Source: Bifidobacterium choladohabitans
Lineage (GTDB): Bacteria; Actinomycetota; Actinomycetes; Actinomycetales; Bifidobacteriaceae
Direction of reading: 5' to 3'
NCBI RefSeq assembly: GCF_016102005.1
Contig: NZ_JACFPL010000001.1
Coordinates: forward strand, 744,001-808,000
Length of the DNA: 64,000 bases
Part shown: piece by piece, positions 1 to 64,000 of the stretch
How positions within the stretch are numbered: the first letter of the stretch is position 1
How the letters are laid out: the number at the start of each line of letters is the position of its first letter
Notes under the pieces: model-generated
What the model was told of the DNA's origin: nothing
Databases searched by the model: none
What the model saw: the letters and a program-made list of their open reading frames with translations, nothing else
Program-made: the position numbers and the translations under genes

Positions 1-1
1 G

Positions 2-1138
2 TCAAATCCTGACTATTGGAATGGAACCGATACAGTCCCATGGTTTCGCATGGAAGACATCCGGAAAAACGGAGGAGTATTGGACCATGCGATCCAATCT
101 GTTTCCCGAACAGCAATAAAAGGCGGGACGGTATTCCCTGCTAATTCTCTAATTGTCGCAACCAGCGCGACAATAGGAGCACACGCGCTGATTACTGTAC
201 CGTATCTTTCAAATCAGCGATTTACCTCTTTAACTTTGAAACCAAAATTCCGAAAAATGATCGACATGAAATTTGCTTATTACTACGGGTTCATACTTGA
301 TAAATGGTGCATGAAGAATACAACGACATCCAGCTTTTCTAGTGTGATTATGTCTAAATTTAGGCAATTCCGTTTTCCTATTCCTCCGATGCCTGTGCAA
401 AAAGCTATTGTACGGATTCTAGAATCATTCACTTCCCTTGAAAATGAGCTAGAGAATGAATTAGAAAAGGAACTTGATGCACGATTACTCCAATATGCAC
501 ATTACAAAGATTCAATATTCATCAGAGAATCTAAATTGGTGGGAACCATTCCTTTAGGAAAGGTTGGTACGTTTATCCGTGGTCAGGGATTGCAAAAAAA
601 AGACTTCACTACCACCGGACACAGTTGCATCCACTACGGGCAAATCTATACAGATTATGACATTGAAACCACAACAACCAAATCATTTATATCGGACTCA
701 CTTGCAATGAAATTACGTCAAGCAAAGCCCGGCGATCTTGTGATAGCTACAACAAGTGAAAATGATCAGGATGTTTGCAAGGCCATAGCTTGGATGGGCC
801 AGGAGAGCGCCGCGGTCAGTGGAGATGCTTATATATTCAGACATCGACTTAATCCGTTATATGCTGCCTTTCTTTTCTCAAGTTCCATATTCCAAAAGCA
901 GAAAGTTCCTTTTATTACCGGCACCAAAGTGCGCCGCGTCTCGGGCAAAAATATGGCCAGAATATTAGTTCCCGTTCCGTCGCTTGAAAGACAAGCAGCC
1001 ATCGCATCAACACTTGAACAGTTTCATTCCCTGATTAATCGATCAACCACATCACTTCTAGACGAAATCGAAGCTCGCCATAAACAGTATGAGTATTACC
1101 GTAATCAACTTTTGACTTTTAGGGAGTTACACGCATGA
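2..1138 (+). CDS. hsdS: Type I restriction-modification specificity subunit HsdS (5' end outside window)
   Basis: Specificity subunit of a type I restriction-modification enzyme; it binds the bipartite DNA target and bridges HsdM and HsdR. The reading frame is open to the window edge: the codons before the first ATG at 50 read NPDYWNGTDTVPWFRMEDIR, a typical HsdS N-proximal motif, so the gene starts upstream and is partial here. What remains is the rest of target-recognition domain 1, a conserved coiled linker (PIPPMPVQKAIVRILE, then Glu/Leu-rich helix near codons 120-160), a second recognition domain (from about GTIPLGKVGTFIRGQ), and a second C-terminal repeat (LVPVPSLERQAAIASTLEQF). The stop overlaps the start of hsdR (ATGA), so the two are cotranscribed; hsdM is expected upstream. 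Base composition is clearly A+T-richer than the genes after 4.6 kb, suggesting acquisition. Confidence 0.93.
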   Translation, partial: SNPDYWNGTDTVPWFRMEDIRKNGGVLDHAIQSVSRTAIKGGTVFPANSLIVATSATIGAHALITVPYLSNQRFTSLTLKPKFRKMIDMKFAYYYGFILDKWCMKNTTTSSFSSVIMSKFRQFRFPIPPMPVQKAIVRILESFTSLENELENELEKELDARLLQYAHYKDSIFIRESKLVGTIPLGKVGTFIRGQGLQKKDFTTTGHSCIHYGQIYTDYDIETTTTKSFISDSLAMKLRQAKPGDLVIATTSENDQDVCKAIAWMGQESAAVSGDAYIFRHRLNPLYAAFLFSSSIFQKQKVPFITGTKVRRVSGKNMARILVPVPSLERQAAIASTLEQFHSLINRSTTSLLDEIEARHKQYEYYRNQLLTFRELHA

Positions 1139-4100
1139 GTAACTTAGACGCATCTGCATACAGTCCTATCGCTATGTCCGAGGAAAGCACAGTCATCGCA
1201 AGATACGAGGCACCAAACTCTGACAAAGCCGGATACCAGTCTGAAGCGGATCTTGAACGAGATTTTATTCAACTCCTTGAATCCCAGGCATACGAATATG
1301 TACAAATACATACTGAACGGGATCTTATTGAAAATCTCCGATCCAGACTTGAAGATCTGAATCACATCAAATTCACCGACCAGGAATGGGATCAGTTCTT
1401 CACAACCTCCATCTCCAACAGCAACGATGGTATCGCCGAGAAAACATACCGTATACAGAAAGATTATGTCCAGGCACTTCGCCGTGACGACGGTAGTACT
1501 AAGAACATCGCTTTGATTGACAAAAAGGATATTCACAACAACGTGCTCCAGGTGATCAACCAATATGCAGTCCCCAGTGAGGCCCAGGGCGGCAGTACCA
1601 CATATTCGAACAGGTACGACGTGACTATTTTAGTTAATGGCCTGCCACTGGTCCACATAGAGCTCAAACGCCGAGGTGTTAGTATCCGTGAAGCCTTCAA
1701 TCAAATAAACCGATATCAGCGCGAATCTTTTTGGGCTGATTCCGGCTTGTTCGAGTATGTGCAGCTGTTTGTCATCAGCAATGGAACTTTAACTAAGTAC
1801 TATTCCAATACCACACGTCAGAGACACATTGCCCAGATAGGGTATCAAAGCAAGAAGAGAAGGACCAGGCGCCAGACCTCGAACAGCTATGAGTTTACTA
1901 GCTTTTGGGCTGATGCCACCAACGAACCGATATTGGATCTAAGAGCATTCACCCGCACATTCTTTGCCAAGCACACTATTCTAAATATCCTGACACGCTA
2001 CTGTGTTCTTACAGTAGATGGAACATTGATGGTGATGAGGCCCTACCAAATTGCGGCTACGGAACAAATCCTGCGAAGGATATTAGTCTCGACCAATGCT
2101 CATACGCTGGGAACGGTCAGAGCCGGTGGATACATATGGCATACCACCGGCTCCGGCAAGACCCTCACGAGCTTCAAAACCGCCCAGTTAGCCACACAGA
2201 TGGAAGATGTGGACAAGGTGCTTTTCGTAGTTGATCGCAAGGATCTTGATTACCAGACCATGAGGGAATATGACAACTTCGAGAAGGGCGCAGCTAATTC
2301 GAATACTTCCACCAAAATCCTAAAACGACAGCTGGAGGACCCTGATGCCCGCATCATCATCACCACCATCCAAAAGCTGTCAAACTTTGTCCAGAATAAT
2401 CCTGGACATCCTGTTTATCAGCAGCATGTCGTTATTATTTTTGACGAATGTCATCGGTCCCAATTCGGCGGCATGCACAGCCTCATTACGGACTCCTTCA
2501 AGAAATACAATCTTTTTGGCTTCACCGGAACCCCAATCTTCGCAGCGAATACGCAATCCGAAGGTAACTCGCAGTTGAGAACTACCGAACAAGTCTTCGG
2601 CGATAGATTGCATACTTATACCATCGTTGACGCTATCCGAGACAAGAATGTCCTGCCCTTCCGGATCGATTATCTAAACAGTGTAGAGGTCGGTAATGTA
2701 ACCGACGATAAGGTCTCAGGAATCGATACTGAACGAGCCTTGCTGGATAATCGCCGTATCTATCAGATAGTCAAATACACACTTGAACACTTCGCACAGA
2801 AAACACGCCGACAAGACAGCTATCAGCATACGACGGTAACCAATGTTGCCGAAGTAGTGAAATCCCCTCGCGGAACTGAAGAAATCAAGAAGCCACGGCG
2901 AGTGAAAGGATTCAACGCTCTCTTTGCCACAGCGTCCATAGAAGCCGCCAAGCGTTACTACATCGAATTCCAGCACCAACAAGCTGATCTGGCGCCTGAC
3001 CAACGACTCAAGATTGGGATGATTTATTCATATTCGCCCAATAGAGCTCAATCCGATGGGATATTAGATGATGAAGATTTCACAACGGATTACTTGGACA
3101 ACGAAGATAGAGACTTTTTAGAAGACGTGATCGCTGATTACAACGACATGTTCCATACGAGCTACGACACCAGTGCTGACAAGTTCCAAAACTACTATAA
3201 GGACCTATCCATGCGGCTGAAAAACCGCGAGATTGACATGGTCATTGTAGTGAACATGTTTTTGACAGGCTTCGATGCCACTACACTTAACACTCTCTTT
3301 GTCGACAAAGATCTGAGAATGCACGGGCTGATTCAGGCCTTCTCGCGCACAAACAGAATACTAAACTCCATAAAAACCTATGGCAACATCGTCTCTTTCA
3401 GAAATCTGGAACAGCAGACCAACGAAGCTCTGGAATTATATGGCAACAAAGATGTTCAGGGCACCGCAGTACTAAAACCATATCGTTACTATTATGACCA
3501 GTATCAGGTCAAAGTCACGCAACTGCTTGAATCCTATCCAACAGGCAGACAAATAACTGGTGAAGAAGCACAGAAGGATTTTATTATCCTGTTTGGCGAC
3601 ATTCTAAGCCGTAAGAACATACTCGATAGCTTCGATGAATTCGAGGGCCACGAAATACTCTCGGCCATGCAATACCAGGACTACCTAGACATTTACCTGG
3701 ATCTATATGCCGATTATCGGAGCAAGAAGAAAGCTGACAGAGAGACCATTAATGATGATCTGAACTTTGAAATCGAACTGGTCAAGCAAGTTGAAATCAA
3801 TGTCGATTACATCCTTATGCTGGTCGACAAGTACCGCAAGAATCACAGCAGCGGCGAAGACAAAGAACTACGCACCACTATAACTAAAGCGGTAAGCGCC
3901 AGCCCCACCTTGCGCGACAAGCGCGATCTGATTGAGCGGTTTGTGGACACCGTCTCCATAACCGGAACAGTGGAGGAACAATGGCAACAGTTCATTTCTC
4001 AGCAGCAGCAAAAGGAGCTCACCAGCATTATTGACGAAGAGCATCTGAAACCTGAATCCACAGAGCGGTTCATGCATCAAGCCTTCGAAAACGGGGACCT

Positions 4101-4245
4101 ACAGACAGGCGGCACCGCCATCACTCAGATCATGCCGCCCACCTCCAGGTTCACACCAACCGGCGGATACCAGGAGCAGAAACAGCGAGTGATAGATAAG
4201 CTTGTATCCTTCTTTGAACGCTTTGTGGACCTGGGACACAGTTAA
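1135..4245 (+). CDS. hsdR: Type I restriction endonuclease subunit HsdR
   Basis: Motor and nuclease subunit of the type I enzyme: it translocates DNA using ATP and cleaves at a distance when the target is unmethylated. The 1036-residue length is normal for the family. Visible parts in order: a PD-(D/E)XK nuclease domain (Asp162 in NRYDVT, Glu176 and Lys178 in IELK, then QINRYQ at 190-195, the QxxxY element typical of HsdR); a superfamily 2 helicase core with Walker A (HTTGSGKT, about residue 338), DEAD-type box DECH (about 437), motif III GFTGTP, and motif VI QAFSRTNRI; then a helical C-terminal region. No frameshift is visible, so the gene looks intact. It overlaps hsdS by four bases. Composition is A+T-richer than the rest of the window. 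Confidence 0.96.
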   Translation: MSNLDASAYSPIAMSEESTVIARYEAPNSDKAGYQSEADLERDFIQLLESQAYEYVQIHTERDLIENLRSRLEDLNHIKFTDQEWDQFFTTSISNSNDGIAEKTYRIQKDYVQALRRDDGSTKNIALIDKKDIHNNVLQVINQYAVPSEAQGGSTTYSNRYDVTILVNGLPLVHIELKRRGVSIREAFNQINRYQRESFWADSGLFEYVQLFVISNGTLTKYYSNTTRQRHIAQIGYQSKKRRTRRQTSNSYEFTSFWADATNEPILDLRAFTRTFFAKHTILNILTRYCVLTVDGTLMVMRPYQIAATEQILRRILVSTNAHTLGTVRAGGYIWHTTGSGKTLTSFKTAQLATQMEDVDKVLFVVDRKDLDYQTMREYDNFEKGAANSNTSTKILKRQLEDPDARIIITTIQKLSNFVQNNPGHPVYQQHVVIIFDECHRSQFGGMHSLITDSFKKYNLFGFTGTPIFAANTQSEGNSQLRTTEQVFGDRLHTYTIVDAIRDKNVLPFRIDYLNSVEVGNVTDDKVSGIDTERALLDNRRIYQIVKYTLEHFAQKTRRQDSYQHTTVTNVAEVVKSPRGTEEIKKPRRVKGFNALFATASIEAAKRYYIEFQHQQADLAPDQRLKIGMIYSYSPNRAQSDGILDDEDFTTDYLDNEDRDFLEDVIADYNDMFHTSYDTSADKFQNYYKDLSMRLKNREIDMVIVVNMFLTGFDATTLNTLFVDKDLRMHGLIQAFSRTNRILNSIKTYGNIVSFRNLEQQTNEALELYGNKDVQGTAVLKPYRYYYDQYQVKVTQLLESYPTGRQITGEEAQKDFIILFGDILSRKNILDSFDEFEGHEILSAMQYQDYLDIYLDLYADYRSKKKADRETINDDLNFEIELVKQVEINVDYILMLVDKYRKNHSSGEDKELRTTITKAVSASPTLRDKRDLIERFVDTVSITGTVEEQWQQFISQQQQKELTSIIDEEHLKPESTERFMHQAFENGDLQTGGTAITQIMPPTSRFTPTGGYQEQKQRVIDKLVSFFERFVDLGHS

Positions 4246-4278
4246 AGTTCAACCTTCCTGAAAGACCTTGATATTCGA

Positions 4279-4314
4279 CGGTGCTCGGCGGCATATCCTT
4301 CCCGCCGAGCACCG
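4279..4314 (+). terminator. Hairpin terminator after hsdR
   Basis: A perfect 13-bp stem (arms 4279-4291 CGGTGCTCGGCGG and 4302-4314) with a 10-nt loop lies 33 bases after the hsdR stop. The downstream sequence has only a weak T tract. It separates the restriction locus from the siderophore genes. Confidence 0.75.
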
Positions 4315-4465
4315 TTCCCATTGATTTTCCACCTGGAATCTCTGTAGGATCCGTCAGCATTTCTCTAAGTCACACTGAAGTGATTGGAAATCATATACGG
4401 AGTAACGAAGAGCCCCACGTTCATTAGAATATCCATGCTCTTGATCACAGATATATTCGGTCGGT

Positions 4466-4496
4466 ATTCGCCTATTGTCTTTGCGAATGATTCATT
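4466..4496. promoter_or_regulatory. Candidate operator upstream of siderophore lipoprotein gene
   Basis: In the 294-nt gap 4315-4608 two adjoining inverted repeats are visible: ATTCGC-N11-GCGAAT (4466-4488) and AATGA-T-TCATT (4486-4496). They sit about 110-140 bases before the start of the iron-siderophore binding protein, where an iron regulator (DtxR/IdeR or Fur type) would be expected to act. Neither matches a consensus I know well, so this is only a candidate. Nothing else is recognised in the gap. Confidence 0.3.
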
Positions 4497-4608
4497 TAAC
4501 ACAAGCAACCAAGGAAATCAACTCTTTTCTTCCCATCGTGCCGATGCTACATCTGGTACCTGGCTCTGGTGCACCATGCCAATTAGACAGCACGATCAAA
4601 GGAACCAC

Positions 4609-5679
4609 ATGCACATTCGACCACTCCTCTCCCTCACTCTATTCAAGCGCACTATCGCAGTCATCCTGGTGCTGGCAAGCGCCCTGTTCTTCCTGGGTGC
4701 CTGCGGATCGGACTCGCAGGCAGGTCCGTCCAGCGAGTCAAAGGCCACGGAAGGGCAAGGCTCCTTCCCCGTCAAGATCGATCACGTCTACGGCACCACC
4801 TCCATACCCTCCAAGCCCAAGCGCATCGCCACCGTCGGATGGGCCACTCCCGACAATCTCCTGGCCCTGGGAGTTGTGCCGGTCAGTATCCAGAAGAACG
4901 CCTTCGGCAAGACCGTGGATGGCGGATACCTGACCTGGACCAAGGATGCCTTGGACGAAATGCATGTGGACAAGGCGGATATGCCCAAGCTGCATGACGA
5001 ATCAGACAGTATCGATGTCGAGGCCATCGCCGCATCCAAGCCCGATCTGATCATCGGCCTGCTCTCCGGCATGACCAAGAAGCAGTACGACACCTTGAGC
5101 AGGATCGCGCCCACCATCGCATACCAGAAGGTTGCCTGGGGCGACCCCTGGCGCAAGGTCATCACCGCCACCGCCCAGGCCATCGGAGAACCCGAAAAGG
5201 GCAAGAATCTGATAGCCGACCTGGAGGAGCGCATCGCAAAGGCAGCCGAGGCCAACTCGGCCATCAAGGGGAAGACCGCGGCAGTCATGTACTTCGATGC
5301 CTCCAAGCTCTCCAAGTTCAGCGTCTACACCACCTCCGACGCCCGGCCGCAATTCCTGAACGACCTGGGCCTGGAGACTCCGGAATCCATTAAGGAGGAT
5401 ACCAAGAGCACCAAGGACTTCTACAAGGAGATCTCCTCCGAGCACGCCGACAGATACAAGGACGTCGACATCATCGTCACCTACGGCACCCCCGACCTGC
5501 TTGAAGCGATGCGCAAGGACCCCCTTCTTTCCAAGATTCCCGCAGTTGAGCGCGGGTCCGTCGTGGTCATCGACAATGACAGCGAGATGGCCAATGCCCT
5601 CGACCCCTCTGCCCTGTCCATCCAGAAGACGACCGACACCTACGCCGGACTTCTGGGCGAGGCTGCCTCCAAGGTCTGA
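4609..5679 (+). CDS. Iron-siderophore ABC transporter substrate-binding lipoprotein
   Basis: FepB/FhuD-type periplasmic-binding protein that captures ferric siderophores outside the membrane and delivers them to the FecCD permeases encoded next. The open frame extends upstream to 4384, but ATG 4609 is preferred: AAAGGA lies 5 bases before it and it begins directly with a signal sequence (basic residues, hydrophobic helix) ending in a lipobox LGAC, giving a 356-residue lipoprotein. Two class III binding-protein lobes follow: an N-lobe (PKRIATVGWATPDNLLALG, DLIIGLLSG) and a C-lobe (TPDLLEAMRKDPLLSKIPAVERG near the end), both standard for siderophore-binding proteins. It is first in a four-gene uptake set on the plus strand. 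The actual siderophore cannot be told from the sequence. Confidence 0.92.
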   Translation: MHIRPLLSLTLFKRTIAVILVLASALFFLGACGSDSQAGPSSESKATEGQGSFPVKIDHVYGTTSIPSKPKRIATVGWATPDNLLALGVVPVSIQKNAFGKTVDGGYLTWTKDALDEMHVDKADMPKLHDESDSIDVEAIAASKPDLIIGLLSGMTKKQYDTLSRIAPTIAYQKVAWGDPWRKVITATAQAIGEPEKGKNLIADLEERIAKAAEANSAIKGKTAAVMYFDASKLSKFSVYTTSDARPQFLNDLGLETPESIKEDTKSTKDFYKEISSEHADRYKDVDIIVTYGTPDLLEAMRKDPLLSKIPAVERGSVVVIDNDSEMANALDPSALSIQKTTDTYAGLLGEAASKV

Positions 5680-5725
5680 TTCAGGCATCAGGTGAGGGGA
5701 TGAAAGAGGGATAAGGGGTGCCGAT

Positions 5726-6775
5726 ATGCAACCAGCAATGACACCGCGCCCTGACACTCGGCAGGCCGTCATGCATGGCAAGGGAACCGGATCCATGGTC
5801 TTGCCCGAGCTGATCCTGGCGGCCTGCCTGGTCATGGTCTGCGCCCTGTCCCTGGTCTTCGGCTCCCGTTCCGTCAGTCCTTCCGACATCCTCCATGCCC
5901 TGTCCGCCTCCTCGGATGACATCGCGGTCTCGGCCATCCGCCTGAGAATCCCCCGCACCGTCCTCGGCCTCCTGGTCGGTGCCGGGCTCGGGGTGGCCGG
6001 GACCCTGATGCAGGGCATATCTCGCAATCCACTGGCGGACCCGTCGATCCTGGGGTTCAATACGGGGGCGGCCCTGGCGATCGTCTGCTACATGGCCTTC
6101 TTCTCCCTATCGACCCCGGCCCAGTATGTCTGGGTGGGACTGCTGGGCAGTGCAACAACCGCGCTGGTCGTCTGGGCCATAGGCTCCCTGGGCCCATCCG
6201 GCCCCTCTCCACTGCGGCTGACCCTGGCCGGTGTCGTGATCAGCTCGGTACTGGGGTCCCTTACCTCCGCCATCCTCCTGCCGCGTGTCAATGTCATCAG
6301 CTCATATCGCTTCTGGCAGGTGGGCGGAATCTCGGGCGCCCGGTTCGACCTCATGATGCCGGTCATCCCTCTTCTTGCTCTTGGACTGATACTCGCCTTC
6401 TGCCTGACACCCGGAATCAACGCCTTGACCCTGGGGGACCAGATGGCTGAGGGACTGGGCATGCACGTCGGACGTGTCCGCAGCCTGGCCTGGCTTGCGG
6501 CGATACTCCTCTGCGCCTCCTGTACGGCACTGGCGGGTCCAATCGGCTTCGTCGGGTTGGTGGTCCCCCATGTGGCACGACTGCTCATAGGCCCCGACTA
6601 CAGGCGAATCATGGCCCTGAGCATCCTCATCGGCCCCCTCCTGGTGGTTGGCGCCGACGTGGTGGGCAGGATAATCACCCGTCCATCCGATGTGGAGGTC
6701 GGCATCGTCACGGCACTGATTGGGGCTCCCGTGTTCGTGATTCTGGCCTGGCGCAGAAGAACCGCAGAGGTATAG
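5726..6775 (+). CDS. FecCD-family iron-siderophore ABC permease
   Basis: Integral membrane permease of the siderophore importer, expected to form a heterodimer with the next gene product. 349 residues with about nine to ten hydrophobic segments, the usual FecCD length and architecture. Signature stretches include RIPRTVLGLLVGAGLGVAGT LMQG near the N-terminus, NPLADPSILG, and GLVVPHVARLLIGPDYR, the cytoplasmic coupling region that contacts the ATPase. Start at 5726 is preceded by a purine-rich run (GAGGGATAAGGGG). It ends two bases before the next permease start, so the two are translationally linked. Confidence 0.93.
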   Translation: MQPAMTPRPDTRQAVMHGKGTGSMVLPELILAACLVMVCALSLVFGSRSVSPSDILHALSASSDDIAVSAIRLRIPRTVLGLLVGAGLGVAGTLMQGISRNPLADPSILGFNTGAALAIVCYMAFFSLSTPAQYVWVGLLGSATTALVVWAIGSLGPSGPSPLRLTLAGVVISSVLGSLTSAILLPRVNVISSYRFWQVGGISGARFDLMMPVIPLLALGLILAFCLTPGINALTLGDQMAEGLGMHVGRVRSLAWLAAILLCASCTALAGPIGFVGLVVPHVARLLIGPDYRRIMALSILIGPLLVVGADVVGRIITRPSDVEVGIVTALIGAPVFVILAWRRRTAEV

Positions 6776-6777
6776 GC

Positions 6778-7836
6778 ATGGATGCTTGCCTCCTGCATGA
6801 TTCGGGTAAACCCGATGCGATGACCGACCTGCAACGGATACGACGGACCCATACCGTTCGTTCACTGGCAGTCACCATTCTGCTTGTGCTGCTCCTGGTT
6901 GCTCTCGCGCTGTCCGACCTGGTTCTGGGGCACCGCGCATACTCCATGAACGACCTGATTGGAGCGGTTTGGGGGCGGTCAGACGAAGGCACCAGATTCG
7001 TGATTCTCCAGCTGCGCATGCCCCGGACGCTGATCGGCTGTGTCGCCGGCATGGCGTTCGGCATGGCCGGGACTGGTTTTCAGCATCTCCTGCGCAACAT
7101 GATGGCCAGTCCGGACATCATCGGCATTACGGACGGAGCCAACACGGCCGCGATCTTCGGCATTGTCATATTGGGTCTGTCGGGCATGCCACTGGCCTGC
7201 CTGGCGGTCATGGGAGGTCTCCTGACAGCCCTCCTGGTCATGGCACTTGCCTGGCGCGGTTCGTTTGATCCGACCCGGCTGATACTGATCGGCATCGGAG
7301 TGGCCGCAGGGTTCAACGCGCTGGGCTCCTGGCTGATGATCCGCAGCGACCAATGGGACATCCAGACAGCAACCCGATGGCTGACGGGCAGCCTGGCCGA
7401 TGCCCAGTGGACCGATCTGCCGATACTGGCAGCAGCAACCCTGGTCGGCACCATGCTCTTGTTGGCACTCGACAGGAATGTCAGCACCCTACAGCTGGGA
7501 CCTGAGATGGCCGCCGGACTGGGAGTCAGGGTAAGCCGTGTCCAGTTCGAGGTGATCATCGTGGGTGTGCTGCTCCTGGCCGTCGCAACGGCGACCACTG
7601 GTCCCATCTCCTTCGTTTCGTTCCTCTCCGGCCCCATCGCCACGGTCCTGGTCGGTCGGGGAGCATCGGCCCTTATCCAGTCGGGTCTGGTGGGAGGTTG
7701 CCTGGTTCTTGGGTCGGACATCGTCGCCCAGCATCTGCCCACGACCCAGGTGCCGGTCGGCATCGTCACCAGCATTGTGGGCGGACCCGTCCTCATCGCG
7801 ATCATGGTCCTCATGACCCGCAGACAGGAGCTCTGA
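6778..7836 (+). CDS. FecCD-family iron-siderophore ABC permease (second subunit)
   Basis: Second FecCD permease of the same importer, 352 residues, clearly related to its neighbour but not a recent copy. The core starts after a 30-residue hydrophilic N-terminus: LRMPRTLIGCVAGMAFGMAG, then NMMASPDIIGITDGAN, and FVSFLSGPIATVLVG near the coupling helix. The ATG at 6778 has AGAGG about 8 bases upstream; an in-frame ATG at 6820 is a weaker alternative. The coupling region reads SFVSFLSGPIA rather than the usual GLVVPHIAR, a common difference in the FepG-like partner of such pairs. It ends 5 bases before the ATPase gene. Confidence 0.91.
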   Translation: MDACLLHDSGKPDAMTDLQRIRRTHTVRSLAVTILLVLLLVALALSDLVLGHRAYSMNDLIGAVWGRSDEGTRFVILQLRMPRTLIGCVAGMAFGMAGTGFQHLLRNMMASPDIIGITDGANTAAIFGIVILGLSGMPLACLAVMGGLLTALLVMALAWRGSFDPTRLILIGIGVAAGFNALGSWLMIRSDQWDIQTATRWLTGSLADAQWTDLPILAAATLVGTMLLLALDRNVSTLQLGPEMAAGLGVRVSRVQFEVIIVGVLLLAVATATTGPISFVSFLSGPIATVLVGRGASALIQSGLVGGCLVLGSDIVAQHLPTTQVPVGIVTSIVGGPVLIAIMVLMTRRQEL

Positions 7837-7841
7837 ACATC

Positions 7842-8723
7842 ATGGCATCACCCCCAGCAGGCGACTCCTGGAGCAGCTCACATAGGCTGACCGCCTCGCA
7901 CCTTCGCCTCACCTATGGCGGGCGTACGGTCATCGAGGACCTGAGTCTGGATATACCCCCACACACGATGGGGTCCATCATCGGACCCAACGGGTGCGGA
8001 AAATCAACCTTCCTCAAGGCCATGGCCAGGATACTGAAACCTGCCTCGGGGGCCGTCATGCTGGACGGAGAGCCCATCACCAACATGCCCACCCGCAAGG
8101 TTGCAACGATTCTGGGGTTACTGCCGCAGAACCCGTCAGCACCCGCAGGCATCACCATCGCCGATCTGGTCGCTCGCGGCCGATACCCCCACCACCACTT
8201 CGTCGAGCGGTGGACGACCAAGGATGAAAAGGCGGTGGAACGGGCCCTTGCCCTGACCGGACTGACCGATATGGCTGGATGCCCAATCGACCGTCTGTCC
8301 GGAGGCCAACGCCAGCGCGCCTGGATCGCCTTGACCCTGGCCCAGCAGACCGACATACTCCTTCTTGACGAACCGACCACTTATCTCGACATCGCCTACC
8401 AGCTTGAGGTACTTGACCTGCTGAGCACCCTGAACAGGCAGGAGGGAGTCACAGTGGTCATGGTTCTCCACGACCTGAACATGGCCGCCAGATATTCAGA
8501 TTGGATCCTGGCCATCAAGGATGGCAGGAGGGTCGCTTTGGGCGCTCCCGATGAGGTCATGACCGAGAACCTGGTCAGCAAGGTATTCGACATCGCATCC
8601 ACCGTGGTGACCGATGGGACCACCGGCGCCCCCTTGATGACCCCGGCACCCCTCCATAGTCTCCAAGCCCACTCTGGCGGGGCTTGTAATGCACACGTAC
8701 ACTGGGATGACTCGGCAGGATGA
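7842..8723 (+). CDS. Iron-siderophore ABC transporter ATP-binding protein
   Basis: FepC/FhuC-type ATPase that powers the siderophore importer. The open frame begins at 7698 inside the permease gene, but ATG 7842 directly follows the permease stop and places the ABC domain normally, giving 293 residues. Motifs seen: Walker A GPNGCGKST, Q-loop LLPQNP, signature LSGGQRQRAW, Walker B DILLLDEPT, and switch histidine in VLHDLN. The C-terminal tail after about residue 255 is low in conserved features. It is followed by a C-rich, G-poor spacer before the siderophore-interacting protein gene. Confidence 0.95.
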   Translation: MASPPAGDSWSSSHRLTASHLRLTYGGRTVIEDLSLDIPPHTMGSIIGPNGCGKSTFLKAMARILKPASGAVMLDGEPITNMPTRKVATILGLLPQNPSAPAGITIADLVARGRYPHHHFVERWTTKDEKAVERALALTGLTDMAGCPIDRLSGGQRQRAWIALTLAQQTDILLLDEPTTYLDIAYQLEVLDLLSTLNRQEGVTVVMVLHDLNMAARYSDWILAIKDGRRVALGAPDEVMTENLVSKVFDIASTVVTDGTTGAPLMTPAPLHSLQAHSGGACNAHVHWDDSAG

Positions 8724-8760
8724 CACCAGATAGTCCAATGATGTAAAACCTCTCGTCCCG

Positions 8761-8880
8761 CTCCCCACATCGCTTACCCCAACGTCCCCAACCCCGACCT
8801 CCCGAACCGCAAAACCTCAAACCACAAAGTCTCAAACCACCACAACCCGAGCGCCTACAGCCCGACACCACGGTCAACCC
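8761..8880 (+). promoter_or_regulatory. C-rich, G-poor spacer: possible Rho-utilisation region
   Basis: By my count these 120 bases of the plus strand hold 60 C and 13 G, in sharp contrast to flanking coding DNA. The 10-mer CTCAAACCAC occurs twice with a 15-base period (8816-8825 and 8831-8840). No stable hairpin is visible. Unstructured C-rich, G-poor RNA of this length is what Rho factor loads on, so the spacer could cause Rho-dependent attenuation between the ATPase and flavoreductase genes. This is inference from composition only. Confidence 0.4.
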
Positions 8881-8908
8881 ATAAACCCCAACCGAAAGAG
8901 AGCCAGCC

Positions 8909-9883
8909 ATGGAACAACAAGCCACCAATCATCCTGTACCCTTGATTCCCTTCCGTGTCTCCGTAGCCAGAGCGGAAACGCTCTCGCCCCACTTCAAGCG
9001 GATCGTCTTCCAGGGACCGGATCTGAGGATTTTTGCAGACGCGGGCTACGATGAGCGAATCAAAATCCTCTTGCCTCTCCCCGACGGATCCGTGCCGCCC
9101 CCTTCCTTCTTCGAGGCGACCCCTGAAGATCCGCTTGCCTGGTACCAACAGTGGAGGACCCTGCCCGCAGAGAGCCGCAATCCTCTGCGCACCTATACGG
9201 TTCGCAAGGTCAGACCCGAGAGCGAGCAAATAGATGTGGACTTCGTCATCCACGATCATGCCGGACCTGCAGGAGCCTTCGCAGAGGCTGCCAGACCTGG
9301 CGACCAAGCCATCATCATCGGTCCCAACGCACAGGCAGGAGGTCCGGTCGCGGGGATGGACTTTTACCCAGGCCAATCCAGGCATCTTCTCCTGGTGGGC
9401 GACGAAACGGCGGTACCGGCCATCGCCGCCATAATGGACAGCCTGATCCGGGACCACTGGCAGGGCGACGGGGCGGCGGTGATCGAGATCCCGACCGAAG
9501 AGGATCGTCTTCCGCTGCCCGAGCACGAAGGAATCCGCGTCATATGGACTACCTGCGACGAATCCGGGCATGGACATGCCCTTATCAAAGCCATGCGCAG
9601 CCTCTTGGAGGACCTGCCAATCCATTCGTCTATATCGGCTACGGCCGCTAAATCTTCCAAGGAATTCACAGAGATCGATATCGACAAAGAGCTGCTCTGG
9701 GAGACTGCCAATGCCGCCCAGGCGGATGCCTCCATTCATTCCGACGACCTATACGCCTGGATTGCGGGGGAGGCAGCCACCGTCCGCGAACTGAGGCGCA
9801 TGCTGGTCAGAGACCGGGGAATGGACCGGCGCAACGTCTCTTTCATGGGGTATTGGCGTCAGGGACGCAGCGAGATGTCCTGA
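8909..9883 (+). CDS. Siderophore-interacting protein (FAD-dependent ferric-siderophore reductase)
   Basis: Cytoplasmic flavoprotein of the SIP/ViuB family, which reduces iron in imported ferric siderophores so that it is released as Fe(II). 324 residues. The N-terminal FAD-binding barrel carries NPLRTYTVR (family R-x-Y-T-x-R flavin motif, about residue 92) and the conserved HDHAGPAGAFAEAARPGD stretch; the C-terminal NAD(P)H-binding lobe includes LLVGDETAVPAI and ends with YAWIAGEAATVRELRRMLV, typical of the family. ATG 8909 is preceded by GAAAGAGAG. It lies downstream of the complete ABC importer and almost certainly serves it, though the C-rich spacer may separate transcription. Confidence 0.93.
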   Translation: MEQQATNHPVPLIPFRVSVARAETLSPHFKRIVFQGPDLRIFADAGYDERIKILLPLPDGSVPPPSFFEATPEDPLAWYQQWRTLPAESRNPLRTYTVRKVRPESEQIDVDFVIHDHAGPAGAFAEAARPGDQAIIIGPNAQAGGPVAGMDFYPGQSRHLLLVGDETAVPAIAAIMDSLIRDHWQGDGAAVIEIPTEEDRLPLPEHEGIRVIWTTCDESGHGHALIKAMRSLLEDLPIHSSISATAAKSSKEFTEIDIDKELLWETANAAQADASIHSDDLYAWIAGEAATVRELRRMLVRDRGMDRRNVSFMGYWRQGRSEMS

Positions 9884-9981
9884 CCGGCTACGATGACGGG
9901 GTCGCTGTGGAGCAGCAGAAACTCAATCCGCGATGTCGCGAAAGTCCTGCTCGCAGTTCCATCCCATACTTTCATATCAAA

Positions 9982-10017
9982 AGAACCGGGCCAGGGGCAA
10001 ACCCGGGACCCGGTTCT
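9982..10017. terminator. Terminator between convergent SIP and MFS genes
   Basis: Inverted repeat AGAACCGGG (9982-9990) / CCCGGTTCT (10009-10017) with an 18-nt loop lies between two convergent genes and is flanked by A-rich sequence on the left (ATATCAAA), which gives a T-rich tail for minus-strand transcripts. It most likely ends the ECF-nucleoside operon and may work both ways. Confidence 0.7.
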
Positions 10018-10038
10018 CTCAATTAGCAGCTTAGAAGA

Positions 10039-11487
10039 TCAGTCCTCATCCTCAGCCACGCGGGAGTGGCTGTAGATCATCTTCATGGAGCAGATGAAGA
10101 GCACCAAGCCCAGCAGGATGATCACGCCGCCGATCATGAAGACATTGGCGTAGGTCGAAGCCAGGCCCTGCGCAGTGCCGGCCAGGCTGCCCGAACCCAT
10201 GGATCCGTTGGCCATGAGCTGGCCGAAGAGGGCAACGCCGATGGAGCCGGTGATGGCCTGCAGGAGGTCGTTGAAGCCGAGCACGCGCCCGGACTCCTCA
10301 GGAGCCACGGTCAGGGTCGCGGTGTCAACGATGGGCTGGTAGAAGAAGGAGGTGCCGAAGTAGTAGATGCAGGGCGCCACAGCCAGGGCCCAGATCTTAC
10401 CGGCAGGAATCAGGAAGGCGATGGCGATCAGACCGCCGCCCATGCAGGCCAGAGCCAGGATGACCGAAGCCTTGCGCCCGATCTTCTGGATGATCGGCCC
10501 GGCAGCGAATCCCATGATGCCGGCCAGGATGATGGACCAGACCAGCAGGTTGGAGACCTTGGAGGAGTCGATGCCGTAGACGTTCAGGCCAATGGCGTTG
10601 ACGCCGGCGTTCAGGGTATAGCTGAAGAAGTAGCCGACGAAGATGACGGTCATGGTCATGGCGAAGGCCGGGTTGGTCAGCATCTTCGGAGTGATGAAGG
10701 GGTTGCTGGCCTTGTTGACATAGACCAGGAAGGCCACCAGGGTCACGATGCAGGCGATGCCCCAACCCCAGTTGATATCAGTGAAGAACATGGTCACCGA
10801 AGCGGCGAACAGTCCGATCAGCGTGAAGCCGATTCCGTCGATCTTGACGCCAGCGGCATGCTGGTCGGGCAGGTTCTTGGCCAGGACGGGAATGAAGAAG
10901 ACGGCCAGGATACCCACGCCGAAGAGCCAGCGCCAGTCAAGCAGGGTCATGTAGCCGGCCAGGAAGACGCCCAGGGCGGCGGCGAAGCGGAAGACCGCGA
11001 CGAAGACGCCGTACCAGAGCACGCGCTTCTTCTTCTCCACATACTTGGAGACCAGAACCAGGAAGATGGATCCGGAAACCTGCCAGCCGGCCGACTGCAC
11101 CACGCGGGCCGCGATGACGATCCAGATGCTGAAAGTGCCGAAGCACCCCAGAATCGACCCCAGCACGAAGACGATCGTGCCCAGGATCATCATCTTCTTC
11201 AGGGAGACGAAATCGCCCAGGGAGCCGTAGATGACGCAGACGATTCCCAGGATGATGCCCGGCAGGGAGGTGATCAGCGGAGCCAGATTGGCCTGGTTGA
11301 GCTGCTTGCCGATGTTCACGTAGATCATGCCAAAGGCCTGCTGCTGGAGCACGCCCAGGGTGAAGATGATCAGGACCACCGGGATGGCCACGCGGGCCAT
11401 CTTGTTCATTTTCGCGAACTCGGGAGTCCCCTCCTCGGGAACGGGTATGCCGTTCTTCTGCTCCTCGGAGACAGTTGACTCACTCAT
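10039..11487 (-). CDS. MFS transporter, last gene of ECF-nucleoside hydrolase operon
   Basis: Major facilitator transporter of 482 residues with about twelve to fourteen hydrophobic segments. The open frame reaches 11691, but the ATG at 11487 has AAGGA just upstream and begins a normal hydrophilic N-terminus (MSESTVSEEQ). It shares recognisable stretches with the MFS protein at 50040-51443 (SLPGIILGIVCVIYGSLGD versus STLPGIVLGVVCMLYGTLCD; ARVVQSAGWQVSGSIFLV versus ARMIQTAGGQVAGSVFLV), and both follow a nucleoside hydrolase gene, so they are paralogous pairs. Substrate is unknown; nucleoside uptake or nucleobase export is inferred from context. It is the last gene of a six-gene minus-strand operon, 40 bases after the hydrolase gene. 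Confidence 0.9.
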   Translation of the reverse strand: MSESTVSEEQKNGIPVPEEGTPEFAKMNKMARVAIPVVLIIFTLGVLQQQAFGMIYVNIGKQLNQANLAPLITSLPGIILGIVCVIYGSLGDFVSLKKMMILGTIVFVLGSILGCFGTFSIWIVIAARVVQSAGWQVSGSIFLVLVSKYVEKKKRVLWYGVFVAVFRFAAALGVFLAGYMTLLDWRWLFGVGILAVFFIPVLAKNLPDQHAAGVKIDGIGFTLIGLFAASVTMFFTDINWGWGIACIVTLVAFLVYVNKASNPFITPKMLTNPAFAMTMTVIFVGYFFSYTLNAGVNAIGLNVYGIDSSKVSNLLVWSIILAGIMGFAAGPIIQKIGRKASVILALACMGGGLIAIAFLIPAGKIWALAVAPCIYYFGTSFFYQPIVDTATLTVAPEESGRVLGFNDLLQAITGSIGVALFGQLMANGSMGSGSLAGTAQGLASTYANVFMIGGVIILLGLVLFICSMKMIYSHSRVAEDED

Positions 11488-11527
11488 TTTTTCCTTAGTT
11501 TCCTTTCGGTTCTTCTCAATGCGGAAG

Positions 11528-12451
11528 CTACTGGCGGCTGACCCGGCCGACCCTGTCGACAAAGGCGGAGCGGAATCCGTCCACATCCACGTCCACGCAG
11601 ACACTGGCGTTGGCCTTGCCCCCCAGGATGCCGTCGTAATCGACCACCGTGGCGCCCAAGGTGAGCGGGCTGGAGATCTCGACATCCACAAAGGCCTCGC
11701 GCATGGTGAACAGGTCGGGCTGGAGCAGGATCATGGCGGCAGAGGGATCATACATCTTGATCCCCTCCTCGATGTGTCCGCCATCGTAGGACCGGAAGAG
11801 GGAGGCGACCATACCGCCCACTTCGCCGGCTGCGTCCAGATCGTCCAGGTCGCCGGCCACCAGATGGGCCTTGCGGCCGATGTCCAAGCCGACCATGGTC
11901 ACAGGCAGCCCACTGCGGAAGACCATCTTGGCAGCCTCAGGATCGACGGAAATGTTGAACTCGCCATAAACCCCGATGTTGCCGCGTCCGGTGGAGCCTC
12001 CCATCATGACGATCCGATCAATGTGGTCCTTGACCTCCGGGAAGGTGGCCAACAGCAGGGCGATGTTGGTCAGAGGACCCAGGGTCAGGATAGTGACTGG
12101 CTCATCGCTCTCCAGGAGCACCCGCCGCTCCTCCAGGACCGCATTGTTCTCGGTCAACAGGCTGTCGTCCGGATCGGGAAAGACGAATGACCCCATCCCC
12201 GACTTGCCGTGGGCTTCGGTGGCGAACCTGTTGTCTCGCATGAGCGGGGCCGCAGCGCCTCGGGCCACGGGAATACGCCTGCCCAGGAAGGTCAGCAGCT
12301 TCAGGGCATTGTTGGTGGTGTGCCCGATGCCCACATTGCCTGACACCGAAGCTATCAGTCTGATGTCGAAGCCGGGCTCGTCGACCAGCATCGTGATGGC
12401 CGCAGCATCATCGATGCCGGGGTCTGTGTCGATGATCAGAGGTTTGGTCAT
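11528..12451 (-). CDS. Inosine/uridine-preferring nucleoside hydrolase family protein
   Basis: Predicted N-ribohydrolase that splits nucleosides into base and ribose. 307 residues from ATG 12451, which has AAGGAGTG upstream; the longer open frame to 12580 is not needed. The family calcium- and ribose-binding motif DTDPGIDDAAAI lies at the N-terminus (residues 8-19), followed by SGNVGIGHTTNNA, ILTLGPLTNIAL, MMGGSTGRGN and NISVDPEAA, all standard for the family. It sits between the ECF transporter genes and the MFS gene in one operon, divergent from a LacI-ribokinase gene, so it would supply ribose for that kinase. A related but distinct paralogue is at 49034. Which nucleosides are cut cannot be read from the sequence. 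Confidence 0.94.
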   Translation of the reverse strand: MTKPLIIDTDPGIDDAAAITMLVDEPGFDIRLIASVSGNVGIGHTTNNALKLLTFLGRRIPVARGAAAPLMRDNRFATEAHGKSGMGSFVFPDPDDSLLTENNAVLEERRVLLESDEPVTILTLGPLTNIALLLATFPEVKDHIDRIVMMGGSTGRGNIGVYGEFNISVDPEAAKMVFRSGLPVTMVGLDIGRKAHLVAGDLDDLDAAGEVGGMVASLFRSYDGGHIEEGIKMYDPSAAMILLQPDLFTMREAFVDVEISSPLTLGATVVDYDGILGGKANASVCVDVDVDGFRSAFVDRVGRVSRQ

Positions 12452-12485
12452 TGCTTCACTCCTTTTCCTCGTGTCGTATCCAAAC

Positions 12486-13304
12486 TCAAATTCCTGCCCC
12501 TGCTCTGGCCCGCCGGGCTGCATCAACAAAGGCAGAGACGGTGAAGACCGGGCCATGCAGGCCGACCTGCCGGGCCACACGGGTGATGGGCGGAGGTGTC
12601 ACATAGGCCTGCTTGAGCACATCCTCCCGGGCGAAGACCTCCTCGCGACTGCCATCCAACAGGACCCGGCCATGCTGCATGAGCACAACCCTGGGGAAGT
12701 TGCGGGTGACGAACTTCATGTCATGGGAAATCGTGATGCAGAGCTTGCCTTGATCCCGCAGACGGGCGATGATGGCAGCCAGCCGATCATTGCCGAACTT
12801 GTCCTGTCCGCATGTGGGCTCATCGAAAACCACAGCACCCGTATCCATCATCAGGACGGAGCCGATGGCACAGAACTTCTTCTCGGTGGGGCTCAGGTCG
12901 AAAGGATGATCGTCCAGCCGGTCCGCCAGGCCCACCAACCCAGCCACCTGCTCCATGCGTCGCTCTATCAGATCCTGGTCGAACCCAAGCTGCCGGGGAC
13001 CGAACTCGAATTCCTTGCGCACGCTGTCCAGAAAGAGCTGATCGTCGGGGTTCTGAAAGACGTACCCCACCTTCCGGGCCCACTGGGCCGTGTCCGCCGT
13101 GGCCAGATCGACGCCGTCAATCAAAACCCGTCCGCCGGTCGGTCTAATGATGCCGTTCAGATGCTTGGCCAGGGTGGTCTTGCCAGCACCGTTCTGACCG
13201 ATCAGCGCCACGGGCCGATCACCTTCGAGGGTCAGGTTCACTCCGTCCAGGGCACGATGGCCATGCGGGTAGACGTACTCCAGATGCTCCAGGTCAATCC
13301 TCAT
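12486..13304 (-). CDS. ECF transporter ATPase (A' component) with degenerate signature motif
   Basis: Second ATP-binding protein of the energy-coupling factor module, 272 residues. Walker A GQNGAGKTT, Q-loop VFQNPDDQLF and Walker B AVVFDEPT are intact, with the switch histidine in ISHDMKF. The ABC signature, usually LSGG(Q/E), reads LSPTEKKF, so the composite ATP site that uses this C-loop may be poorly catalytic. It starts with an ATGA overlap (13301-13304) with the upstream ATPase and is 34 bases from the nucleoside hydrolase gene. The heterodimer of this and the neighbouring ATPase would drive the EcfT-S complex. Confidence 0.92.
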   Translation of the reverse strand: MRIDLEHLEYVYPHGHRALDGVNLTLEGDRPVALIGQNGAGKTTLAKHLNGIIRPTGGRVLIDGVDLATADTAQWARKVGYVFQNPDDQLFLDSVRKEFEFGPRQLGFDQDLIERRMEQVAGLVGLADRLDDHPFDLSPTEKKFCAIGSVLMMDTGAVVFDEPTCGQDKFGNDRLAAIIARLRDQGKLCITISHDMKFVTRNFPRVVLMQHGRVLLDGSREEVFAREDVLKQAYVTPPPITRVARQVGLHGPVFTVSAFVDAARRARAGAGI

Positions 13305-14149
13305 CGCAGCGCCTCCCGAATCATGCGTACCGCCTGGTCCTCGCGTACGGGCAGACCTGCCAGATCGAATCCTGCGTCCTCCAGACCCCTGGCAAGCTTG
13401 ACATAATCCGGAATGTCAATCCCCCACTTCTCCACCTCGGGATCAGTGAAGACCTCCTCGGGTGTACCCAAAGCGCGGACCCGGCCTGCCCCCAGGACCA
13501 TGACCTGATCAGCGCATCTGGCGACCCGCTCCATATCGTGATCGACCATGACTACGGTGATCCCCTCCTGGTTGAGCCGCTTGACAATGTCGAAGATTTC
13601 CTCGCTGCCAAGCGGGTCCAGCTGGGCCGTGCATTCGTCCAGAACCAGGATGTCCGGTTCCATGATCAAGGTCGAGCCCAGGGCTACCCTCTGCACCTGT
13701 CCACCGGAAAGCTCCAGAGGGTTCTTGTCGAGCAGGTCCTCGATATGCATAAGAGCAGCCATCCGGGCCACCTTGGCATGCATGGTTTCACGTGAAACCC
13801 CATGATTGCCCAGTCCGAAGGCCAGTTCCTCGGCCACGGTCCCTGCCGTATAAGAGAGCTGATTGAAGGGATTCTGAAAGACCAGGCCCACCTGTCTGGA
13901 CAGATCGGCGATGGTCGAAGTGGCTACGTCCTTGTCTTCGATGCTGACGCTTCCCTTGGATTTGCCTACGAAATAGTGCGGAATCAGACCGACCAGGGCG
14001 TTGCACAGGGTCGATTTGCCCGACCCGTTGGCTCCGACGATACAGAAGAAGCTGCCCTGCTCAACGCTGAAACTCACCCGCTTCAAGGTGGTCCGATCGG
14101 CGTCACGGTATCTGAAGGAGAAGTCGTCCACTCGTATGACCTCGGTCAT
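13301..14149 (-). CDS. ECF transporter ATPase (A component)
   Basis: First ATP-binding protein of the energy-coupling factor transporter, 282 residues from ATG 14149 (GGAGG upstream; the longer frame to 14203 runs into ecfT). Motifs: Walker A GANGSGKST, Q-loop VFQNPFNQL, canonical signature LSGGQVQRVALG, Walker B ILVLDECTAQLDP (Cys in place of the usual Pro after Asp-Glu) and switch histidine VDHDMERV. It overlaps ecfT and the next ATPase by ATGA junctions at both ends. A full 16-bp parS-like palindrome (13784-13799) is embedded in the coding sequence around the codons for HGVSRETMH. Confidence 0.94.
   Translation of the reverse strand: MTEVIRVDDFSFRYRDADRTTLKRVSFSVEQGSFFCIVGANGSGKSTLCNALVGLIPHYFVGKSKGSVSIEDKDVATSTIADLSRQVGLVFQNPFNQLSYTAGTVAEELAFGLGNHGVSRETMHAKVARMAALMHIEDLLDKNPLELSGGQVQRVALGSTLIMEPDILVLDECTAQLDPLGSEEIFDIVKRLNQEGITVVMVDHDMERVARCADQVMVLGAGRVRALGTPEEVFTDPEVEKWGIDIPDYVKLARGLEDAGFDLAGLPVREDQAVRMIREALR
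13784..13799. other. parS-like ParB binding site inside ECF ATPase gene
   Basis: The sequence GGTTTCACGTGAAACC is a perfect 16-bp palindrome containing GTTTCACGTGAAAC, the inner 14 bases of the bacterial parS consensus (TGTTTCACGTGAAACA). It lies within a coding region, as parS sites often do. A second copy of the same 14-mer is at 51972-51985. Confidence 0.8.
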
Positions 14150-14964
14150 GCCCGACCTCCCCACTGGATAGCCAGGGCGATCAGCCCAGTGCGCGAGAGG
14201 CAACCGAGCACCAGGGCCAGTACCAAAAACACGGTGAACAGGATGGTCACCACGGTGTCACTGCGCCGCCAGACCACCTCAAGGTAGCTGGTCTGCCGCA
14301 CCCCCCGGATGCCGAATCCCCGGGTCTCCAGGGTCATCCCGCGCTCCTGCGAATCCGTCAGGGAAGAAAGGACAACCGGCCCAAGCAAGGGCAGGAAGGC
14401 CCGCACCCGGGAAATCAGGCTGCCGCCGGTCTCCAGGCCACGTGCATGCTGGGACTGCTCAATGACCGCAATCCTGCGCTGCATCTGCGGGACCACATTG
14501 AGGCTGGCCAGAATCAGGTAGCCGATCTTGGATGGAACGCCAATCTGTGTCAGAGCCGCAACCAGACGACCCATGTACGTAGTTTTATTGGTCAGGTAGA
14601 AGGACCCCAGGAAGACTAAAAGCGTCACTACGATTTTGGCCGCATAGAGACTGCCTTCGAGGCCCAGTTGCGCGAATCCCAGGTCAAGAACGACCCTGGT
14701 ATTCCTCGGGCTGTAGCACCCCTGGATGAACAGCAGCATGAGCGTAACGGGAATGCCGAACCCCAGCATGACGCCGGAGAAGGGCCGAAGCACCCGAGCC
14801 AGAGCCGCTGCGATAAAGAGCATGACGATGATCCCCAGGCCTAGGGTGAAGTCCGGCCAGACCAAGGTCGCCAGGCCCAAGGAGCACACGCCGGCGATCT
14901 TGGCCATGGGATGCATACGGGCCAGCGGGGAATCAGGAATGCCGTTCGACGCGGGACCAGGCAT
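14146..14964 (-). CDS. ECF transporter transmembrane T component
   Basis: EcfT scaffold membrane protein, 272 residues, that couples the two ATPases to the substrate-binding S protein. About five to six hydrophobic segments; the two cytoplasmic coupling helices with Ala-Arg-Gly type motifs are visible as QSQHARGLETGG (about residues 164-175) and LETRGFGIRG (about residues 211-220). The start ATG overlaps the stop of the S-component gene as TGATG, and its own stop overlaps the ATPase start as ATGA, so S, T, A and A' are translationally coupled. This dedicated arrangement points to a group I ECF transporter, in which the module serves one S protein. Confidence 0.93.
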   Translation of the reverse strand: MPGPASNGIPDSPLARMHPMAKIAGVCSLGLATLVWPDFTLGLGIIVMLFIAAALARVLRPFSGVMLGFGIPVTLMLLFIQGCYSPRNTRVVLDLGFAQLGLEGSLYAAKIVVTLLVFLGSFYLTNKTTYMGRLVAALTQIGVPSKIGYLILASLNVVPQMQRRIAVIEQSQHARGLETGGSLISRVRAFLPLLGPVVLSSLTDSQERGMTLETRGFGIRGVRQTSYLEVVWRRSDTVVTILFTVFLVLALVLGCLSRTGLIALAIQWGGRA

Positions 14965-15761
14965 CAGCGTTCAGACCTTTGGGTACGTTCACAGTCCAAG
15001 TCCGCTGGGTCGCCTGTCGATGGGTCCCGCTCAGATTCCATCGCGCCGTCGATCTTCCCCGGCCGTGCCGAACTCTCCCGACTGGACGCCCCAGTCGCTT
15101 CGCGTTCGTCCTCGTCTTCGTCCTCATCCAGGTCATCCAAATCGTCCAGATCGGCCTGGTCCTCGCTGCCATCCAGAGCGTACTGGCTCAGGAAGCGTTT
15201 GGGGATTCGTCGCACGATCACATAAGCGATCAGGACGGTGATTCCCTTGTCGATCAGATTCTCCAGCATGGAGGAGGACAGCACCGAGATGACGATGTTC
15301 TTGACAGCCACCACCAGTGCAGCTGTGAGGACCGAGGTGCCGTTGACTCCGGTGGCGCCCCCGTAGACGAAGACGGTGATCAGAGAGGCGGTGACCGTGT
15401 TGACCAGTGCGCAGGCAAGCCAGACCAGAACGACTCCCCATATCCGTCTGAAGAGCCCGGCCTTGACCATGTAGCCGATCACCAGGCCGCACAGAACACT
15501 GGAGAGCGCATAGGGCAGATAGACCGGATTGGCCACCAAGGCGAGGAAGACGTTGGTCAGCAGTCCGCACAGGGCAGCCACCCAGGGGCCGGACAGGCAG
15601 GCGATGACCGTGGTGCCGATCATATCCAGGAAGAGCGGCAACTTGAGGGTGGAGCTCAGGGTCCCGCCGATGAGGTTGATGCCCACCGCGATGGGTATCA
15701 GCACCAAGGATTTTGTCGAGAACTGCGCAGTGATCCCTCTCCACAACGATCGCGCGCTCAT
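14964..15761 (-). CDS. ECF transporter substrate-binding S component with acidic C-terminal tail
   Basis: Membrane-embedded S subunit, 265 residues, first gene of the operon. The first 180 residues carry about six hydrophobic segments with an S-component-like pattern (FLDMIGTTVIACLSGPWVAALCGLLTN is split across a re-entrant Gly/Pro-rich loop). The last 70 residues form a highly charged tail with repeated Asp-Leu-Asp and Asp-Glu pairs (about residues 200-220) followed by a hydrophilic stretch, unusual for S proteins and presumably cytoplasmic. Ligand is not recognisable from sequence; the hydrolase and ribokinase neighbours favour a nucleoside or a ribose-containing compound. Transcription is divergent from the LacI-ribokinase gene. 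Confidence 0.85.
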   Translation of the reverse strand: MSARSLWRGITAQFSTKSLVLIPIAVGINLIGGTLSSTLKLPLFLDMIGTTVIACLSGPWVAALCGLLTNVFLALVANPVYLPYALSSVLCGLVIGYMVKAGLFRRIWGVVLVWLACALVNTVTASLITVFVYGGATGVNGTSVLTAALVVAVKNIVISVLSSSMLENLIDKGITVLIAYVIVRRIPKRFLSQYALDGSEDQADLDDLDDLDEDEDEDEREATGASSRESSARPGKIDGAMESERDPSTGDPADLDCERTQRSER

Positions 15762-16012
15762 AATCCGTACCGCCTTTGGTCCTTGAATGTCGATTTCTGC
15801 AGATGACCGTCGCTCACAGCCAGATCCGCATCACCGCTTTGAGAAACCACTTTAGTAAACAACTTTCATTGACAGAGACTATCAACAGCCGCATGGGGTG
15901 TCAAATGCGAAACCTCCGACGACGATCCCTCAGGTAAGCTTGATTCGCTAGATCCAGCAGGTCGACAAAGCCGTTCGCCGGAGCTTCAGAGATGAGGAGG
16001 ACAGGAAACCCC
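15762..16012. promoter_or_regulatory. Divergent control region between ECF operon and LacI-ribokinase gene
   Basis: This 251-bp gap must hold promoters for both directions. An A+T-rich patch at 15851-15870 (TTTAGTAAACAACTTTCATT) stands out in G+C-rich DNA and contains the short inverted repeat TTTA-G-TAAA (15851-15859); a TTGACA hexamer follows at 15869-15874 on the plus strand, without a good -10 partner. This patch is the most likely operator for the LacI-type domain encoded at 16013. GAGGAGG upstream of 16013 is the ribosome site of the fusion gene. Confidence 0.4.
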
Positions 16013-17884
16013 ATGAACATCAAGGACATTGCTCAGCTTGCCGGCGTATCCACATCGACGGTCTCCAAGATTGTGAATCACAAGGACGCGAGCATCACAG
16101 CCGCCACGCGCGACAGGGTCCTCGAACTGGTCAGGAAGTACCACTACACGCCCTACGGATCCTCCAAGCCCAGCACCACCACCTGGAGAATCGGGGTCCT
16201 GTTGAGGTCATCCATCTCCATGGACTCCACCTTGGACGGGATCATCCAGCAGGCACAGAAGTCGGGGTATGGCACCCTGGTCTTCAACAGTTACGGCGAT
16301 CATGACCAGGAGGAGCGCAACATCCTGGCCGCTCTGGAGCATCGGGTGGATGGCATGGTCTGGGAGCCGATCGACCAGACAAGCCTGGCCTTGAAAAGCA
16401 GGATCGAGGCAGGAGGGATCCCCGAACTCACCATTGGGCCCCTGGGAGACGACCGGACCGCGCTCATGCCCTACGAGGAGGCTGCTTACAGTCTCACCGA
16501 AGAGCTGATCAAGCGCCACCACACCAGCATCGCCTGCCTGCTCTCACCGGGCAGACGGACCCAGAGCTTCCTGCACGGTTATCGTCGCTGCTTGTTCGAC
16601 CACAACCTCCAGTACCACACCGACATGGTCCTGGAAACCATCGGTGAGGACCTGACCCGGGTCCTGGAGAACCGGCAGGTCACCGGAGTCGTGGCATCCC
16701 ACTACCACCACGCCCTGGAATTCCTTCAATTCGCCGAATCCATGCATTACCGCCTGCCCCAGGACCTCTCCCTGGTCTCCCTGATGAACGATACCAACGT
16801 GCATCTGCGCTACCCGGGCAGCCCGGAGATATCGTCCTACGTGATGCGCAATGCCGATTTCGGCGCCTACCTGTGCCGACGAATCATCCGCTCCATCGAG
16901 CATGGGTCCGATCCAAGCGAGACCTTCGAGCACGTCTTCACCCTGGACGGCGAGAAGACCGTCGGCCGGCCCCCGGACCAGCAATGGAAGAAAATCGTGG
17001 TGGTCGGCAGCATCAACGTGGACACCTACCTGACCGCCCCCAGCCTGCCCAAGGCGGGTATGACCACCACGACCAGGAACTTCGCCTCCACGCCGGGGGG
17101 CAAGGCCACCAACCAGGCGGTGGGCGTGGCCAGGCTGCAACATCAGGTTTCCCTGATCGGCAATGTCGGCAGCGATCCGGCCGCGGACTACATTTACAAA
17201 ACGATGAGGCAAGCCCATGTGGATGCCACTGGCGTGCGCAGGGTCACCGGAGCGGACACAGGCAAAGCCTATATCTTCGTCGACAGCAAGGGCGAATCGA
17301 TGATCTCCCTGGTGGCGGGCGCCAACGAGTCCCTGACACCGGACGACATCACCCAGCGCGACCAGATCTTCAGAAACACCGGCTACTGCCTGATCCAGAC
17401 AGAAATCCCCATGGACACCGTCGCCGAGGCCTGCAGAACGGCCAAGCGCCACCAGGCCGCCACCATCGTTAAACCGTCATCCTGCGACCACCTGCCTGAA
17501 GACCTGCTGGCTTCGATCGACATCCTGATCCCGAATCTCAACGAGCTGAACACCCTGATACCAGGACCAGAATCCGTGATAGACAAGGCGAAACGGTTCA
17601 TCAACGGCGGGGTGGGCAAGGTCATCATCACCCTGGACGAGCACGGCTGCACCCTGGTCACCGCCAGCGGACACAAGGACTTCCCGGCCCACGAGACTCG
17701 AGCAATCGATGACACCGGTGCCAGCGATGCCTTCATCAGCGCCCTGGCCGCCTATCTGTGCAGCGGATGTCCCCTGGACAAAGCCGCTCACATCGCCAAT
17801 CTGGCCGCGGGCTTCAGCGTCGCCCACGAAGGCGTCATCCCCTCCCTGATCAACCGCCGCCAGCTGGAAGGCCTGATCGACTGA
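16013..17884 (+). CDS. LacI-family regulator fused to ribokinase (PfkB family)
   Basis: Single 623-residue protein joining a LacI-type repressor to a sugar kinase. The start at ATG 16013 rather than 15992 puts the helix-turn-helix at residues 2-25 (NIKDIAQLAGVSTSTVSKIV). A periplasmic-binding-like sensor domain follows to about residue 320 (IGVLLRSSISMDSTLDGI through LSLVSLMNDT). From about residue 326 a complete ribokinase begins: VVVGSINVD, GGKATNQAVG, GNVGSDPAADY, VAGANESL, and the catalytic loop DDTGASDAF, where the family usually has Gly or Ala before Gly-Asp; the catalytic Asp is kept. It faces the ECF-nucleoside hydrolase operon and probably controls it while phosphorylating released ribose. 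I see no frameshift that would make this two genes. Confidence 0.92.
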   Translation: MNIKDIAQLAGVSTSTVSKIVNHKDASITAATRDRVLELVRKYHYTPYGSSKPSTTTWRIGVLLRSSISMDSTLDGIIQQAQKSGYGTLVFNSYGDHDQEERNILAALEHRVDGMVWEPIDQTSLALKSRIEAGGIPELTIGPLGDDRTALMPYEEAAYSLTEELIKRHHTSIACLLSPGRRTQSFLHGYRRCLFDHNLQYHTDMVLETIGEDLTRVLENRQVTGVVASHYHHALEFLQFAESMHYRLPQDLSLVSLMNDTNVHLRYPGSPEISSYVMRNADFGAYLCRRIIRSIEHGSDPSETFEHVFTLDGEKTVGRPPDQQWKKIVVVGSINVDTYLTAPSLPKAGMTTTTRNFASTPGGKATNQAVGVARLQHQVSLIGNVGSDPAADYIYKTMRQAHVDATGVRRVTGADTGKAYIFVDSKGESMISLVAGANESLTPDDITQRDQIFRNTGYCLIQTEIPMDTVAEACRTAKRHQAATIVKPSSCDHLPEDLLASIDILIPNLNELNTLIPGPESVIDKAKRFINGGVGKVIITLDEHGCTLVTASGHKDFPAHETRAIDDTGASDAFISALAAYLCSGCPLDKAAHIANLAAGFSVAHEGVIPSLINRRQLEGLID

Positions 17885-18396
17885 GCGGCCCAGGCACGAG
17901 ACCGGTAGGAAGGCTGTGATTGTCCTAGGCCTTGCTCTGGCTCAAGCCGAACGTCCCCAGGTCCTCCGATTGCCGTGCCAATCATCAAGGTCTGCGGTCA
18001 TGGCCCCGTCTCGGCCTTTTGGCGTGCATCGCCGGTCCAATCACTGCGGATTCCACAGCAGCTGTACCATTCGCCGTTACGCTGCTTCACATTGGCATAT
18101 ATTCACAACCATCGTGACGACCTCGCTGTTCTCATTGTTTGGCATGGTCTGACTTCATGATTTCGTCAACGCTGGATTCCGACGGGTCCGCATGCGTCCC
18201 ATCACGATGGTCCCTATAATTTCATAGGGCACAGAATCCGGAATGGGGCCATTGATGGCTGCAACTGTTCTGACTTCGGTGCCAACCGCAATACTGCTCA
18301 TGGCCGCACAGAAACGTATCGTTGCGGAAGTTACAGCAGGTGCGATAAAGGACTGATCTCAAAGGTGAATCAACCAAGTGAAAGGGTACCGAATCA
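17885..18396. other. 512-bp gap without a recognised gene
   Basis: No open frame here has a ribosome site plus recognisable protein features. The one notable element is the inverted repeat overlapping a TATAAT hexamer at 18212-18229. No clear terminator follows the fusion gene. Confidence 0.6.
18212..18229. promoter_or_regulatory. Candidate promoter -10 box inside an operator palindrome, upstream of GH31 gene
   Basis: CCCTAT-AATTTC-ATAGGG is an 18-bp inverted repeat with six-base arms. It contains a perfect TATAAT hexamer (18215-18220), so a protein bound here would block the -10 element. No good -35 hexamer is seen at 16-18 bases upstream. The site lies 168 bases before the GH31 start, implying a long leader if used. 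Confidence 0.4.
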
Positions 18397-20466
18397 ATGC
18401 AACATTCAACATTTACCACCGACGGCCAAACCCTGAAGTGGACAGGCAACGGTGAATACCTTCGCATCGAGCCCTGGGGATCAGATTCGATACGCGTCCG
18501 ATCCTCGCAGATGCACGAACCCGAAGACCCGGACTGGGCGCTTTTACGAGACCACCACGAGCCTGCCGATGCGGTGAACATAAGCATCGATGACCAGCGG
18601 GGACAAGCCACCATAATCAACGGATCTCTCATGGTCAAGGCGCAGGCTTCGGGCGGCATTGACACAGGCAACGGTTATACCGACAAGTGCCTGCTCAGCT
18701 TTTGGCGCACCGACGGCAAGCTGCTCTTCAGCGAGATGAGCGATGGCGGCTCCCTGAATTTAAGAGCGCGTTCTTTCACTCCCATCGTGGGAGGCGACCA
18801 CCAGGTCAAGGTGACATTCGTGCCTCCGGAAAACGAACGTCTGTACGGCATGGGTGAATATCAACAGAACATCATGAATCTGAAAGGCTGCACGCTCGAA
18901 CTGGCCCATAGGAACTCGCAAATCTCCATACCCTTCGTCGTCTCCAGCTGTGGATACGGATTCCTCTGGAACAATCCAGCCGTCGGTTCCGTCAGTTTTG
19001 GGAAAAACAAGACCCAATGGTCGGCGGACAGCACTCGACAGATTGATTACTGGGTTACAGCCGGTGCCGATTACCGCTCTATCATGGCCCATTACGCAGA
19101 CGCTACCGGCCATGCTCCTCAGATGCCTGAATGGGGTCTTGGATTTTGGCAGAGCAAGCTTCGCTATTGGAACCAGGATCAATTGCTGGAGGTTGCCAGA
19201 GAGTTCAAAAAGCGCAACATCCCTCTGGACCTCATTGTCATCGACTTCTTCCATTGGCCTCACATGGGTGATTTCAGGTTCGAGGACGAATTCTGGCCAG
19301 ATCCCGTCAGCATGAGCAACGAATTGCACAAGATGGGGATCCGACTCATGGTGTCAGTCTGGCCGCAGATAGCACTGACTTCTGAAAACTATCCAGAGAT
19401 GAAGGCCAAGAATCTGCTGGTGCGAGCAGACCACGGCGAAGACCTCGGCATGATGTTCGAGGGGCCCAGCCAGTTCTACGACGCTACCAACCCTAGAGCC
19501 CGCCAATATGTATGGGAGAAATGCCGTGAGCACTACGCCGATGTCGGCGTCGATGCCTTCTGGCTGGATGAAGCCGAACCAGAGTACGGCACTTACGATT
19601 TCAGCAATTACCGCTACTGGGCTGGACCTGCTCAGCAGACAGCCAATCTGTATCCACGGGAATACAACAAGGGGTTCTACGAGGGGCAGCTGGCCTACGG
19701 ACGCCAGGGGCAGATCGTTAACCTCACCAGATGCGCATGGGCCGGCTCCCAGCAATATGGGGCTCTTGTATGGTCGGGCGATGTAGCATCCACCTTCGAG
19801 GCGTTCAGAGCACAAATCACCTGCGCTATCCATATGGGCATGGCCGGCATTCCTTGGTTCACCACCGACCTGGGTGGCTTCCACGATGGCGATATCGACG
19901 ATCCCACCTTCCGTGAACTGTTGTTGAGATGGGCGCAATTCTCCTGCTTCTCGCCCGTCATGCGCAATCACGGTGACCGTAGCCAGCATCACCGCGACGG
20001 GACCACCAAGACCGCCATCACTACAGCGCAAGGCGAACGGCGACTACCGTCCGGAGCGAGCAATGAACCATGGAGCTACGGAAAGTCCGTCGAAGACATC
20101 TATGTCAAGTTCATCAAGATCCGAGAGCATCTTCGCCCTTATCTGCGTGAGCTATTTGCCCAAGCGCATGAAGATGGGCAGCCGCTCATCAGGGGGCTGT
20201 TCTACGAATTCCCCCATGACGACGCTGCCTCTGACATCGCCGACGAGTATATGCTCGGACCTGATCTGCTGGTAGCCCCTGTGGTGGAGGAAGGAGCCAG
20301 ATCTCGACAGGTCTACCTGCCTGGGGATGCGACTACACAGTGGCAGGATCTTCGCGACGGGGCCATGTACAACGGAGGCCAGACGATCACTGCAGAAGCC
20401 CCGTTGGATACCCTGCCGGTATTCGCCAGGGACAGCAGGAACCACGAGCTGCTGGGCATACTCTGA
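18397..20466 (+). CDS. Glycoside hydrolase family 31 (alpha-xylosidase/alpha-glucosidase type)
   Basis: Retaining alpha-glycosidase of family GH31, 689 residues. An N-terminal beta-sandwich is followed by the TIM barrel with LIVIDFFHWPHMGDFRF, then the nucleophile region DAFWLDEAEPEYGTYDF near residue 390 (the Asp of WLDE aligns with the GH31 nucleophile), and FSPVMRNHGDRS, the conserved substrate-binding His region after the acid-base loop. No signal peptide is visible, so the enzyme acts in the cytoplasm on imported oligosaccharides. The WLDEAEPEYG form resembles bacterial alpha-xylosidase-like members, but specificity remains open. GAAAGGG lies 11 bases before ATG 18397. No sugar transporter is adjacent. 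A strong hairpin follows at 20484-20512. Confidence 0.92.
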   Translation: MQHSTFTTDGQTLKWTGNGEYLRIEPWGSDSIRVRSSQMHEPEDPDWALLRDHHEPADAVNISIDDQRGQATIINGSLMVKAQASGGIDTGNGYTDKCLLSFWRTDGKLLFSEMSDGGSLNLRARSFTPIVGGDHQVKVTFVPPENERLYGMGEYQQNIMNLKGCTLELAHRNSQISIPFVVSSCGYGFLWNNPAVGSVSFGKNKTQWSADSTRQIDYWVTAGADYRSIMAHYADATGHAPQMPEWGLGFWQSKLRYWNQDQLLEVAREFKKRNIPLDLIVIDFFHWPHMGDFRFEDEFWPDPVSMSNELHKMGIRLMVSVWPQIALTSENYPEMKAKNLLVRADHGEDLGMMFEGPSQFYDATNPRARQYVWEKCREHYADVGVDAFWLDEAEPEYGTYDFSNYRYWAGPAQQTANLYPREYNKGFYEGQLAYGRQGQIVNLTRCAWAGSQQYGALVWSGDVASTFEAFRAQITCAIHMGMAGIPWFTTDLGGFHDGDIDDPTFRELLLRWAQFSCFSPVMRNHGDRSQHHRDGTTKTAITTAQGERRLPSGASNEPWSYGKSVEDIYVKFIKIREHLRPYLRELFAQAHEDGQPLIRGLFYEFPHDDAASDIADEYMLGPDLLVAPVVEEGARSRQVYLPGDATTQWQDLRDGAMYNGGQTITAEAPLDTLPVFARDSRNHELLGIL

Positions 20467-20483
20467 CACATCCGTCATTCGCA

Positions 20484-20512
20484 TCGGGTCAGGACCGCTC
20501 GTCCTGACCCGA
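20484..20512 (+). terminator. Terminator after GH31 gene
   Basis: A 12-bp perfect stem (TCGGGTCAGGAC, 20484-20495, pairing with 20501-20512) with a 5-nt loop and a T-rich tail (CTTCTTATT) lies 17 bases after the GH31 stop. Confidence 0.85.
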
Positions 20513-20707
20513 CTTCTTATTCAATCAAGACATGATTCAACCGGTTCCCAGTTCCGTTGAACCTCCAAGCAGAGCGATGTAGGCTTCTGAAAATTCAAAC
20601 TACGAAGTTGGTTGCTCTTTTTATCTCACTCCATCTTCAGGTGCACCACAGCCTAGAGTAGATGTAAGGAAGCATCGCAACATAAGGGCACCAAAGGAGC
20701 GGCCATC

Positions 20708-21103
20708 ATGAGACCAATGTCGGACTATGCCAAGGATCTGCAGCACTCGGGCATGGTCGCCCGCGATCTGGACGAGACCATCGACTTCTACACCAACAAA
20801 CTCGGGTTCGAGCTGGTCGGCATCTACCCCAACGGGGAGAATCGCTGCGCCTTTCTGCGTCTGGGCCATCTGACCATCGAAACCTGGGAGGGCGAGCCTG
20901 CGCCCATGGGCACCGGAGCCATCAACCACTGGGCGCTGGACACACCGGACATCGATGCTGCTTACGAGCATGCCTTGGAGATGGGGTTGAACATCAGAGA
21001 GGACTCGATCCAATCCATTCCCACCTTCTGGCAGCGCGGAATCCGCTATTTCAACGTAATCGGACCAAACCAGGAGACCATCGAGTTCTGCCAGATTCTC
21101 TGA
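20708..21103 (+). CDS. VOC (glyoxalase/dioxygenase fold) family protein
   Basis: Small 131-residue protein of the vicinal oxygen chelate fold. The paired beta-alpha-beta-beta-beta modules are visible: HSGMVARDLDETIDFYTNKLGFELVG with a metal-ligand-type His at 13, TIETWE with Glu, then INHWALDTPDID with a second His and NQETIEFCQIL with a second Glu, so a complete metal site (His-Glu-His-Glu) is possible. AAGGAG lies 8 bases before ATG 20708. It precedes the hydroxyacyl-CoA dehydrogenase pair by 214 bases. The reaction is not known; lyase, isomerase (epimerase) or lactoylglutathione-like activities are all seen in the superfamily. Confidence 0.85.
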   Translation: MRPMSDYAKDLQHSGMVARDLDETIDFYTNKLGFELVGIYPNGENRCAFLRLGHLTIETWEGEPAPMGTGAINHWALDTPDIDAAYEHALEMGLNIREDSIQSIPTFWQRGIRYFNVIGPNQETIEFCQIL

Positions 21104-21317
21104 ACGCCATCCGCTCGGGCAGGACCGCTCCATACGGGTAATCCCATGTGAGTAATGAGACACATTTATCTGTAACCGGCAAAGAACTGAATCCACCCGA
21201 TTTGTCTTGGAAAATAGCCGTTCCTGGCACAAAACCCCTCTCCATCCGACCCGTATTTCTCCACTAAAATGAGCATTGCGTCCAATGTGGGGCGCCCGAT
21301 AACGAAAGAAGTTTCTC

Positions 21318-22211
21318 ATGACGAACATTGAGCATGTCACGGTGGCCGGCGGCGGGGTGCTGGGCAGCCAGATCGCCTTCCAATCAGCCTTCAAAGGCAA
21401 GAAAGTCACAATCTACGATATCAATGATGAGGCCATTGCAGCGGCGGAGCAGCGGATCAAGAACCGTCGCGACCTCTACAAGCATGACATCAATGCTACC
21501 GACGAGCAGTTCGATGCTGGCCTGAATAACCTGAGCTACAGCGCAGACCTGGCCGAAGCCGTCAAGGACGCCGACCTGGTCATCGAAGCCGTCCCCGAGA
21601 AGCCCTCCATCAAGCACAACTTCTACCAGAGCCTGGCCAAGGTAGCCCCTGAGAAGACCATCTTTGCCAGCAACTCCTCCACCTACGTGCCCAGCACCTA
21701 TGCTGCAGACACCGGCCGTCCGGCTAAGTTCCTCTGCCTTCACTTCGCCAATCACGTATGGCGCATGAACACCGCCGAGATTATGGGTTCCGACCAGACC
21801 GACCCCGACATCTTTAACGAGATCGTGGACTACGCCAAGGAAATCGGCATGGTCCCCATCCCGCTCCACAAAGAACAGCCCGGGTACATCCTCAACAGCC
21901 TGCTGGTCCCCTTCCTGGAGGATGCCGGCTACCTCTGGGGCAACGACATAGCAGACCCTGAAACCATCGACAAGACCTGGATGATCGGCACTGGCTCGCC
22001 CGTCGGCCCCTTCGGCGCCTATGATGCGGTCGGCCTGCGGACCATCTACAACATCATCGAGGAACAGAAAGGCGACGACCCTGACTTCAAGCCCTTCCTG
22101 GAGAAGGTCAAGAAGATGCTCGACGAAGGGAAGACCGGCAGTGACGCAGGCCACGGATTCTATGATTATCCGAATCCGCGTTACAAGGATGAGGACTTCC
22201 TCAAGGCCTGA
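21318..22211 (+). CDS. 3-hydroxyacyl-CoA dehydrogenase family protein (copy 1)
   Basis: NAD-dependent dehydrogenase, 297 residues. Rossmann fold at the start (VTVAGGGVLGSQIAFQSAFKG with the GxGxxG-type loop and acidic IYDIND end of strand 2), substrate region ASNSSTYVPS, catalytic His in LHFANHVW with partner Glu in NTAEIMGS, and the C-terminal helical domain (EQPGYILNSLLVPFLEDAGYLW). Start at 21318 is preceded by GAAAGAAG. Bifidobacteria lack classical beta-oxidation, and no thiolase or enoyl-CoA hydratase is adjacent, so the substrate may be another 3-hydroxy acid or acyl-CoA. A near-duplicate follows directly at 22313. A TAAAAT hexamer at 21265-21270 is a possible -10 element. Confidence 0.9.
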   Translation: MTNIEHVTVAGGGVLGSQIAFQSAFKGKKVTIYDINDEAIAAAEQRIKNRRDLYKHDINATDEQFDAGLNNLSYSADLAEAVKDADLVIEAVPEKPSIKHNFYQSLAKVAPEKTIFASNSSTYVPSTYAADTGRPAKFLCLHFANHVWRMNTAEIMGSDQTDPDIFNEIVDYAKEIGMVPIPLHKEQPGYILNSLLVPFLEDAGYLWGNDIADPETIDKTWMIGTGSPVGPFGAYDAVGLRTIYNIIEEQKGDDPDFKPFLEKVKKMLDEGKTGSDAGHGFYDYPNPRYKDEDFLKA

Positions 22212-22312
22212 TCGTCTGTCTGCTACATCTGTGAGTCAGGTCCCGTCCAAGACCTGGCTCTACTATGGAAGAGCGTATCCAAGGATGGATACCACGAATG
22301 AAAGAGGTTTCT

Positions 22313-23206
22313 ATGACGAACATTCATAATGTCACGGTTGCCGGCGGTGGGGTGCTTGGCAGCCAGATCGCCTATCAATCAGCCTTCAAAGGCAAGAAAG
22401 TGACGATCTACGACATCAACGATCAGGCGGTGGCGGCCGCAGAGGAGCGTGTCAAGAGCCTGCGCGATTCTTACAAGCATGACATCAACGCCACTGATGA
22501 GCAGTTCGATGCCGGACTGAACAACATGTCCTTTACCGCCGACATGGCCGAGGCTGTCAAGAACGCTGACCTGGTCATCGAAGCTGTCCCCGAGAAGCCC
22601 TCCATCAAGCACGACTTCTACCAGAGCCTGGCCAAGCTGGCACCCGAGGACACCATCTTCACCAGCAACTCCTCCACCTACGTGCCCAGCACCTTCGCAC
22701 CCGACACGGGCAGGCCGGACAAGTTCCTGAACATGCACTTCGCCAACCAGGTCTGGCTGAACAACACCGCAGAGATCATGGGCTCCGAGCAGACCGACCC
22801 CAAGGTCTTCAACGAGATCGTGGACTATGCCAAGGAAATCGGCATGGTCCCCATCGTCCTGAAGAAGGAGCAGCCGGGATACGTCCTGAACACCCTTCTC
22901 ATCCCCCTGCTCAACGCCGCCGCCCACCTCTGGGGACACGACATCGCAGACCCGGAGACGGTGGACAAGACTTGGATGATCGGCACGGGCGCCCCGATGG
23001 GGCCCTTTGCCATCTTCGACGTTGTGGGGCTGCGGACGGCCTTCAACATCACCAAGGAGCAGCAGGGCGACAACCCTGACTTCAAGCCCTTCATGGATAA
23101 GATCCAGAAGATGATGGATGAGGGCAAGACCGGCAAGGATTCGGGAGAAGGGTTCTACACCTATCCCAACCCCGCCTTTGCTGATCCTGACTTCCTGAAG
23201 GCCTGA
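22313..23206 (+). CDS. 3-hydroxyacyl-CoA dehydrogenase family protein (copy 2)
   Basis: Tandem duplicate of the preceding gene, also 297 residues. ATG 22313 is chosen over 22265 because it matches copy 1 exactly (both read ATGACGAACATT), with AAAGAGG upstream; even the leader AAAGA-GTTTCT is duplicated. The Rossmann motif AGGGVLGSQIAYQSAFKGKK, SNSSTYVPSTF, catalytic His in MHFANQVW and Glu in NTAEIMGSEQ are conserved. Differences cluster at the C-terminal lobe (LNAAAHLWGHD versus LEDAGYLWGND, GAPMGPFAIFD versus GSPVGPFGAYD), where substrate is bound, so the two copies may have diverged in specificity. Probably cotranscribed with copy 1; a strong terminator follows. Confidence 0.9.
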   Translation: MTNIHNVTVAGGGVLGSQIAYQSAFKGKKVTIYDINDQAVAAAEERVKSLRDSYKHDINATDEQFDAGLNNMSFTADMAEAVKNADLVIEAVPEKPSIKHDFYQSLAKLAPEDTIFTSNSSTYVPSTFAPDTGRPDKFLNMHFANQVWLNNTAEIMGSEQTDPKVFNEIVDYAKEIGMVPIVLKKEQPGYVLNTLLIPLLNAAAHLWGHDIADPETVDKTWMIGTGAPMGPFAIFDVVGLRTAFNITKEQQGDNPDFKPFMDKIQKMMDEGKTGKDSGEGFYTYPNPAFADPDFLKA

Positions 23207-23231
23207 CAGGACAGCTTTTCTATCAATAGAG

Positions 23232-23276
23232 CCCGCCCATTAGGGGACCACGTCGCGAGGCCCCCTAATGGGCGGG
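23232..23276 (+). terminator. Terminator after hydroxyacyl-CoA dehydrogenase pair
   Basis: Perfect 15-bp stem (23232-23246 CCCGCCCATTAGGGG with 23262-23276), 15-nt loop, followed by TTCGCTTT. It starts 25 bases after the stop of copy 2. Confidence 0.88.
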
Positions 23277-23672
23277 TTCGCTTTGCCGATCTTCAAGCTG
23301 CTCAGGAAGCGATCCGACTACATACCCAACACAATCCTGATACCAATCATGGGCGCACAATGTGGACGACCCACTATCGGCGCAGCATTCTCTACCAGTG
23401 CCAGGACGGCAACCCTCAAGCCAGGCCCCTCCTCGACAGACTTCTATTACCACCCTGATCCCAACTACCGGTACCCCGAATTTTCAAGGTTAGAGTCGAA
23501 TCCTGCTGAGTGGGCCACGAGGCTGGAGCATGGCCTTTCACGGCTTACAACAGGGGGCGTGGTAGGCTGTATATTTATGGCATTTTTGTGAAAACCGCTA
23601 AAGGAAGAGGCAGACAGGGAAATCACAAAGGCGGAAAAGACGAACAACGGCCTAGTGGCCGGAGAAGGAATA
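23277..23672. other. 396-bp gap without a recognised gene
   Basis: A 107-codon open frame crosses it (23268-23591) but it starts within the terminator hairpin and shows no known protein pattern. A short stretch GAGTCGAATCCTGC (23492-23505) resembles a tRNA T-loop but no cloverleaf can be drawn. GGAGAAGG at 23661 serves the next gene. Confidence 0.55.
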
Positions 23673-25331
23673 ATGGCAGAGGACGATAAAATTTCGGCTG
23701 CAGCTAGCGGCCAGCACGAGCAGAAACAGCGTGATCGACAGACAGCCAAGCAGCTGAAGAAGCAGCAGGCCGCGGAAAAACGCAAGGCCCGCAAGCAGAA
23801 TCCCAGACCGCATCGCGGATGGAGCGAGCGCCTGCATCTGACCGACATCAACGTGGTGGACAGGTCCACCCTCAAGAGGGCCATCGCAGGCACCGTGGTC
23901 GGCAACTTCATGGAATGGTACGACGTGGGGGTCTACGGCTACCTGGCGGTGACCATTGGCCGCGTCTTCCTGTCCGACGCATCCGATGCCGTACAGCGGC
24001 TCTTCTCCCTGGGTGTTTTCGCTGTGACTTTCGTTGCCCGACCGCTGGGCGGCGTGGTCCTGGGCCAGCTGGGCGACAAGGTCGGCCGCCAGCGCATTCT
24101 GGCCTTCACCCTGCTGAGCATGTCCGCAGCCACCCTGCTGATCGGCCTTCTGCCCAGCTATGCGGCCGTCGGCCCGCTGGCGCCCATCCTGCTTATCCTG
24201 CTCAAGCTGATCCAGGGCTTTTCCACAGGCGGCGAGTACGCAGGCGCTTCGACCATGGTCACCGAATATTCCCCGGACCGGCATCGCGGCTTCTTCGCCT
24301 CCCTGCTGGATGTGGGATCCTACCTCGGCTACGCCTTCGGAGCAGCCTTGGTCTCCTTGCTGGAGTTCTCCATCTCCCCGAAAGCCATGCTGGCCTGGGG
24401 CTGGCGTATCCCCTTCATCATCGCCCTGCCGCTGGCTGCCATCGCGGTCTACTTCCGGGCCAAGGTCCAGGACACCCCTGCCTTCCGTCAGGCCCAGGAT
24501 GCCAGCGCCGAAAAGACCAAGAGCCAACACAAGAGCCTGCTGGACCTGATCCGCGGCTACTGGCGGGAGCTGCTCATGGCCTTCATCCTGGTGGCCGCGG
24601 CCAACACCCTGAGCTACACGCTGACCGCCTACATGCCCACCTACCTGTCAGGCACCCTGCACTACAACACGGCCCAGGCCAACCTGCTCTCCCTGCCGGT
24701 CCTGCTCATGGTGGCCTGCTGCATCCCCATTACCGGAGCCCTCTCCGACCGCTTCGGACGCAAGAAGGTGCTGTTCATGGGAGCATTCACCGGATTGTGC
24801 CTGTCCCTGCCGGCCTTCCGGCTGCTGGAGCATGAGACCACGGGTGCCGTCTTCGGCGGACTGGTCCTGCTGGCCATCCCGGTCATCTTCTTCGTGGCCA
24901 ACCTGGCCTCCACCCTGCCGGCCCTCTTCCCCACTGCCTCCCGTTACGGCGGCATGGGACTGTCATACAACCTGGCCGTAGCCGTCTTCGGCGGCACCGC
25001 GCCTGTCATCATGGAAGGGTTGGTAACAGCGACCGGCAAGTCCCTGGCACCCGCCTACTGGATCATGTTCACCTCGACCTGCGGTCTGATCACCGTGCTC
25101 TTCCTGGCGGAGACCGCCCGGCGCCCCATGCCCGGCACCCTGCCCACCGTGCTCAACCGGCAGGAGGCACGCGACCTGGTGGCCACCCAGGACCGTAATC
25201 CCGACCTGGATGTGAAGACCATCATCAAGGATGCCGAAGAGAGTGGCGTGCGCAAGACACCGAAAAAGCTGGCTGCCGAGACACGCAAGCTTCTGGGCCT
25301 TTCCCACACAGGCACCAGGAACAAGAAGTAG
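23673..25331 (+). CDS. MFS transporter, metabolite:H+ symporter (ProP/MHS type)
   Basis: Major facilitator of the metabolite:proton symporter group, 552 residues. ATG 23673 has GGAGAAGG just upstream; the GTG at 23655 is less likely. The first 60 residues are hydrophilic and strongly charged (Lys/Arg/Gln-rich, AEKRKARKQNPRPHRG), then the MHS hallmark GNFMEWYDVGVYGYLA opens helix 1; GQLGDKVGRQR is the loop 2-3 MFS motif and LIQGFSTGGEYAG is helix 4-5, typical of proline/betaine, citrate and alpha-ketoglutarate carriers. The C-terminal 70 residues are again hydrophilic. The substrate cannot be assigned. It converges with the DUF4186 gene 9 bases away. Confidence 0.9.
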   Translation: MAEDDKISAAASGQHEQKQRDRQTAKQLKKQQAAEKRKARKQNPRPHRGWSERLHLTDINVVDRSTLKRAIAGTVVGNFMEWYDVGVYGYLAVTIGRVFLSDASDAVQRLFSLGVFAVTFVARPLGGVVLGQLGDKVGRQRILAFTLLSMSAATLLIGLLPSYAAVGPLAPILLILLKLIQGFSTGGEYAGASTMVTEYSPDRHRGFFASLLDVGSYLGYAFGAALVSLLEFSISPKAMLAWGWRIPFIIALPLAAIAVYFRAKVQDTPAFRQAQDASAEKTKSQHKSLLDLIRGYWRELLMAFILVAAANTLSYTLTAYMPTYLSGTLHYNTAQANLLSLPVLLMVACCIPITGALSDRFGRKKVLFMGAFTGLCLSLPAFRLLEHETTGAVFGGLVLLAIPVIFFVANLASTLPALFPTASRYGGMGLSYNLAVAVFGGTAPVIMEGLVTATGKSLAPAYWIMFTSTCGLITVLFLAETARRPMPGTLPTVLNRQEARDLVATQDRNPDLDVKTIIKDAEESGVRKTPKKLAAETRKLLGLSHTGTRNKK

Positions 25332-25340
25332 CAGGCGCTG

Positions 25341-25751
25341 TCAGGCCGAACGGACCGGGTGATTCACCAAATCCCGCTCGATCCAGGCCATGACCAGCCT
25401 GGCCAGGGCATCAATCTCTGCATCGGTCAGAGCCCGGCCTCGCGGAATATGATGCCAGCGTTCGATGCACCCCCGGCAGCAGGTGGCTGTGGCGTGCTGG
25501 GCCGTAAAGACCGGATGCCCACGATAGGGGGTCTGTTTACCGTCCTTGAAAGGATGAGCAGGCCCCACACGCTTGGCCAGCATCTCATGAGCGTGGCGGT
25601 CGATGGTTTCCTTGCCCTTGGCGCGGGCGTAGGCGCGGTCCTTGGCCGACAGGGAGAAACCGGCCCGGAAGCGTGAATGCCCCAATCTGGCAAGAGTGCC
25701 CTGGGTCCAGGCCTCATCCGCCCCGGCCGCCGCTGATCCGCTGCTGGTCAT
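25341..25751 (-). CDS. DUF4186 family protein
   Basis: Conserved small bacterial protein of unknown function, 136 residues from ATG 25751 (the open frame continues to 25838, but GGAGG lies upstream of 25751 and family similarity starts after it). Recognisable family stretches are LGHSRFRAGFSL, GKETIDRHAHEMLAKR, DGKQTPYRGHPVFTAQHATATCCRGC and IERWHHIPRGRALTDAEID. The conserved His and Cys residues (QHAT, CCRGC, RWHH) look like a metal-binding cluster, but no activity is known to me. It converges with the MFS gene and is divergent from the methyltransferase gene that follows. Confidence 0.88.
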   Translation of the reverse strand: MTSSGSAAAGADEAWTQGTLARLGHSRFRAGFSLSAKDRAYARAKGKETIDRHAHEMLAKRVGPAHPFKDGKQTPYRGHPVFTAQHATATCCRGCIERWHHIPRGRALTDAEIDALARLVMAWIERDLVNHPVRSA

Positions 25752-25940
25752 TCCCTGCTCGCCTCCATGTTTAGCCTTACCAAAGAGTCTGTACCCAGGC
25801 AAGGTTTCCCATGCGGAATAATTCACCAAACATGACACCGTTAGGGACCAGTGTCAGGGGTAGGGTGAAGACAGTACTTGTATCCACTAACTACCAGACC
25901 CGCCATGTTCGGTCATGTCCGGGTCACACAAGGGGGCTTC

Positions 25941-27230
25941 ATGGCCAAAAGCAAGATGACTGTAGCCGAGATGATCGGGCTCTTCCTCACCCCTGACGCG
26001 CCTGTGCAGGTGACCGCCTTCGATGGGTCGGTCTTCGGGCAGGACCAAGCGCCGCTGCATCTGGAAGTCAAGAATTCCCGTGCCATGTACTACATCACGG
26101 AAAATCCCAACGACCTGGGTCTGGCCCGCGCCTACCTGCAGGGCGATCTGGATTCTCCCGAGCTGCTGCCAGGCAACCCCTACCAGGTCCTCAAGGAACT
26201 GATGGGCCTCAAGCACTTCGTCAAGCACCCCAGCAAGATGGAGCTGGCCCGGGCGGCCGGAGCCGTCTTCTCGCACGGAGTGCGCGTGCCCGAGCCGCCG
26301 GCCATCGAAGGGCCCTCCCTGGCCAAGCGACTGACCGAAGGCATCCGCCCCCACACACGTCGGGGCGACGCAGCCACCGTCAGCTACCATTACGACCAGT
26401 CCAACGACTTCTACAGACTCTTCCTGGGCTCCTCCATGACCTACACCTGCGCCGTCTTCGAGAAGGCAGACGACAGTCTGGAGGACGCTCAGTGGCACAA
26501 GCTCAACATGGTCCTGGACAAGATGCACCTGAACAAGGGCGACCGTCTGCTGGACGTGGGCTGCGGCTGGGGCTCCATGGAAATCGCGGCCGCCCGCCGC
26601 GGCATCCACGTCATCGGTGTGACCCTGGCGGAGGAGCAGGTCGAGTGGGCCCAGAACTGGATCCGCCAGGAAGGCCTGCAGGATCTGGCCGAGGTCAGGC
26701 TGATGGACTACCGCGACGTGCCCGAGTCCGGCTTCGATGGAATCTGCTCCATCGGCATGATGGAGCATGTCGGCTACAAGCAGTACCCCTCCTACTTCAA
26801 GGAGATGATGGACAAGCTGCGTCCGGGCGGCATCCTGCTCAACCACCAGATCACCCGCACCAACTCCCATGACCACAAGCGGGCCGGCGGCTTCATCGAC
26901 CGCTACATCTTCCCCGACGGCGAGCTGGCCAGCCCGGCCGAGATCGAACTGGCCATCCAGGACACCGGCTTCGAGGTCATCACCCAGGAGAACCTGCGTC
27001 AGCACTATGCGCTGACCCTCAAGCACTGGACCGAGAACCTCCAGGAGCATTGGGGCCAGGCCAAGCCCATGGTGGGCGAGCCCAAGGCGCGGCTCTGGGG
27101 CCTATACATGGCCGGCGCGCGGCTCAACTTCGAACTCGACAACATTCAGATACACCAGTTCCAGTGCATCAAACCTGATCCAGAGACCGGCACGGACACC
27201 TATCCGCTGCGGCCCTGGTGGGACCGGTAG
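25941..27230 (+). CDS. Cyclopropane-fatty-acyl-phospholipid synthase family methyltransferase
   Basis: S-adenosylmethionine-dependent enzyme that modifies unsaturated acyl chains of membrane phospholipids to cyclopropane chains; 429 residues. ATG 25941 has AGGGGG 6 bases upstream; earlier in-frame starts are unlikely. An N-terminal domain of about 140 residues (DLGLARAYLQGDLD) is followed by HYDQSNDFYRLFLGSSMTYTCAVF, the family hallmark, SAM loop LLDVGCGWGSMEIAAA (about residue 205), ICSIGMMEHVGYKQY, and the C-terminal NFELDNIQIHQFQC. Length and motifs fit the actinobacterial Cfa type, and the protein appears intact. It is monocistronic, closed by a strong terminator. Confidence 0.93.
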   Translation: MAKSKMTVAEMIGLFLTPDAPVQVTAFDGSVFGQDQAPLHLEVKNSRAMYYITENPNDLGLARAYLQGDLDSPELLPGNPYQVLKELMGLKHFVKHPSKMELARAAGAVFSHGVRVPEPPAIEGPSLAKRLTEGIRPHTRRGDAATVSYHYDQSNDFYRLFLGSSMTYTCAVFEKADDSLEDAQWHKLNMVLDKMHLNKGDRLLDVGCGWGSMEIAAARRGIHVIGVTLAEEQVEWAQNWIRQEGLQDLAEVRLMDYRDVPESGFDGICSIGMMEHVGYKQYPSYFKEMMDKLRPGGILLNHQITRTNSHDHKRAGGFIDRYIFPDGELASPAEIELAIQDTGFEVITQENLRQHYALTLKHWTENLQEHWGQAKPMVGEPKARLWGLYMAGARLNFELDNIQIHQFQCIKPDPETGTDTYPLRPWWDR

Positions 27231-27242
27231 CCTAAAGGCCCG

Positions 27243-27276
27243 AAAAGGGGCGGGGAGTCAAATCCTCGCCCCTTTT
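27243..27276 (+). terminator. Intrinsic terminator after Cfa-type gene
   Basis: Stem AAAAGGGGCGGGGA (27243-27256) with TCCTCGCCCCTTTT (27263-27276), one G-T pair, 6-nt loop and a run of six T. It is a textbook rho-independent terminator 12 bases after the stop codon. Confidence 0.93.
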
Positions 27277-27321
27277 TTGTTTCCGCCACCCGTAAAGCCT
27301 GCTACTCTTACGGCCCGGTTC

Positions 27322-27867
27322 TCAGGACGACCTGTCCGCCGAAGCCTCCAGCCGGGCCAAATCCAGGGCCTTGTTGAAGGCGTCCGAGGTCCAGCTGGCC
27401 CCAGCCACCTTGTCCACCTTGAGGTCCTTGAGCGGGCGTCCCTGGACTACTCCGGGCACAGCCCGAGCGAAACGTTCCATGTGGCCGCGCGAGATGGGCG
27501 AATCCGAATGCCCCTGGACCTGGACCCTGGTCACCTGGCCTCCCGACAGGTCCAGGTCCACATCGATTCTGTCAGCCCCGTCATGCCCGTATTTGCCCGT
27601 CAGGGCGTAGGTACCATCGTGATAGTTGCCCGTGTCAGCCGGTGCGGTCGGCAGTCCATCACGGGAGACGGCCGCAGGCTTGCCCTCGCCCGCAGAGCCG
27701 GCTCCCGACTCTGGTGCAGAGCTGGACTCTGCGCCCGATCCGGCGAACTCGTCGTCCATGGGCTTGGCCTCCTGGCTTCCGCAGCCGCCCAGGAGGGAGC
27801 CGACCGCCACCAGGGTCGCCAGGGTTGCCGAGGCCGTGGCCAGTCCCCGGGATTTGCTTTTGGCCAT
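27322..27867 (-). CDS. FMN-binding domain lipoprotein
   Basis: Extracytoplasmic lipoprotein with one FMN_bind domain, 181 residues from ATG 27867 (GGAGG upstream). A signal sequence ends in the lipobox LLGGC (about residues 25-29), then a Ser/Glu-rich linker, then the domain from about residue 80 (YHDGTYALTGKYGHDG, VDLDLSGGQVTRVQVQGHSDSP). The covalent attachment segment near the C-terminal third reads VAGASWTSDAF, resembling the Ser/Thr-containing motif that ApbE flavinylates by joining FMN through a phosphoester; the Thr of WTS is the likely acceptor. It is the last gene of the FTR1 iron operon and could carry electrons to extracellular ferric iron. An apbE gene lies at 45221. Confidence 0.9.
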   Translation of the reverse strand: MAKSKSRGLATASATLATLVAVGSLLGGCGSQEAKPMDDEFAGSGAESSSAPESGAGSAGEGKPAAVSRDGLPTAPADTGNYHDGTYALTGKYGHDGADRIDVDLDLSGGQVTRVQVQGHSDSPISRGHMERFARAVPGVVQGRPLKDLKVDKVAGASWTSDAFNKALDLARLEASADRSS

Positions 27868-27868
27868 T

Positions 27869-28738
27869 TCAGCGCCCTCCTTTTCCATCAATGGCCGATC
27901 CCGGCAGGGAGCCGCCGGTCTTGGCCGTCTTGGTGGGGTCATGGAAGCCCACCGGAATATCCTGGTCCCCTGAATCGACAGGAGCCCCGCTGAAGGCCGG
28001 ACGGCCTCCGGCTGCCAGGTAGGCCCGCTTGGCCTCCTCATCATTCCACTGCTCGCCGGCCAGCACACCGTGGTTGAGCATGATCTCCCGCTGGGCGCAG
28101 GAGGCCACCAGGGCATCATGCGTGACCACAATCAGGGAGGTTCCCTGGTCATGCAATTGCCGGAAGAGATCCAGCACGATCCGCTCGTTGGCCTCATCCA
28201 GGTTGCCAGTGGGCTCGTCAGCCAGAATCAGCTTGGGCTCGTTGATCAGCGCCCGGGCCACGCAGACCCGCTGCTGCTCGCCGCCCGAAAGCTGACTGGG
28301 CAGATGGCGGGCCCGATCCGCCAGACCCACACGGTCCAGGGCCTTCATGGCCTGGTCCTCGTCCACCACCGAGTGGTAGTACTGGGCAACCATGACATTC
28401 TCCAGGGCGGTCAGATGCGGGACCAGATAGAACTTCTGGAAAACCAGACCGATTACGTTCTTACGCACATCGGCCAGCTGGGACTGGCTCAGATCCTCCA
28501 GCGGCCGCCCCTGCAGTCGGACCGAGCCCCGGCTGGGGGTGTCCATGCAACCCAGAATGTTCATCAGCGTGGTCTTGCCTGAGCCGGAGGACCCCACCAC
28601 GGCCAGCCACTGGCCCTGCGGGACGCTCAGATTCAGGTCGTCCAGGGCGTGCAGATCGCCGTAAATCTTGGAAACATGGTCCAGGTCCAGCAGCATGCCG
28701 CCGCCCGACTGGAACTCGCTCGCCTTTGCCTGCGTCAT
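27869..28738 (-). CDS. MacB/LolD-type ABC transporter ATP-binding protein
   Basis: ATPase of a type VII (MacB-like) ABC system, 289 residues. Walker A GSSGSGKTT followed by LMNILGCMDTPSRG, signature LSGGEQQRVCVA and Walker B LILADEPTGNLDE (extended Asp-Glu-Pro-Thr-Gly-Asn-Leu-Asp is diagnostic of the MacB/LolD group). Two starts are possible: ATG 28744 overlaps the permease stop (ATGA) but has the ribosome site almost touching it, while ATG 28738 has GGAGG 7 bases away and is preferred. The C-terminal 65 residues after the ABC core are hydrophilic and Pro-rich. It works with the two FtsX-like permeases encoded just upstream; energy use on extracytoplasmic iron or flavin proteins is an inference. 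Confidence 0.92.
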   Translation of the reverse strand: MTQAKASEFQSGGGMLLDLDHVSKIYGDLHALDDLNLSVPQGQWLAVVGSSGSGKTTLMNILGCMDTPSRGSVRLQGRPLEDLSQSQLADVRKNVIGLVFQKFYLVPHLTALENVMVAQYYHSVVDEDQAMKALDRVGLADRARHLPSQLSGGEQQRVCVARALINEPKLILADEPTGNLDEANERIVLDLFRQLHDQGTSLIVVTHDALVASCAQREIMLNHGVLAGEQWNDEEAKRAYLAAGGRPAFSGAPVDSGDQDIPVGFHDPTKTAKTGGSLPGSAIDGKGGR

Positions 28739-28740
28739 TG

Positions 28741-29931
28741 TCATTCCTCCCTCAAAACCAGGGCCGGGTCGATACGCGAAGCCCGGAGGACCGGCCGAAT
28801 GGATGCGATCATGGATATGGCCACGCTCAACAGGACCGTGCCCAGGGCCAGCCACCAGTTGAAGCCCAGCGGCCGCTGGAAGACGGATAGGCAGAGCAGC
28901 CGGGCGAAGCCATAACCCAGGGCGGTGCCGATCAGACCTCCAGCCAATCCGTAGCAGGCCGACTCCGCCAGAAACTCCATGGCTATCCCCCGCGAGGAGG
29001 CACCCAGAGCCTTGCGCAGGCCGATCTCGCTGCGCCGTTGGGAGACGATGGAGGCCATGGTGGTCCCCACGCCCACAAAGGTCAGGACCAGTACCACCAC
29101 CGAAACCAGCCAGAAGAGCGACTGGAGCATGGCGATGGTATGGCTGTCGCCCGCCGTAATCCTCGTGACCGGCCGGGCCTTGACCCCCATGGAGGTCATG
29201 TCGTTGATGCTGGCAGCGATGGTCTTCAGCCCCGAGGTCATGGTGTTGACCGAGTATTCGATGACATCGGTGCCCCGCTTGGCCCCGGTCAGGAGCTCCA
29301 GATCGGCCAGGTCGGCGTAGATTATCCGATCCTCGGGACCTCCGGTATCGACGATGCCTCCCACACGAAAGTCTCGCCCCTGGCCTCCGCCTTTGCCTGT
29401 GCCGGTGACCTGGCTGGCCGGGTAGCCGATGGTCATCCGCTTGCCGGTGGTCAGCCCCAGCGAATCCGCCAGATCCCGCCCCACCATGACCGAACCCGGC
29501 CGGGGCCAGGAACCCTCCACACTCCAGTGACGATTGAGCTGACGCACCTGGTCGGGGTGGATGCCGGCCATTACGCGGGCGCCGGCATTGACCTGCACCG
29601 TCTCATATCGATAGGTGGCGTACCGCGCCGGGGCCTTGGCGGTCACCATGTGGGTGGTATGGTCCACCATGCCCTGTTCGATGCCGGCGGACCGGTTGTC
29701 CCCCTGGATGGGCGAAACGACCAGGTTGGCCCCGTAGGAACGCATCTCCTGGTTGATCTGCCTGGGAGCCTCGATGCAGACCGCCGCCAGGCAGAAGAGG
29801 GTGGCGGCACCCACCAGGGAGGCCACCACGGCCATCAGGGCCCGGCCCCGACGACGGAAGACGGCCCCGAAGAGCATGGTCAGGAACATGCGGGTGTTGG
29901 TCATATGGCTCTTATGGCGATCAGCGGCCAT
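28741..29931 (-). CDS. FtsX/MacB-family ABC permease in iron operon (second)
   Basis: Membrane protein of 396 residues with the MacB pattern: one N-terminal transmembrane helix (ALMAVVASLVGAATLFCLAAV), a large extracytoplasmic domain of about 210 residues, then three C-terminal helices with the FtsX-type core SQRRSEIGLRKALGASSRGI (about 306-325). Its start overlaps the upstream permease gene by 11 bases. Together with the ATPase it would form a mechanotransmitting ABC complex acting on proteins outside the membrane rather than a classical importer. Confidence 0.9.
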   Translation of the reverse strand: MAADRHKSHMTNTRMFLTMLFGAVFRRRGRALMAVVASLVGAATLFCLAAVCIEAPRQINQEMRSYGANLVVSPIQGDNRSAGIEQGMVDHTTHMVTAKAPARYATYRYETVQVNAGARVMAGIHPDQVRQLNRHWSVEGSWPRPGSVMVGRDLADSLGLTTGKRMTIGYPASQVTGTGKGGGQGRDFRVGGIVDTGGPEDRIIYADLADLELLTGAKRGTDVIEYSVNTMTSGLKTIAASINDMTSMGVKARPVTRITAGDSHTIAMLQSLFWLVSVVVLVLTFVGVGTTMASIVSQRRSEIGLRKALGASSRGIAMEFLAESACYGLAGGLIGTALGYGFARLLCLSVFQRPLGFNWWLALGTVLLSVAISMIASIRPVLRASRIDPALVLREE

Positions 29932-31231
29932 GAAGCACCTCCGCCGGCCGAAGCCGCAGAATCGATCTGATGGACGAGATGGACGCCAGCAGCACAGTCA
30001 GGGCCAGCAGCACGAAGACCAGCACGAAGACCATGGGGCGCATGGTGATGCCCGATCCGAAGACCACCCTGCCCACAATCTGAGCCACCCCGGAGCCCAG
30101 CAAGGCACCGACCAGAGCCCCGGCCAGGGCGATCAGGGCCGTCTCGGCCAGCACCAATCGGGATACAGCCCCGTCGGTGGCGCCCAAGGCCTTGAGCAGG
30201 GCGAACTCCGAGGACCGCTCGGATATGGAGGACGCCATCAAATTAGCCACGGCGATGGCTGCAGCCAGCAGGCTGAGCACGGTCATCAGGATCATGACCG
30301 CCTGGGTCTTTTGCAGAACATCGCCCTGCAGGGCTGCCACCTGTCTGACCTGCTTGGCCATGGACCCGGGGATGGCCTCCTCGATCTGGTAAGCGATGGA
30401 TGAGGGGTAGGCCGTGCAGTACCAGGTCTCCCACTCGTCCTGGGAGAGGGCAGCTGGGTTTCGTGCGGCCTTGCGGGCCAGGTCGTTCTCGGGCGTGGTC
30501 AGAGCCTTGACCTCCACCTGGTCGATCTGATTGGTCAGGCCGGACATCTCCTGCAACGGCCTGGTAGGCAGGTAGAGGGAGGAGGCGTCAGAATCACCGG
30601 AGTCGAAGATGCCCACAATGGTGACGGTCCGCTGTTGATCACCCAGACCGACCTTGACCTGGTCACCAACCTGACGGCCGCCCAGTCGTGCAGCCAGCTC
30701 TTTGCCCATCATGGCCTCGGTTCGGCCACCGGATCCAGCCTTGTCCCTGGGCCAGCGTCCTTGAACCTTCCACCAGGGCCTAAGACCTTTGAGACCTGCA
30801 GTACTGCTCTCGCCGCTGTCTACCTTGACGGTCCGGCCGAACCAGGTACCTACCAGGGGGGCACCGACCTGGTCCACAGTGCCACGAAGATCCAGGCGGG
30901 GAGCGAAGTCGGTGATGTTGTAGGCCCAGAAGATGGTCTTGATCCTGGGCACCTGGGACTCCTTGAGGAAGGCGGTTGGCGTTGACTCATCGCCTGAGGG
31001 GCTGCCCTCCTGGTCGCCGTAGAGGTCGGAGACCACGGCATCAGCCTTGGCTTGGACCGTGATGTTGGACCCGTAGGTGGACAGTTCCGCGTTGAGCTTG
31101 TCGCCGACGTCAAAGACCACCCCCAGCATGGCCGTAGCCACGCAGGCCGACAGGCAGACTGTGACGGCGATGAGCATTCTTCGCCCGAACTGGCGGCTGA
31201 ATGACCGCAGCATCATTCGCATGAAGAACAT
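29921..31231 (-). CDS. FtsX/MacB-family ABC permease in iron operon (first)
   Basis: 436-residue permease of the same MacB-like fold: N-terminal helix (RRMLIAVTVCLSACVATAMLG), a periplasmic-type domain of about 250 residues, and three C-terminal helices with SERSSEFALLKALGATDGAVSR as the FtsX core. ATG 31231 has AAGGAG 8 bases upstream; the open frame to 31282 runs into the DUF2318 gene. It differs enough from the next permease to suggest a heterodimer. Paired FtsX-like permeases with this ATPase also accompany p19/FTR1-type iron loci in other bacteria, as far as I recall. Confidence 0.9.
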   Translation of the reverse strand: MFFMRMMLRSFSRQFGRRMLIAVTVCLSACVATAMLGVVFDVGDKLNAELSTYGSNITVQAKADAVVSDLYGDQEGSPSGDESTPTAFLKESQVPRIKTIFWAYNITDFAPRLDLRGTVDQVGAPLVGTWFGRTVKVDSGESSTAGLKGLRPWWKVQGRWPRDKAGSGGRTEAMMGKELAARLGGRQVGDQVKVGLGDQQRTVTIVGIFDSGDSDASSLYLPTRPLQEMSGLTNQIDQVEVKALTTPENDLARKAARNPAALSQDEWETWYCTAYPSSIAYQIEEAIPGSMAKQVRQVAALQGDVLQKTQAVMILMTVLSLLAAAIAVANLMASSISERSSEFALLKALGATDGAVSRLVLAETALIALAGALVGALLGSGVAQIVGRVVFGSGITMRPMVFVLVFVLLALTVLLASISSIRSILRLRPAEVLHGR

Positions 31232-31253
31232 ACCAACCGCTCCTTCCCTTTTT

Positions 31254-32528
31254 TCAGCTCTTGAAGTGTGAAGACAGAGCATCCAGGTCGGCGGTGCTGA
31301 TCAGTATGGCGCCCCGGCCGGTCTTATAGGGCAGAGGGACGGGATTGCAGCCGCCCTTGAACCCGATGGTGGCCAGGTTGATGGCTACGTCGCACTTCTT
31401 GCAGATGATCTTGCCGTCTTTTTCGTAATAGCCTGCATCCCCGCAGTTATCGCAGGCATCCAGCCCGACTCCGTAGGCTGCGCCATTCTTGCGGATGATG
31501 ATAAAGCGCATCTCGGTGCCGTCCTTGGCCCGGTAGCTGAATCGATGCAGGTGGCCATCCTCCACCTGGGAGAAGCGGATGGTGGCCGTATCGGCAGTCA
31601 GGGAATACCGCTCCGGAGGTGAGAGCACGGGAACCTTGTGGGCCTGGGCCGTGCCCACCGTCAGGACCAGGGTGACGCCGATCATGGCCACCAGGCTCCA
31701 GACCGCCGATGCCAGGGCCCTTCGGCGGAAGGCCCGGTGGCTACGGTCTTCCGCTGTGGAGGCTCCGGTCACCGGCATGCGCCAGCCTGCAACCAGACAG
31801 GCCAGGACTGGAATGATGAAGACCAGCACCTGGGCAAGAACCAAGGTCAGGTCGGCGTTGTAACCCAGGGCCATGACCCGGAAGGCCCAGCCGTGCAGAA
31901 GAACCAGGCCGGTGGTCTGCATCAGGGCCACCAGGGCCACGATGTGCCGGACCAGCAGCAGGACCACCATGAGCAGGGCGGCCAGGCGGAAGGCTATCCG
32001 GGGGCAGGAGGTATGCATGGTCCTCAGAATGGCGGCCACCGTCACAGCGGCGGCAAGGCCGAGCAGGAAGCCCAGGGCCCGCAGGAGCATGGCCGAGGTC
32101 AGCACAGGCTCCCCCGGCTCCACAAAGGCCGTAAGCTGCAGGATGACATCAGGCAGGGCACGGAAGGTGGTCAGGGCTATGGCCAGGGCCGCCAGGGCGT
32201 TGGCCAGATCCATGACCCAGGGGTGCCGATGCCAGTCCGAGACCAGCCGGTCGGCGGCCAGCACCACCGCAATGGCCGCCAGATCGGTCAGAACGCAGGC
32301 TACCAGGGTCGGGTAGTTGACCATGGTCCGGCGGTTGATGATCACGGTGGCGCGCAGGAGGGCGAAGACCAGCGCCCCCAGCACGCCGACCCCCAGGCCA
32401 ATCAGTCGCCATGAGGAGGAACGAGGCCGATCGCGGCCCTCGCCAATCCCCAGAAGCACGCTGAAAACCATGACCAGGAGGGCCGGGGCCAGCGTCCCCG
32501 GCAAGACCGTGACAAATTGCTCAAGCAT
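31254..32528 (-). CDS. DUF2318 domain membrane protein (predicted redox component)
   Basis: 424 residues. The first 290 are mostly hydrophobic, with eight or so membrane segments; the last 140 form a DUF2318 domain with cysteine pairs in GLDACDNCGDAGYY and IICKKCDVAINL, followed by GGCNP, a pattern suited to a metal, Fe-S or haem cofactor. DUF2318 proteins are known as companions of FetP/P19 and FTR1 iron uptake genes. Its position between the FetP gene and the ABC permeases and its membrane anchoring suggest that it passes electrons across or along the membrane to iron or to the FMN-binding lipoprotein. The exact cofactor is unknown. It starts 13 bases after the FetP stop. Confidence 0.87.
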   Translation of the reverse strand: MLEQFVTVLPGTLAPALLVMVFSVLLGIGEGRDRPRSSSWRLIGLGVGVLGALVFALLRATVIINRRTMVNYPTLVACVLTDLAAIAVVLAADRLVSDWHRHPWVMDLANALAALAIALTTFRALPDVILQLTAFVEPGEPVLTSAMLLRALGFLLGLAAAVTVAAILRTMHTSCPRIAFRLAALLMVVLLLVRHIVALVALMQTTGLVLLHGWAFRVMALGYNADLTLVLAQVLVFIIPVLACLVAGWRMPVTGASTAEDRSHRAFRRRALASAVWSLVAMIGVTLVLTVGTAQAHKVPVLSPPERYSLTADTATIRFSQVEDGHLHRFSYRAKDGTEMRFIIIRKNGAAYGVGLDACDNCGDAGYYEKDGKIICKKCDVAINLATIGFKGGCNPVPLPYKTGRGAILISTADLDALSSHFKS

Positions 32529-32541
32529 GGTGCATAGCAGC

Positions 32542-33165
32542 TTACCACTGGTGGGGCGTGTAGTCCCAGTCCCAGCTGACCACGATGGGCTCGGTCCAGA
32601 AGTGTCCCTTCACGCCGGTCTCCGGGTCGACGTGCAGCATCCAACCCTTCTTCTCCGGGGAGTCGATGGAATAGGTCAGCTTGTAGGATCCGGCCTTCTC
32701 CATTTTGATGTTGGCTCCGTAATGCGGACCATCCGAGGCGTTCATCTGCATGAAGGTGCCGGACTGCTTGTCATTGGGGTCATCCTTGTTCTGGATGGTG
32801 TAGTTGACGGTCAGATCCGGAACGAACTCACCCTTGGCATAGCCCAGGTTGTTGTTGGGCAGGGCGTGGATATCGGCCTCCAGGTGCAGGCTGGCATCCG
32901 CCGCCTTCAACCCCATGGATGCAGGCTCCATGTCGATGGGCTGGAAGAAGACCGTGCCGATGCTCAGGGGGCCCTTCTGCTGGTCGTCGGGCGGGATGGG
33001 AATCTCCTCGAACCCGGCTCCCTTGCCCGCCGAGGACTGGGAGGCGCCGGAAGCCTCAGGCGCGGGGGCCTCACGGGTACCCGATCCGCCGGAGCCGCAC
33101 CCCGCCAGGGCCAGGGTGCCTGAGAGCACCAGCGCGACCAGGGCGGTCAATTGTCTCTTCTTCAT
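32542..33165 (-). CDS. FetP/P19/Tp34-type iron-binding lipoprotein
   Basis: Extracytoplasmic high-affinity iron-transport protein of the Pfam 'Fe2+ transport' (P19/Tp34) family, 207 residues. Signal peptide ends in lipobox LAGC (about 19-22), then a Ser/Ala/Glu linker, then the immunoglobulin-like domain: Met and Asp in PIDMEPASMG, LHLEADIHA with two His, FMQMNASDGPHYGANI with further Met and His, the usual metal ligands, and GHFWTEPIVVSWDWDY at the end. ATGA overlap with the FTR1 stop shows tight coupling, as in FetMP and P19-FTR1 systems. Such proteins bind iron and sometimes copper next to the permease. Confidence 0.92.
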   Translation of the reverse strand: MKKRQLTALVALVLSGTLALAGCGSGGSGTREAPAPEASGASQSSAGKGAGFEEIPIPPDDQQKGPLSIGTVFFQPIDMEPASMGLKAADASLHLEADIHALPNNNLGYAKGEFVPDLTVNYTIQNKDDPNDKQSGTFMQMNASDGPHYGANIKMEKAGSYKLTYSIDSPEKKGWMLHVDPETGVKGHFWTEPIVVSWDWDYTPHQW

Positions 33166-34976
33166 GATTGTCCTTCGCTCTTTGGTGTTTGCATGGATGC
33201 CGTGACCTCAGAGGGCACAGCCCCTTCGGCGGCCTTCTCGGTTTCCGTCCGATGGACGGTTGCCGACGGCGACCCGCCGGAGTCCTGATTCGACCGCGAC
33301 CGCTCCTGCTTGTGCAGGCGGTGGGTCGACACAATCGCCAGCACGACCACGACCAGGGCCGCCAGGATCTGGGCGCCGATGGTCTGCGTGTAGGGATACA
33401 GCCCGATCCAGTCGCTGGTGGGCACACCGGGCAGGTAGGTGGCCGGCACCAGGTCGCCCTCGATCAGGGCATGGACGCCGCCCCCGGCGAAGATGACCAC
33501 CATGACCGCCATGAGCAGGCTGGTGATGATGAAGAAGGGCCGGATGGGAATCTTGACCGAGGTGAAGCGGATGAGCACGAAAACGATGACCAGGACCACG
33601 GCGGCAGCCGCAAAACCGGTCCAGATCTCCCGTCTGCCACCAGGGGCCATGGCGAAGATGGCCTGGTAGAACATGACCGTCTCAGCCCCCTCCCTGAAGA
33701 CCGCCAGGAAGGAGAGCAGAGCCAGGGAGATCACGCTGCCCTTCGAGATGGCCGCCACCGTCCGGCTTTGAATGTAGTGGTTCCAGGATTCCACAGAGGA
33801 CTTGGACAACATCCAGTTGCTGGTGTAGAGCAGCATGAGCATGGCTACCAGGGCCACCACGCCCTCCAGGATCTCCTGCTGGGGACCGTTCCCGTTGAAG
33901 AGCAGGGTGAAGAGCAGGGCCACCAGCCCGCTGGCCACCAGACCTGCCGCAATGCCCCAGTAGATGTGCCGAACCTTGTCTTTATGGCCGGCCTTGACCA
34001 GGTAGGCGATGATGGCCGCCACCACCAGGATGGCCTCCAGTCCCTCCCTCAGCAGGACCACAAAGGCCTGGCCGAAGGCTGAGGTCAGGAAGGTCGTCCA
34101 CCCGTTGACCTGGTCCGCGGCGCCCCCATCCAGAATGGCTGCGTCCTCGACCAGCATGCTCTTCAGGTCGTTCACCAGGGTCTTGGCCGGCTTGCCTGCC
34201 ACCATGGCCATCCGGGTCTCCTTGAACTGGTATTCGACCTGGGAGACCCTGTTGCCGCTGATGGCGTTCATGACGTTCTTCTCGAAGCCCAGCTTTTCGT
34301 AATACTGGTAATAGGCCTTGTTGACCAGATCGGATCCCGCCTGGCCCTGCCCCTTGGATGCCTGGGCGAGCGCCTGATCCAGAATGGGCGTCATCTCGTG
34401 GGCCACCTGGGTCCAGGTCCGGTCGCCCTTGCCGTTGTTCCGATGCTTCTTGGCCGCGTCCAGCCTTCGACGGTCCGCCTTGATCTGCTCCCGCTGATCC
34501 TTGGCATACGCACGGGGATTGGCCAGCCCCTGGGTGGCATCCAGCTGGGTGGCCGCAGCGGACAGATCGGCCTTGAGCTTTTCGCTGCCCTGGGTCAGGG
34601 CCTGCCCGGCATCCGGGGCATAGGCCTGGCTCTGCAGGGCCTGGAACTGCCCGTCCAGGGCGTTGCGCCTGTCCTGCCCCAGGGTCGACCCCACCACCGA
34701 AACGAATCCGGAGCCCACGTAACCCACGTTGTAGGCCCCCATGAATTCCGAGGCCGCCCCGGCGCGATCCCCGCGGGCATAATCCTCACACCCTCGATCC
34801 AGCTGACGGGATACGGAACCAGCCACCTGGGTCCAGCTGTCATAATCCGTGGCTCCGCTCGCCGCCATGGCCGACTGCGGGGTCTGCAGGACCAGGAATA
34901 TCAGGGTCAGCAGCAGGCATGAGAGCAGGGAGCCAGCGGTCCTGGCCACTCGTGTCCTGCCGACCTGTGCAACCAT
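33162..34976 (-). CDS. FTR1-family iron permease
   Basis: 604-residue iron permease, first gene of the iron operon. Signal peptide of about 38 residues, then a 260-residue extracytoplasmic helical domain with two similar units (each beginning near W-T-Q-V-A, residues 48 and 188), then seven transmembrane helices with both REXXE iron-binding motifs: REGLE at 310-314 and REGAE at 428-432. The tail after about residue 545 is hydrophilic. ATG 34976 has AAGGAG 10 bases upstream. FTR1/EfeU/FetM proteins move iron after oxidation or reduction at the surface; gene order with FetP and DUF2318 resembles FetMP/P19 loci and the bfeUO-type locus I recall from Bifidobacterium breve. Confidence 0.94.
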   Translation of the reverse strand: MVAQVGRTRVARTAGSLLSCLLLTLIFLVLQTPQSAMAASGATDYDSWTQVAGSVSRQLDRGCEDYARGDRAGAASEFMGAYNVGYVGSGFVSVVGSTLGQDRRNALDGQFQALQSQAYAPDAGQALTQGSEKLKADLSAAATQLDATQGLANPRAYAKDQREQIKADRRRLDAAKKHRNNGKGDRTWTQVAHEMTPILDQALAQASKGQGQAGSDLVNKAYYQYYEKLGFEKNVMNAISGNRVSQVEYQFKETRMAMVAGKPAKTLVNDLKSMLVEDAAILDGGAADQVNGWTTFLTSAFGQAFVVLLREGLEAILVVAAIIAYLVKAGHKDKVRHIYWGIAAGLVASGLVALLFTLLFNGNGPQQEILEGVVALVAMLMLLYTSNWMLSKSSVESWNHYIQSRTVAAISKGSVISLALLSFLAVFREGAETVMFYQAIFAMAPGGRREIWTGFAAAAVVLVIVFVLIRFTSVKIPIRPFFIITSLLMAVMVVIFAGGGVHALIEGDLVPATYLPGVPTSDWIGLYPYTQTIGAQILAALVVVVLAIVSTHRLHKQERSRSNQDSGGSPSATVHRTETEKAAEGAVPSEVTASMQTPKSEGQS

Positions 34977-35068
34977 GGGTGATGATCTCCTTCGTCAGTC
35001 CCTCGTAATCGAACCTGCGAGAAACGAAGGCCGATTTGACAATTACTGAAAATCAATCTAGCTCAGGC

Positions 35069-35092
35069 ACAAGTGGAAAAACAGACTTGTTT
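35069..35092. promoter_or_regulatory. Candidate operator upstream of FTR1 iron operon
   Basis: An A+T-rich patch 92-115 bases before the FTR1 start holds overlapping inverted repeats: ACAAGT-N10-ACTTGT (35069-35090) and AAACA-GACT-TGTTT (35079-35092). It is in the right place for iron control but does not match a consensus I can name. Confidence 0.35.
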
Positions 35093-35135
35093 ATACCGTT
35101 TTGAAGCCATATAATGCGCCCGCGCCCGCAGATGG

Positions 35136-36626
35136 TCAGTCGACCGCCAACGGCTCACCCTTATGCTTCCACAGGCAGATGCCGCCGAATACCAGCAGCC
35201 AGACCAATCCCAGTATGGCTGGATACCGGGTGTCGGAAGCCAGGAAGAGCGAGAGATAAATCAGGACGAAGAAGGCGATGGCAACGGTTCCGGTCACCCG
35301 GTAGGCCGGCATGATGAACCCATCGGGCATGAAATCCTTGCTGGTCCGGTAGCGACGGTGGGCGAGCAGGGTCAGGATGTAGATGAAGATGATGACCGCG
35401 CTGGAGCAGGAGGTGAACAGGACGAAGGTGTCTTCGAAGCCTGGCAGCAGATGTAACACCGGGGATAAGAGGATCAGCACTCCGGACAGGACGATGGCCC
35501 GGGCGGGCACCTTGCCGCGGCGTGAGATTGTATGCAGGCTGCGCATCACAGGAGAGCGGCCGGCGGCGGCCAGCTGGAAGAGGTTGCGGCCGGCGGAGTA
35601 GAGCAGGGAGTTCAGGGAGGAGCTGGCTGCCGTGATGACCACGAAGAAGACCAGAGCGGCCGCCCAGTCGACACCGGCGTAACGGAAGACCATGACGAAT
35701 GGCGAGGTGAAGCTGCCGTCGGCGTTGGGGCGGAAGGAGCGCCAGGGCACGATCAGCATGATGGCGACCAGGGCTCCCACATAGAAGATCAGCACCCTCA
35801 GGATGATCTGGTTGATGGCCTTGGGCAGGACCTTGCGGGGATTCTGGGTCTCGGAGACGGTCACCCCCACGAATTCGATCATCTCGTAGGCGAAGAAGAC
35901 CATCTGGAAGCTCATGAAGAAGGCCATCCACCCGTTGGGCGCCAGGCTCAGGCCGGTGGTGATGTTGTCCAGACCTGCGTGGCCGGCCGGGCTGATCCGA
36001 TCCTGTCCCGGCATGTGGACGGCCGGATAGTGGAAGCCCGTGATGACCATGACCACAGCCGTGACGATCATGGCCAGAATCAGGGTGATCTTGATCATGG
36101 AGAACCAGAACTCGGTCTCCCCGAAGACCCTCACGGCAATCAGGTTGATGCACACCATGGCCGTCAGGAAGCAGAGCTCGATCAGACCCCGCCAGGCGCT
36201 CAGATCGATGCCGAAGGTGCCGAAGAAGGTGACGAAGTAGGTGCCCACGGCGGTCAGCTCGGACATGCCGATCAGAATGAGCACGATCCAGTAGGACCAA
36301 CCGGCGAAGGACCCCCACCCCTGGCCCAGGTAGTGGCTGATGAAAGCGATGAAGGTGTGCTGGACGGGGCTGCGATACATGAGCTCGCCAATGGCCCGCA
36401 TGAGCAGGTACATGATCACGCCGACGCCGATGTAGACCAGGATTATGGAGGGCCCGGTCAGGGCAATGGACTTGCCCGACCCCAGGAAAAGCCCGGTGCC
36501 GATGGTGCCGCCGATGGCGATGAACTGTACATGACGATTGCTCAGACCGCGTTCCATGCCGTCGCCTGCCGAGGTGCCGTCACCTTGATTCTGCTGCGCC
36601 AAAGGGCCATTGCCCATACGGTTCAT
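35136..36626 (-). CDS. APC-family amino acid permease
   Basis: Amino acid transporter of the AAT/APC group, 496 residues and twelve predicted helices. ATG 36626 has AAGGAGG 9 bases upstream; the frame to 36650 is not needed. Helix 1 motif GGTIGTGLFLGSGKSIALTGPS and GELMYRSP, and the helix 6 region FAYEMIEFVGVTVSETQNPRK with LPKAINQIILR, are typical of proline-, aromatic- and GABA-type permeases. Substrate not assignable. It is divergent from the permease at 36931, sharing a 304-bp control region. Confidence 0.92.
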   Translation of the reverse strand: MNRMGNGPLAQQNQGDGTSAGDGMERGLSNRHVQFIAIGGTIGTGLFLGSGKSIALTGPSIILVYIGVGVIMYLLMRAIGELMYRSPVQHTFIAFISHYLGQGWGSFAGWSYWIVLILIGMSELTAVGTYFVTFFGTFGIDLSAWRGLIELCFLTAMVCINLIAVRVFGETEFWFSMIKITLILAMIVTAVVMVITGFHYPAVHMPGQDRISPAGHAGLDNITTGLSLAPNGWMAFFMSFQMVFFAYEMIEFVGVTVSETQNPRKVLPKAINQIILRVLIFYVGALVAIMLIVPWRSFRPNADGSFTSPFVMVFRYAGVDWAAALVFFVVITAASSSLNSLLYSAGRNLFQLAAAGRSPVMRSLHTISRRGKVPARAIVLSGVLILLSPVLHLLPGFEDTFVLFTSCSSAVIIFIYILTLLAHRRYRTSKDFMPDGFIMPAYRVTGTVAIAFFVLIYLSLFLASDTRYPAILGLVWLLVFGGICLWKHKGEPLAVD

Positions 36627-36811
36627 GCGACTGCACCTCCTTGTCTTCACAACCCATTAATCATCGCCGCCCAGGAAGGGATGCCCATCGAGGCCGGTAG
36701 GTCAGCAATACCACAGAGGTGTCGATAACCGGGAACGGACGGCAGGCACCGACGCCCATGGTAGGGCCCGGCGGTCATCATTCGGTGAATTGATCGTCTC
36801 ACATTTCGGAC

Positions 36812-36835
36812 GCCTTTATTCCACAATGTAAAGGC
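36812..36835. promoter_or_regulatory. Inverted repeat between divergent amino acid permease genes
   Basis: GCCTTTA-N10-TAAAGGC, a 24-bp element with perfect seven-base arms, lies in the 304-bp gap between the two divergent permease genes, 95 bases before the plus-strand start and 185 before the minus-strand start. It has the shape of a dimeric repressor or activator site. CTATAG(T) at 36861-36867 could be a -10 for the plus gene. Confidence 0.45.
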
Positions 36836-36930
36836 ATGGTCATCCGGCTCGGGTCGGCTCCTATAGTGTTGGCCCTGTCAGCCGGCAACATTCAGCTGGC
36901 CACTACCACCACCTAAGGAATGACATCCCC

Positions 36931-38394
36931 ATGGATCAACCCAAGGAGTCGCAGGGCAAGAACCTGCGCAAGACCCTGAAGAACAGGCATATCCAGCTCA
37001 TCTCGCTGGGCGGCGCCATCGGAACGGGACTCTTCTACGGGTCCGGGGAATCCATCTCATTGGCTGGGCCGGCCATCATCATCGCCTATCTGATAGGCGG
37101 TCTGGCCATCTTCATGATCGTCAGGGCCATGAGCGAAATGAGCGTGGAAGACCCCAAGTCCGGCGCTTTCAGCTACTACGCCACCCGCTACTGGTCCAAG
37201 CGGGCAGGGTTCGTTTCGGGGTGGAACTACTGGATGAACTACGTGCTGGTATCCATGGTCGAACTGTCCGTGGTGGGCACCTTCGTCAACTTCTGGTTCC
37301 CGGCAATCCCCGCCTGGGTCTCCGCGGCCTTCTTCCTGGTGGTCATCACGGCGGCCAATCTGATGGGAGTCAGCAAGTTCGGCGAGTTCGAGTTCTGGTT
37401 CGCCATCATCAAAATCGCAGCCATCGTCGCCATGATCATCGGCGGACTGGCCGTCGTGGTCATGGCCCTGCCCACGGCCAACGGACTGCGGGCCTCCTTC
37501 GCCAATTGGTTCACCGTGGGCGGCGGGTTCCTGCCCAACGGACTCATGCGTCACGGGGCCAATGGCCAGTGGACCGGTCTGCTCATGTCGCTGGCGGTGG
37601 TCATGTTCAGCTTCGGCGGCACGGAACTCATCGGCATCACCGCCGGGGAGGCCTCCGATCCCCGTCGGACCATCCCCAAGGCCACCAACGCCATCATCTG
37701 GAGGATCCTGGTCTTCTACATCCTGACACTTGGGGTGATCATGGCCGTGGTTCCCTGGAATGCCATCGGCAAGCCCAATGCGCAAGGCATGGTCGTTAGC
37801 CCCTTCGTCCAGATCTTCGACTCGGTTGGAGTCCACGCGGCCGCAGGCATCCTCAACTTCGTCTGCCTGACTGCGGTCATGAGCGTCTACAATTCGGCCC
37901 TCTACTCCAACTCCCGCATGCTCTTCTCCCTGGCCCGGCAGGGCAATGCCCCCAAGTATCTGGGAAGGCTTTCCAAGGGAGGGGTGCCCTACGCAGGAGT
38001 GCTGACCTCGGCCTGCATCATCGCCCTGGCCGTGGTCGTGGTCTTCCTCTGGCCCCAGTTCGCCTTCAACTACCTGATGAGCATCGCCACGATCTCGGCC
38101 ATCATCAACTGGTCCATGATCATGGTGACCGAGATGCTCTTCCGGCGAGCCGTTGCCCGCGGTAAAGGCCCCGGCGACCTGGCGGACAAGACCGGCGAAA
38201 GCGCTCTGAACGCCCTGCACTTCAAGCTGCCCTTTGCCCGGGTGACCCCCTGGGCGGTCCTGGCATTCCTGGCCATGATCGTCGTGCTCATGTGCTTCTC
38301 GTCCAGCTATCGGGTGGCCGTCATCGCCGGGCCCATCTGGTTGATCGTCCTCCTGGTGGCCTACCAGCTGACCCAGCGGCGAGCGCGGCAGTGA
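36931..38394 (+). CDS. APC-family amino acid permease
   Basis: 487-residue amino acid permease of the AAT group. Helix 1 GGAIGTGLFYGSGESISLAGPA, MSEMSVEDPKSGAF, and the helix 6 segment FGGTELIGITAGEASDPRRT are characteristic. It differs from its two downstream neighbours by more than they differ from each other. The start follows CCTAAGGAATGACATCCCC with AAGGA about 13 bases before ATG, a slightly long spacing. A 363-bp gap separates it from the next permease gene. Confidence 0.92.
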   Translation: MDQPKESQGKNLRKTLKNRHIQLISLGGAIGTGLFYGSGESISLAGPAIIIAYLIGGLAIFMIVRAMSEMSVEDPKSGAFSYYATRYWSKRAGFVSGWNYWMNYVLVSMVELSVVGTFVNFWFPAIPAWVSAAFFLVVITAANLMGVSKFGEFEFWFAIIKIAAIVAMIIGGLAVVVMALPTANGLRASFANWFTVGGGFLPNGLMRHGANGQWTGLLMSLAVVMFSFGGTELIGITAGEASDPRRTIPKATNAIIWRILVFYILTLGVIMAVVPWNAIGKPNAQGMVVSPFVQIFDSVGVHAAAGILNFVCLTAVMSVYNSALYSNSRMLFSLARQGNAPKYLGRLSKGGVPYAGVLTSACIIALAVVVVFLWPQFAFNYLMSIATISAIINWSMIMVTEMLFRRAVARGKGPGDLADKTGESALNALHFKLPFARVTPWAVLAFLAMIVVLMCFSSSYRVAVIAGPIWLIVLLVAYQLTQRRARQ

Positions 38395-38757
38395 TATAAG
38401 GGGAACCCGCCAACCGCCATCGAAGGCAGGGAAGCCGCGTTGCCTTGTCTGAGAATCCCTCTATGCTGGCCCATAATTGCAAAACCACTGATGAGGTCGC
38501 CGAACCTATCAGTAACCGGGAGCAGACAGTGCGGTGTCGTCCATTCCCGGCGAAAGGAGGTCCGGCCGAAACGGCGCGGATCCGCCCATCCGTCCCGTTG
38601 GGCCCGGGTCGAACAGGTCCGGGACTGTCGCAACCCGATGTTGCGGAGCGCTATGTGCAGTGTCACGGACAGGCAATACGTCTGGATTCCGCCTGAGCGG
38701 AACCGGCCGGAACCGTTGTCATAGGGCTCTCAGGTCAGTTCGAGGAGAAGAGCAGTC
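38395..38757 (+). other. 363-bp gap with several hairpins upstream of permease gene
   Basis: No gene is recognised. Short perfect stems are CGCAAC-CCGAT-GTTGCG (38629-38645), TTCCGC-CTGA-GCGGAA (38687-38702), and the palindrome GCGGATCCGC (38575-38584). The gap may be a structured leader for the permease at 38758. I do not find T-box, glycine or lysine riboswitch hallmarks in it. Confidence 0.45.
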
Positions 38758-40233
38758 ATGGCGACCAGGCAGGGCGGAAAGGCCAGTCCCTCCGCATCCA
38801 CCGACCGGGTTCAACGCAACCTCAAGACCCGCCACGTCACCATGATTGCCCTGGGTGGCTGCATCGGCACCGGACTGTTCATGACCTCCGGCTCCACCAT
38901 CGCCAAGGCCGGACCGGGAGGCGCGCTGGTGGCCTACGCGGCCATGGGCCTCATGGTCTACTTCCTGATGACCAGCCTGGGCGAGCTGGCCACCCACCTA
39001 CCCACCTCCGGCTCCTTTGCCGCCTACAACGCCCGCTATGTGGATCCGGCCCTGGGATTTGCCATGGGTTGGAACTACTGGCTGAACTGGGCCATCACCG
39101 TGGCTGTGGACATCTCCACCGCAGCCCTGCTGATCCAGTACTGGCTGCCCCACACCCCAGGCTGGGTCTGGAGCCTCCTGGTCCTGGTGGTCATCTTCCT
39201 GATCAACGCCCTGACCGTGTCCACCTTTGGCGAGACCGAGTTCTGGCTCTCCCTGATCAAGGTGGTGACGGTGATCGTCTTCCTGGTCATCGGTCTGGCC
39301 ATGATCTGCGGAATCATGTTCCGTCCGGCCGTGGGCCTGGGCAACTTCACCTACAAGGACGCTCCCTTCGTGGGCGGATTCCCCGCCATTCTCAACGTCT
39401 TTCTGATTGCAGGCTTCTCCTTCCAGGGCACCGAGCTGATCGGGGTCACGGCAGGCGAGTCCGAAAACCCCGGCAAGGCGGTCCCCAAGGCCATCAACGA
39501 CGTCTTCTGGCGAATCCTGCTCTTCTATATTCTGTCCATCTTCGTCATCGCCGCGCTGATCCCCTACACCAGCCCCAACCTGCTCAGCTCCGCCCAGGGG
39601 GACATCGCCATGTCGCCCTTCACCCTGGTCTTCCAGCGGGCGGGCCTGGCCTCGGCGGCCAGCGTCATGAACGCCATCATCCTGACCTCGGTCCTCTCAT
39701 CCGCCAACTCAGGGGTCTACGCCTCAACCCGAATGCTCTACGCCCTTGCCAAGGACCATTACGCCCCGGCCTTCTTCGGACACACCACCCGTCACGGCAT
39801 CCCCATGGCCTCGCTGGTCGCCACTCTGGTGGTCTCCCTGGCCACCTTCGCCGCCAGCATCTTCGGCCAGCGCATCTACATGTGGCTGGTGGCCGCCTCA
39901 GGACTGACCGGATTCATCGTCTGGATCGGCATCGCCCTGAGCCACTATCGCTTCCGCCGCGCCTGGGTGGTCCAGGGCCACCGGGTTGAGGAGCTGCGCT
40001 ACCATGCCAAGCTCTTCCCCCTGGGGCCCATCCTGGCTCTGGTCCTATGCGTCATCGTCATCGGCGGGCAGAACTTCGAGGCCTTCGTCAACTGGAACTG
40101 GCAGGAGATCGGCGTCACCTACATCAGCGTGCCCCTGGTACTTGCGCTCTATCTGGGCTACAAGATCCACTACCATACCCGGATCGTGCCCTTGGAGGCC
40201 ATGGATTTGAGCGGGGACCCGGAATCGCCATGA
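38758..40233 (+). CDS. APC-family amino acid permease (tandem copy 1)
   Basis: 491-residue permease. Core begins at RNLKTRHVTMIALGGCIGTGLF with helix 1 GGCIGTGLFMTSGSTIAKAGPG, then SLGELATHLPTSGSF and FQGTELIGVTAGESENPGK. ATG 38758 has GAGGAGAAGAG upstream. The next gene (40438) is a close copy; a 59-base block (39454-39512) is identical to 41164-41222. The pair resembles lysine/basic or broad-range AAT permeases, but substrate is not assignable. Confidence 0.93.
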   Translation: MATRQGGKASPSASTDRVQRNLKTRHVTMIALGGCIGTGLFMTSGSTIAKAGPGGALVAYAAMGLMVYFLMTSLGELATHLPTSGSFAAYNARYVDPALGFAMGWNYWLNWAITVAVDISTAALLIQYWLPHTPGWVWSLLVLVVIFLINALTVSTFGETEFWLSLIKVVTVIVFLVIGLAMICGIMFRPAVGLGNFTYKDAPFVGGFPAILNVFLIAGFSFQGTELIGVTAGESENPGKAVPKAINDVFWRILLFYILSIFVIAALIPYTSPNLLSSAQGDIAMSPFTLVFQRAGLASAASVMNAIILTSVLSSANSGVYASTRMLYALAKDHYAPAFFGHTTRHGIPMASLVATLVVSLATFAASIFGQRIYMWLVAASGLTGFIVWIGIALSHYRFRRAWVVQGHRVEELRYHAKLFPLGPILALVLCVIVIGGQNFEAFVNWNWQEIGVTYISVPLVLALYLGYKIHYHTRIVPLEAMDLSGDPESP

Positions 40234-40437
40234 AAGATTTGCCAGCTAACATGACACATTGTGACCACGGGAGCCGAAAGGCCATATCAATGGCATAGAC
40301 TCCCTAAGCGTTCGAGGACCGGCTCAAGGACCCGGCCATATGAATCTATTCCGGCATCCAGCCGGCATATCAGGAATCGCAATATCAGTACGACCCCGGA
40401 TTCCCCGGTGCGTCGCCCAGCCAAAAGGAGGAGGATC

Positions 40438-41943
40438 ATGACGCAGAACACCAGCTATACAGCGTCGAACACCAATCAATCCGACCGGGCCGGGCAAGAG
40501 CATCATGGCTACGGCAGCGTCAAGCGCAACCTCAAGACCCGCCACATTTCCATGATCGCCCTGGGCGGCTGCATCGGCACCGGACTGTTCATGACCTCCG
40601 GTTCCACCATCTCCACAGCCGGCCCCGGCGGAGGACTCCTGGCCTACATCGCCATGGGCGTCATGGTCTACTTTCTGATGACCAGTCTGGGCGAGCTGGC
40701 CACCCACCTTCCGGTGTCGGGATCCTTCGCCGCCTACAGCGCCCGCTACGTGGATCCGGCCCTGGGCTTCGCCATGGGCTGGGACTACTGGCTGAACTGG
40801 ACCATCTCGGGTGCCGTGGACATCTCCACCGCCGCACTGCTGATCCAGTACTGGCTGCCCCATACCCCAGGATGGATCTGGAGCCTGCTGGTCCTGGTCA
40901 TCGTCTTCCTGATCAACGCCCTGACGGTCTCCGCATTCGGCGAGACGGAATTCTGGCTCTCCCTGATTAAGGTGGCCACCATCATCGTCTTCCTGGTCAT
41001 CGGTATGGCCATGATCTGCGGAATCATGTTCCAGCCGGCGGTCGGCCTGAAGAACTTCACCTACAAGGACGCCCCCTTCGTGGGAGGTTTCCCGGCCATC
41101 ATGAGCGTCTTTCTGATCGCCGGCTACTCCTTCCAAGGCACCGAGGTGGTGGGCGTGACCGCCGGCGAGTCCGAAAACCCCGGCAAGGCGGTCCCCAAGG
41201 CCATCAACGACGTCTTCTGGCGGATCCTGCTCTTCTATGTGCTCTCCATCTTCGTCATCGCCGCCCTGATCCCCTACACCAGCCCCAACCTCCTGGGAGC
41301 TTCTGACGGGAACATCGCCATGTCGCCCTTCACCCTGGTATTCCAGCGGGCCGGCCTGGCCTCGGCAGCCAGCGTCATGAATGCGGTGGTGCTGACATCC
41401 ATCCTCTCGGCCGTCAACACCGGGGCCTACGCCTCCAGCCGCATGCTCTACGGATTGGCCAAGGACCACTATGCCCCGGCCATCTTCGCCAGGACCACCA
41501 AGAGGGGCATCCCCCTGGCGGCCCTGGTGGCCACGGTCTGCATGTCCCTGGCCACTTTCGCCTCCAGCATCTTCGGCCAATCCTTCTACATGTGGCTGGT
41601 GACCGCCACCGGGCTGACCGGGTTCATCGCCTGGATCGGCATCGCCCTGAGCCACTTCCGCTTCCGGAGGGCCTTCAAGCTCCAGGGACACGACCTGAGC
41701 GAGCTCAAGTACCACTCCAAGCTCTACCCGTTCGGCCCGGTCCTGGCCATGGTGCTCTGCGTCATCGTCATTGCCGGACAGGACATCCCCTCCCTGCTCA
41801 GCCTGAACTGGTCGCACATGGCCATGACCTACTTCAGCGTGGTTCTGGTCCTGGTCCTCTACCTGGGCTTCAAGTTCGTCAACCACACCAAGATCGTGCG
41901 CCTCAAGGATATGGACGTGTCCGGCGCCGAATCCGCCCGCTGA
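40438..41943 (+). CDS. APC-family amino acid permease (tandem copy 2)
   Basis: 501-residue permease, tandem duplicate of the previous gene. ATG 40438 has AAAAGGAGGAGG directly upstream; the open frame to 40261 is only the leader. The N-terminal 28 residues are unique (NTSYTASNTNQSD), then RNLKTRHISMIALGGCIGTGLF follows copy 1 closely. Differences include WDYWLNWTISGAV versus WNYWLNWAITVAV in helix 3 and FQGTEVVGVTAGES versus FQGTELIGVTAGES in helix 6, positions near the transport path. A strong hairpin follows. Confidence 0.93.
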   Translation: MTQNTSYTASNTNQSDRAGQEHHGYGSVKRNLKTRHISMIALGGCIGTGLFMTSGSTISTAGPGGGLLAYIAMGVMVYFLMTSLGELATHLPVSGSFAAYSARYVDPALGFAMGWDYWLNWTISGAVDISTAALLIQYWLPHTPGWIWSLLVLVIVFLINALTVSAFGETEFWLSLIKVATIIVFLVIGMAMICGIMFQPAVGLKNFTYKDAPFVGGFPAIMSVFLIAGYSFQGTEVVGVTAGESENPGKAVPKAINDVFWRILLFYVLSIFVIAALIPYTSPNLLGASDGNIAMSPFTLVFQRAGLASAASVMNAVVLTSILSAVNTGAYASSRMLYGLAKDHYAPAIFARTTKRGIPLAALVATVCMSLATFASSIFGQSFYMWLVTATGLTGFIAWIGIALSHFRFRRAFKLQGHDLSELKYHSKLYPFGPVLAMVLCVIVIAGQDIPSLLSLNWSHMAMTYFSVVLVLVLYLGFKFVNHTKIVRLKDMDVSGAESAR

Positions 41944-41996
41944 AGCTGTAGGTTCAGCGGACACCCTTGCAGAAAGGCCAGTCCTCTATAACAAAC

Positions 41997-42040
41997 GGTG
42001 CCCCCATCCAGGTGGAATTGACCATCTGGATGGGGGCACC
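41997..42040 (+). terminator. Terminator after permease pair
   Basis: Perfect 15-bp stem (GGTGCCCCCATCCAG 41997-42011 with 42026-42040), 14-nt loop, 53 bases after the permease stop. No T run follows, but the stem is very stable. Confidence 0.8.
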
Positions 42041-42148
42041 ACTAAATATCCTCCGGCACTTGAAAATTTCACACATCCACGTAATCGATCCGTTCGGTGA
42101 AACAATCTGATCGCATGATTGAAACATGGATGTCAGGTCACGATAACA

Positions 42149-42199
42149 AAATGGCCGTTCCCTCATCGGCATTGCATCCGGATGAGGGAACGGCCATTT
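42149..42199 (-). terminator. Terminator of ilvC (long perfect stem)
   Basis: A 19-bp perfect inverted repeat (42149-42167 and 42181-42199) with a 13-nt loop lies 50 bases beyond the ilvC stop. Read on the minus strand it ends in TTTTGTT, a good U tract, so it ends ilvC transcripts. It faces the permease terminator at 41997-42040. Confidence 0.9.
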
Positions 42200-42249
42200 G
42201 CTGAATGGTCAGTCTGACTATGCAGGGTCCTCCCGACAGACCCTAGAGG

Positions 42250-43299
<1,050 letters not shown>

Positions 43300-43564
43300 T
43301 ATCTACACTCCTTTATGTGCGGTCCAACCGGACCGGCTCTATCCAGGCCGGGGAACGCAAAATACTGTGAATTCCTGTCGTTGTTCCAGGCGGACGATGC
43401 TCTTTCGACCGGGGCGACGGATTTTGTCCTTGACCCCAATCCGTACCCTCTGGATACGGTATGCCTCCAACCATACTCGTGATATGGCCAGATGGACTGT
43501 CCGCAATTCGTTGTTTGGACATCGGCGCGATTCGAGGAACCGGCCGGTGGGATGCATCCAGGGC

Positions 43565-44926
43565 TTACTTGGTGAAGTCCACATCCTTGGTTTCGTGGCA
43601 AGTCAGCACTGCCACCAGGCAGCAGACCGCCATAACGGCCAGGTAGAGCCCGACCGAACGCACTCCCCAGTGGGAGGAGAGCCAGGTGGCGATGGTAGGC
43701 ACGAAGGCCGCGCCCACGATGGCCGCCAAGTTGTAGCCGATGCCGGAACCCGAGTAGCGCACGTTGGCGTCGAAGAGCTCCGGCAGGAAGGCGCCGATGG
43801 GCCCGAAGGCGATGCCCATCAGGGCGAATCCGACGCAGAGGAAGACCATGACCTGGAAGGTGTTGTGGTGGGCCATGAGCAGGTAGGGGAAGACCAGGCT
43901 GAAGACCACCAGCATGACGGAGCTGCCGATCAGCACCCGGCGACGGCCGATGCGGTCCGCGTAGACGCAGGCCAGCACGATGAAGAGGGCGAAGACCAGG
44001 ATGGAGACCATGAGCATGAGCAGGTACTCCTGGTTGGTGAAGCCCAGTCCGCCGCCGCCCTGGGACTTGGGCTTGGTGCCGTAGGCCAGGGACCAGGTGG
44101 CCAGGGTGTAGAAGAGGGTGTAGGTGACCGCGACCAGGAAGGTGGCCTGGAGCACCTGGCGCCAGCTCTTGCGGAAGACCTCCAACAGCGGGGTCTTGAC
44201 GACCTTCTGCTGATCCAGGGCCATCTGGAAGATGGGAGTCTCCTGCATGGAGACACGCACGGCCAGCCCCACGACCACCAGGATGGCGGAGAGCAGGAAG
44301 GGCACGCGCCATCCCCAGCTCAGCATCTGCTCTGGGGTGCAGAACATCTCCAGCAGGAAGTAGGTTCCGTTGGCCAGGAAGAAGCCGATGGGGGCGCCCA
44401 GCTCAGGGAAGGAGCCGTAGAGGGCCCTCTTGCCTTCCGGAGCGTTCTCGGTGGCCACCAGGGCCGCGCCGGACCACTCGCCGCCCAGGCCGATACCTTG
44501 CACGAACCGGCACAGGCAGAGGACCACCACGGCCCAGAGACCCCAGGTGGCGTAGGTGGGCAGGACGCCGATCAGGACCGTGGAGCAGCCCATGGTCAGC
44601 AGGGAGACCACCAGTGTGGTCTTGCGTCCCTGACGGTCCCCGAAGTGTCCGAAGATCAAGGACCCCAGCGGCCGCGCGATGAAAGCGATGGCGAAGGTCA
44701 GCAGGGAGGCCAGGAGGGCCACGGTCGGATCGGTCTTGGGGAAGAAGAGCTTGGGGAAATAGTTGGCCGAAGCCGTCCCGTAAGCGTAGAAATCGTAGAA
44801 CTCGATGGCCGTGCCGACCATGGAGGCCCCGATGACCGTGCGGACCGAGCTGCGGGTCACACGGGTGCTGCCGGACGCGGAGGCTGCCGAGGCCGGGGAA
44901 GCAACACTGACGTCGTTTGCCGTCAC
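43565..44926 (-). CDS. MFS transporter, metabolite:H+ symporter (MHS type)
   Basis: 453-residue major facilitator of the MHS group, distinct from the one at 23673. Starts at GTG 44926 with AAGGAG 10 bases upstream; nearby ATG codons are out of frame. Helix 1 carries GTAIEFYDFYAYGTASA, the loop motif GHFGDRQGRKT and GIGLGGEWSGAALVATENAP are typical of shikimate, alpha-ketoglutarate and related carriers. Helices are complete. Substrate unknown. It lies upstream of ilvC on the same strand, but 265 bases separate them. Confidence 0.9.
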   Translation of the reverse strand: MTANDVSVASPASAASASGSTRVTRSSVRTVIGASMVGTAIEFYDFYAYGTASANYFPKLFFPKTDPTVALLASLLTFAIAFIARPLGSLIFGHFGDRQGRKTTLVVSLLTMGCSTVLIGVLPTYATWGLWAVVVLCLCRFVQGIGLGGEWSGAALVATENAPEGKRALYGSFPELGAPIGFFLANGTYFLLEMFCTPEQMLSWGWRVPFLLSAILVVVGLAVRVSMQETPIFQMALDQQKVVKTPLLEVFRKSWRQVLQATFLVAVTYTLFYTLATWSLAYGTKPKSQGGGGLGFTNQEYLLMLMVSILVFALFIVLACVYADRIGRRRVLIGSSVMLVVFSLVFPYLLMAHHNTFQVMVFLCVGFALMGIAFGPIGAFLPELFDANVRYSGSGIGYNLAAIVGAAFVPTIATWLSSHWGVRSVGLYLAVMAVCCLVAVLTCHETKDVDFTK

Positions 44927-45220
44927 TTCATCTCATCTCCTTATAGAAAAACCCCGCTGTCGGCAGGGTCTGATGCGATGAAGCCTATGCGTCCAGCCCC
45001 GCCTTCCGACGGGGTCGAACAATGAAGATTGTCGAGTCAGTCCGCCGGTGAGGACGGGCTAATAATTCGTGCGGACACGGTGCCGAATCGGCGGGTGTCT
45101 GTCAAGCTGGTCATCACGGCGAACCTCCCTTCATCATTCACGAATCGGATGCGTTCTCTGCACATCCGCATTGGTGCCGACCATAGGCCTGGCACCGGCT
45201 TGTCCAACGAGACAGGTCCA

Positions 45221-46189
45221 CTATGTGGACGGATGGATATTGGAGTCAGTGAAGAACCGACCTGGGAATTCGTCAGAGATCACGGCCTGGCGGTCGGCAT
45301 ACATCAGTGCACAGGAGAAGGAGAATCGGGTGGCCAGCGCATCCGGCGGCGTCAGGAAGAGGGCGGTGGCCAGACCGTCGGCCAGACCCGTGGGGTGTTC
45401 GTTGTTCTTCTCGTCAGTCACTACCCAGGAGGCCAGCACGCGGTCGACCGGACGGCCGTTGATGGCATCCAGGATGTGATGAAGGGCTGTCAGTCCGGCC
45501 GCCGCAGTCTCCTCGGACCGGTCGGCCCAATGGCGGCGACTGGGCGCCGAGGCGCACAGGGACCCATGGGACAGCCCGACCCGGCCCACGCCTGCAGACA
45601 GGTCAGCGGGATCCTCCATAGCGATGGAGACCGGGTGAGAGGTCCGCATACGCATGTCGCCACCGGCATCGATTAGATACTCTTCCACCCGAGGTTCGAG
45701 CAGGTCGGCAATCAGGTCTACCAGATAGCCCTTGCCGACCGCCCCGAAATCAAGGCTGACCGGTCCGGCAGTCATAAGGACAGCACCCTGACGTCTGAGG
45801 TCATCACCCCAGGTCGGTCGCCCATGAATCCGTCCCAGACGCCCGGCGGCGTCGGCCTGCAGCCGGAAAGTGGGCTGCCTGCCGTAGCCCAGACGAGTCA
45901 GGTCCTCGCCCACCATGGGGTCCAGGGCCCCTTCGGTGGCGCAATACAGCCTGTCATACAGATCAAAGAGCCCCTGACAATAGTCGGGAAAGACGAACCT
46001 GCCCCCATGAGTAGCCCGGGCCATTTGCGCAGGTATGGCATCCTGCCTGAACCGTGACAGGGCACGCTCGTAACCCTCGATCAGATCGGCGATGGCGCCG
46101 TGAAGCCGTTCTCCCAGAGGCTCGTCCGTGGAGATGATGATTCCCGTACCGACCGCCCCGGGGAAGGCGGCCAGGCAGGGCAGACCCAT
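45221..46189 (-). CDS. apbE: FAD:protein FMN transferase (ApbE family)
   Basis: Enzyme that attaches FMN from FAD to Ser/Thr of extracytoplasmic FMN-binding domains through a phosphoester bond. 322 residues. Family blocks seen: SLDFGAVGKGYLVDLIADLL, YLIDAGGDMRMR and DGLATALFLTPP near the C-terminus. Unusually, no signal peptide or lipobox is visible at the N-terminus (MGLPCLAAFPGAVGTG), so export route or cytoplasmic activity is unclear. ATG 46189 has GAGGAATCTCC upstream and lies 9 bases after the purA stop, so the two are one operon. The FMN-binding lipoprotein at 27322 is a candidate substrate. Confidence 0.9.
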   Translation of the reverse strand: MGLPCLAAFPGAVGTGIIISTDEPLGERLHGAIADLIEGYERALSRFRQDAIPAQMARATHGGRFVFPDYCQGLFDLYDRLYCATEGALDPMVGEDLTRLGYGRQPTFRLQADAAGRLGRIHGRPTWGDDLRRQGAVLMTAGPVSLDFGAVGKGYLVDLIADLLEPRVEEYLIDAGGDMRMRTSHPVSIAMEDPADLSAGVGRVGLSHGSLCASAPSRRHWADRSEETAAAGLTALHHILDAINGRPVDRVLASWVVTDEKNNEHPTGLADGLATALFLTPPDALATRFSFSCALMYADRQAVISDEFPGRFFTDSNIHPST

Positions 46190-46198
46190 GGAGATTCC

Positions 46199-47500
46199 TC
46201 AGCCGATCAGGGAGTGGATCTGCACAATCTGGTCACGGCCCGGGCCCGAGCCCACAGCCGAAATGCGGCAGCCGGACAGGTCCTCCAGGCGGTGGATGTA
46301 GTCCTTGGCCTTGGTCGGGAACTCCTCGAAGCTCTTGGCGCCGGAGATGTCCTCGCGCCAGCCCGGCAGCTCCTCGTATACCGGCTGGGCGGATTGGAAC
46401 TCGGCCTGGTCCACGGGCATCTGATCCACCCTGACACGGGAGCCATCGGACCGGGTGATGTCGTAGCCCACGCAGACCGGGATGGTCTCCAGACCGGAGA
46501 GAACATCCAGCTTGGTCAGCACGATGTCGGTCAGGCCGTTGATCTGCACCGCATAGCGGCTGACCAGCGCGTCGAACCAGCCGCAGCGGCGGGAGCGGCC
46601 GGTGGTCACCCCGTACTCGTGGCCCTGACGGCGGAGCCATTCGCCCTGCTCGTTGTCCAGCTCGGTGGGGAAGGGCCCTTCGCCAACGCGGGTCACATAG
46701 GCCTTGGCCACGCCGACCACCCGGTCTATCTTGGTCGGTCCCACGCCGGTGCCGGTGCAGGCACCCCCGGCCGTGCAGTTGGATGAGGTGACGAAGGGGT
46801 AGGTGCCGTGGTCCACGTCCAGCATAGTGGCCTGTCCGCCCTCGAAAAGCACGTTCTTGCCCTGTTCCAGGGCTTGGTTGAGCATCAGTGAGGTATTGGC
46901 CACGTAGGGCTTGAGCCGTTCGGCGTATCCCGCCAGCTCTTCAACGGTGGCTTCCACCTCGATGGCCCTACGGTTGTAGAGCTTGACCAGCATCTGGTTC
47001 TTCTGGTGCAGGCTGGCCTCCACCTTGTCGCGCAGGTGGTCGACATTGAACAGGTCGTGCACACGGATGCCCACACGGTTGATCTTGTCGGCGTAGGCCG
47101 GGCCGATCCCACGGCCTGTCGTGCCGATCTTATGCTTGCCCAGGAAACGCTCGGTCACCTTGTCCAGCGTCCGATGATAGGGGGCGATGATGTGCGCGGA
47201 CTCGCTGATCCTCAACCGGCTGCAATCCACGCCGCGGGACTGGAGCCCATCGATCTCCTCGAAGAGGGCAGCCGGGTCGACCACGACGCCGTTGCCGATG
47301 ACCGGGGTGATGGCCGGGTGAATAATCCCCGAGGGCAGAAGGTGGAGGGCGTACTCCTGGTCACCCACAACCACGGTATGGCCGGCATTGTTGCCCCCGT
47401 TGAACCTGGCGACGTAGTCCATGTGCTCGCCGATCAGATCCGTTGCCTTGCCCTTGCCCTCGTCGCCCCACTGGGCCCCGACGATCACGATTCCAGGCAT
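46199..47500 (-). CDS. purA: Adenylosuccinate synthetase
   Basis: First committed enzyme from IMP to AMP: joins IMP and aspartate with GTP. 433 residues from ATG 47500, with AAGGAG 6 bases upstream; the longer frame to 47551 is not real. GTP-binding P-loop-like segment [11 protein letters not shown], His in [11 protein letters not shown]-binding [13 protein letters not shown] and the switch/aspartate loop [13 protein letters not shown] all match the family. Apart from apbE downstream, its context (fba upstream on the same strand) is common in bifidobacteria as I recall. Confidence 0.98.
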
Positions 47501-47694
47501 ACGATGCTCCTTATCCACTGGTCGCCATCCAAGGAAACAACGGCAGACCATCCATAGACGAGCCTAACCCTACGTATGGAGCGGAAGGCGAACCGACCCA
47601 GGCACCGACCCAGGCATCAGAAGGTCCGGACAGGCTCAGCAGCCGATCGCGGCTCCCCCGCCCGCAGGACCCTATTCGGACAGGGGATTTCCAG

Positions 47695-48759
47695 TCATCT
47701 CATGGCCCGTCCCGCGCTGCCCAGCTGCTGGCAGGCCTCGACTACGCGCGCCGCCATCCCGTCCTCGGCCTGGCGCCCCCAGGAACGGGGGTCGTACTCA
47801 CTCTTTTCGCCGACCTCCCCGTCCACCTTGAGGACCTTGTCGTAGTTGGCGAACATGTGCCCGGCCACGGCCCTGGTGAATGCGTACTGGGTGTCGGTGT
47901 CCACATTCATCTTGACCACGCCATGAGCGACGGCCGAGGCGATCTCCTCCGGCTGCGAGCCGGAGCCCCCGTGGAAGACCAGGAGGAAGGGCTTGTCGGC
48001 AGGGGCGCCCGGGGCGGGGATGCCGCCGACCTCTCCATTAGATATGGCTCTGGCGGTCCTGGCCTGGATCTGCCCCAGCAGGTCGGGCCTCAACTTGACT
48101 ACACCAGGCTTGTAGGACCCGTGCACGTTGCCGAAGGTGAAGGCCACCATGTAGCGGCCGCGCTCGCCCAGACCCAGGGCATCGACCACCCTGGGGCCGT
48201 CCTCGGGCGAGGAATAGAGCCGCTGATCGATAGCAGCCGAGTGACCGTCCTCCTCGCCGCCGACAACGCCTACCTCGATTTCGAGAACGGTGTGGGCGGC
48301 ACGGGACAACTCCAGCAGCTCCGCCGCCGTAGCCAGATTTTCCCGCAGGGGCAGACCGGAACCGTCCCACATATGCGACTGGAAGAGTGGATCCTGACCG
48401 TGGGCCACCTGATCCTTCTCGTAGGCCAGCAGGGGACGCACCCACTCGTCCAGGTATTGCGGGGCGCAGTGGTCCGTATGCAGGGCCACGGTGATACTCG
48501 GATAACGGGCGATCACCTCGTGGGCGAACTTGGCAAAGGCGATGGAACCAGCCACCCGGTCGGCCAGGCGCTGTCCGGACAGGTAGGCGGCACCTCCCAC
48601 GGAGACCTGGATGATCCCGTCGGACTGGGCCTCGTCCAGCCCCTGCAGAGCCGCGTTCAGGGTCTGGGTGCTGGTCACATTGATGGCGGGAAAGGCGTAG
48701 GACCCCCGTCTGGCCGCATCGAGCATCGCCACATACCGTTCAGGAGTCGCTAAAGTCAT
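47695..48759 (-). CDS. fba: Class II fructose-bisphosphate aldolase
   Basis: Zinc-dependent aldolase, 354 residues. ATG 48759 begins MTLATPERYVAML; upstream starts to 48819 are unlikely. Catalytic and zinc motifs: HTDHCAPQYLDEW (Asp and His), IEVGVVGGEEDG, TFGNVHGSYKPG and VFHGGSGSQPEE, which holds a third zinc His; phosphate loop KMNVDTDTQYAF. In bifidobacteria it serves gluconeogenesis or the lower end of central metabolism, since they use the fructose-6-phosphate phosphoketolase pathway. A GATAAT hexamer sits 6 bases before the ATG, so the mRNA might be leaderless. Confidence 0.97.
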   Translation of the reverse strand: MTLATPERYVAMLDAARRGSYAFPAINVTSTQTLNAALQGLDEAQSDGIIQVSVGGAAYLSGQRLADRVAGSIAFAKFAHEVIARYPSITVALHTDHCAPQYLDEWVRPLLAYEKDQVAHGQDPLFQSHMWDGSGLPLRENLATAAELLELSRAAHTVLEIEVGVVGGEEDGHSAAIDQRLYSSPEDGPRVVDALGLGERGRYMVAFTFGNVHGSYKPGVVKLRPDLLGQIQARTARAISNGEVGGIPAPGAPADKPFLLVFHGGSGSQPEEIASAVAHGVVKMNVDTDTQYAFTRAVAGHMFANYDKVLKVDGEVGEKSEYDPRSWGRQAEDGMAARVVEACQQLGSAGRAMR

Positions 48760-48909
48760 ACCCTCATTATCGTCGGTTGCGAGGAAAAGCGGCCGACCAC
48801 CCGCAGCTGCGGACATCACCGATGGATTTGCAGGTCTCTGCTCTTATGGCGAACACCCCACGACGCGTTTTGACAAGCCTCCAAGCCACAGGTAGTTTAG
48901 CTCCGTACA

Positions 48910-48943
48910 GTTTGATGAAACGTTACATCAAACAGGTTGTTTG
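48910..48943. promoter_or_regulatory. Overlapping palindromic operators upstream of nucleoside hydrolase-MFS pair
   Basis: A 24-bp palindrome (48910-48933) has arms GTTTGATG and CATCAAAC around the core AAACGTTA; eleven of twelve base pairs match, and AACGTT is perfect in the centre. A second inverted repeat CAAACA-GGT-TGTTTG (48929-48943) overlaps its right end. The size, symmetry and central CG fit a LacI-family operator. It lies 100 bases before the GTG start at 49034. Confidence 0.65.
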
Positions 48944-49033
48944 TTTCACGGCAGTAACGAATCAGCCTAGGGAAGGCACGACATAGGTAAGCAGAAGGTT
49001 GGGGCCGCCCATCCTTCTGGGAAGGAGACCAAC

Positions 49034-50026
49034 GTGTCAGCAAGCAAGGGAACCGTCCGCAAGATCATCCTGGATCTGGACACTGGCATCGATGACACGC
49101 TGGCCCTGTCCTACGTTCTGGGCTCCCCGGACGCCGAACTGATCGGAATCACCGGCACCTACGGCAACGTTGTGCTCGACCAAGGCGTCGACAACGATCT
49201 GCGGCTGCTGGCCATGTATGGCAGGGAGGACATTCCGGTCTTCAAGGGGATCGATCACCCCAGCACGGCCGACTCCTTCAGCGTTCCGCCGGACTCCGAG
49301 ATCTTCCATGGGGCCAACGGCACCGGCAACATCGAAATCCCCGCACAGACCGACCGGCAGGCCAGCCAGCAGAGCTCTGTGGACTTCATCATCGACGCGG
49401 TCCGCCGTTATCCCAAGGGCGAGCTGGTCGTGGTGCCCACCGGCGCCCTGACCACCATCGCCGCCGCCCTGGAAAAGGCCCCCGACATCGTCGACCGCAT
49501 CAGCATCGTCATGATGGGCGGCACGCTGACCCAGCCGGGCAACGTGGGACCCTTCGCGGAAGCCAACATCAACCAGGATCCCGAGGCCGCCAACCGGGTC
49601 TTCGCCACCACCGCAGACATCACCATGGTCGGTCTGGACGTGACCACCCAGGCCCTGATGAGCCGCGAGGACACCGAAGCCCTGCGCGCCACAGGCACCA
49701 GCGCCGGACGCTTCCTGGCGGACATGACCGACTACTACATCGACATCAGCGAAAAGGAGAGCGGGGCCTACCTGGGCGGCTGCAACCTGCACGACCCCTT
49801 GGCCGCCGCCGTGGCCATCGACCCCAGCCTGGTCACCACCTTCGCCACCAACCTGATGGTCGAGACCGAGGGACCGCAGCGGGCCCGTACCATCGGCGAC
49901 CCCAACAGGCTTCTGGACACGGTCAAGAACACCAAGGTGGCCCTGTCGGTCGACACCGAGCGATTCACCCGGCGCTTCATGGACAGGCTCCTGACCCTGG
50001 TGCGCAAGACCGAGAGCGAACAATAG
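49034..50026 (+). CDS. Inosine/uridine-preferring nucleoside hydrolase family protein (second)
   Basis: Predicted nucleoside N-ribohydrolase, 330 residues. The GTG start at 49034 has GAAGGAG 8 bases upstream. N-terminal DLDTGIDDTLALSY is the calcium/ribose motif; GTYGNVVLDQGVDNDLRLL, VPTGALTTIAAALEKAP, MMGGTLTQPGNVGPFAEANINQDPEAA and NLHDPLAAAVAI are family blocks. It is paralogous but clearly diverged from the hydrolase at 11528. It forms an operon with the MFS gene 13 bases downstream, and a palindromic operator lies upstream. Confidence 0.94.
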   Translation: MSASKGTVRKIILDLDTGIDDTLALSYVLGSPDAELIGITGTYGNVVLDQGVDNDLRLLAMYGREDIPVFKGIDHPSTADSFSVPPDSEIFHGANGTGNIEIPAQTDRQASQQSSVDFIIDAVRRYPKGELVVVPTGALTTIAAALEKAPDIVDRISIVMMGGTLTQPGNVGPFAEANINQDPEAANRVFATTADITMVGLDVTTQALMSREDTEALRATGTSAGRFLADMTDYYIDISEKESGAYLGGCNLHDPLAAAVAIDPSLVTTFATNLMVETEGPQRARTIGDPNRLLDTVKNTKVALSVDTERFTRRFMDRLLTLVRKTESEQ

Positions 50027-50039
50027 AAGGACGGCAGTC

Positions 50040-51443
50040 ATGAGCGAATCAATCACCACAACGGCTACCGAAGCGACCGTGGACGAGAACCGCCGCAGCA
50101 CCAAGCGGGCCCTGCCGGCCCTGCTGGCCATCTTCCTGCTGGGCACACTGATGATCCAGGCCTTCAACCTGGTCTTCCAGAACGTGGGCGACTCCCTGGG
50201 GATGTCCGCCAACGCCTCGCTGATCAGCACCCTGCCCGGCATCGTCCTGGGCGTGGTCTGCATGCTCTACGGAACCCTCTGCGACTACATCTCCCCAAGG
50301 AAGATGACCCTGTTCGGCGTGGGCGCCCTGATCGTCGGCAGCCTTCTGGGCTTCTTCGGCGCATCGAACTTCTGGGCCGTGGTCCTGGCCCGCATGATCC
50401 AGACCGCGGGCGGCCAGGTGGCCGGCTCGGTCTTCCTGGTCATGGCCATGAAGTACCTGAGCGACAAGGAGCGCGCCTTCTATCTGGGTATCTTCAACGC
50501 CGTCTACTACGCATCCTCGGCTGTAGGCATCTTCGCCGGCGGGCTGATCACCTCCATCGACTGGCGCTACCTCTTCCTGGTGCCGCTGGTCTCCGTCCTG
50601 CTCATCCCCCCAGTGCTCAAGTACACGCCTGACACCGGCATCAAGGGCGAGCGCATCGACGTCTTCGGCATCGCCCTGTTCGCGCTGATCGCCGGATTCG
50701 TGGCCGTCTACTTCTCCTTCCCGGCCACCTGGATGCTTGGGGTGCTAGCCGTTCTGATCCTGATCTTCGCCGGCTACGTCTGGAAGGGAGCCAATCCCTT
50801 CCTGAGCCGCGGGTTCGTGACCAACGGCGCCTACATGGCTGTCCTGCTGGCCCTCTTCGTCTTCTACTTCTTCAACTTCGCCTGCGTGCCCATCTACAAC
50901 GTAATCGGCGACCGAATCTACGGGATCTCCCTGAGCCAGGTCTCCCTCTGCCTGACCATCGTCTACATCGTGGCCACCCTGGTGGGCTGCCTGTCCGGAG
51001 TCATCATGAACGCCATGGGACGCCTGCCCATGCTGATCCTGTCCGCCCTGCTCATGATCGCCGGAGCCGCCGGTTCGGCCCTGATGCTCACCTCGGGCTT
51101 CTGGGTCCTGACCGCGCTGGCCTCGGTCTTCATCGCCGGCATCACCATGTCCTACACGCCCCTCTACGACTCCTTCTCGGCCACTCTGCCGGTGGACCAG
51201 AACGGACGCGGCATCGGCATCGGGGATCTGATGATGAACACCTCGGCCTCCATCGGCATGGCTGTCTACAGCGGGCTCATGGCCAATCCCCGATTCGGGT
51301 CGCTTGCTCTGGCGGGCGTCAAGACCGGCATTCAGGCCCAGGTGGCCAACATGTTCTGGGTCATGGCGCTGGCCTCCCTGCTGGCCCTGATCATCGTGGC
51401 CATCTTCCACAAGGCCATGTCAGCCAAGGCTCCACAGGAGTAA
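50040..51443 (+). CDS. MFS transporter paired with nucleoside hydrolase
   Basis: 467-residue major facilitator with twelve to fourteen hydrophobic segments, 13 bases after the hydrolase gene (GAAGGACGGCAGTC before ATG). It shares the segments listed under 10039-11487 with that paralogue, and the gene order hydrolase-MFS is the same, so a whole cassette was duplicated or acquired twice. Possible function: nucleoside uptake feeding the hydrolase. Substrate unproven. Confidence 0.9.
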   Translation: MSESITTTATEATVDENRRSTKRALPALLAIFLLGTLMIQAFNLVFQNVGDSLGMSANASLISTLPGIVLGVVCMLYGTLCDYISPRKMTLFGVGALIVGSLLGFFGASNFWAVVLARMIQTAGGQVAGSVFLVMAMKYLSDKERAFYLGIFNAVYYASSAVGIFAGGLITSIDWRYLFLVPLVSVLLIPPVLKYTPDTGIKGERIDVFGIALFALIAGFVAVYFSFPATWMLGVLAVLILIFAGYVWKGANPFLSRGFVTNGAYMAVLLALFVFYFFNFACVPIYNVIGDRIYGISLSQVSLCLTIVYIVATLVGCLSGVIMNAMGRLPMLILSALLMIAGAAGSALMLTSGFWVLTALASVFIAGITMSYTPLYDSFSATLPVDQNGRGIGIGDLMMNTSASIGMAVYSGLMANPRFGSLALAGVKTGIQAQVANMFWVMALASLLALIIVAIFHKAMSAKAPQE

Positions 51444-51650
51444 AGCTGGTGTGACCCATACATACTTGGTCGGATAGCCGCACTGCTTGGTCCACTCTTC
51501 CTGGCCTCGGGAATGAGTCAGGCCCGGCACCGGCACCCGGCCGCTCGAACCGGGGAGGGAGCGGAGTTCGGACTGCTTTCGGCAATGTGATAGTCCCCCT
51601 CTTCCCTCAGCCGCCGAAGGCAAGAAGATCGCCGCCCCTCCCCCCGGTGG

Positions 51651-51686
51651 AGAACCCCCGTCATAGCCATAACTGACGGGGGTTCT
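51651..51686 (+). terminator. Hairpin terminator in gap downstream of MFS gene
   Basis: A 13-bp perfect stem (AGAACCCCCGTCA 51651-51663 with 51674-51686), 10-nt loop, then TCCATATCTT. It is 208 bases after the MFS stop, leaving room for a long 3' UTR or a small RNA. Confidence 0.75.
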
Positions 51687-51970
51687 TCCATATCTTCTGT
51701 GCCTGCTTTCAACCCTTTACCTATAAAACACAACTTATACAGATGCCAGAGAAGGGGAATGCGAGAACGCGGCTGCGTGGAACTTTTGATCCTGTCTTCG
51801 GTATCAGCCGACCATGAGTCTCAAATCCAAGGAAGCCAGAAGTCCGAAAACAGATGACCGGCACAGACAAGCATCAGACTACTCATGGATTTGCAAACGC
51901 TCATGTGTTTGCAACCGCCTGACCGTCCCGTAAAAGACCTTAATGAACTCAATCGAGCCATCGGCCATGT

Positions 51971-51986
51971 GGTTTCACGTGAAACG
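51971..51986. other. parS-like ParB binding site in intergenic region
   Basis: GGTTTCACGTGAAACG contains the 14-bp palindrome GTTTCACGTGAAAC, identical to the core at 13785-13798 and to the inner 14 bases of the general bacterial parS consensus. It lies in a gene-free stretch. Confidence 0.78.
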
Positions 51987-52021
51987 TCGACGCACTGATA
52001 CATACCCCAGAATGAAGAGAA

Positions 52022-52047
52022 CCCGGCGGTGCGTGCACACCGCCGGG
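52022..52047. terminator. G+C-rich hairpin near parS
   Basis: CCCGGCGGTG (52022-52031) pairs with CACCGCCGGG (52038-52047) around a 6-nt loop. Neither side has a clear T run on the plus strand; on the minus strand it is followed by GGGTTCTCTTCATT. Its role (terminator or structured RNA) is uncertain. Confidence 0.4.
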
Positions 52048-52283
52048 CGAGAGAGAAGAAAGGGAAATCAGTTGTCGGACGGAGGTCAACCGCCCGTTCG
52101 GTTTTTGTGCCGACATTTATAGTAAAGAACTGCTACCTGATGGTGACGATAGTGTTATCTGAAAATTCTCTGTGAATCCTGCCAGACCAACAAGCGGGCA
52201 TAGGGCCGGTTAGACTGGATTTCGGATGGTTTCCCGCCCGAGGAGAGACCCTCGACCAATAAACCCAAAGGAGATACCTAGGC

Positions 52284-52865
52284 ATGCTGCTCAGCGACCA
52301 TGACATCCTGGATGCCCACGAGGCAGGGCACCTGAATCTGGACCCGTGGACGCCCGCCATGGTTCAGCCCTCCAGCGTGGACGTGCGCCTGGACCGCTAC
52401 TTCCGGGTCTTCAACAACCATCAGTACACCTACGTGGATCCCGCAGAAGACCAGGGTGCACTGACCGAGCAGTTCGAGGTGCCCAAGGACGAGCCCTGGA
52501 TCCTGCATCCCGGCGAGTTCGTGCTGGGATCCACCTGGGAGTACGTCAAGCTGGACTCCACCCTGGCCGCCCGGCTGGAGGGCAAGAGCTCCCTGGGACG
52601 CTTGGGCATTCTGACCCACTCCACCGCCGGGTTCGTCGACCCCGGCTTTGAAGGGCACATCACCCTGGAGCTGTCCAACGTGAGCACCCTGCCGGTCAAA
52701 CTCTGGCCTGGTATGAAGATCGGTCAGATGTGCTTCTTCCAGCTCTCCTCGCCCGCCCAGTACCCTTACGGCTCCAAGCACAACGGCTCCCATTACCAGG
52801 GCCAGCGCGGTCCAACCCCCTCCCGCTCCTACGTCAACTTCTACAAGGCTGACGTCTCAGACTGA
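52284..52865 (+). CDS. dcd: dCTP deaminase
   Basis: Nucleotide enzyme that deaminates dCTP on the route to dUMP and dTMP. 193 residues, normal length. Family motifs: [11 protein letters not shown], the substrate loop [11 protein letters not shown], and [21 protein letters not shown] with the catalytic Glu; [15 protein letters not shown] at the C-terminus. These match the actinobacterial form that I recall as bifunctional (dUMP-forming) in Mycobacterium, so dUMP may be the direct product. AAAGGAG lies 10 bases before the ATG. Monocistronic. Confidence 0.95.
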
Positions 52866-53064
52866 TCAGACCCAGGCCTGGCCCATAAGGCTTGGCACCT
52901 GCATGCCTGCGCCTGCATATTCGCCGACCACCTCGAAATACTCCAAGCAAGAAGGCTACCTTCAACCGCCATACCCGAAGCCAGCTTTGGCCCCTCCTGC
53001 CGGGTTCCGGATTGGCAATAAATGGCAACGCCTCAATACGATGTACCCTGCCTGTTGAGCGGCC

Positions 53065-56000
53065 ATGACGGCCGGTCGGGAACCGACACAGCAGCAGGCA
53101 GCGAGGCGAGGCGGCGTGAAACTCAATCTCAACGGCATCTGGGACTTCCACCCCGACGACGCAGACCGGGGATACCCCGTCATGGTGCCCACTTGGTGGG
53201 ACAGCCTGCCGGAGACCACCGGTTATCCGAACTCCTGGAGCCGGGACCTCCACCATGGCGTCTACCTCAAGGAATTCTTCCTGGGCGCCCTCGACCCGAA
53301 CGAGGACATGATCCTGCACCTGGATGCCCTGGCCACCCTGGGCAAGGTGTCGATCAACGCAATCCCAGTGGGGCCGTCATCCACCAAGGGTTATCTGATG
53401 ACGCTGCTCCCCTATGATCTGGATGTCACCAGGGCGGTTCATGCCGGACGCAACCAGATAAGGATCGAAATCTGGAGCGTCAAATCCCTCCCGGCCGATG
53501 CCCTGACTTCTACAGAGGGCCCCGGTCGGCTGCTCTTCCCCTTCGGCACTGAGAACCTCGTTGGGCGGCTGGGGCTGGGCGGCGATGTCTGGCTCGGCAG
53601 CAGGCCCAAGATCCGCATCGAAGATCTACAGATCATTCCCGATCTGGGCGGCGACGCCGATCCCTCCAACGACCGGCTGGAGCTCAATGCAACGCTGATC
53701 AACACCAGCGAGCGCCCATGCGATCTGCGATTCAGGGCCAAGGTCCGCCTCTGGAAGTCTGCGATGCCCAAGGGCCGGACCGTGCTGGCCTTCAATCCGA
53801 TGTCCTGCTCTCTTAATCCCCACTCCTCCAAGGTCGTCCGTCTGCAGATCGCCTGGCCGGACGCCCACTACTGGTCCAGGACCGATCCCTTCCTGTATGT
53901 CATGCAGGCTGTTCTCGACGTCGGTGGCCATGTGGTCGACCATTCCCAGGAACGATTCGGCTTCCGGCAATTCCAGCGTCAGGGAGACCGGTACCTGCTC
54001 AACGGCATCCCCATCCGGCTGCGCGGCGATTCCCTCTGCCTGCTCAACCAGGGCAGCCGCGACCTGATCAACGAGGTCGGCGATGCCTATGGACTGATCC
54101 TCGACGACAACCAATCCGGCCAGGACATGACCAAGGCCTGGGTGGATGCCTATCGACATGCCAATTTCAACATCCTGCGCAACCACATCCGCTCAGTCCC
54201 CTCGCAAGCCCTGGCCGACCACGCCGACGAAACCGGCATGCTCCTTGAGGAGGAGACGGCCTTCTGGAATCCGGGCTCTCCAGCCAATGTTCAGTTGAAT
54301 CCGCCCTACCACATGAGCTACGGGCCCGAAGCCATCGGCCACTATGTCGAGTGGACGAACCGGTGGGTGCGGGCCTACCGGAACCACCCCAGCATCGTCC
54401 TCTGGTCCACCACCAACGAGGCATGGAACCCCAAGGATGGCGACCTGCTCATCCCAGCCCTGCAAGCGGCCGTGCATGAGCAGGACGGCACCCGACCAGT
54501 GGTCAATGACGGCTTCAATGCCCCCATTACCGACGAGGATTCCCGCCACTACTACGGCGGGTATCCCTCTGGTATGACCTCGGCCCCAGACATCTATGCC
54601 CTCTACGACATCAAGTCGCCCCTACCCCTGGCCGCCGGCGAGGAATTCTCGGTCTCCACCGCGGGAATCCCCCGCTACGATGGGCAGGGACGGATTGCCG
54701 ACATCTACCACGGCCGGCTCAACGGCGATCCGGACACCATCTCCCGGGCGGACTTCGGCCGGGAGGTCGGACGGGTGACCAGGGGCATACGAACCACGCG
54801 AGTGGTCGACTGGAAGCCCTTCTGCATATCCGCCTTCATCTACGACAACATTGAGGCCTGCCTGGAACCGGACCGGAGCAGAATCCGCAGGGGGCTTAAC
54901 CCTAAAAGGCTGCTGCGCCCCCAGTTCGATCCCTGGCGCGGAGAGGGTGAACCCTGGCAGGAGGGGCCGGCCTTTGGATATATAGCCGCCTCCTTCGCGG
55001 ATGTCGCCGCCTACGACAAGGAATTCGACCGTGAATCTCGCCTGGGCCGGCCCCGCAGGATCTACCCGCACGCAATGACCAGCCGACGCACCATCATCGT
55101 CCACAATGACGAGGAGCGTCGGGGAACCGACCTTGAGCTGGGCTGGCAAGTGGCCTGGCAGCGTGGCCCAGGGGGCAGACGGATAGTTGTCGAGCGGGGT
55201 CACCGACGGGTGCAGGTCCCATACGCCTCCTGGCGGACCGTGCCCGTGACCATCACCGTGCCCAGGGATCGGGCCAGCCAGGGGGCCCGACTCCTTCTGG
55301 CCCTGTGTGTGCGCAAGCAGGGGCGACAGGTCTTCCGGGAGGAGAATTTTCTGGGGTGGATTGACCATGCCGCTCCGCCTCGGCTGGGGACCGCACGCCC
55401 CCGGATCGACCTGGGCCGGGTGGAATGGGTGTCACGGGAGGTCAAGCACTGCATCCATCTGCGTCAGGAGGGCGGCGCAATGAGCGAGCGCTGGAGTGCC
55501 CAGGTCCTGGAGGATGCCGAGGGCGCCTTCAGCCTGGAAAACATGAACGGGAACCTGCGCCACGAGCAGGATATCTACTACACTGTCAATCCTTCTGGCT
55601 TGGAACCCGGGCATCGCTACCGGGCCCGCGTGCGCTTCCGAGGGGAACTGCAGGAGACCACCACGGTGACGGTCACCTTCACCGCTGGGCACCGGCCTCC
55701 CCGACAGGCCCGGGCCGATCTTGCCGCAGGAGCCCGGGTTCAAGTCTCCTCCCAGGCTGATCTGCCGGGATGGACCAGGGCCGCCTTGGTCGACGGCCGT
55801 CTCGGAGCCGCTTACGACCGATTCGGCTGGTCCAGCTCCGTCGGCAACCGGAACCACCCGGAGTGGGTTCTTCTGGAGATGCGACAGGCTGCCACCCTGT
55901 CCCAGGTGGTCCTGGTGCCCCGGGGCCGTAATCCGTCCGGAGATGCCAGCCAGCAGTCAGGCACCGGTTCCTTCGGCGTGGTGGAGTACGCAACCGGCAG

Positions 56001-57165
56001 CAGGTCGACCGACCCCAACCAGGGTCAGAGCTTTCCACTGGACTTCTCCATCAGCCTTTCATCGAACGGTCGCAGCTGGACTAGGGTCTGCAGTCGCCAC
56101 AACTATCCGCTGCCGGCGGACGGTAGGCCACAGGCCTTCGACTTCGCCCCAATGAGCAATATCAGGTTCATCAAAATCGAGGCAACCCGGCTGCGAGCCA
56201 ACCCTTATCAGGGAGGACGGTACGCCTTGCAGCTGAGCCAGATCATGGCCTTCTCTCGCCATCGTCTGCCGGCCATACCTGCAGCTCCCAAGAGCATCGA
56301 CGCCCAGCCTCACGGACATTGTCTGCGACTGGATTGGCAGCACGGACCGATCCGACACCAGGCCGACGCGCCGCGCACCGCCCAGGTACTTCTGCGTGAC
56401 CGAAAAGGCAGGTCCATGACCTTCTACCTGGACCGGTCTCAAGGACGGGCCGACCTGGACGGAATCCCCTTCGGCTCCTGGCGGATGATCCTACAGGAGT
56501 GCAACTCCACGGGCATCGGCGAACCTGCAGACCCGCTTGAGCTGCACATGGGCCCTCCCGAAGCCGGAAGGACTGATCCAACGCTGCCCCGGCCCGGCAA
56601 CCCCCAGGTCAGCATCGATCTGGCAACCATGACCGTCCATCTGACTGTTGACCAGGCCCCTCAGGGGTTTTCAGGGTGCGAACTGACCTTGAAACCAGCC
56701 AACGAACATGACCCCATGCCGACCGTCTGGCTGCCCGCCGACTGGCAAACCTATAGTTTCTGGCAGGTTCCGCCAGGCATCTATCGGGTCATGGCAGCCT
56801 TGACCACCGAGGATGGCCGGGTCTCGCTCTCCTCATTCCAAGACGATCCCCTAATCCTGGGGCATACACCCGGACGTCCGGGCAAGCCCAGGCTGACCTC
56901 TTCCGACAAAACCATGCAGGCATCCTGGTCACCCCCGAACGATGGGGGCATCCCTCTGCAGGCCTATCTGGTCACCGTGCACGAAATGGGCCGCGGACAG
57001 AGCACAAGACTGCGGTTGGCTGCGAAACAGACCACCCTGGCCCTCAATGATCTGGAGCCCGGCAAGTACACGGTCAGCGTCAGCGCCATCAACGCGGCAG
57101 GAGCCGGACCGGAATCCCCAGCCTCCCTGCCCTGCCTCATCTCCGAGGGCGACCATGAGCGCTGA
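53065..57165 (+). CDS. Large multimodular glycoside hydrolase family 2 protein
   Basis: A 1366-residue GH2 enzyme. An N-terminal beta-sandwich (LNLNGIWDF, VPTWWDSLPETTG) and immunoglobulin-like domain precede the catalytic barrel (LLNGIPIRLRGDS at about 312-324; HANFNILRNHIR), with the acid-base Glu452 in NEAW and a candidate nucleophile at Glu526 or Glu527 in AAGEEFSV. From about 885 to 1061 there is an F5/8 type C (discoidin) carbohydrate-binding-like domain (GWTRAALVDGRLG), then Fn3-like modules about 1072-1262 and 1269-1361. No signal peptide, lipobox or LPXTG is visible, odd for such ancillary modules. The ribosome site is weak. It overlaps the transporter gene by 11 bases; a LacI gene follows, so this is a glycan locus. 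Confidence 0.88.
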   Translation: MTAGREPTQQQAARRGGVKLNLNGIWDFHPDDADRGYPVMVPTWWDSLPETTGYPNSWSRDLHHGVYLKEFFLGALDPNEDMILHLDALATLGKVSINAIPVGPSSTKGYLMTLLPYDLDVTRAVHAGRNQIRIEIWSVKSLPADALTSTEGPGRLLFPFGTENLVGRLGLGGDVWLGSRPKIRIEDLQIIPDLGGDADPSNDRLELNATLINTSERPCDLRFRAKVRLWKSAMPKGRTVLAFNPMSCSLNPHSSKVVRLQIAWPDAHYWSRTDPFLYVMQAVLDVGGHVVDHSQERFGFRQFQRQGDRYLLNGIPIRLRGDSLCLLNQGSRDLINEVGDAYGLILDDNQSGQDMTKAWVDAYRHANFNILRNHIRSVPSQALADHADETGMLLEEETAFWNPGSPANVQLNPPYHMSYGPEAIGHYVEWTNRWVRAYRNHPSIVLWSTTNEAWNPKDGDLLIPALQAAVHEQDGTRPVVNDGFNAPITDEDSRHYYGGYPSGMTSAPDIYALYDIKSPLPLAAGEEFSVSTAGIPRYDGQGRIADIYHGRLNGDPDTISRADFGREVGRVTRGIRTTRVVDWKPFCISAFIYDNIEACLEPDRSRIRRGLNPKRLLRPQFDPWRGEGEPWQEGPAFGYIAASFADVAAYDKEFDRESRLGRPRRIYPHAMTSRRTIIVHNDEERRGTDLELGWQVAWQRGPGGRRIVVERGHRRVQVPYASWRTVPVTITVPRDRASQGARLLLALCVRKQGRQVFREENFLGWIDHAAPPRLGTARPRIDLGRVEWVSREVKHCIHLRQEGGAMSERWSAQVLEDAEGAFSLENMNGNLRHEQDIYYTVNPSGLEPGHRYRARVRFRGELQETTTVTVTFTAGHRPPRQARADLAAGARVQVSSQADLPGWTRAALVDGRLGAAYDRFGWSSSVGNRNHPEWVLLEMRQAATLSQVVLVPRGRNPSGDASQQSGTGSFGVVEYATGSRSTDPNQGQSFPLDFSISLSSNGRSWTRVCSRHNYPLPADGRPQAFDFAPMSNIRFIKIEATRLRANPYQGGRYALQLSQIMAFSRHRLPAIPAAPKSIDAQPHGHCLRLDWQHGPIRHQADAPRTAQVLLRDRKGRSMTFYLDRSQGRADLDGIPFGSWRMILQECNSTGIGEPADPLELHMGPPEAGRTDPTLPRPGNPQVSIDLATMTVHLTVDQAPQGFSGCELTLKPANEHDPMPTVWLPADWQTYSFWQVPPGIYRVMAALTTEDGRVSLSSFQDDPLILGHTPGRPGKPRLTSSDKTMQASWSPPNDGGIPLQAYLVTVHEMGRGQSTRLRLAAKQTTLALNDLEPGKYTVSVSAINAAGAGPESPASLPCLISEGDHER

Positions 57166-58603
57166 GTCCCTGCCCAGGTCCGCCATTCTGGGCTACGGCC
57201 TTGGCGACGCCGCCAACAACGTCGGCTGGCAGATGACCAACCTCTTCCTGACCACCTATTACCTCTACTTGGGTATGGACCCCATGCTGGTGGCCGACAT
57301 CTTCCTGGGGGCCCACCTCTTCCAGGCCCTGGTCTACCTGGTCGCCGGAAGAATCACCGACGGCCGCGCCAAAGATCGGGAGGGCGGTCTGCGGCGGCTG
57401 GTGGTCGTCTTCGGCCTGCCGATGATGATTTCCATCACCCTGATGTACACCATTCCGGCGGGCGCCCCTATGCCGGTGCGCATCGGCTGGGCCATCGCCA
57501 CCTATCTGCTTTATCAGCTCCTTGGAGCCTTGGGGGGCGTGCCCTATGGGGCCCTGCTGGGAGCCATGACCCGGGACCCCGACGACCGTCAGCGCCTGGC
57601 GGCCTCCCGCACCTTCGGCGGAGCGGCGGCAGGAGTCGTCCTGACCTTTACCCTGGCTCCGCGGGTCAACGACATGGACCCCTCCCGACTCTTTCTTCCG
57701 GTGGTCGCCGCCTGCTGTCTGCTGGGCTCCCTGGGCTATCTGATCATGGCCCGGACCACCAGGGAGCGCTACCTGCCTCCGGCAGCCCCTCCTACCTCAC
57801 TGAAAGAGGATCTGCGGCTCCTGGCCGACAATCGACCCCTGCTGGTGGTCTGTGTGGCCACCCTGTTCATGACCAACCCGGTGGCCTCGCTGGCCCCAAT
57901 CGTCGCCAAGGAGGTCCTGACCGTCGGCAACCCCGGGCTGACCGGACGAATCACCTTTGCCTTGACCCTGGTGGGCGTCCTTGCCGGGGTGGTCGTAGCC
58001 CCCTGCTCGCCCTGGCTGGTGCAGCGTCTGGGCAAGCGGGGCACCTGGACCTTGGGCGGGCTGATGGTCATCGAATCCTCGCTGGCTTTCATCCAGGTCC
58101 GATCCGCCTGGCCTGCCGTCGCCTGCATAGCCTTGAACGGCATCGGAGTGCAGGTCATCACCCCCTGCATCTGGGCCATGCAGGCGGATTCGGTCCAGTA
58201 CGAGCAGTGGCGGACCGGCAATGGGAACACCGCCGGAGCCTCCATGGCCGCCCTCAGCATCACCCGCCAGGTCGGAGCAGCCATCAATGGATGGGCGGGG
58301 CCGGCCATCCTGTCTTTCCTGGGTTACAGGCCAGGCATGAATGTCGCCCAGGATCCGGCCCTGGGCGCCAACATGCGGCTGGCTGTGGGCCTGGTACCTG
58401 CCGTCATGTTCGCCATCTCTGTCCTGCTGATCCGCTGCTATCCGCTGACCGAGGAGGTCTTCGGACGCATCAGCGCCGACCTGCAGGCAGGCCGTCTACA
58501 ATGCCAGTGCAGCCACATCAGGCAAGGAACGGAGCATCAGGCTTGTCCAGGAAATCCCCGGAGCCCGCACAGGGGCGGGAAGGGCACCGACGCGTGCGCA
58601 TGA
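57155..58603 (+). CDS. GPH-family glycoside/pentoside/hexuronide:cation symporter
   Basis: Sugar symporter of the MelB-like GPH group within MFS, 482 residues. ATG 57155 (GAGGG upstream) begins MSAESLPRSAILGYGLGD, followed by LTTYYLYLGMDP, both typical; GRITDGRAKDREGG is the loop 2-3 motif. Twelve hydrophobic segments. The gene overlaps the GH2 gene by 11 bases and the regulator by ten, so uptake and cleavage are coordinated: the symporter likely imports the oligosaccharide or glycoside that the GH2 enzyme hydrolyses. The sugar is not identifiable. Confidence 0.92.
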   Translation: MSAESLPRSAILGYGLGDAANNVGWQMTNLFLTTYYLYLGMDPMLVADIFLGAHLFQALVYLVAGRITDGRAKDREGGLRRLVVVFGLPMMISITLMYTIPAGAPMPVRIGWAIATYLLYQLLGALGGVPYGALLGAMTRDPDDRQRLAASRTFGGAAAGVVLTFTLAPRVNDMDPSRLFLPVVAACCLLGSLGYLIMARTTRERYLPPAAPPTSLKEDLRLLADNRPLLVVCVATLFMTNPVASLAPIVAKEVLTVGNPGLTGRITFALTLVGVLAGVVVAPCSPWLVQRLGKRGTWTLGGLMVIESSLAFIQVRSAWPAVACIALNGIGVQVITPCIWAMQADSVQYEQWRTGNGNTAGASMAALSITRQVGAAINGWAGPAILSFLGYRPGMNVAQDPALGANMRLAVGLVPAVMFAISVLLIRCYPLTEEVFGRISADLQAGRLQCQCSHIRQGTEHQACPGNPRSPHRGGKGTDACA

Positions 58604-59649
58604 TCGACGTGGCCGCAAGGGCCGGAGTATCCCCTTCCACAGTCTCCCGCGCACTCAACAATCCCGGTCGACTGAACTCGCAGACCGCCGGCCAGATCCG
58701 CTCACTGGCCCGATCCATGGGATACCCTCTGCCCGACCATCCTCCCAGCAGCGATGCGACCGGGCCGGTCATGATAACCTTTCTGGTCCAGGACACCTCC
58801 AACGGCATCTCCTCCCAGATTCTTGCCGGCGCTCAGGAAGCTCTTCCCGAGCAGGGTGCAGTCGGCATCATCGAAGCCGGAGCCGAGCTGGGACGTACGG
58901 AAGACCTGCTGGAAAGCCTGGTCGGCCATACCCGCGGAATCATTCTGGCCACTGATCAGGTCCGGGCACCAACGGCCCGGCGCCTGGGACGCCGCCTGCC
59001 TCTTGTAGTTCTCAACCGTCCCATGGAGGGCCTTCCCTCCGTCCTGCCCGATGCCTCCACCGGCCTGGCTCAAGCCCTGGAACTGCTGCTGCGGCAGGGA
59101 CGACGGTCCGTAGTCTACATAGCCAGCCGGGTGGGGGCCTGGTCCGACCGATCCCGCTGGGAGAGCCTGCAAGCACTCAGCCGGGTCATGGGGCTGGAAT
59201 GCCGACGAATGGGTCCGGTGGATCCTACTGTCCAAGGCGGTAGGCATGCTGCCGCCGTTCTGGAGCGGCAACCTCCTGATGCTGTGGTCGCTTACAATGA
59301 CCTGATCGCCGCTGGAGTCATTCTGGGACTGCAATCCAAAGGAATCACCGTGCCTGATAGGGTCGGTGTCCTCGGATTTGACAACACCATGGTCGCCCCC
59401 GTCGTCAAGCCGGCTGTCTCTACGATTCGGATCCCCCGCAGAGCCATAGGACATGCCGCAGCGGATATCCTGCTGGGTCGGAAACCTGAGAACGGACAGT
59501 CCCGCCAACAGTCCGCCCTGATCGCCCGGCTGCATAAAGTCGGTATCCCTCCTGTCACCGATGACCCAGGAGCCTTGGCCCTGCCTACCTCGCTGATCAT
59601 CCGGGACAGTCTGGGCACCTTGACTTCGAGCGCACTCGAAGGGGTATAG
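58594..59649 (+). CDS. LacI-family transcriptional regulator
   Basis: 351-residue repressor. The long open frame starts far upstream inside the transporter gene; GTG 58594 (AAGGG 9 bases before) or ATG 58600 (ATGA overlap with the transporter stop) are the plausible starts. Helix-turn-helix MIDVAARAGVSPSTVSRAL at the N-terminus with hinge helix LARSMGY, then the sugar-sensing domain (ITFLVQDTSNGISSQIL through VGVLGFDNTMVAPVVKPAVSTIR). It probably controls the GH2-symporter operon in which it lies. No operator was found with confidence upstream of 53065. Confidence 0.92.
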   Translation: MRMIDVAARAGVSPSTVSRALNNPGRLNSQTAGQIRSLARSMGYPLPDHPPSSDATGPVMITFLVQDTSNGISSQILAGAQEALPEQGAVGIIEAGAELGRTEDLLESLVGHTRGIILATDQVRAPTARRLGRRLPLVVLNRPMEGLPSVLPDASTGLAQALELLLRQGRRSVVYIASRVGAWSDRSRWESLQALSRVMGLECRRMGPVDPTVQGGRHAAAVLERQPPDAVVAYNDLIAAGVILGLQSKGITVPDRVGVLGFDNTMVAPVVKPAVSTIRIPRRAIGHAAADILLGRKPENGQSRQQSALIARLHKVGIPPVTDDPGALALPTSLIIRDSLGTLTSSALEGV

Positions 59650-59698
59650 CTGAATCTGCCGGAATGCCCGGCCAAGATGACGGCAAGGAGACCAACCC

Positions 59699-60469
59699 AT
59701 GGCAATCAAACAGACGGCGGGCCACGACAGGCTCGGTCGGTTCGCACCGCAATTCGCCCACCTGAACGATGATGTGCTCTTCGGCCAGGTCTGGTCCCGC
59801 GAAGATGAGCTTTCGGCTCGGGACCGCAGCATGATCACCTGCGCAGGCCTGATGAGCATGGGGCTCTTCCCCCAGTTGAAGAGCCATATGGCCATGGCCA
59901 AAGGCAATGGCGTCACCCGCACTGAAATGGTGGCGCTGATCACCCACCTGGCCTTCTATGCGGGCTGGGCCAAGGCATGGTCGGCTTTCGACCTGGCCAA
60001 GGAAATCTACGGCGAGGGCGACAGCGACGACGAGAGCCGGGACAGTGCTGCAACCCCATCCAAAACCGGGACTGAGCCGGATTCAGGGCCCTACCCCTTG
60101 GGGGATTCGGCCGACGGACCCAACTTCACCGGCCATGTCTGGCTGCACCGCCTGACCGATCCGGACGCGGAATGCCCAGCCAGCAATGTGACCTTCGCAC
60201 CCGGGTGTGTCAACCGTTGGCACACCCACCCGCATGGCCAACTGCTGCTCGTCACCGCCGGGCAGGGGTGGGAGCAGGAGGAGGGACATCAGCCCCGCAA
60301 GCTGGAACCCGGCGACGTGGTCTTCTGCCCGGCAGGCGTCAGGCACTGGCACGGGGCCTCGAGCCGGTCATCCATGGCCCACATCGCCGTCACCCCGGCA
60401 TCGAGCGGGCAGTCCCCGGTCGAATGGATGGAGTTCCCAGATCCTGATCAGGTGGCCGCCCTGGGCTGA
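59699..60469 (+). CDS. Carboxymuconolactone decarboxylase-cupin fusion protein
   Basis: 256-residue fusion. Residues 1-105 form a CMD/AhpD-like helical domain (SARDRSMITCAGLMSMG, MVALITHLAFYAGWAKA) with no CxxC pair, so not a peroxidase type. After a Ser/Asp-rich linker, residues 140-256 form a cupin barrel with NRWHTHPHGQ (His ligands) and AGVRHWHGASS. ATG 59699 has AAGGAG 8 bases upstream. It is 49 bases after the LacI gene and may belong to the glycoside operon. Function unknown; similar fusions are annotated as decarboxylase or stress proteins. Confidence 0.85.
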   Translation: MAIKQTAGHDRLGRFAPQFAHLNDDVLFGQVWSREDELSARDRSMITCAGLMSMGLFPQLKSHMAMAKGNGVTRTEMVALITHLAFYAGWAKAWSAFDLAKEIYGEGDSDDESRDSAATPSKTGTEPDSGPYPLGDSADGPNFTGHVWLHRLTDPDAECPASNVTFAPGCVNRWHTHPHGQLLLVTAGQGWEQEEGHQPRKLEPGDVVFCPAGVRHWHGASSRSSMAHIAVTPASSGQSPVEWMEFPDPDQVAALG

Positions 60470-60502
60470 CTCGCACGGCCTGGTTACAGGACCGACGGAT
60501 GT

Positions 60503-60536
60503 CTGACCGGTTCCCGCCTGCCTTTACACTGAAGAC
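60503..60536 (+). promoter_or_regulatory. Candidate leaderless promoter of rlmB
   Basis: CTGACC (60503-60508) and TACACT (60525-60530) are 16 bases apart and resemble -35/-10 elements. TACACT lies only 6 bases before the ATG at 60537, so transcription would start at or next to the start codon. No ribosome site is present upstream of the ATG, consistent with a leaderless mRNA as is common in actinobacteria. Confidence 0.5.
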
Positions 60537-61529
60537 ATGGCTAACAAGAAAGGCCCGACCAAGGGTTCGGGCGGCAAGCACCGCAACAAACTGCGCGGCC
60601 GGGGGCCTACCCCCAAGGCCGAGGACCGCGTCTACCACAAGGCCTACAAGGCCCGGCAGGCGGCCCAGCGCAGGCAGGCGGCCGACCCACGTCTGGCAGC
60701 CCGCCGCCGGGCCGACCGATTCACCTCGGACTCCGACGAACTGGTCATCGGCCGCAACGCCGTCCTGGAAGCCCTGCGTGTAGGAGTCCCGGCCAGCCAG
60801 CTCTATCTGGCCGCCCGGATGGAACACGACGACAGGACCAGGGAGATCGTGCGGCTGGCCGGGCAGGAGGGGCTCAACCTGCTGGAGGCCGACCGTCTGG
60901 AGATGAACCGCATCGCCCGGTCCAGCAATCATCAGGGCGTGGTCCTCAAGGTGCAGCCCTACCAGTACGCCTCCCTGCAGAGCCTGGTCGACAGGGCAGA
61001 AAAACACGCAGCCGCCCTGGACGGGGCCGACCAGGCCACCAAGGTCGCCGCCCGCCCCCTGTTCATCGCCCTGGACGGGGTCACCGACCCCCAGAACCTC
61101 GGGGCCGTGATCCGTTCAGCAGCGGCCTTCGGGGCCTCGGGGGTGGTTCTGCCCGAGCGGCGCAGCGCCTCGGTCACAGCCGCAGCCTGGAAGGTGTCCG
61201 CCGGAGCCGCCGCCCACCTGCCCGTGGCCCGTGTAGTCAACCTGACCAAGGCCATCCAAGGGCTCAAGGAGCGCGGCTACTACGCGGTCGGCCTGGACGG
61301 CGCAGGCACCACCACAGTAGGCGAGACAGGCTTCGAGACCGATCCGCTGGTGGTGGTCCTGGGCTCCGAGGGCAAGGGGCTGAGCCGCCTGGTCCGCGAA
61401 AACTGCGACGCCCTGGCCTCCATTCCCATCTCCAGCTCGGTGGAATCCCTGAACGCCTCGGTCGCGGCCGGCATCAGCCTCTACGCCGTAGCCATGGCAC
61501 GCCGACGGTCCGCCAGCCAAGCCGAATAG
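60537..61529 (+). CDS. rlmB: 23S rRNA (guanosine-2'-O-)-methyltransferase, TrmH/SpoU family
   Basis: Ribose methyltransferase of the SPOUT family, likely RlmB acting on G2251 of 23S rRNA. 330 residues. A basic, Gly/Lys-rich N-terminal tail of about 60 residues precedes the substrate-binding domain (ELVIGRNAVLEALRVG), then the knotted catalytic domain: motif 1 LDGVTDPQNLGAVIRSAAAFG, motif 2 VVLGSEGKGLSRLV and motif 3 PISSSVESLNASVAAGI. Residues match TrmH-family RlmB, and no cofactor residue is missing. A single-gene unit; the DUF4032 gene converges on it. Confidence 0.95.
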   Translation: MANKKGPTKGSGGKHRNKLRGRGPTPKAEDRVYHKAYKARQAAQRRQAADPRLAARRRADRFTSDSDELVIGRNAVLEALRVGVPASQLYLAARMEHDDRTREIVRLAGQEGLNLLEADRLEMNRIARSSNHQGVVLKVQPYQYASLQSLVDRAEKHAAALDGADQATKVAARPLFIALDGVTDPQNLGAVIRSAAAFGASGVVLPERRSASVTAAAWKVSAGAAAHLPVARVVNLTKAIQGLKERGYYAVGLDGAGTTTVGETGFETDPLVVVLGSEGKGLSRLVRENCDALASIPISSSVESLNASVAAGISLYAVAMARRRSASQAE

Positions 61530-61631
61530 CCCCAGGCTGGCAGCGGCAACCCGAAGACAGGCAGGCCAAGCGGCAACAGCCTGCGCGCAGCAACCAGCAT
61601 GCAACAGACCCATGCCGCACAAACCAATCAA

Positions 61632-63293
61632 TCAGCTGGAGGCCCAGACCGCATCATCCTGATCGTCCTGGTCGGCAGCCGCATCCAGGCTGCCGGGGGC
61701 GTAGACCGACCTCAGCGAGCTTCGTCCGCCATTCGCATCCTCAAAGGCCAGTTGTGACGGCACCTTCCCGCCCGCCCGGTCACGGTCAGCCTGAGTTTCT
61801 GCCCCGGGCCGGCTGCCAGCATCGGCTCGGGCGTTCACGCCATTGTCAGCTGTTTCATGGCCATCTGTGCCCTTGTCGGTCTGGTCGCGGGTGGCTTGTT
61901 TACCCTGACCAGCCGGGGCTTGGCCGCCCTGCCAGTTCATCTCGTCGTCGACCACGCCGGCATCGGCCTCTTCGTTGATGGTCTTCATGTCCTCGGAGTC
62001 CAGCCGGTACTCGGGCAGGGATTCGCTGATGTAGCTCTGCACAGCCTCGGCCATGGGCACGTCGTGACCGGCCTTCTCGGCCATCAGCCAGCGGTGGGTC
62101 AGCACCTCATGGAAGAACTGGGCCGGTTCGATCTGCGAGCGGTATTCCGGCGGGATCATGCGCACGGTGGGCTCGAAAACCTCGCGCATCCAGTCGGTGG
62201 CCACAATCTCCAGGTCCTCGCCCTGACGCCAGGTGGATGCCCGGTAGGCATCCAAATCGTTGAGCAGCCGCCGGGCCTGATTCTCCTGCACATCCAGACC
62301 TGTCAGCCTCAGCAGCTTGCGGGAAGCATAGCCGGCATCGACCACCCTGGGGCGCACCAGCACCCGGTTGCCGTCTTCCTCGGTCTTCATCTCCAGCTCG
62401 TCCACGTCAAAGCCCAGATCGTTGAGCCGGTTGACTCGGCGCTCAATCTTCCACATCTCATCGGGATCGAAGCTGTCCACGTCCGTCAGGGCGCTCCAGA
62501 GGGAGTGATAGCGGTCCACCAGCCGGTTGCCTACGCCGACCTCGTCCACCTCGCCGGCCAGCAGGTTGCCGGAATCCAGATCCATAAGCTCGCCGATGAT
62601 GTTGGTCCTGGCCAGGTCGATGTCATACTCTCGCTGGCCGTCAGTCAGGCTGGGATGCAGATCGCCGGTCTCGGCATCGACCAGGAAGGCCGAGAAGGCA
62701 TCGGCATCACGCAGGAAGAGCACGTTGGACAGGGAGACATCGCCCCAGTAGAAGCCGGCCAGATGGAGCCGAACCAGAAGGACCGCCAGGGCATCGATCA
62801 GGCGCTCGGCAGTATCCGGACGCAGATTACGGGCGAAGAGGGCACGGTAGGGCAGTGAGAACTTCAGGTGCTGGGTGACCAGCATGGCCTCAAGCGGCTC
62901 GCCCTCGCGGGTGTGCCGACCGGTGACCACGGCGATGGGGTTGACCGTGGGCAGCTCCAGTTTTTGCAGCTTGCGCAGGAGCTCATACTCACGCTCGGCC
63001 ACACGCTGGGTGATCTCCTTCATGGCGTAGACATCGTCGCCCACGTGAACGAAGCGCACCACGTGCCGGGAGATACCCCTGGGCAGGTTGGCCAGCAAAT
63101 CCCGGGGCCAGGTGGCCAGCGGCCGCTCCCAGGGCAGGGTGAACATCCTGGGGTTGGAGCTGGTGGCCGTGATGTGCAGGGCGGCCGGCTCCTGCTCGGA
63201 GGAGGGATCGGTCGTGGTCTTTATCGAGGTGGCTTTCAGGGCACGAGGGTCCAGAGAGGAGGCCGTCGCCCGGTTGATGTTCACGCTAGTCAT
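61632..63293 (-). CDS. DUF4032 protein with kinase-like N-terminal domain
   Basis: 553-residue actinobacterial protein. The N-terminal 230 residues have a protein-kinase-like pattern: YAMKEI (Lys of strand 3), AEREYELLRKL (Glu helix), GFYWGDVSLSNVLFL in the catalytic-loop position (Gly-Asp replaces His-Arg-Asp) and AFLVDAETGDLHP for the DFG region, in the style of lipopolysaccharide kinases. The DUF4032 region follows to about residue 430. The C-terminal 120 residues are acidic, Gly/Gln-rich and of low complexity. The biological role is not known to me. ATG 63293 is close to a possible TATAGG -10 element. Confidence 0.88.
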   Translation of the reverse strand: MTSVNINRATASSLDPRALKATSIKTTTDPSSEQEPAALHITATSSNPRMFTLPWERPLATWPRDLLANLPRGISRHVVRFVHVGDDVYAMKEITQRVAEREYELLRKLQKLELPTVNPIAVVTGRHTREGEPLEAMLVTQHLKFSLPYRALFARNLRPDTAERLIDALAVLLVRLHLAGFYWGDVSLSNVLFLRDADAFSAFLVDAETGDLHPSLTDGQREYDIDLARTNIIGELMDLDSGNLLAGEVDEVGVGNRLVDRYHSLWSALTDVDSFDPDEMWKIERRVNRLNDLGFDVDELEMKTEEDGNRVLVRPRVVDAGYASRKLLRLTGLDVQENQARRLLNDLDAYRASTWRQGEDLEIVATDWMREVFEPTVRMIPPEYRSQIEPAQFFHEVLTHRWLMAEKAGHDVPMAEAVQSYISESLPEYRLDSEDMKTINEEADAGVVDDEMNWQGGQAPAGQGKQATRDQTDKGTDGHETADNGVNARADAGSRPGAETQADRDRAGGKVPSQLAFEDANGGRSSLRSVYAPGSLDAAADQDDQDDAVWASS

Positions 63294-63331
63294 GCTTCAT
63301 CCATCCCATCGCCGCCCATCCTATACGGGAA

Positions 63332-63362
63332 GAGCCCCGCACGGATGCGCCGCGCGGGGCTC
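63332..63362 (-). terminator. Terminator after sugar ABC ATPase gene
   Basis: GAGCCCCGC (63332-63340) pairs with GCGGGGCTC (63354-63362) around a 13-nt loop, between the ATPase stop and the DUF4032 start on the minus strand. On the minus strand it is followed by TTCCCGTATAG, only a weak T tract. Confidence 0.7.
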
Positions 63363-63464
63363 CTGGTCACCCGGTCAACAAGGAAAGGAGATGATATCAA
63401 TGATCGATACGGGCCCTGCGGCTCGGCGGGAAACCATGGCCGAGCCACAGGGTCACAGGAACGC

Positions 63465-64000
63465 TCAGTTCAGCCGCAGCTCGCTGGCCGGGGAGAACAG
63501 GTGCATCTTTTCAGGATCGATGTGAATCTTGACCACGTCGCCCACCTTGGGCAGATCACGCGGGTTGACACGGATGGTGGTCAGCTTGTTCTGGTCGGAC
63601 ATGACGATGGCCTGTTCAGCCACGCTGTTGTCGGTCAGAATGTTGCCATAGATGTAGCCGTCGGACCCCAGATCCTCCACGTTGGCCACCTTCAGGGAGA
63701 AGGCATCCGGCTCGTCGGCACCGGCCAGAGAAGCATTCTCGGGACGGAAGCCCACGACGATCTTGCCCTGGTCCTCGGGGGTCAGCTTGTCGACGGCCTC
63801 GCGAGGCAGGCTGATGGTGTCCTCGCCGATCTTAGCCTGGCCGTTGACCACGGGATGGATGTTGATGTTCATGGAAGGCGAGCCGATGAAGCCGGCCACG
63901 AAGACGTTCTCGGGCCGATCGTAAAGCTCGGTAGGCGCGCCCACCTGCTGCAGGACGCCCAGCTTGATGACGGCGATCCTGTCGCCCATGGTCAGAGCCT
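63465..64000 (-). CDS. Sugar ABC transporter ATP-binding protein, MsiK/UgpC type (N-terminal part outside window)
   Basis: C-terminal 178 codons of an ATPase that energises several carbohydrate ABC importers. The frame is open to the window edge and codes [15 protein letters not shown], the segment just after the switch histidine of UgpC/MalK/MsiK proteins, so the Walker motifs lie outside. The visible part has [23 protein letters not shown] followed by the regulatory TOBE/OB domain ([22 protein letters not shown]). Bifidobacteria typically use one such shared ATPase for many sugar importers. A hairpin terminator follows the stop. Confidence 0.93.

What the first reader, a model, noticed from the sequence alone, without database searches (positions are those of the whole stretch)
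27322..34976. Seven-gene iron operon pairing FTR1/FetP with DUF2318, a MacB-like ABC complex and an FMN-binding lipoprotein
Seen: FTR1 permease with two REXXE motifs, FetP-type lipoprotein, cysteine-rich DUF2318 membrane protein, two FtsX-like permeases, MacB-type ATPase and FMN_bind lipoprotein, with overlaps or short gaps throughout. Known: FetP/P19-FTR1-DUF2318 loci import iron in other bacteria, and FMN_bind domains flavinylated by ApbE carry electrons outside the membrane. Inference: DUF2318 and the flavoprotein form a short extracytoplasmic electron path that changes iron redox state before FTR1 import, with the MacB complex acting on one of these proteins. Notable in a fermentative, haem-poor genus.
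Basis: partly seen in the sequence, partly recalled or inferred. Interest (0 to 1): 0.85.

Follow-up and report, generated by a model that had tools for sequence, protein, structure and literature searches.

The report
Known bifidobacterial iron-uptake operon with flavin lipoprotein
A bifidobacterium close to Bifidobacterium mellis carries a seven-gene iron-uptake operon that is already known from relatives; comparing relatives and predicted structures suggests that two of its parts, a flavin protein and a cysteine-rich domain shaped like Rieske electron carriers, pass electrons while iron is brought in.

Summary
The operon is real, at the stated place, and known. It is bfeUO-sifABCDE of Bifidobacterium breve (Lanigan 2017), the FMN-protein version of FetMP-FetABCDEF (Liu 2018; Meheust 2021). 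Published B. breve mutants of all seven genes are chelator-sensitive; the thioredoxin/FMN swap of gene 7 is in print.

Added here: (1) ApbE, which attaches FMN, goes with the FMN lipoprotein SifE: of 133 operon-bearing Bifidobacteriaceae genomes, 116 have both and 17 neither, from two losses on the operon tree. The published B. breve apbE::Tn5 mutant resembles the sif mutants (ferrous chelators only); its authors read it as Fe-S repair. (2) This ApbE shows no signal peptide in 37 of 37 rows, although SifE looks exported. (3) The DUF2318 domain, folded alone (pLDDT 93), gives 50 of 50 listed VIA-align rows of Rieske fold, but has four Cys where Rieske proteins have two Cys and two His. Foldseek is weak and sequence methods give nothing.

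Direction of flow, the DUF2318 cofactor and the MacB complex's role are open. 'Haem-poor' fits poorly: this genome carries cytochrome bd.

The parts
33162..34976 (-). FTR1 iron permease (BfeU/FetM), 604 aa, long N-terminal part before the permease, REXXE at codons 310-314 (34035-34049) and 428-432 (33681-33695)
   Evidence: PF03239 E 9.2e-41; motifs
32542..33165 (-). FetP/P19-type lipoprotein (BfeO), 207 aa
   Evidence: PF10634 E 3.8e-59; lipobox LALAGC by eye
31254..32528 (-). FtrD-like membrane protein (SifA/FetA), 424 aa: helical membrane part then C-terminal DUF2318 domain
   Evidence: PF10080 E 4.1e-31; model pLDDT 84.9
31257..31631 (-). DUF2318 domain, predicted Rieske-like fold; Cys359, 362, 376, 379 and 394 lie within 31347-31454
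   Evidence: Domain model pLDDT 93.3; 50 of 50 listed VIA-align rows are Rieske-fold proteins; motif in 103 of 103 rows
29921..31231 (-). FtsX/MacB-type permease 1 (SifB/FetB); an upstream start at 31282 is possible
   Evidence: PF02687 E 2.4e-15, PF12704 E 4.8e-14
28741..29931 (-). FtsX/MacB-type permease 2 (SifC/FetC)
   Evidence: PF02687 E 2.9e-21, PF12704 E 8.4e-7
27869..28744 (-). MacB-type ATPase (SifD/FetD)
   Evidence: PF00005 E 7.6e-35
27322..27867 (-). FMN_bind lipoprotein SifE; proposed flavinylation Ser in AGAS at 27394-27396
   Evidence: PF04205 E 2.8e-5, over cut-off; AGASWT in 81 of 81 SifE rows
45221..46189 (-). ApbE flavin transferase, the only PF02424 match in the genome, no signal peptide seen
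   Evidence: PF02424 E 1.2e-29; ORF; N-terminus

Best explanation
This is a FetMP-FetABCDEF-type (bfeUO-sifABCDE) iron-uptake system. FetP binds iron outside the membrane and hands it to the FTR1 permease (roles known for the families). ApbE attaches FMN to the Ser of AGASWT in the lipoprotein SifE (inferred from co-loss and from published mutants). SifE exchanges electrons with the DUF2318 domain of FtrD, a Rieske-like fold whose two CxxC knuckles hold a metal or cluster (fold predicted, cofactor inferred), and that domain changes the redox state of the iron on its way from FetP to FTR1 (inferred). The MacB-type ABC complex does not import iron but drives a conformational step in FtrD or a lipoprotein by ATP hydrolysis (inferred from the family). 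The direction of electron flow is not settled.
Against: No sequence-level link between DUF2318 and Rieske proteins; shuffled and reversed profiles scored higher than the real pair. Foldseek gives no match at E <= 0.001, and by my count 31 of its 50 listed rows are not Rieske proteins. The Rieske ligand set is not kept. Two SifE losses are few events. In the B. breve table the ferrous-only pattern is not unique: all mutants came from a dipyridyl screen and several of other function grow normally in ciclopirox. No signal peptide is seen on ApbE in 37 of 37 rows, so SifE would have to be flavinylated before or during export. SifE is dispensable in 17 genomes, so it cannot be the only electron partner. 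C. jejuni FetE/FetF may be oxidases. Three known classes of membrane electron carrier were not found in the genome (PF01794, PF02683, PF03116), so the electron source or sink is unknown.
Confidence: 0.6

Rival explanations
1. The relay runs away from iron: ferrous iron on FetP is oxidised, electrons go to DUF2318 and then SifE, and FTR1 imports ferric iron, as yeast Ftr1 does with Fet3 (recalled).
For: sif mutants are hit by ferrous chelators and not by ciclopirox; C. jejuni FetE/FetF behave more like oxidases; REXXE FTR1 permeases are linked to oxidation (recalled); the genomes that lack SifE all have cytochrome bd, 17 of 17 against 22 of 116 with SifE, as if a respiratory sink made SifE dispensable.
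Against: Lanigan calls SifE a possible ferric reductase; Liu and Meheust suggest reduction; the 2023 model speaks of reducing power. The cytochrome bd link rests on two loss events.
Confidence: 0.4
2. The DUF2318 cysteines do thiol-disulfide chemistry and hold no metal; the fold resemblance says nothing about a cofactor.
For: The C. jejuni authors propose disulfides at the CxxC pairs; thioredoxins stand in place of SifE in most Proteobacteria examined by Liu; no sequence support for Rieske; some Rieske-fold proteins have no cluster (nitrite reductase small subunits, recalled; present).
Against: CxxC-x13-CxxC looks like two metal knuckles; a weak zinc-ribbon match is found in 42 of 43 members; the 50 listed VIA-align rows are of one fold.
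Confidence: 0.3
3. SifBCD is an importer of ferrous iron or a siderophore with SifA as binding protein, as proposed for B. breve.
For: The naming and phenotype in PMC5449479.
Against: Both permeases have MacB_PCD + FtsX domains, the mark of type VII ABC systems, which are not importers (recalled); SifA is a membrane protein with a DUF2318 domain, not a binding protein.
Confidence: 0.1
4. ApbE and SifE are lost together only because the genes are often neighbours, and ApbE has another substrate.
For: ApbE lies within 6 kb of the FtrD domain in at least 37 of 133 genomes; its lack of a signal peptide would suit a cytosolic substrate.
Against: In this window ApbE and SifE are about 17 kb apart with other genes between; the apbE mutant resembles the sif mutants in B. 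breve; the genome has one FMN_bind match.
Confidence: 0.12

Closest known systems
bfeUO-sifABCDE of Bifidobacterium breve UCC2003 (Lanigan 2017, PMC5449479)
   Same: Same seven genes and order; B. asteroides BAST_1624-1618 is listed in its Table 5
   Different: Two transcripts in B. breve. Here FetP and FtrD are 13 bp apart; by tblastn ends the distance is 16 in 10 rows, all of this clade, and 45-680 in the other 91 of 101 rows
FetMP-FetABCDEF of Campylobacter jejuni (PMC6083913, PMC10783030)
   Same: First six genes and order; DUF2318 with CxxC-x13-CxxC
   Different: Gene 7 is thioredoxin there, FMN_bind here; that swap is already described
P19-associated flavinylation clusters (Meheust 2021, PMC8238504)
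   Same: 260 P19 clusters with an FMN-binding gene, mostly in Gram-positive bacteria
   Different: [quoted passage not shown] SifE itself would not
Rieske [2Fe-2S] ferredoxins and cytochrome bc1 Rieske protein
   Same: Predicted fold of DUF2318
   Different: Four Cys in place of two Cys and two His; no sequence-level match

Membership tests
FetMP-FetABCDEF / bfeUO-sifABCDE system | FTR1 permease with REXXE motifs | tested here: met
   PF03239; two motifs; two or more in 99 of 100 FTR1 rows
FetMP-FetABCDEF / bfeUO-sifABCDE system | P19/FetP protein next to FTR1 | tested here: met
   PF10634 E 3.8e-59
FetMP-FetABCDEF / bfeUO-sifABCDE system | DUF2318 membrane protein, two FtsX-like permeases and ATPase in that order | tested here: met
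FetMP-FetABCDEF / bfeUO-sifABCDE system | Needed for growth under iron limitation | not testable with these tools
   Published for B. breve and C. jejuni, not seen for this species
ApbE-flavinylated FMN_bind protein | FMN_bind domain over the Pfam cut-off | tested here: met
   25.1 bits against 22
ApbE-flavinylated FMN_bind protein | [S/T]GA[S/T]-like acceptor motif (wording of PMC8238504) | tested here: inconclusive
   AGAS: GA[S/T] kept, first residue Ala; AGASWT in 81 of 81 rows, four of them repeats of the same records
ApbE-flavinylated FMN_bind protein | ApbE in the same genome | tested here: met
   113 of 113 operon genomes with a FMN_bind hit
ApbE-flavinylated FMN_bind protein | Exported ApbE for an exported substrate | tested here: not met
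   No lipobox and no strongly hydrophobic N-terminus in 37 of 37 rows; judged by simple measures, no signal-peptide program was at hand
ApbE-flavinylated FMN_bind protein | Covalent FMN | not testable with these tools
   Needs mass spectrometry
Rieske [2Fe-2S] domain (for DUF2318) | Rieske fold | tested here: met
   [not shown]
Rieske [2Fe-2S] domain (for DUF2318) | Ligand motif CxH ... CxxH | tested here: not met
   CxxC-x13-CxxC in 103 of 103 rows
Rieske [2Fe-2S] domain (for DUF2318) | Sequence homology to Rieske proteins | tested here: not met
   No Rieske match in PDB or Pfam searches; hhalign probability 0.17%
MacB-type (type VII) ABC complex | FtsX C-terminal + MacB_PCD permeases with ABC ATPase | tested here: met

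The most novel reading that the evidence does not exclude
DUF2318/FtrD carries a new variant of the Rieske fold, with an all-cysteine metal or [2Fe-2S] centre on the outside of the membrane, that works with interchangeable partners (covalent FMN mostly in Gram-positives, thioredoxin mostly in Proteobacteria) to change iron's redox state for FTR1, with a MacB-type ATPase powering the step; and the FMN partner is flavinylated in the cytosol before export.
Probability: 0.3. Interest if true: 0.75.

Novelty: already known. Interest (0 to 1): 0.45.

Why it matters
The FetMP-FetABCDEF system is widely conserved in bacteria, and in 2023 the function of FetA (DUF2318) was called not known and that of the ABC complex unclear. 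A Rieske-like fold for DUF2318 gives a concrete, testable cofactor hypothesis, and the link of ApbE to SifE reinterprets a published B. breve mutant and can be tested by mass spectrometry of one protein. A cytosolic ApbE serving an exported lipoprotein would widen how flavinylation is thought to work.

Tried and rejected
Sequence homology of DUF2318 to Rieske proteins: not supported. A PDB profile search up to E 10 gave four sequences, none Rieske. Pfam scans of 43 members gave FtrD-like in 43, a weak zinc-ribbon model in 42, and nine other families in 1 to 5 members each, none Rieske. hhalign against four Rieske ferredoxins gave probability 0.17% over 7 columns; its score of 11.2 was below the mean of 60 shuffled profiles (12.4) and below the reversed one (14.2). 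Only the fold supports the link.

Replacement of SifE by thioredoxin in SifE-negative operons: no thioredoxin-like ORF recognised by eye in the 10 of 17 loci whose downstream ORFs I listed; the other 7 were checked only for SifE.

Known membrane electron carriers: PF01794, PF02683 and PF03116 not found in the genome; NapH-like and PepSY-like were not searched.

Cytochrome bd and SifE loss: 17 of 17 against 22 of 116 looks strong but rests on two losses; kept only as a hint. An earlier look at a hand-picked 38 genomes is. In one search my pasted ApbE list missed one genome (124 for 125), so its ApbE counts are off by one; corrected. ApbE distances are lower bounds because the match list was cut.

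The hydropathy measure is rough: on SifE and FetP rows, as I cut them, it ran from about -0.5 to 2.8, so it does not pick out every signal peptide.

The consensus promoter scan found nothing. A conserved stretch upstream of FTR1 was not followed.
Full report
What is there. The window is part of a 2.08-Mb genome in 10 contigs. Its nearest named relative in my tree is Bifidobacterium mellis, 99% identical over 1345 columns of four operon proteins. On the minus strand, 34976 down to 27322, lie FTR1, FetP, an FtrD-like (DUF2318) membrane protein, two FtsX/MacB-type permeases, an ABC ATPase and an FMN_bind lipoprotein.

It is known. Lanigan 2017 (PMC5449479; passages, sections 12 and 19) describes the same genes as bfeUO-sifABCDE in B. 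breve, with transposon mutants, and lists B. asteroides BAST_1624-1618. Liu 2018 (PMC6083913; passages) and a 2023 study (PMC10783030; passages, and Discussion) describe FetMP-FetABCDEF in C. jejuni. Liu 2018 and Meheust 2021 (PMC8238504; passages) both note that gene 7 is mostly thioredoxin in Proteobacteria or Gram-negatives and an FMN-binding protein mostly in Gram-positives. Liu's figure includes B. kashiwanohense.

Flavinylation. The own genome has one FMN_bind match and one ApbE match, the latter in this window at 45221-46189. In 189 Bifidobacteriaceae genomes, FtrD is in 133, FMN_bind in 118 and ApbE in 125. Of the 118, 117 have ApbE; the exception, G052, has a SifE but no FtrD in the genome and no other operon gene within the 13 kb looked at. 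Of the 71 without a FMN_bind hit, 63 lack ApbE; the eight others are G006, G091 and G113 (below), G040 (a partial operon with ApbE, FTR1 and FetP), and G162, G164, G171 and G172, which lack FtrD. Of the 133 operon genomes, 113 have FMN_bind and all 113 have ApbE; in 111 the hit lies within 7 kb of FtrD and in two fragmented assemblies on another contig. Of the 20 without a FMN_bind hit, three have ApbE (G006, G091, G113), and all three have SifE by tblastn below the Pfam threshold; the other 17 have no ApbE, and in 17 of 17 loci no SifE was found at E <= 0.01 with five SifE queries. So SifE and ApbE agree in 133 of 133. The 17 are not independent: a quick tree of 94 operons needs two changes. 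Named members of the two SifE-less clades are B. aemilianum, B. bombi, B. bohemicum and a Bifidobacterium sp. ESL0784; Lanigan gives bumblebees as source of bombi and bohemicum, and B. aemilianum is from bees as I recall. The other rows are unnamed.

Among the 80 named loci, SifE was found in 75; four complete operons lack it (L086, L102, L118, L127) and L138 is cut by the contig end before the ATPase.

The published mutant. Table 3 of Lanigan 2017 gives, for 250 and 275 uM dipyridyl, ciclopirox and phenanthroline: sifA-D - - +++ -, sifE - - +++ +, apbE (Bbr_1825) + + +++ -, while bfeU and bfeO are - - - -. So apbE is milder than the sif genes in dipyridyl. All mutants came from a dipyridyl screen, and several of other function also grow normally in ciclopirox, for example mntH + - +++ ++ and Bbr_0514 ++ ++ +++ ++; by eye apbE and mntH are the strongest of these outside sif. 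The authors read apbE as Fe-S cluster repair. I read it as loss of SifE flavinylation. In the held library, four papers contain Bifidobacterium, ApbE and iron; I saw parts of two of the four, and those parts do not make this link.

An odd point. The ApbE shows no signal peptide: in 37 of 37 rows (two pairs being the same contig; the other loci do not reach ApbE or lack it) the stretch before the conserved start has no lipobox and a highest mean hydropathy of 1.55 over 14 residues. This is a rough measure, without a signal-peptide program. Stretches conserved in at least 90% of rows include LDFGA.GKG, AGGD and TALF, so it does not look like a decayed gene. Cytosolic ApbEs exist (PMC12052999, passages); the Klebsiella one named there serves a soluble fumarate reductase. 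SifE has a lipobox-like LLGGC. Either flavinylation precedes export or ApbE leaves by an unknown route.

Direction and source of electrons. The genome shows no match to PF01794, PF02683 or PF03116 but has cytochrome bd. Cytochrome bd is in 50 of 189 genomes, in 17 of 17 operon genomes without SifE and in 22 of 116 with it. This hints that a respiratory chain can replace SifE, but two losses cannot carry the claim. The ferrous-only phenotype of sif and apbE mutants fits oxidation of ferrous iron for FTR1 as well as reduction.

Transcription. Here FetP and FtrD are 13 bp apart; by tblastn ends the distance is 16 in 10 rows, all from this clade, and 45-680 in 91 others. B. breve has two transcripts. 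A single transcript here is likely but not shown. Separate transcripts in B. breve count against one obligate unit, and its bfe and sif mutants differ in phenotype.

Verdict. A known system, rightly recognised; the proposed electron path is plausible and gains two new supports, but its chemistry is untested.

Noticed in passing
G131:C1:161180-162096 and similar places in other genomes: Some Bifidobacteriaceae carry a second FMN_bind gene directly beside its own ApbE, apart from the iron operon.
   Followed up: no
L050 (G052:C72:34000-47000): A SifE-like gene with AGASWT, without FtrD or ApbE in the genome; the one exception to the SifE-ApbE rule.
   Followed up: partly
L051 (G112:C7:8500-20500): An operon in which FtrD and FtsX1 are missing between a FetP fragment and an FtsX2 fragment, while SifE remains and ApbE is elsewhere in the genome.
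   Followed up: no
window 34990-35130: A stretch upstream of FTR1 alike in most of the ten aligned sequences of this clade (TAAACAAGTCTG, GCTAGATTGATT; L072 did not fit), possibly a promoter or iron-regulator site.
   Followed up: no
G000:C6:210835-212232: Cytochrome bd oxidase subunit I in this genome; in the family it is in 50 of 189 genomes and in all 17 operon genomes that lack SifE and ApbE.
   Followed up: partly
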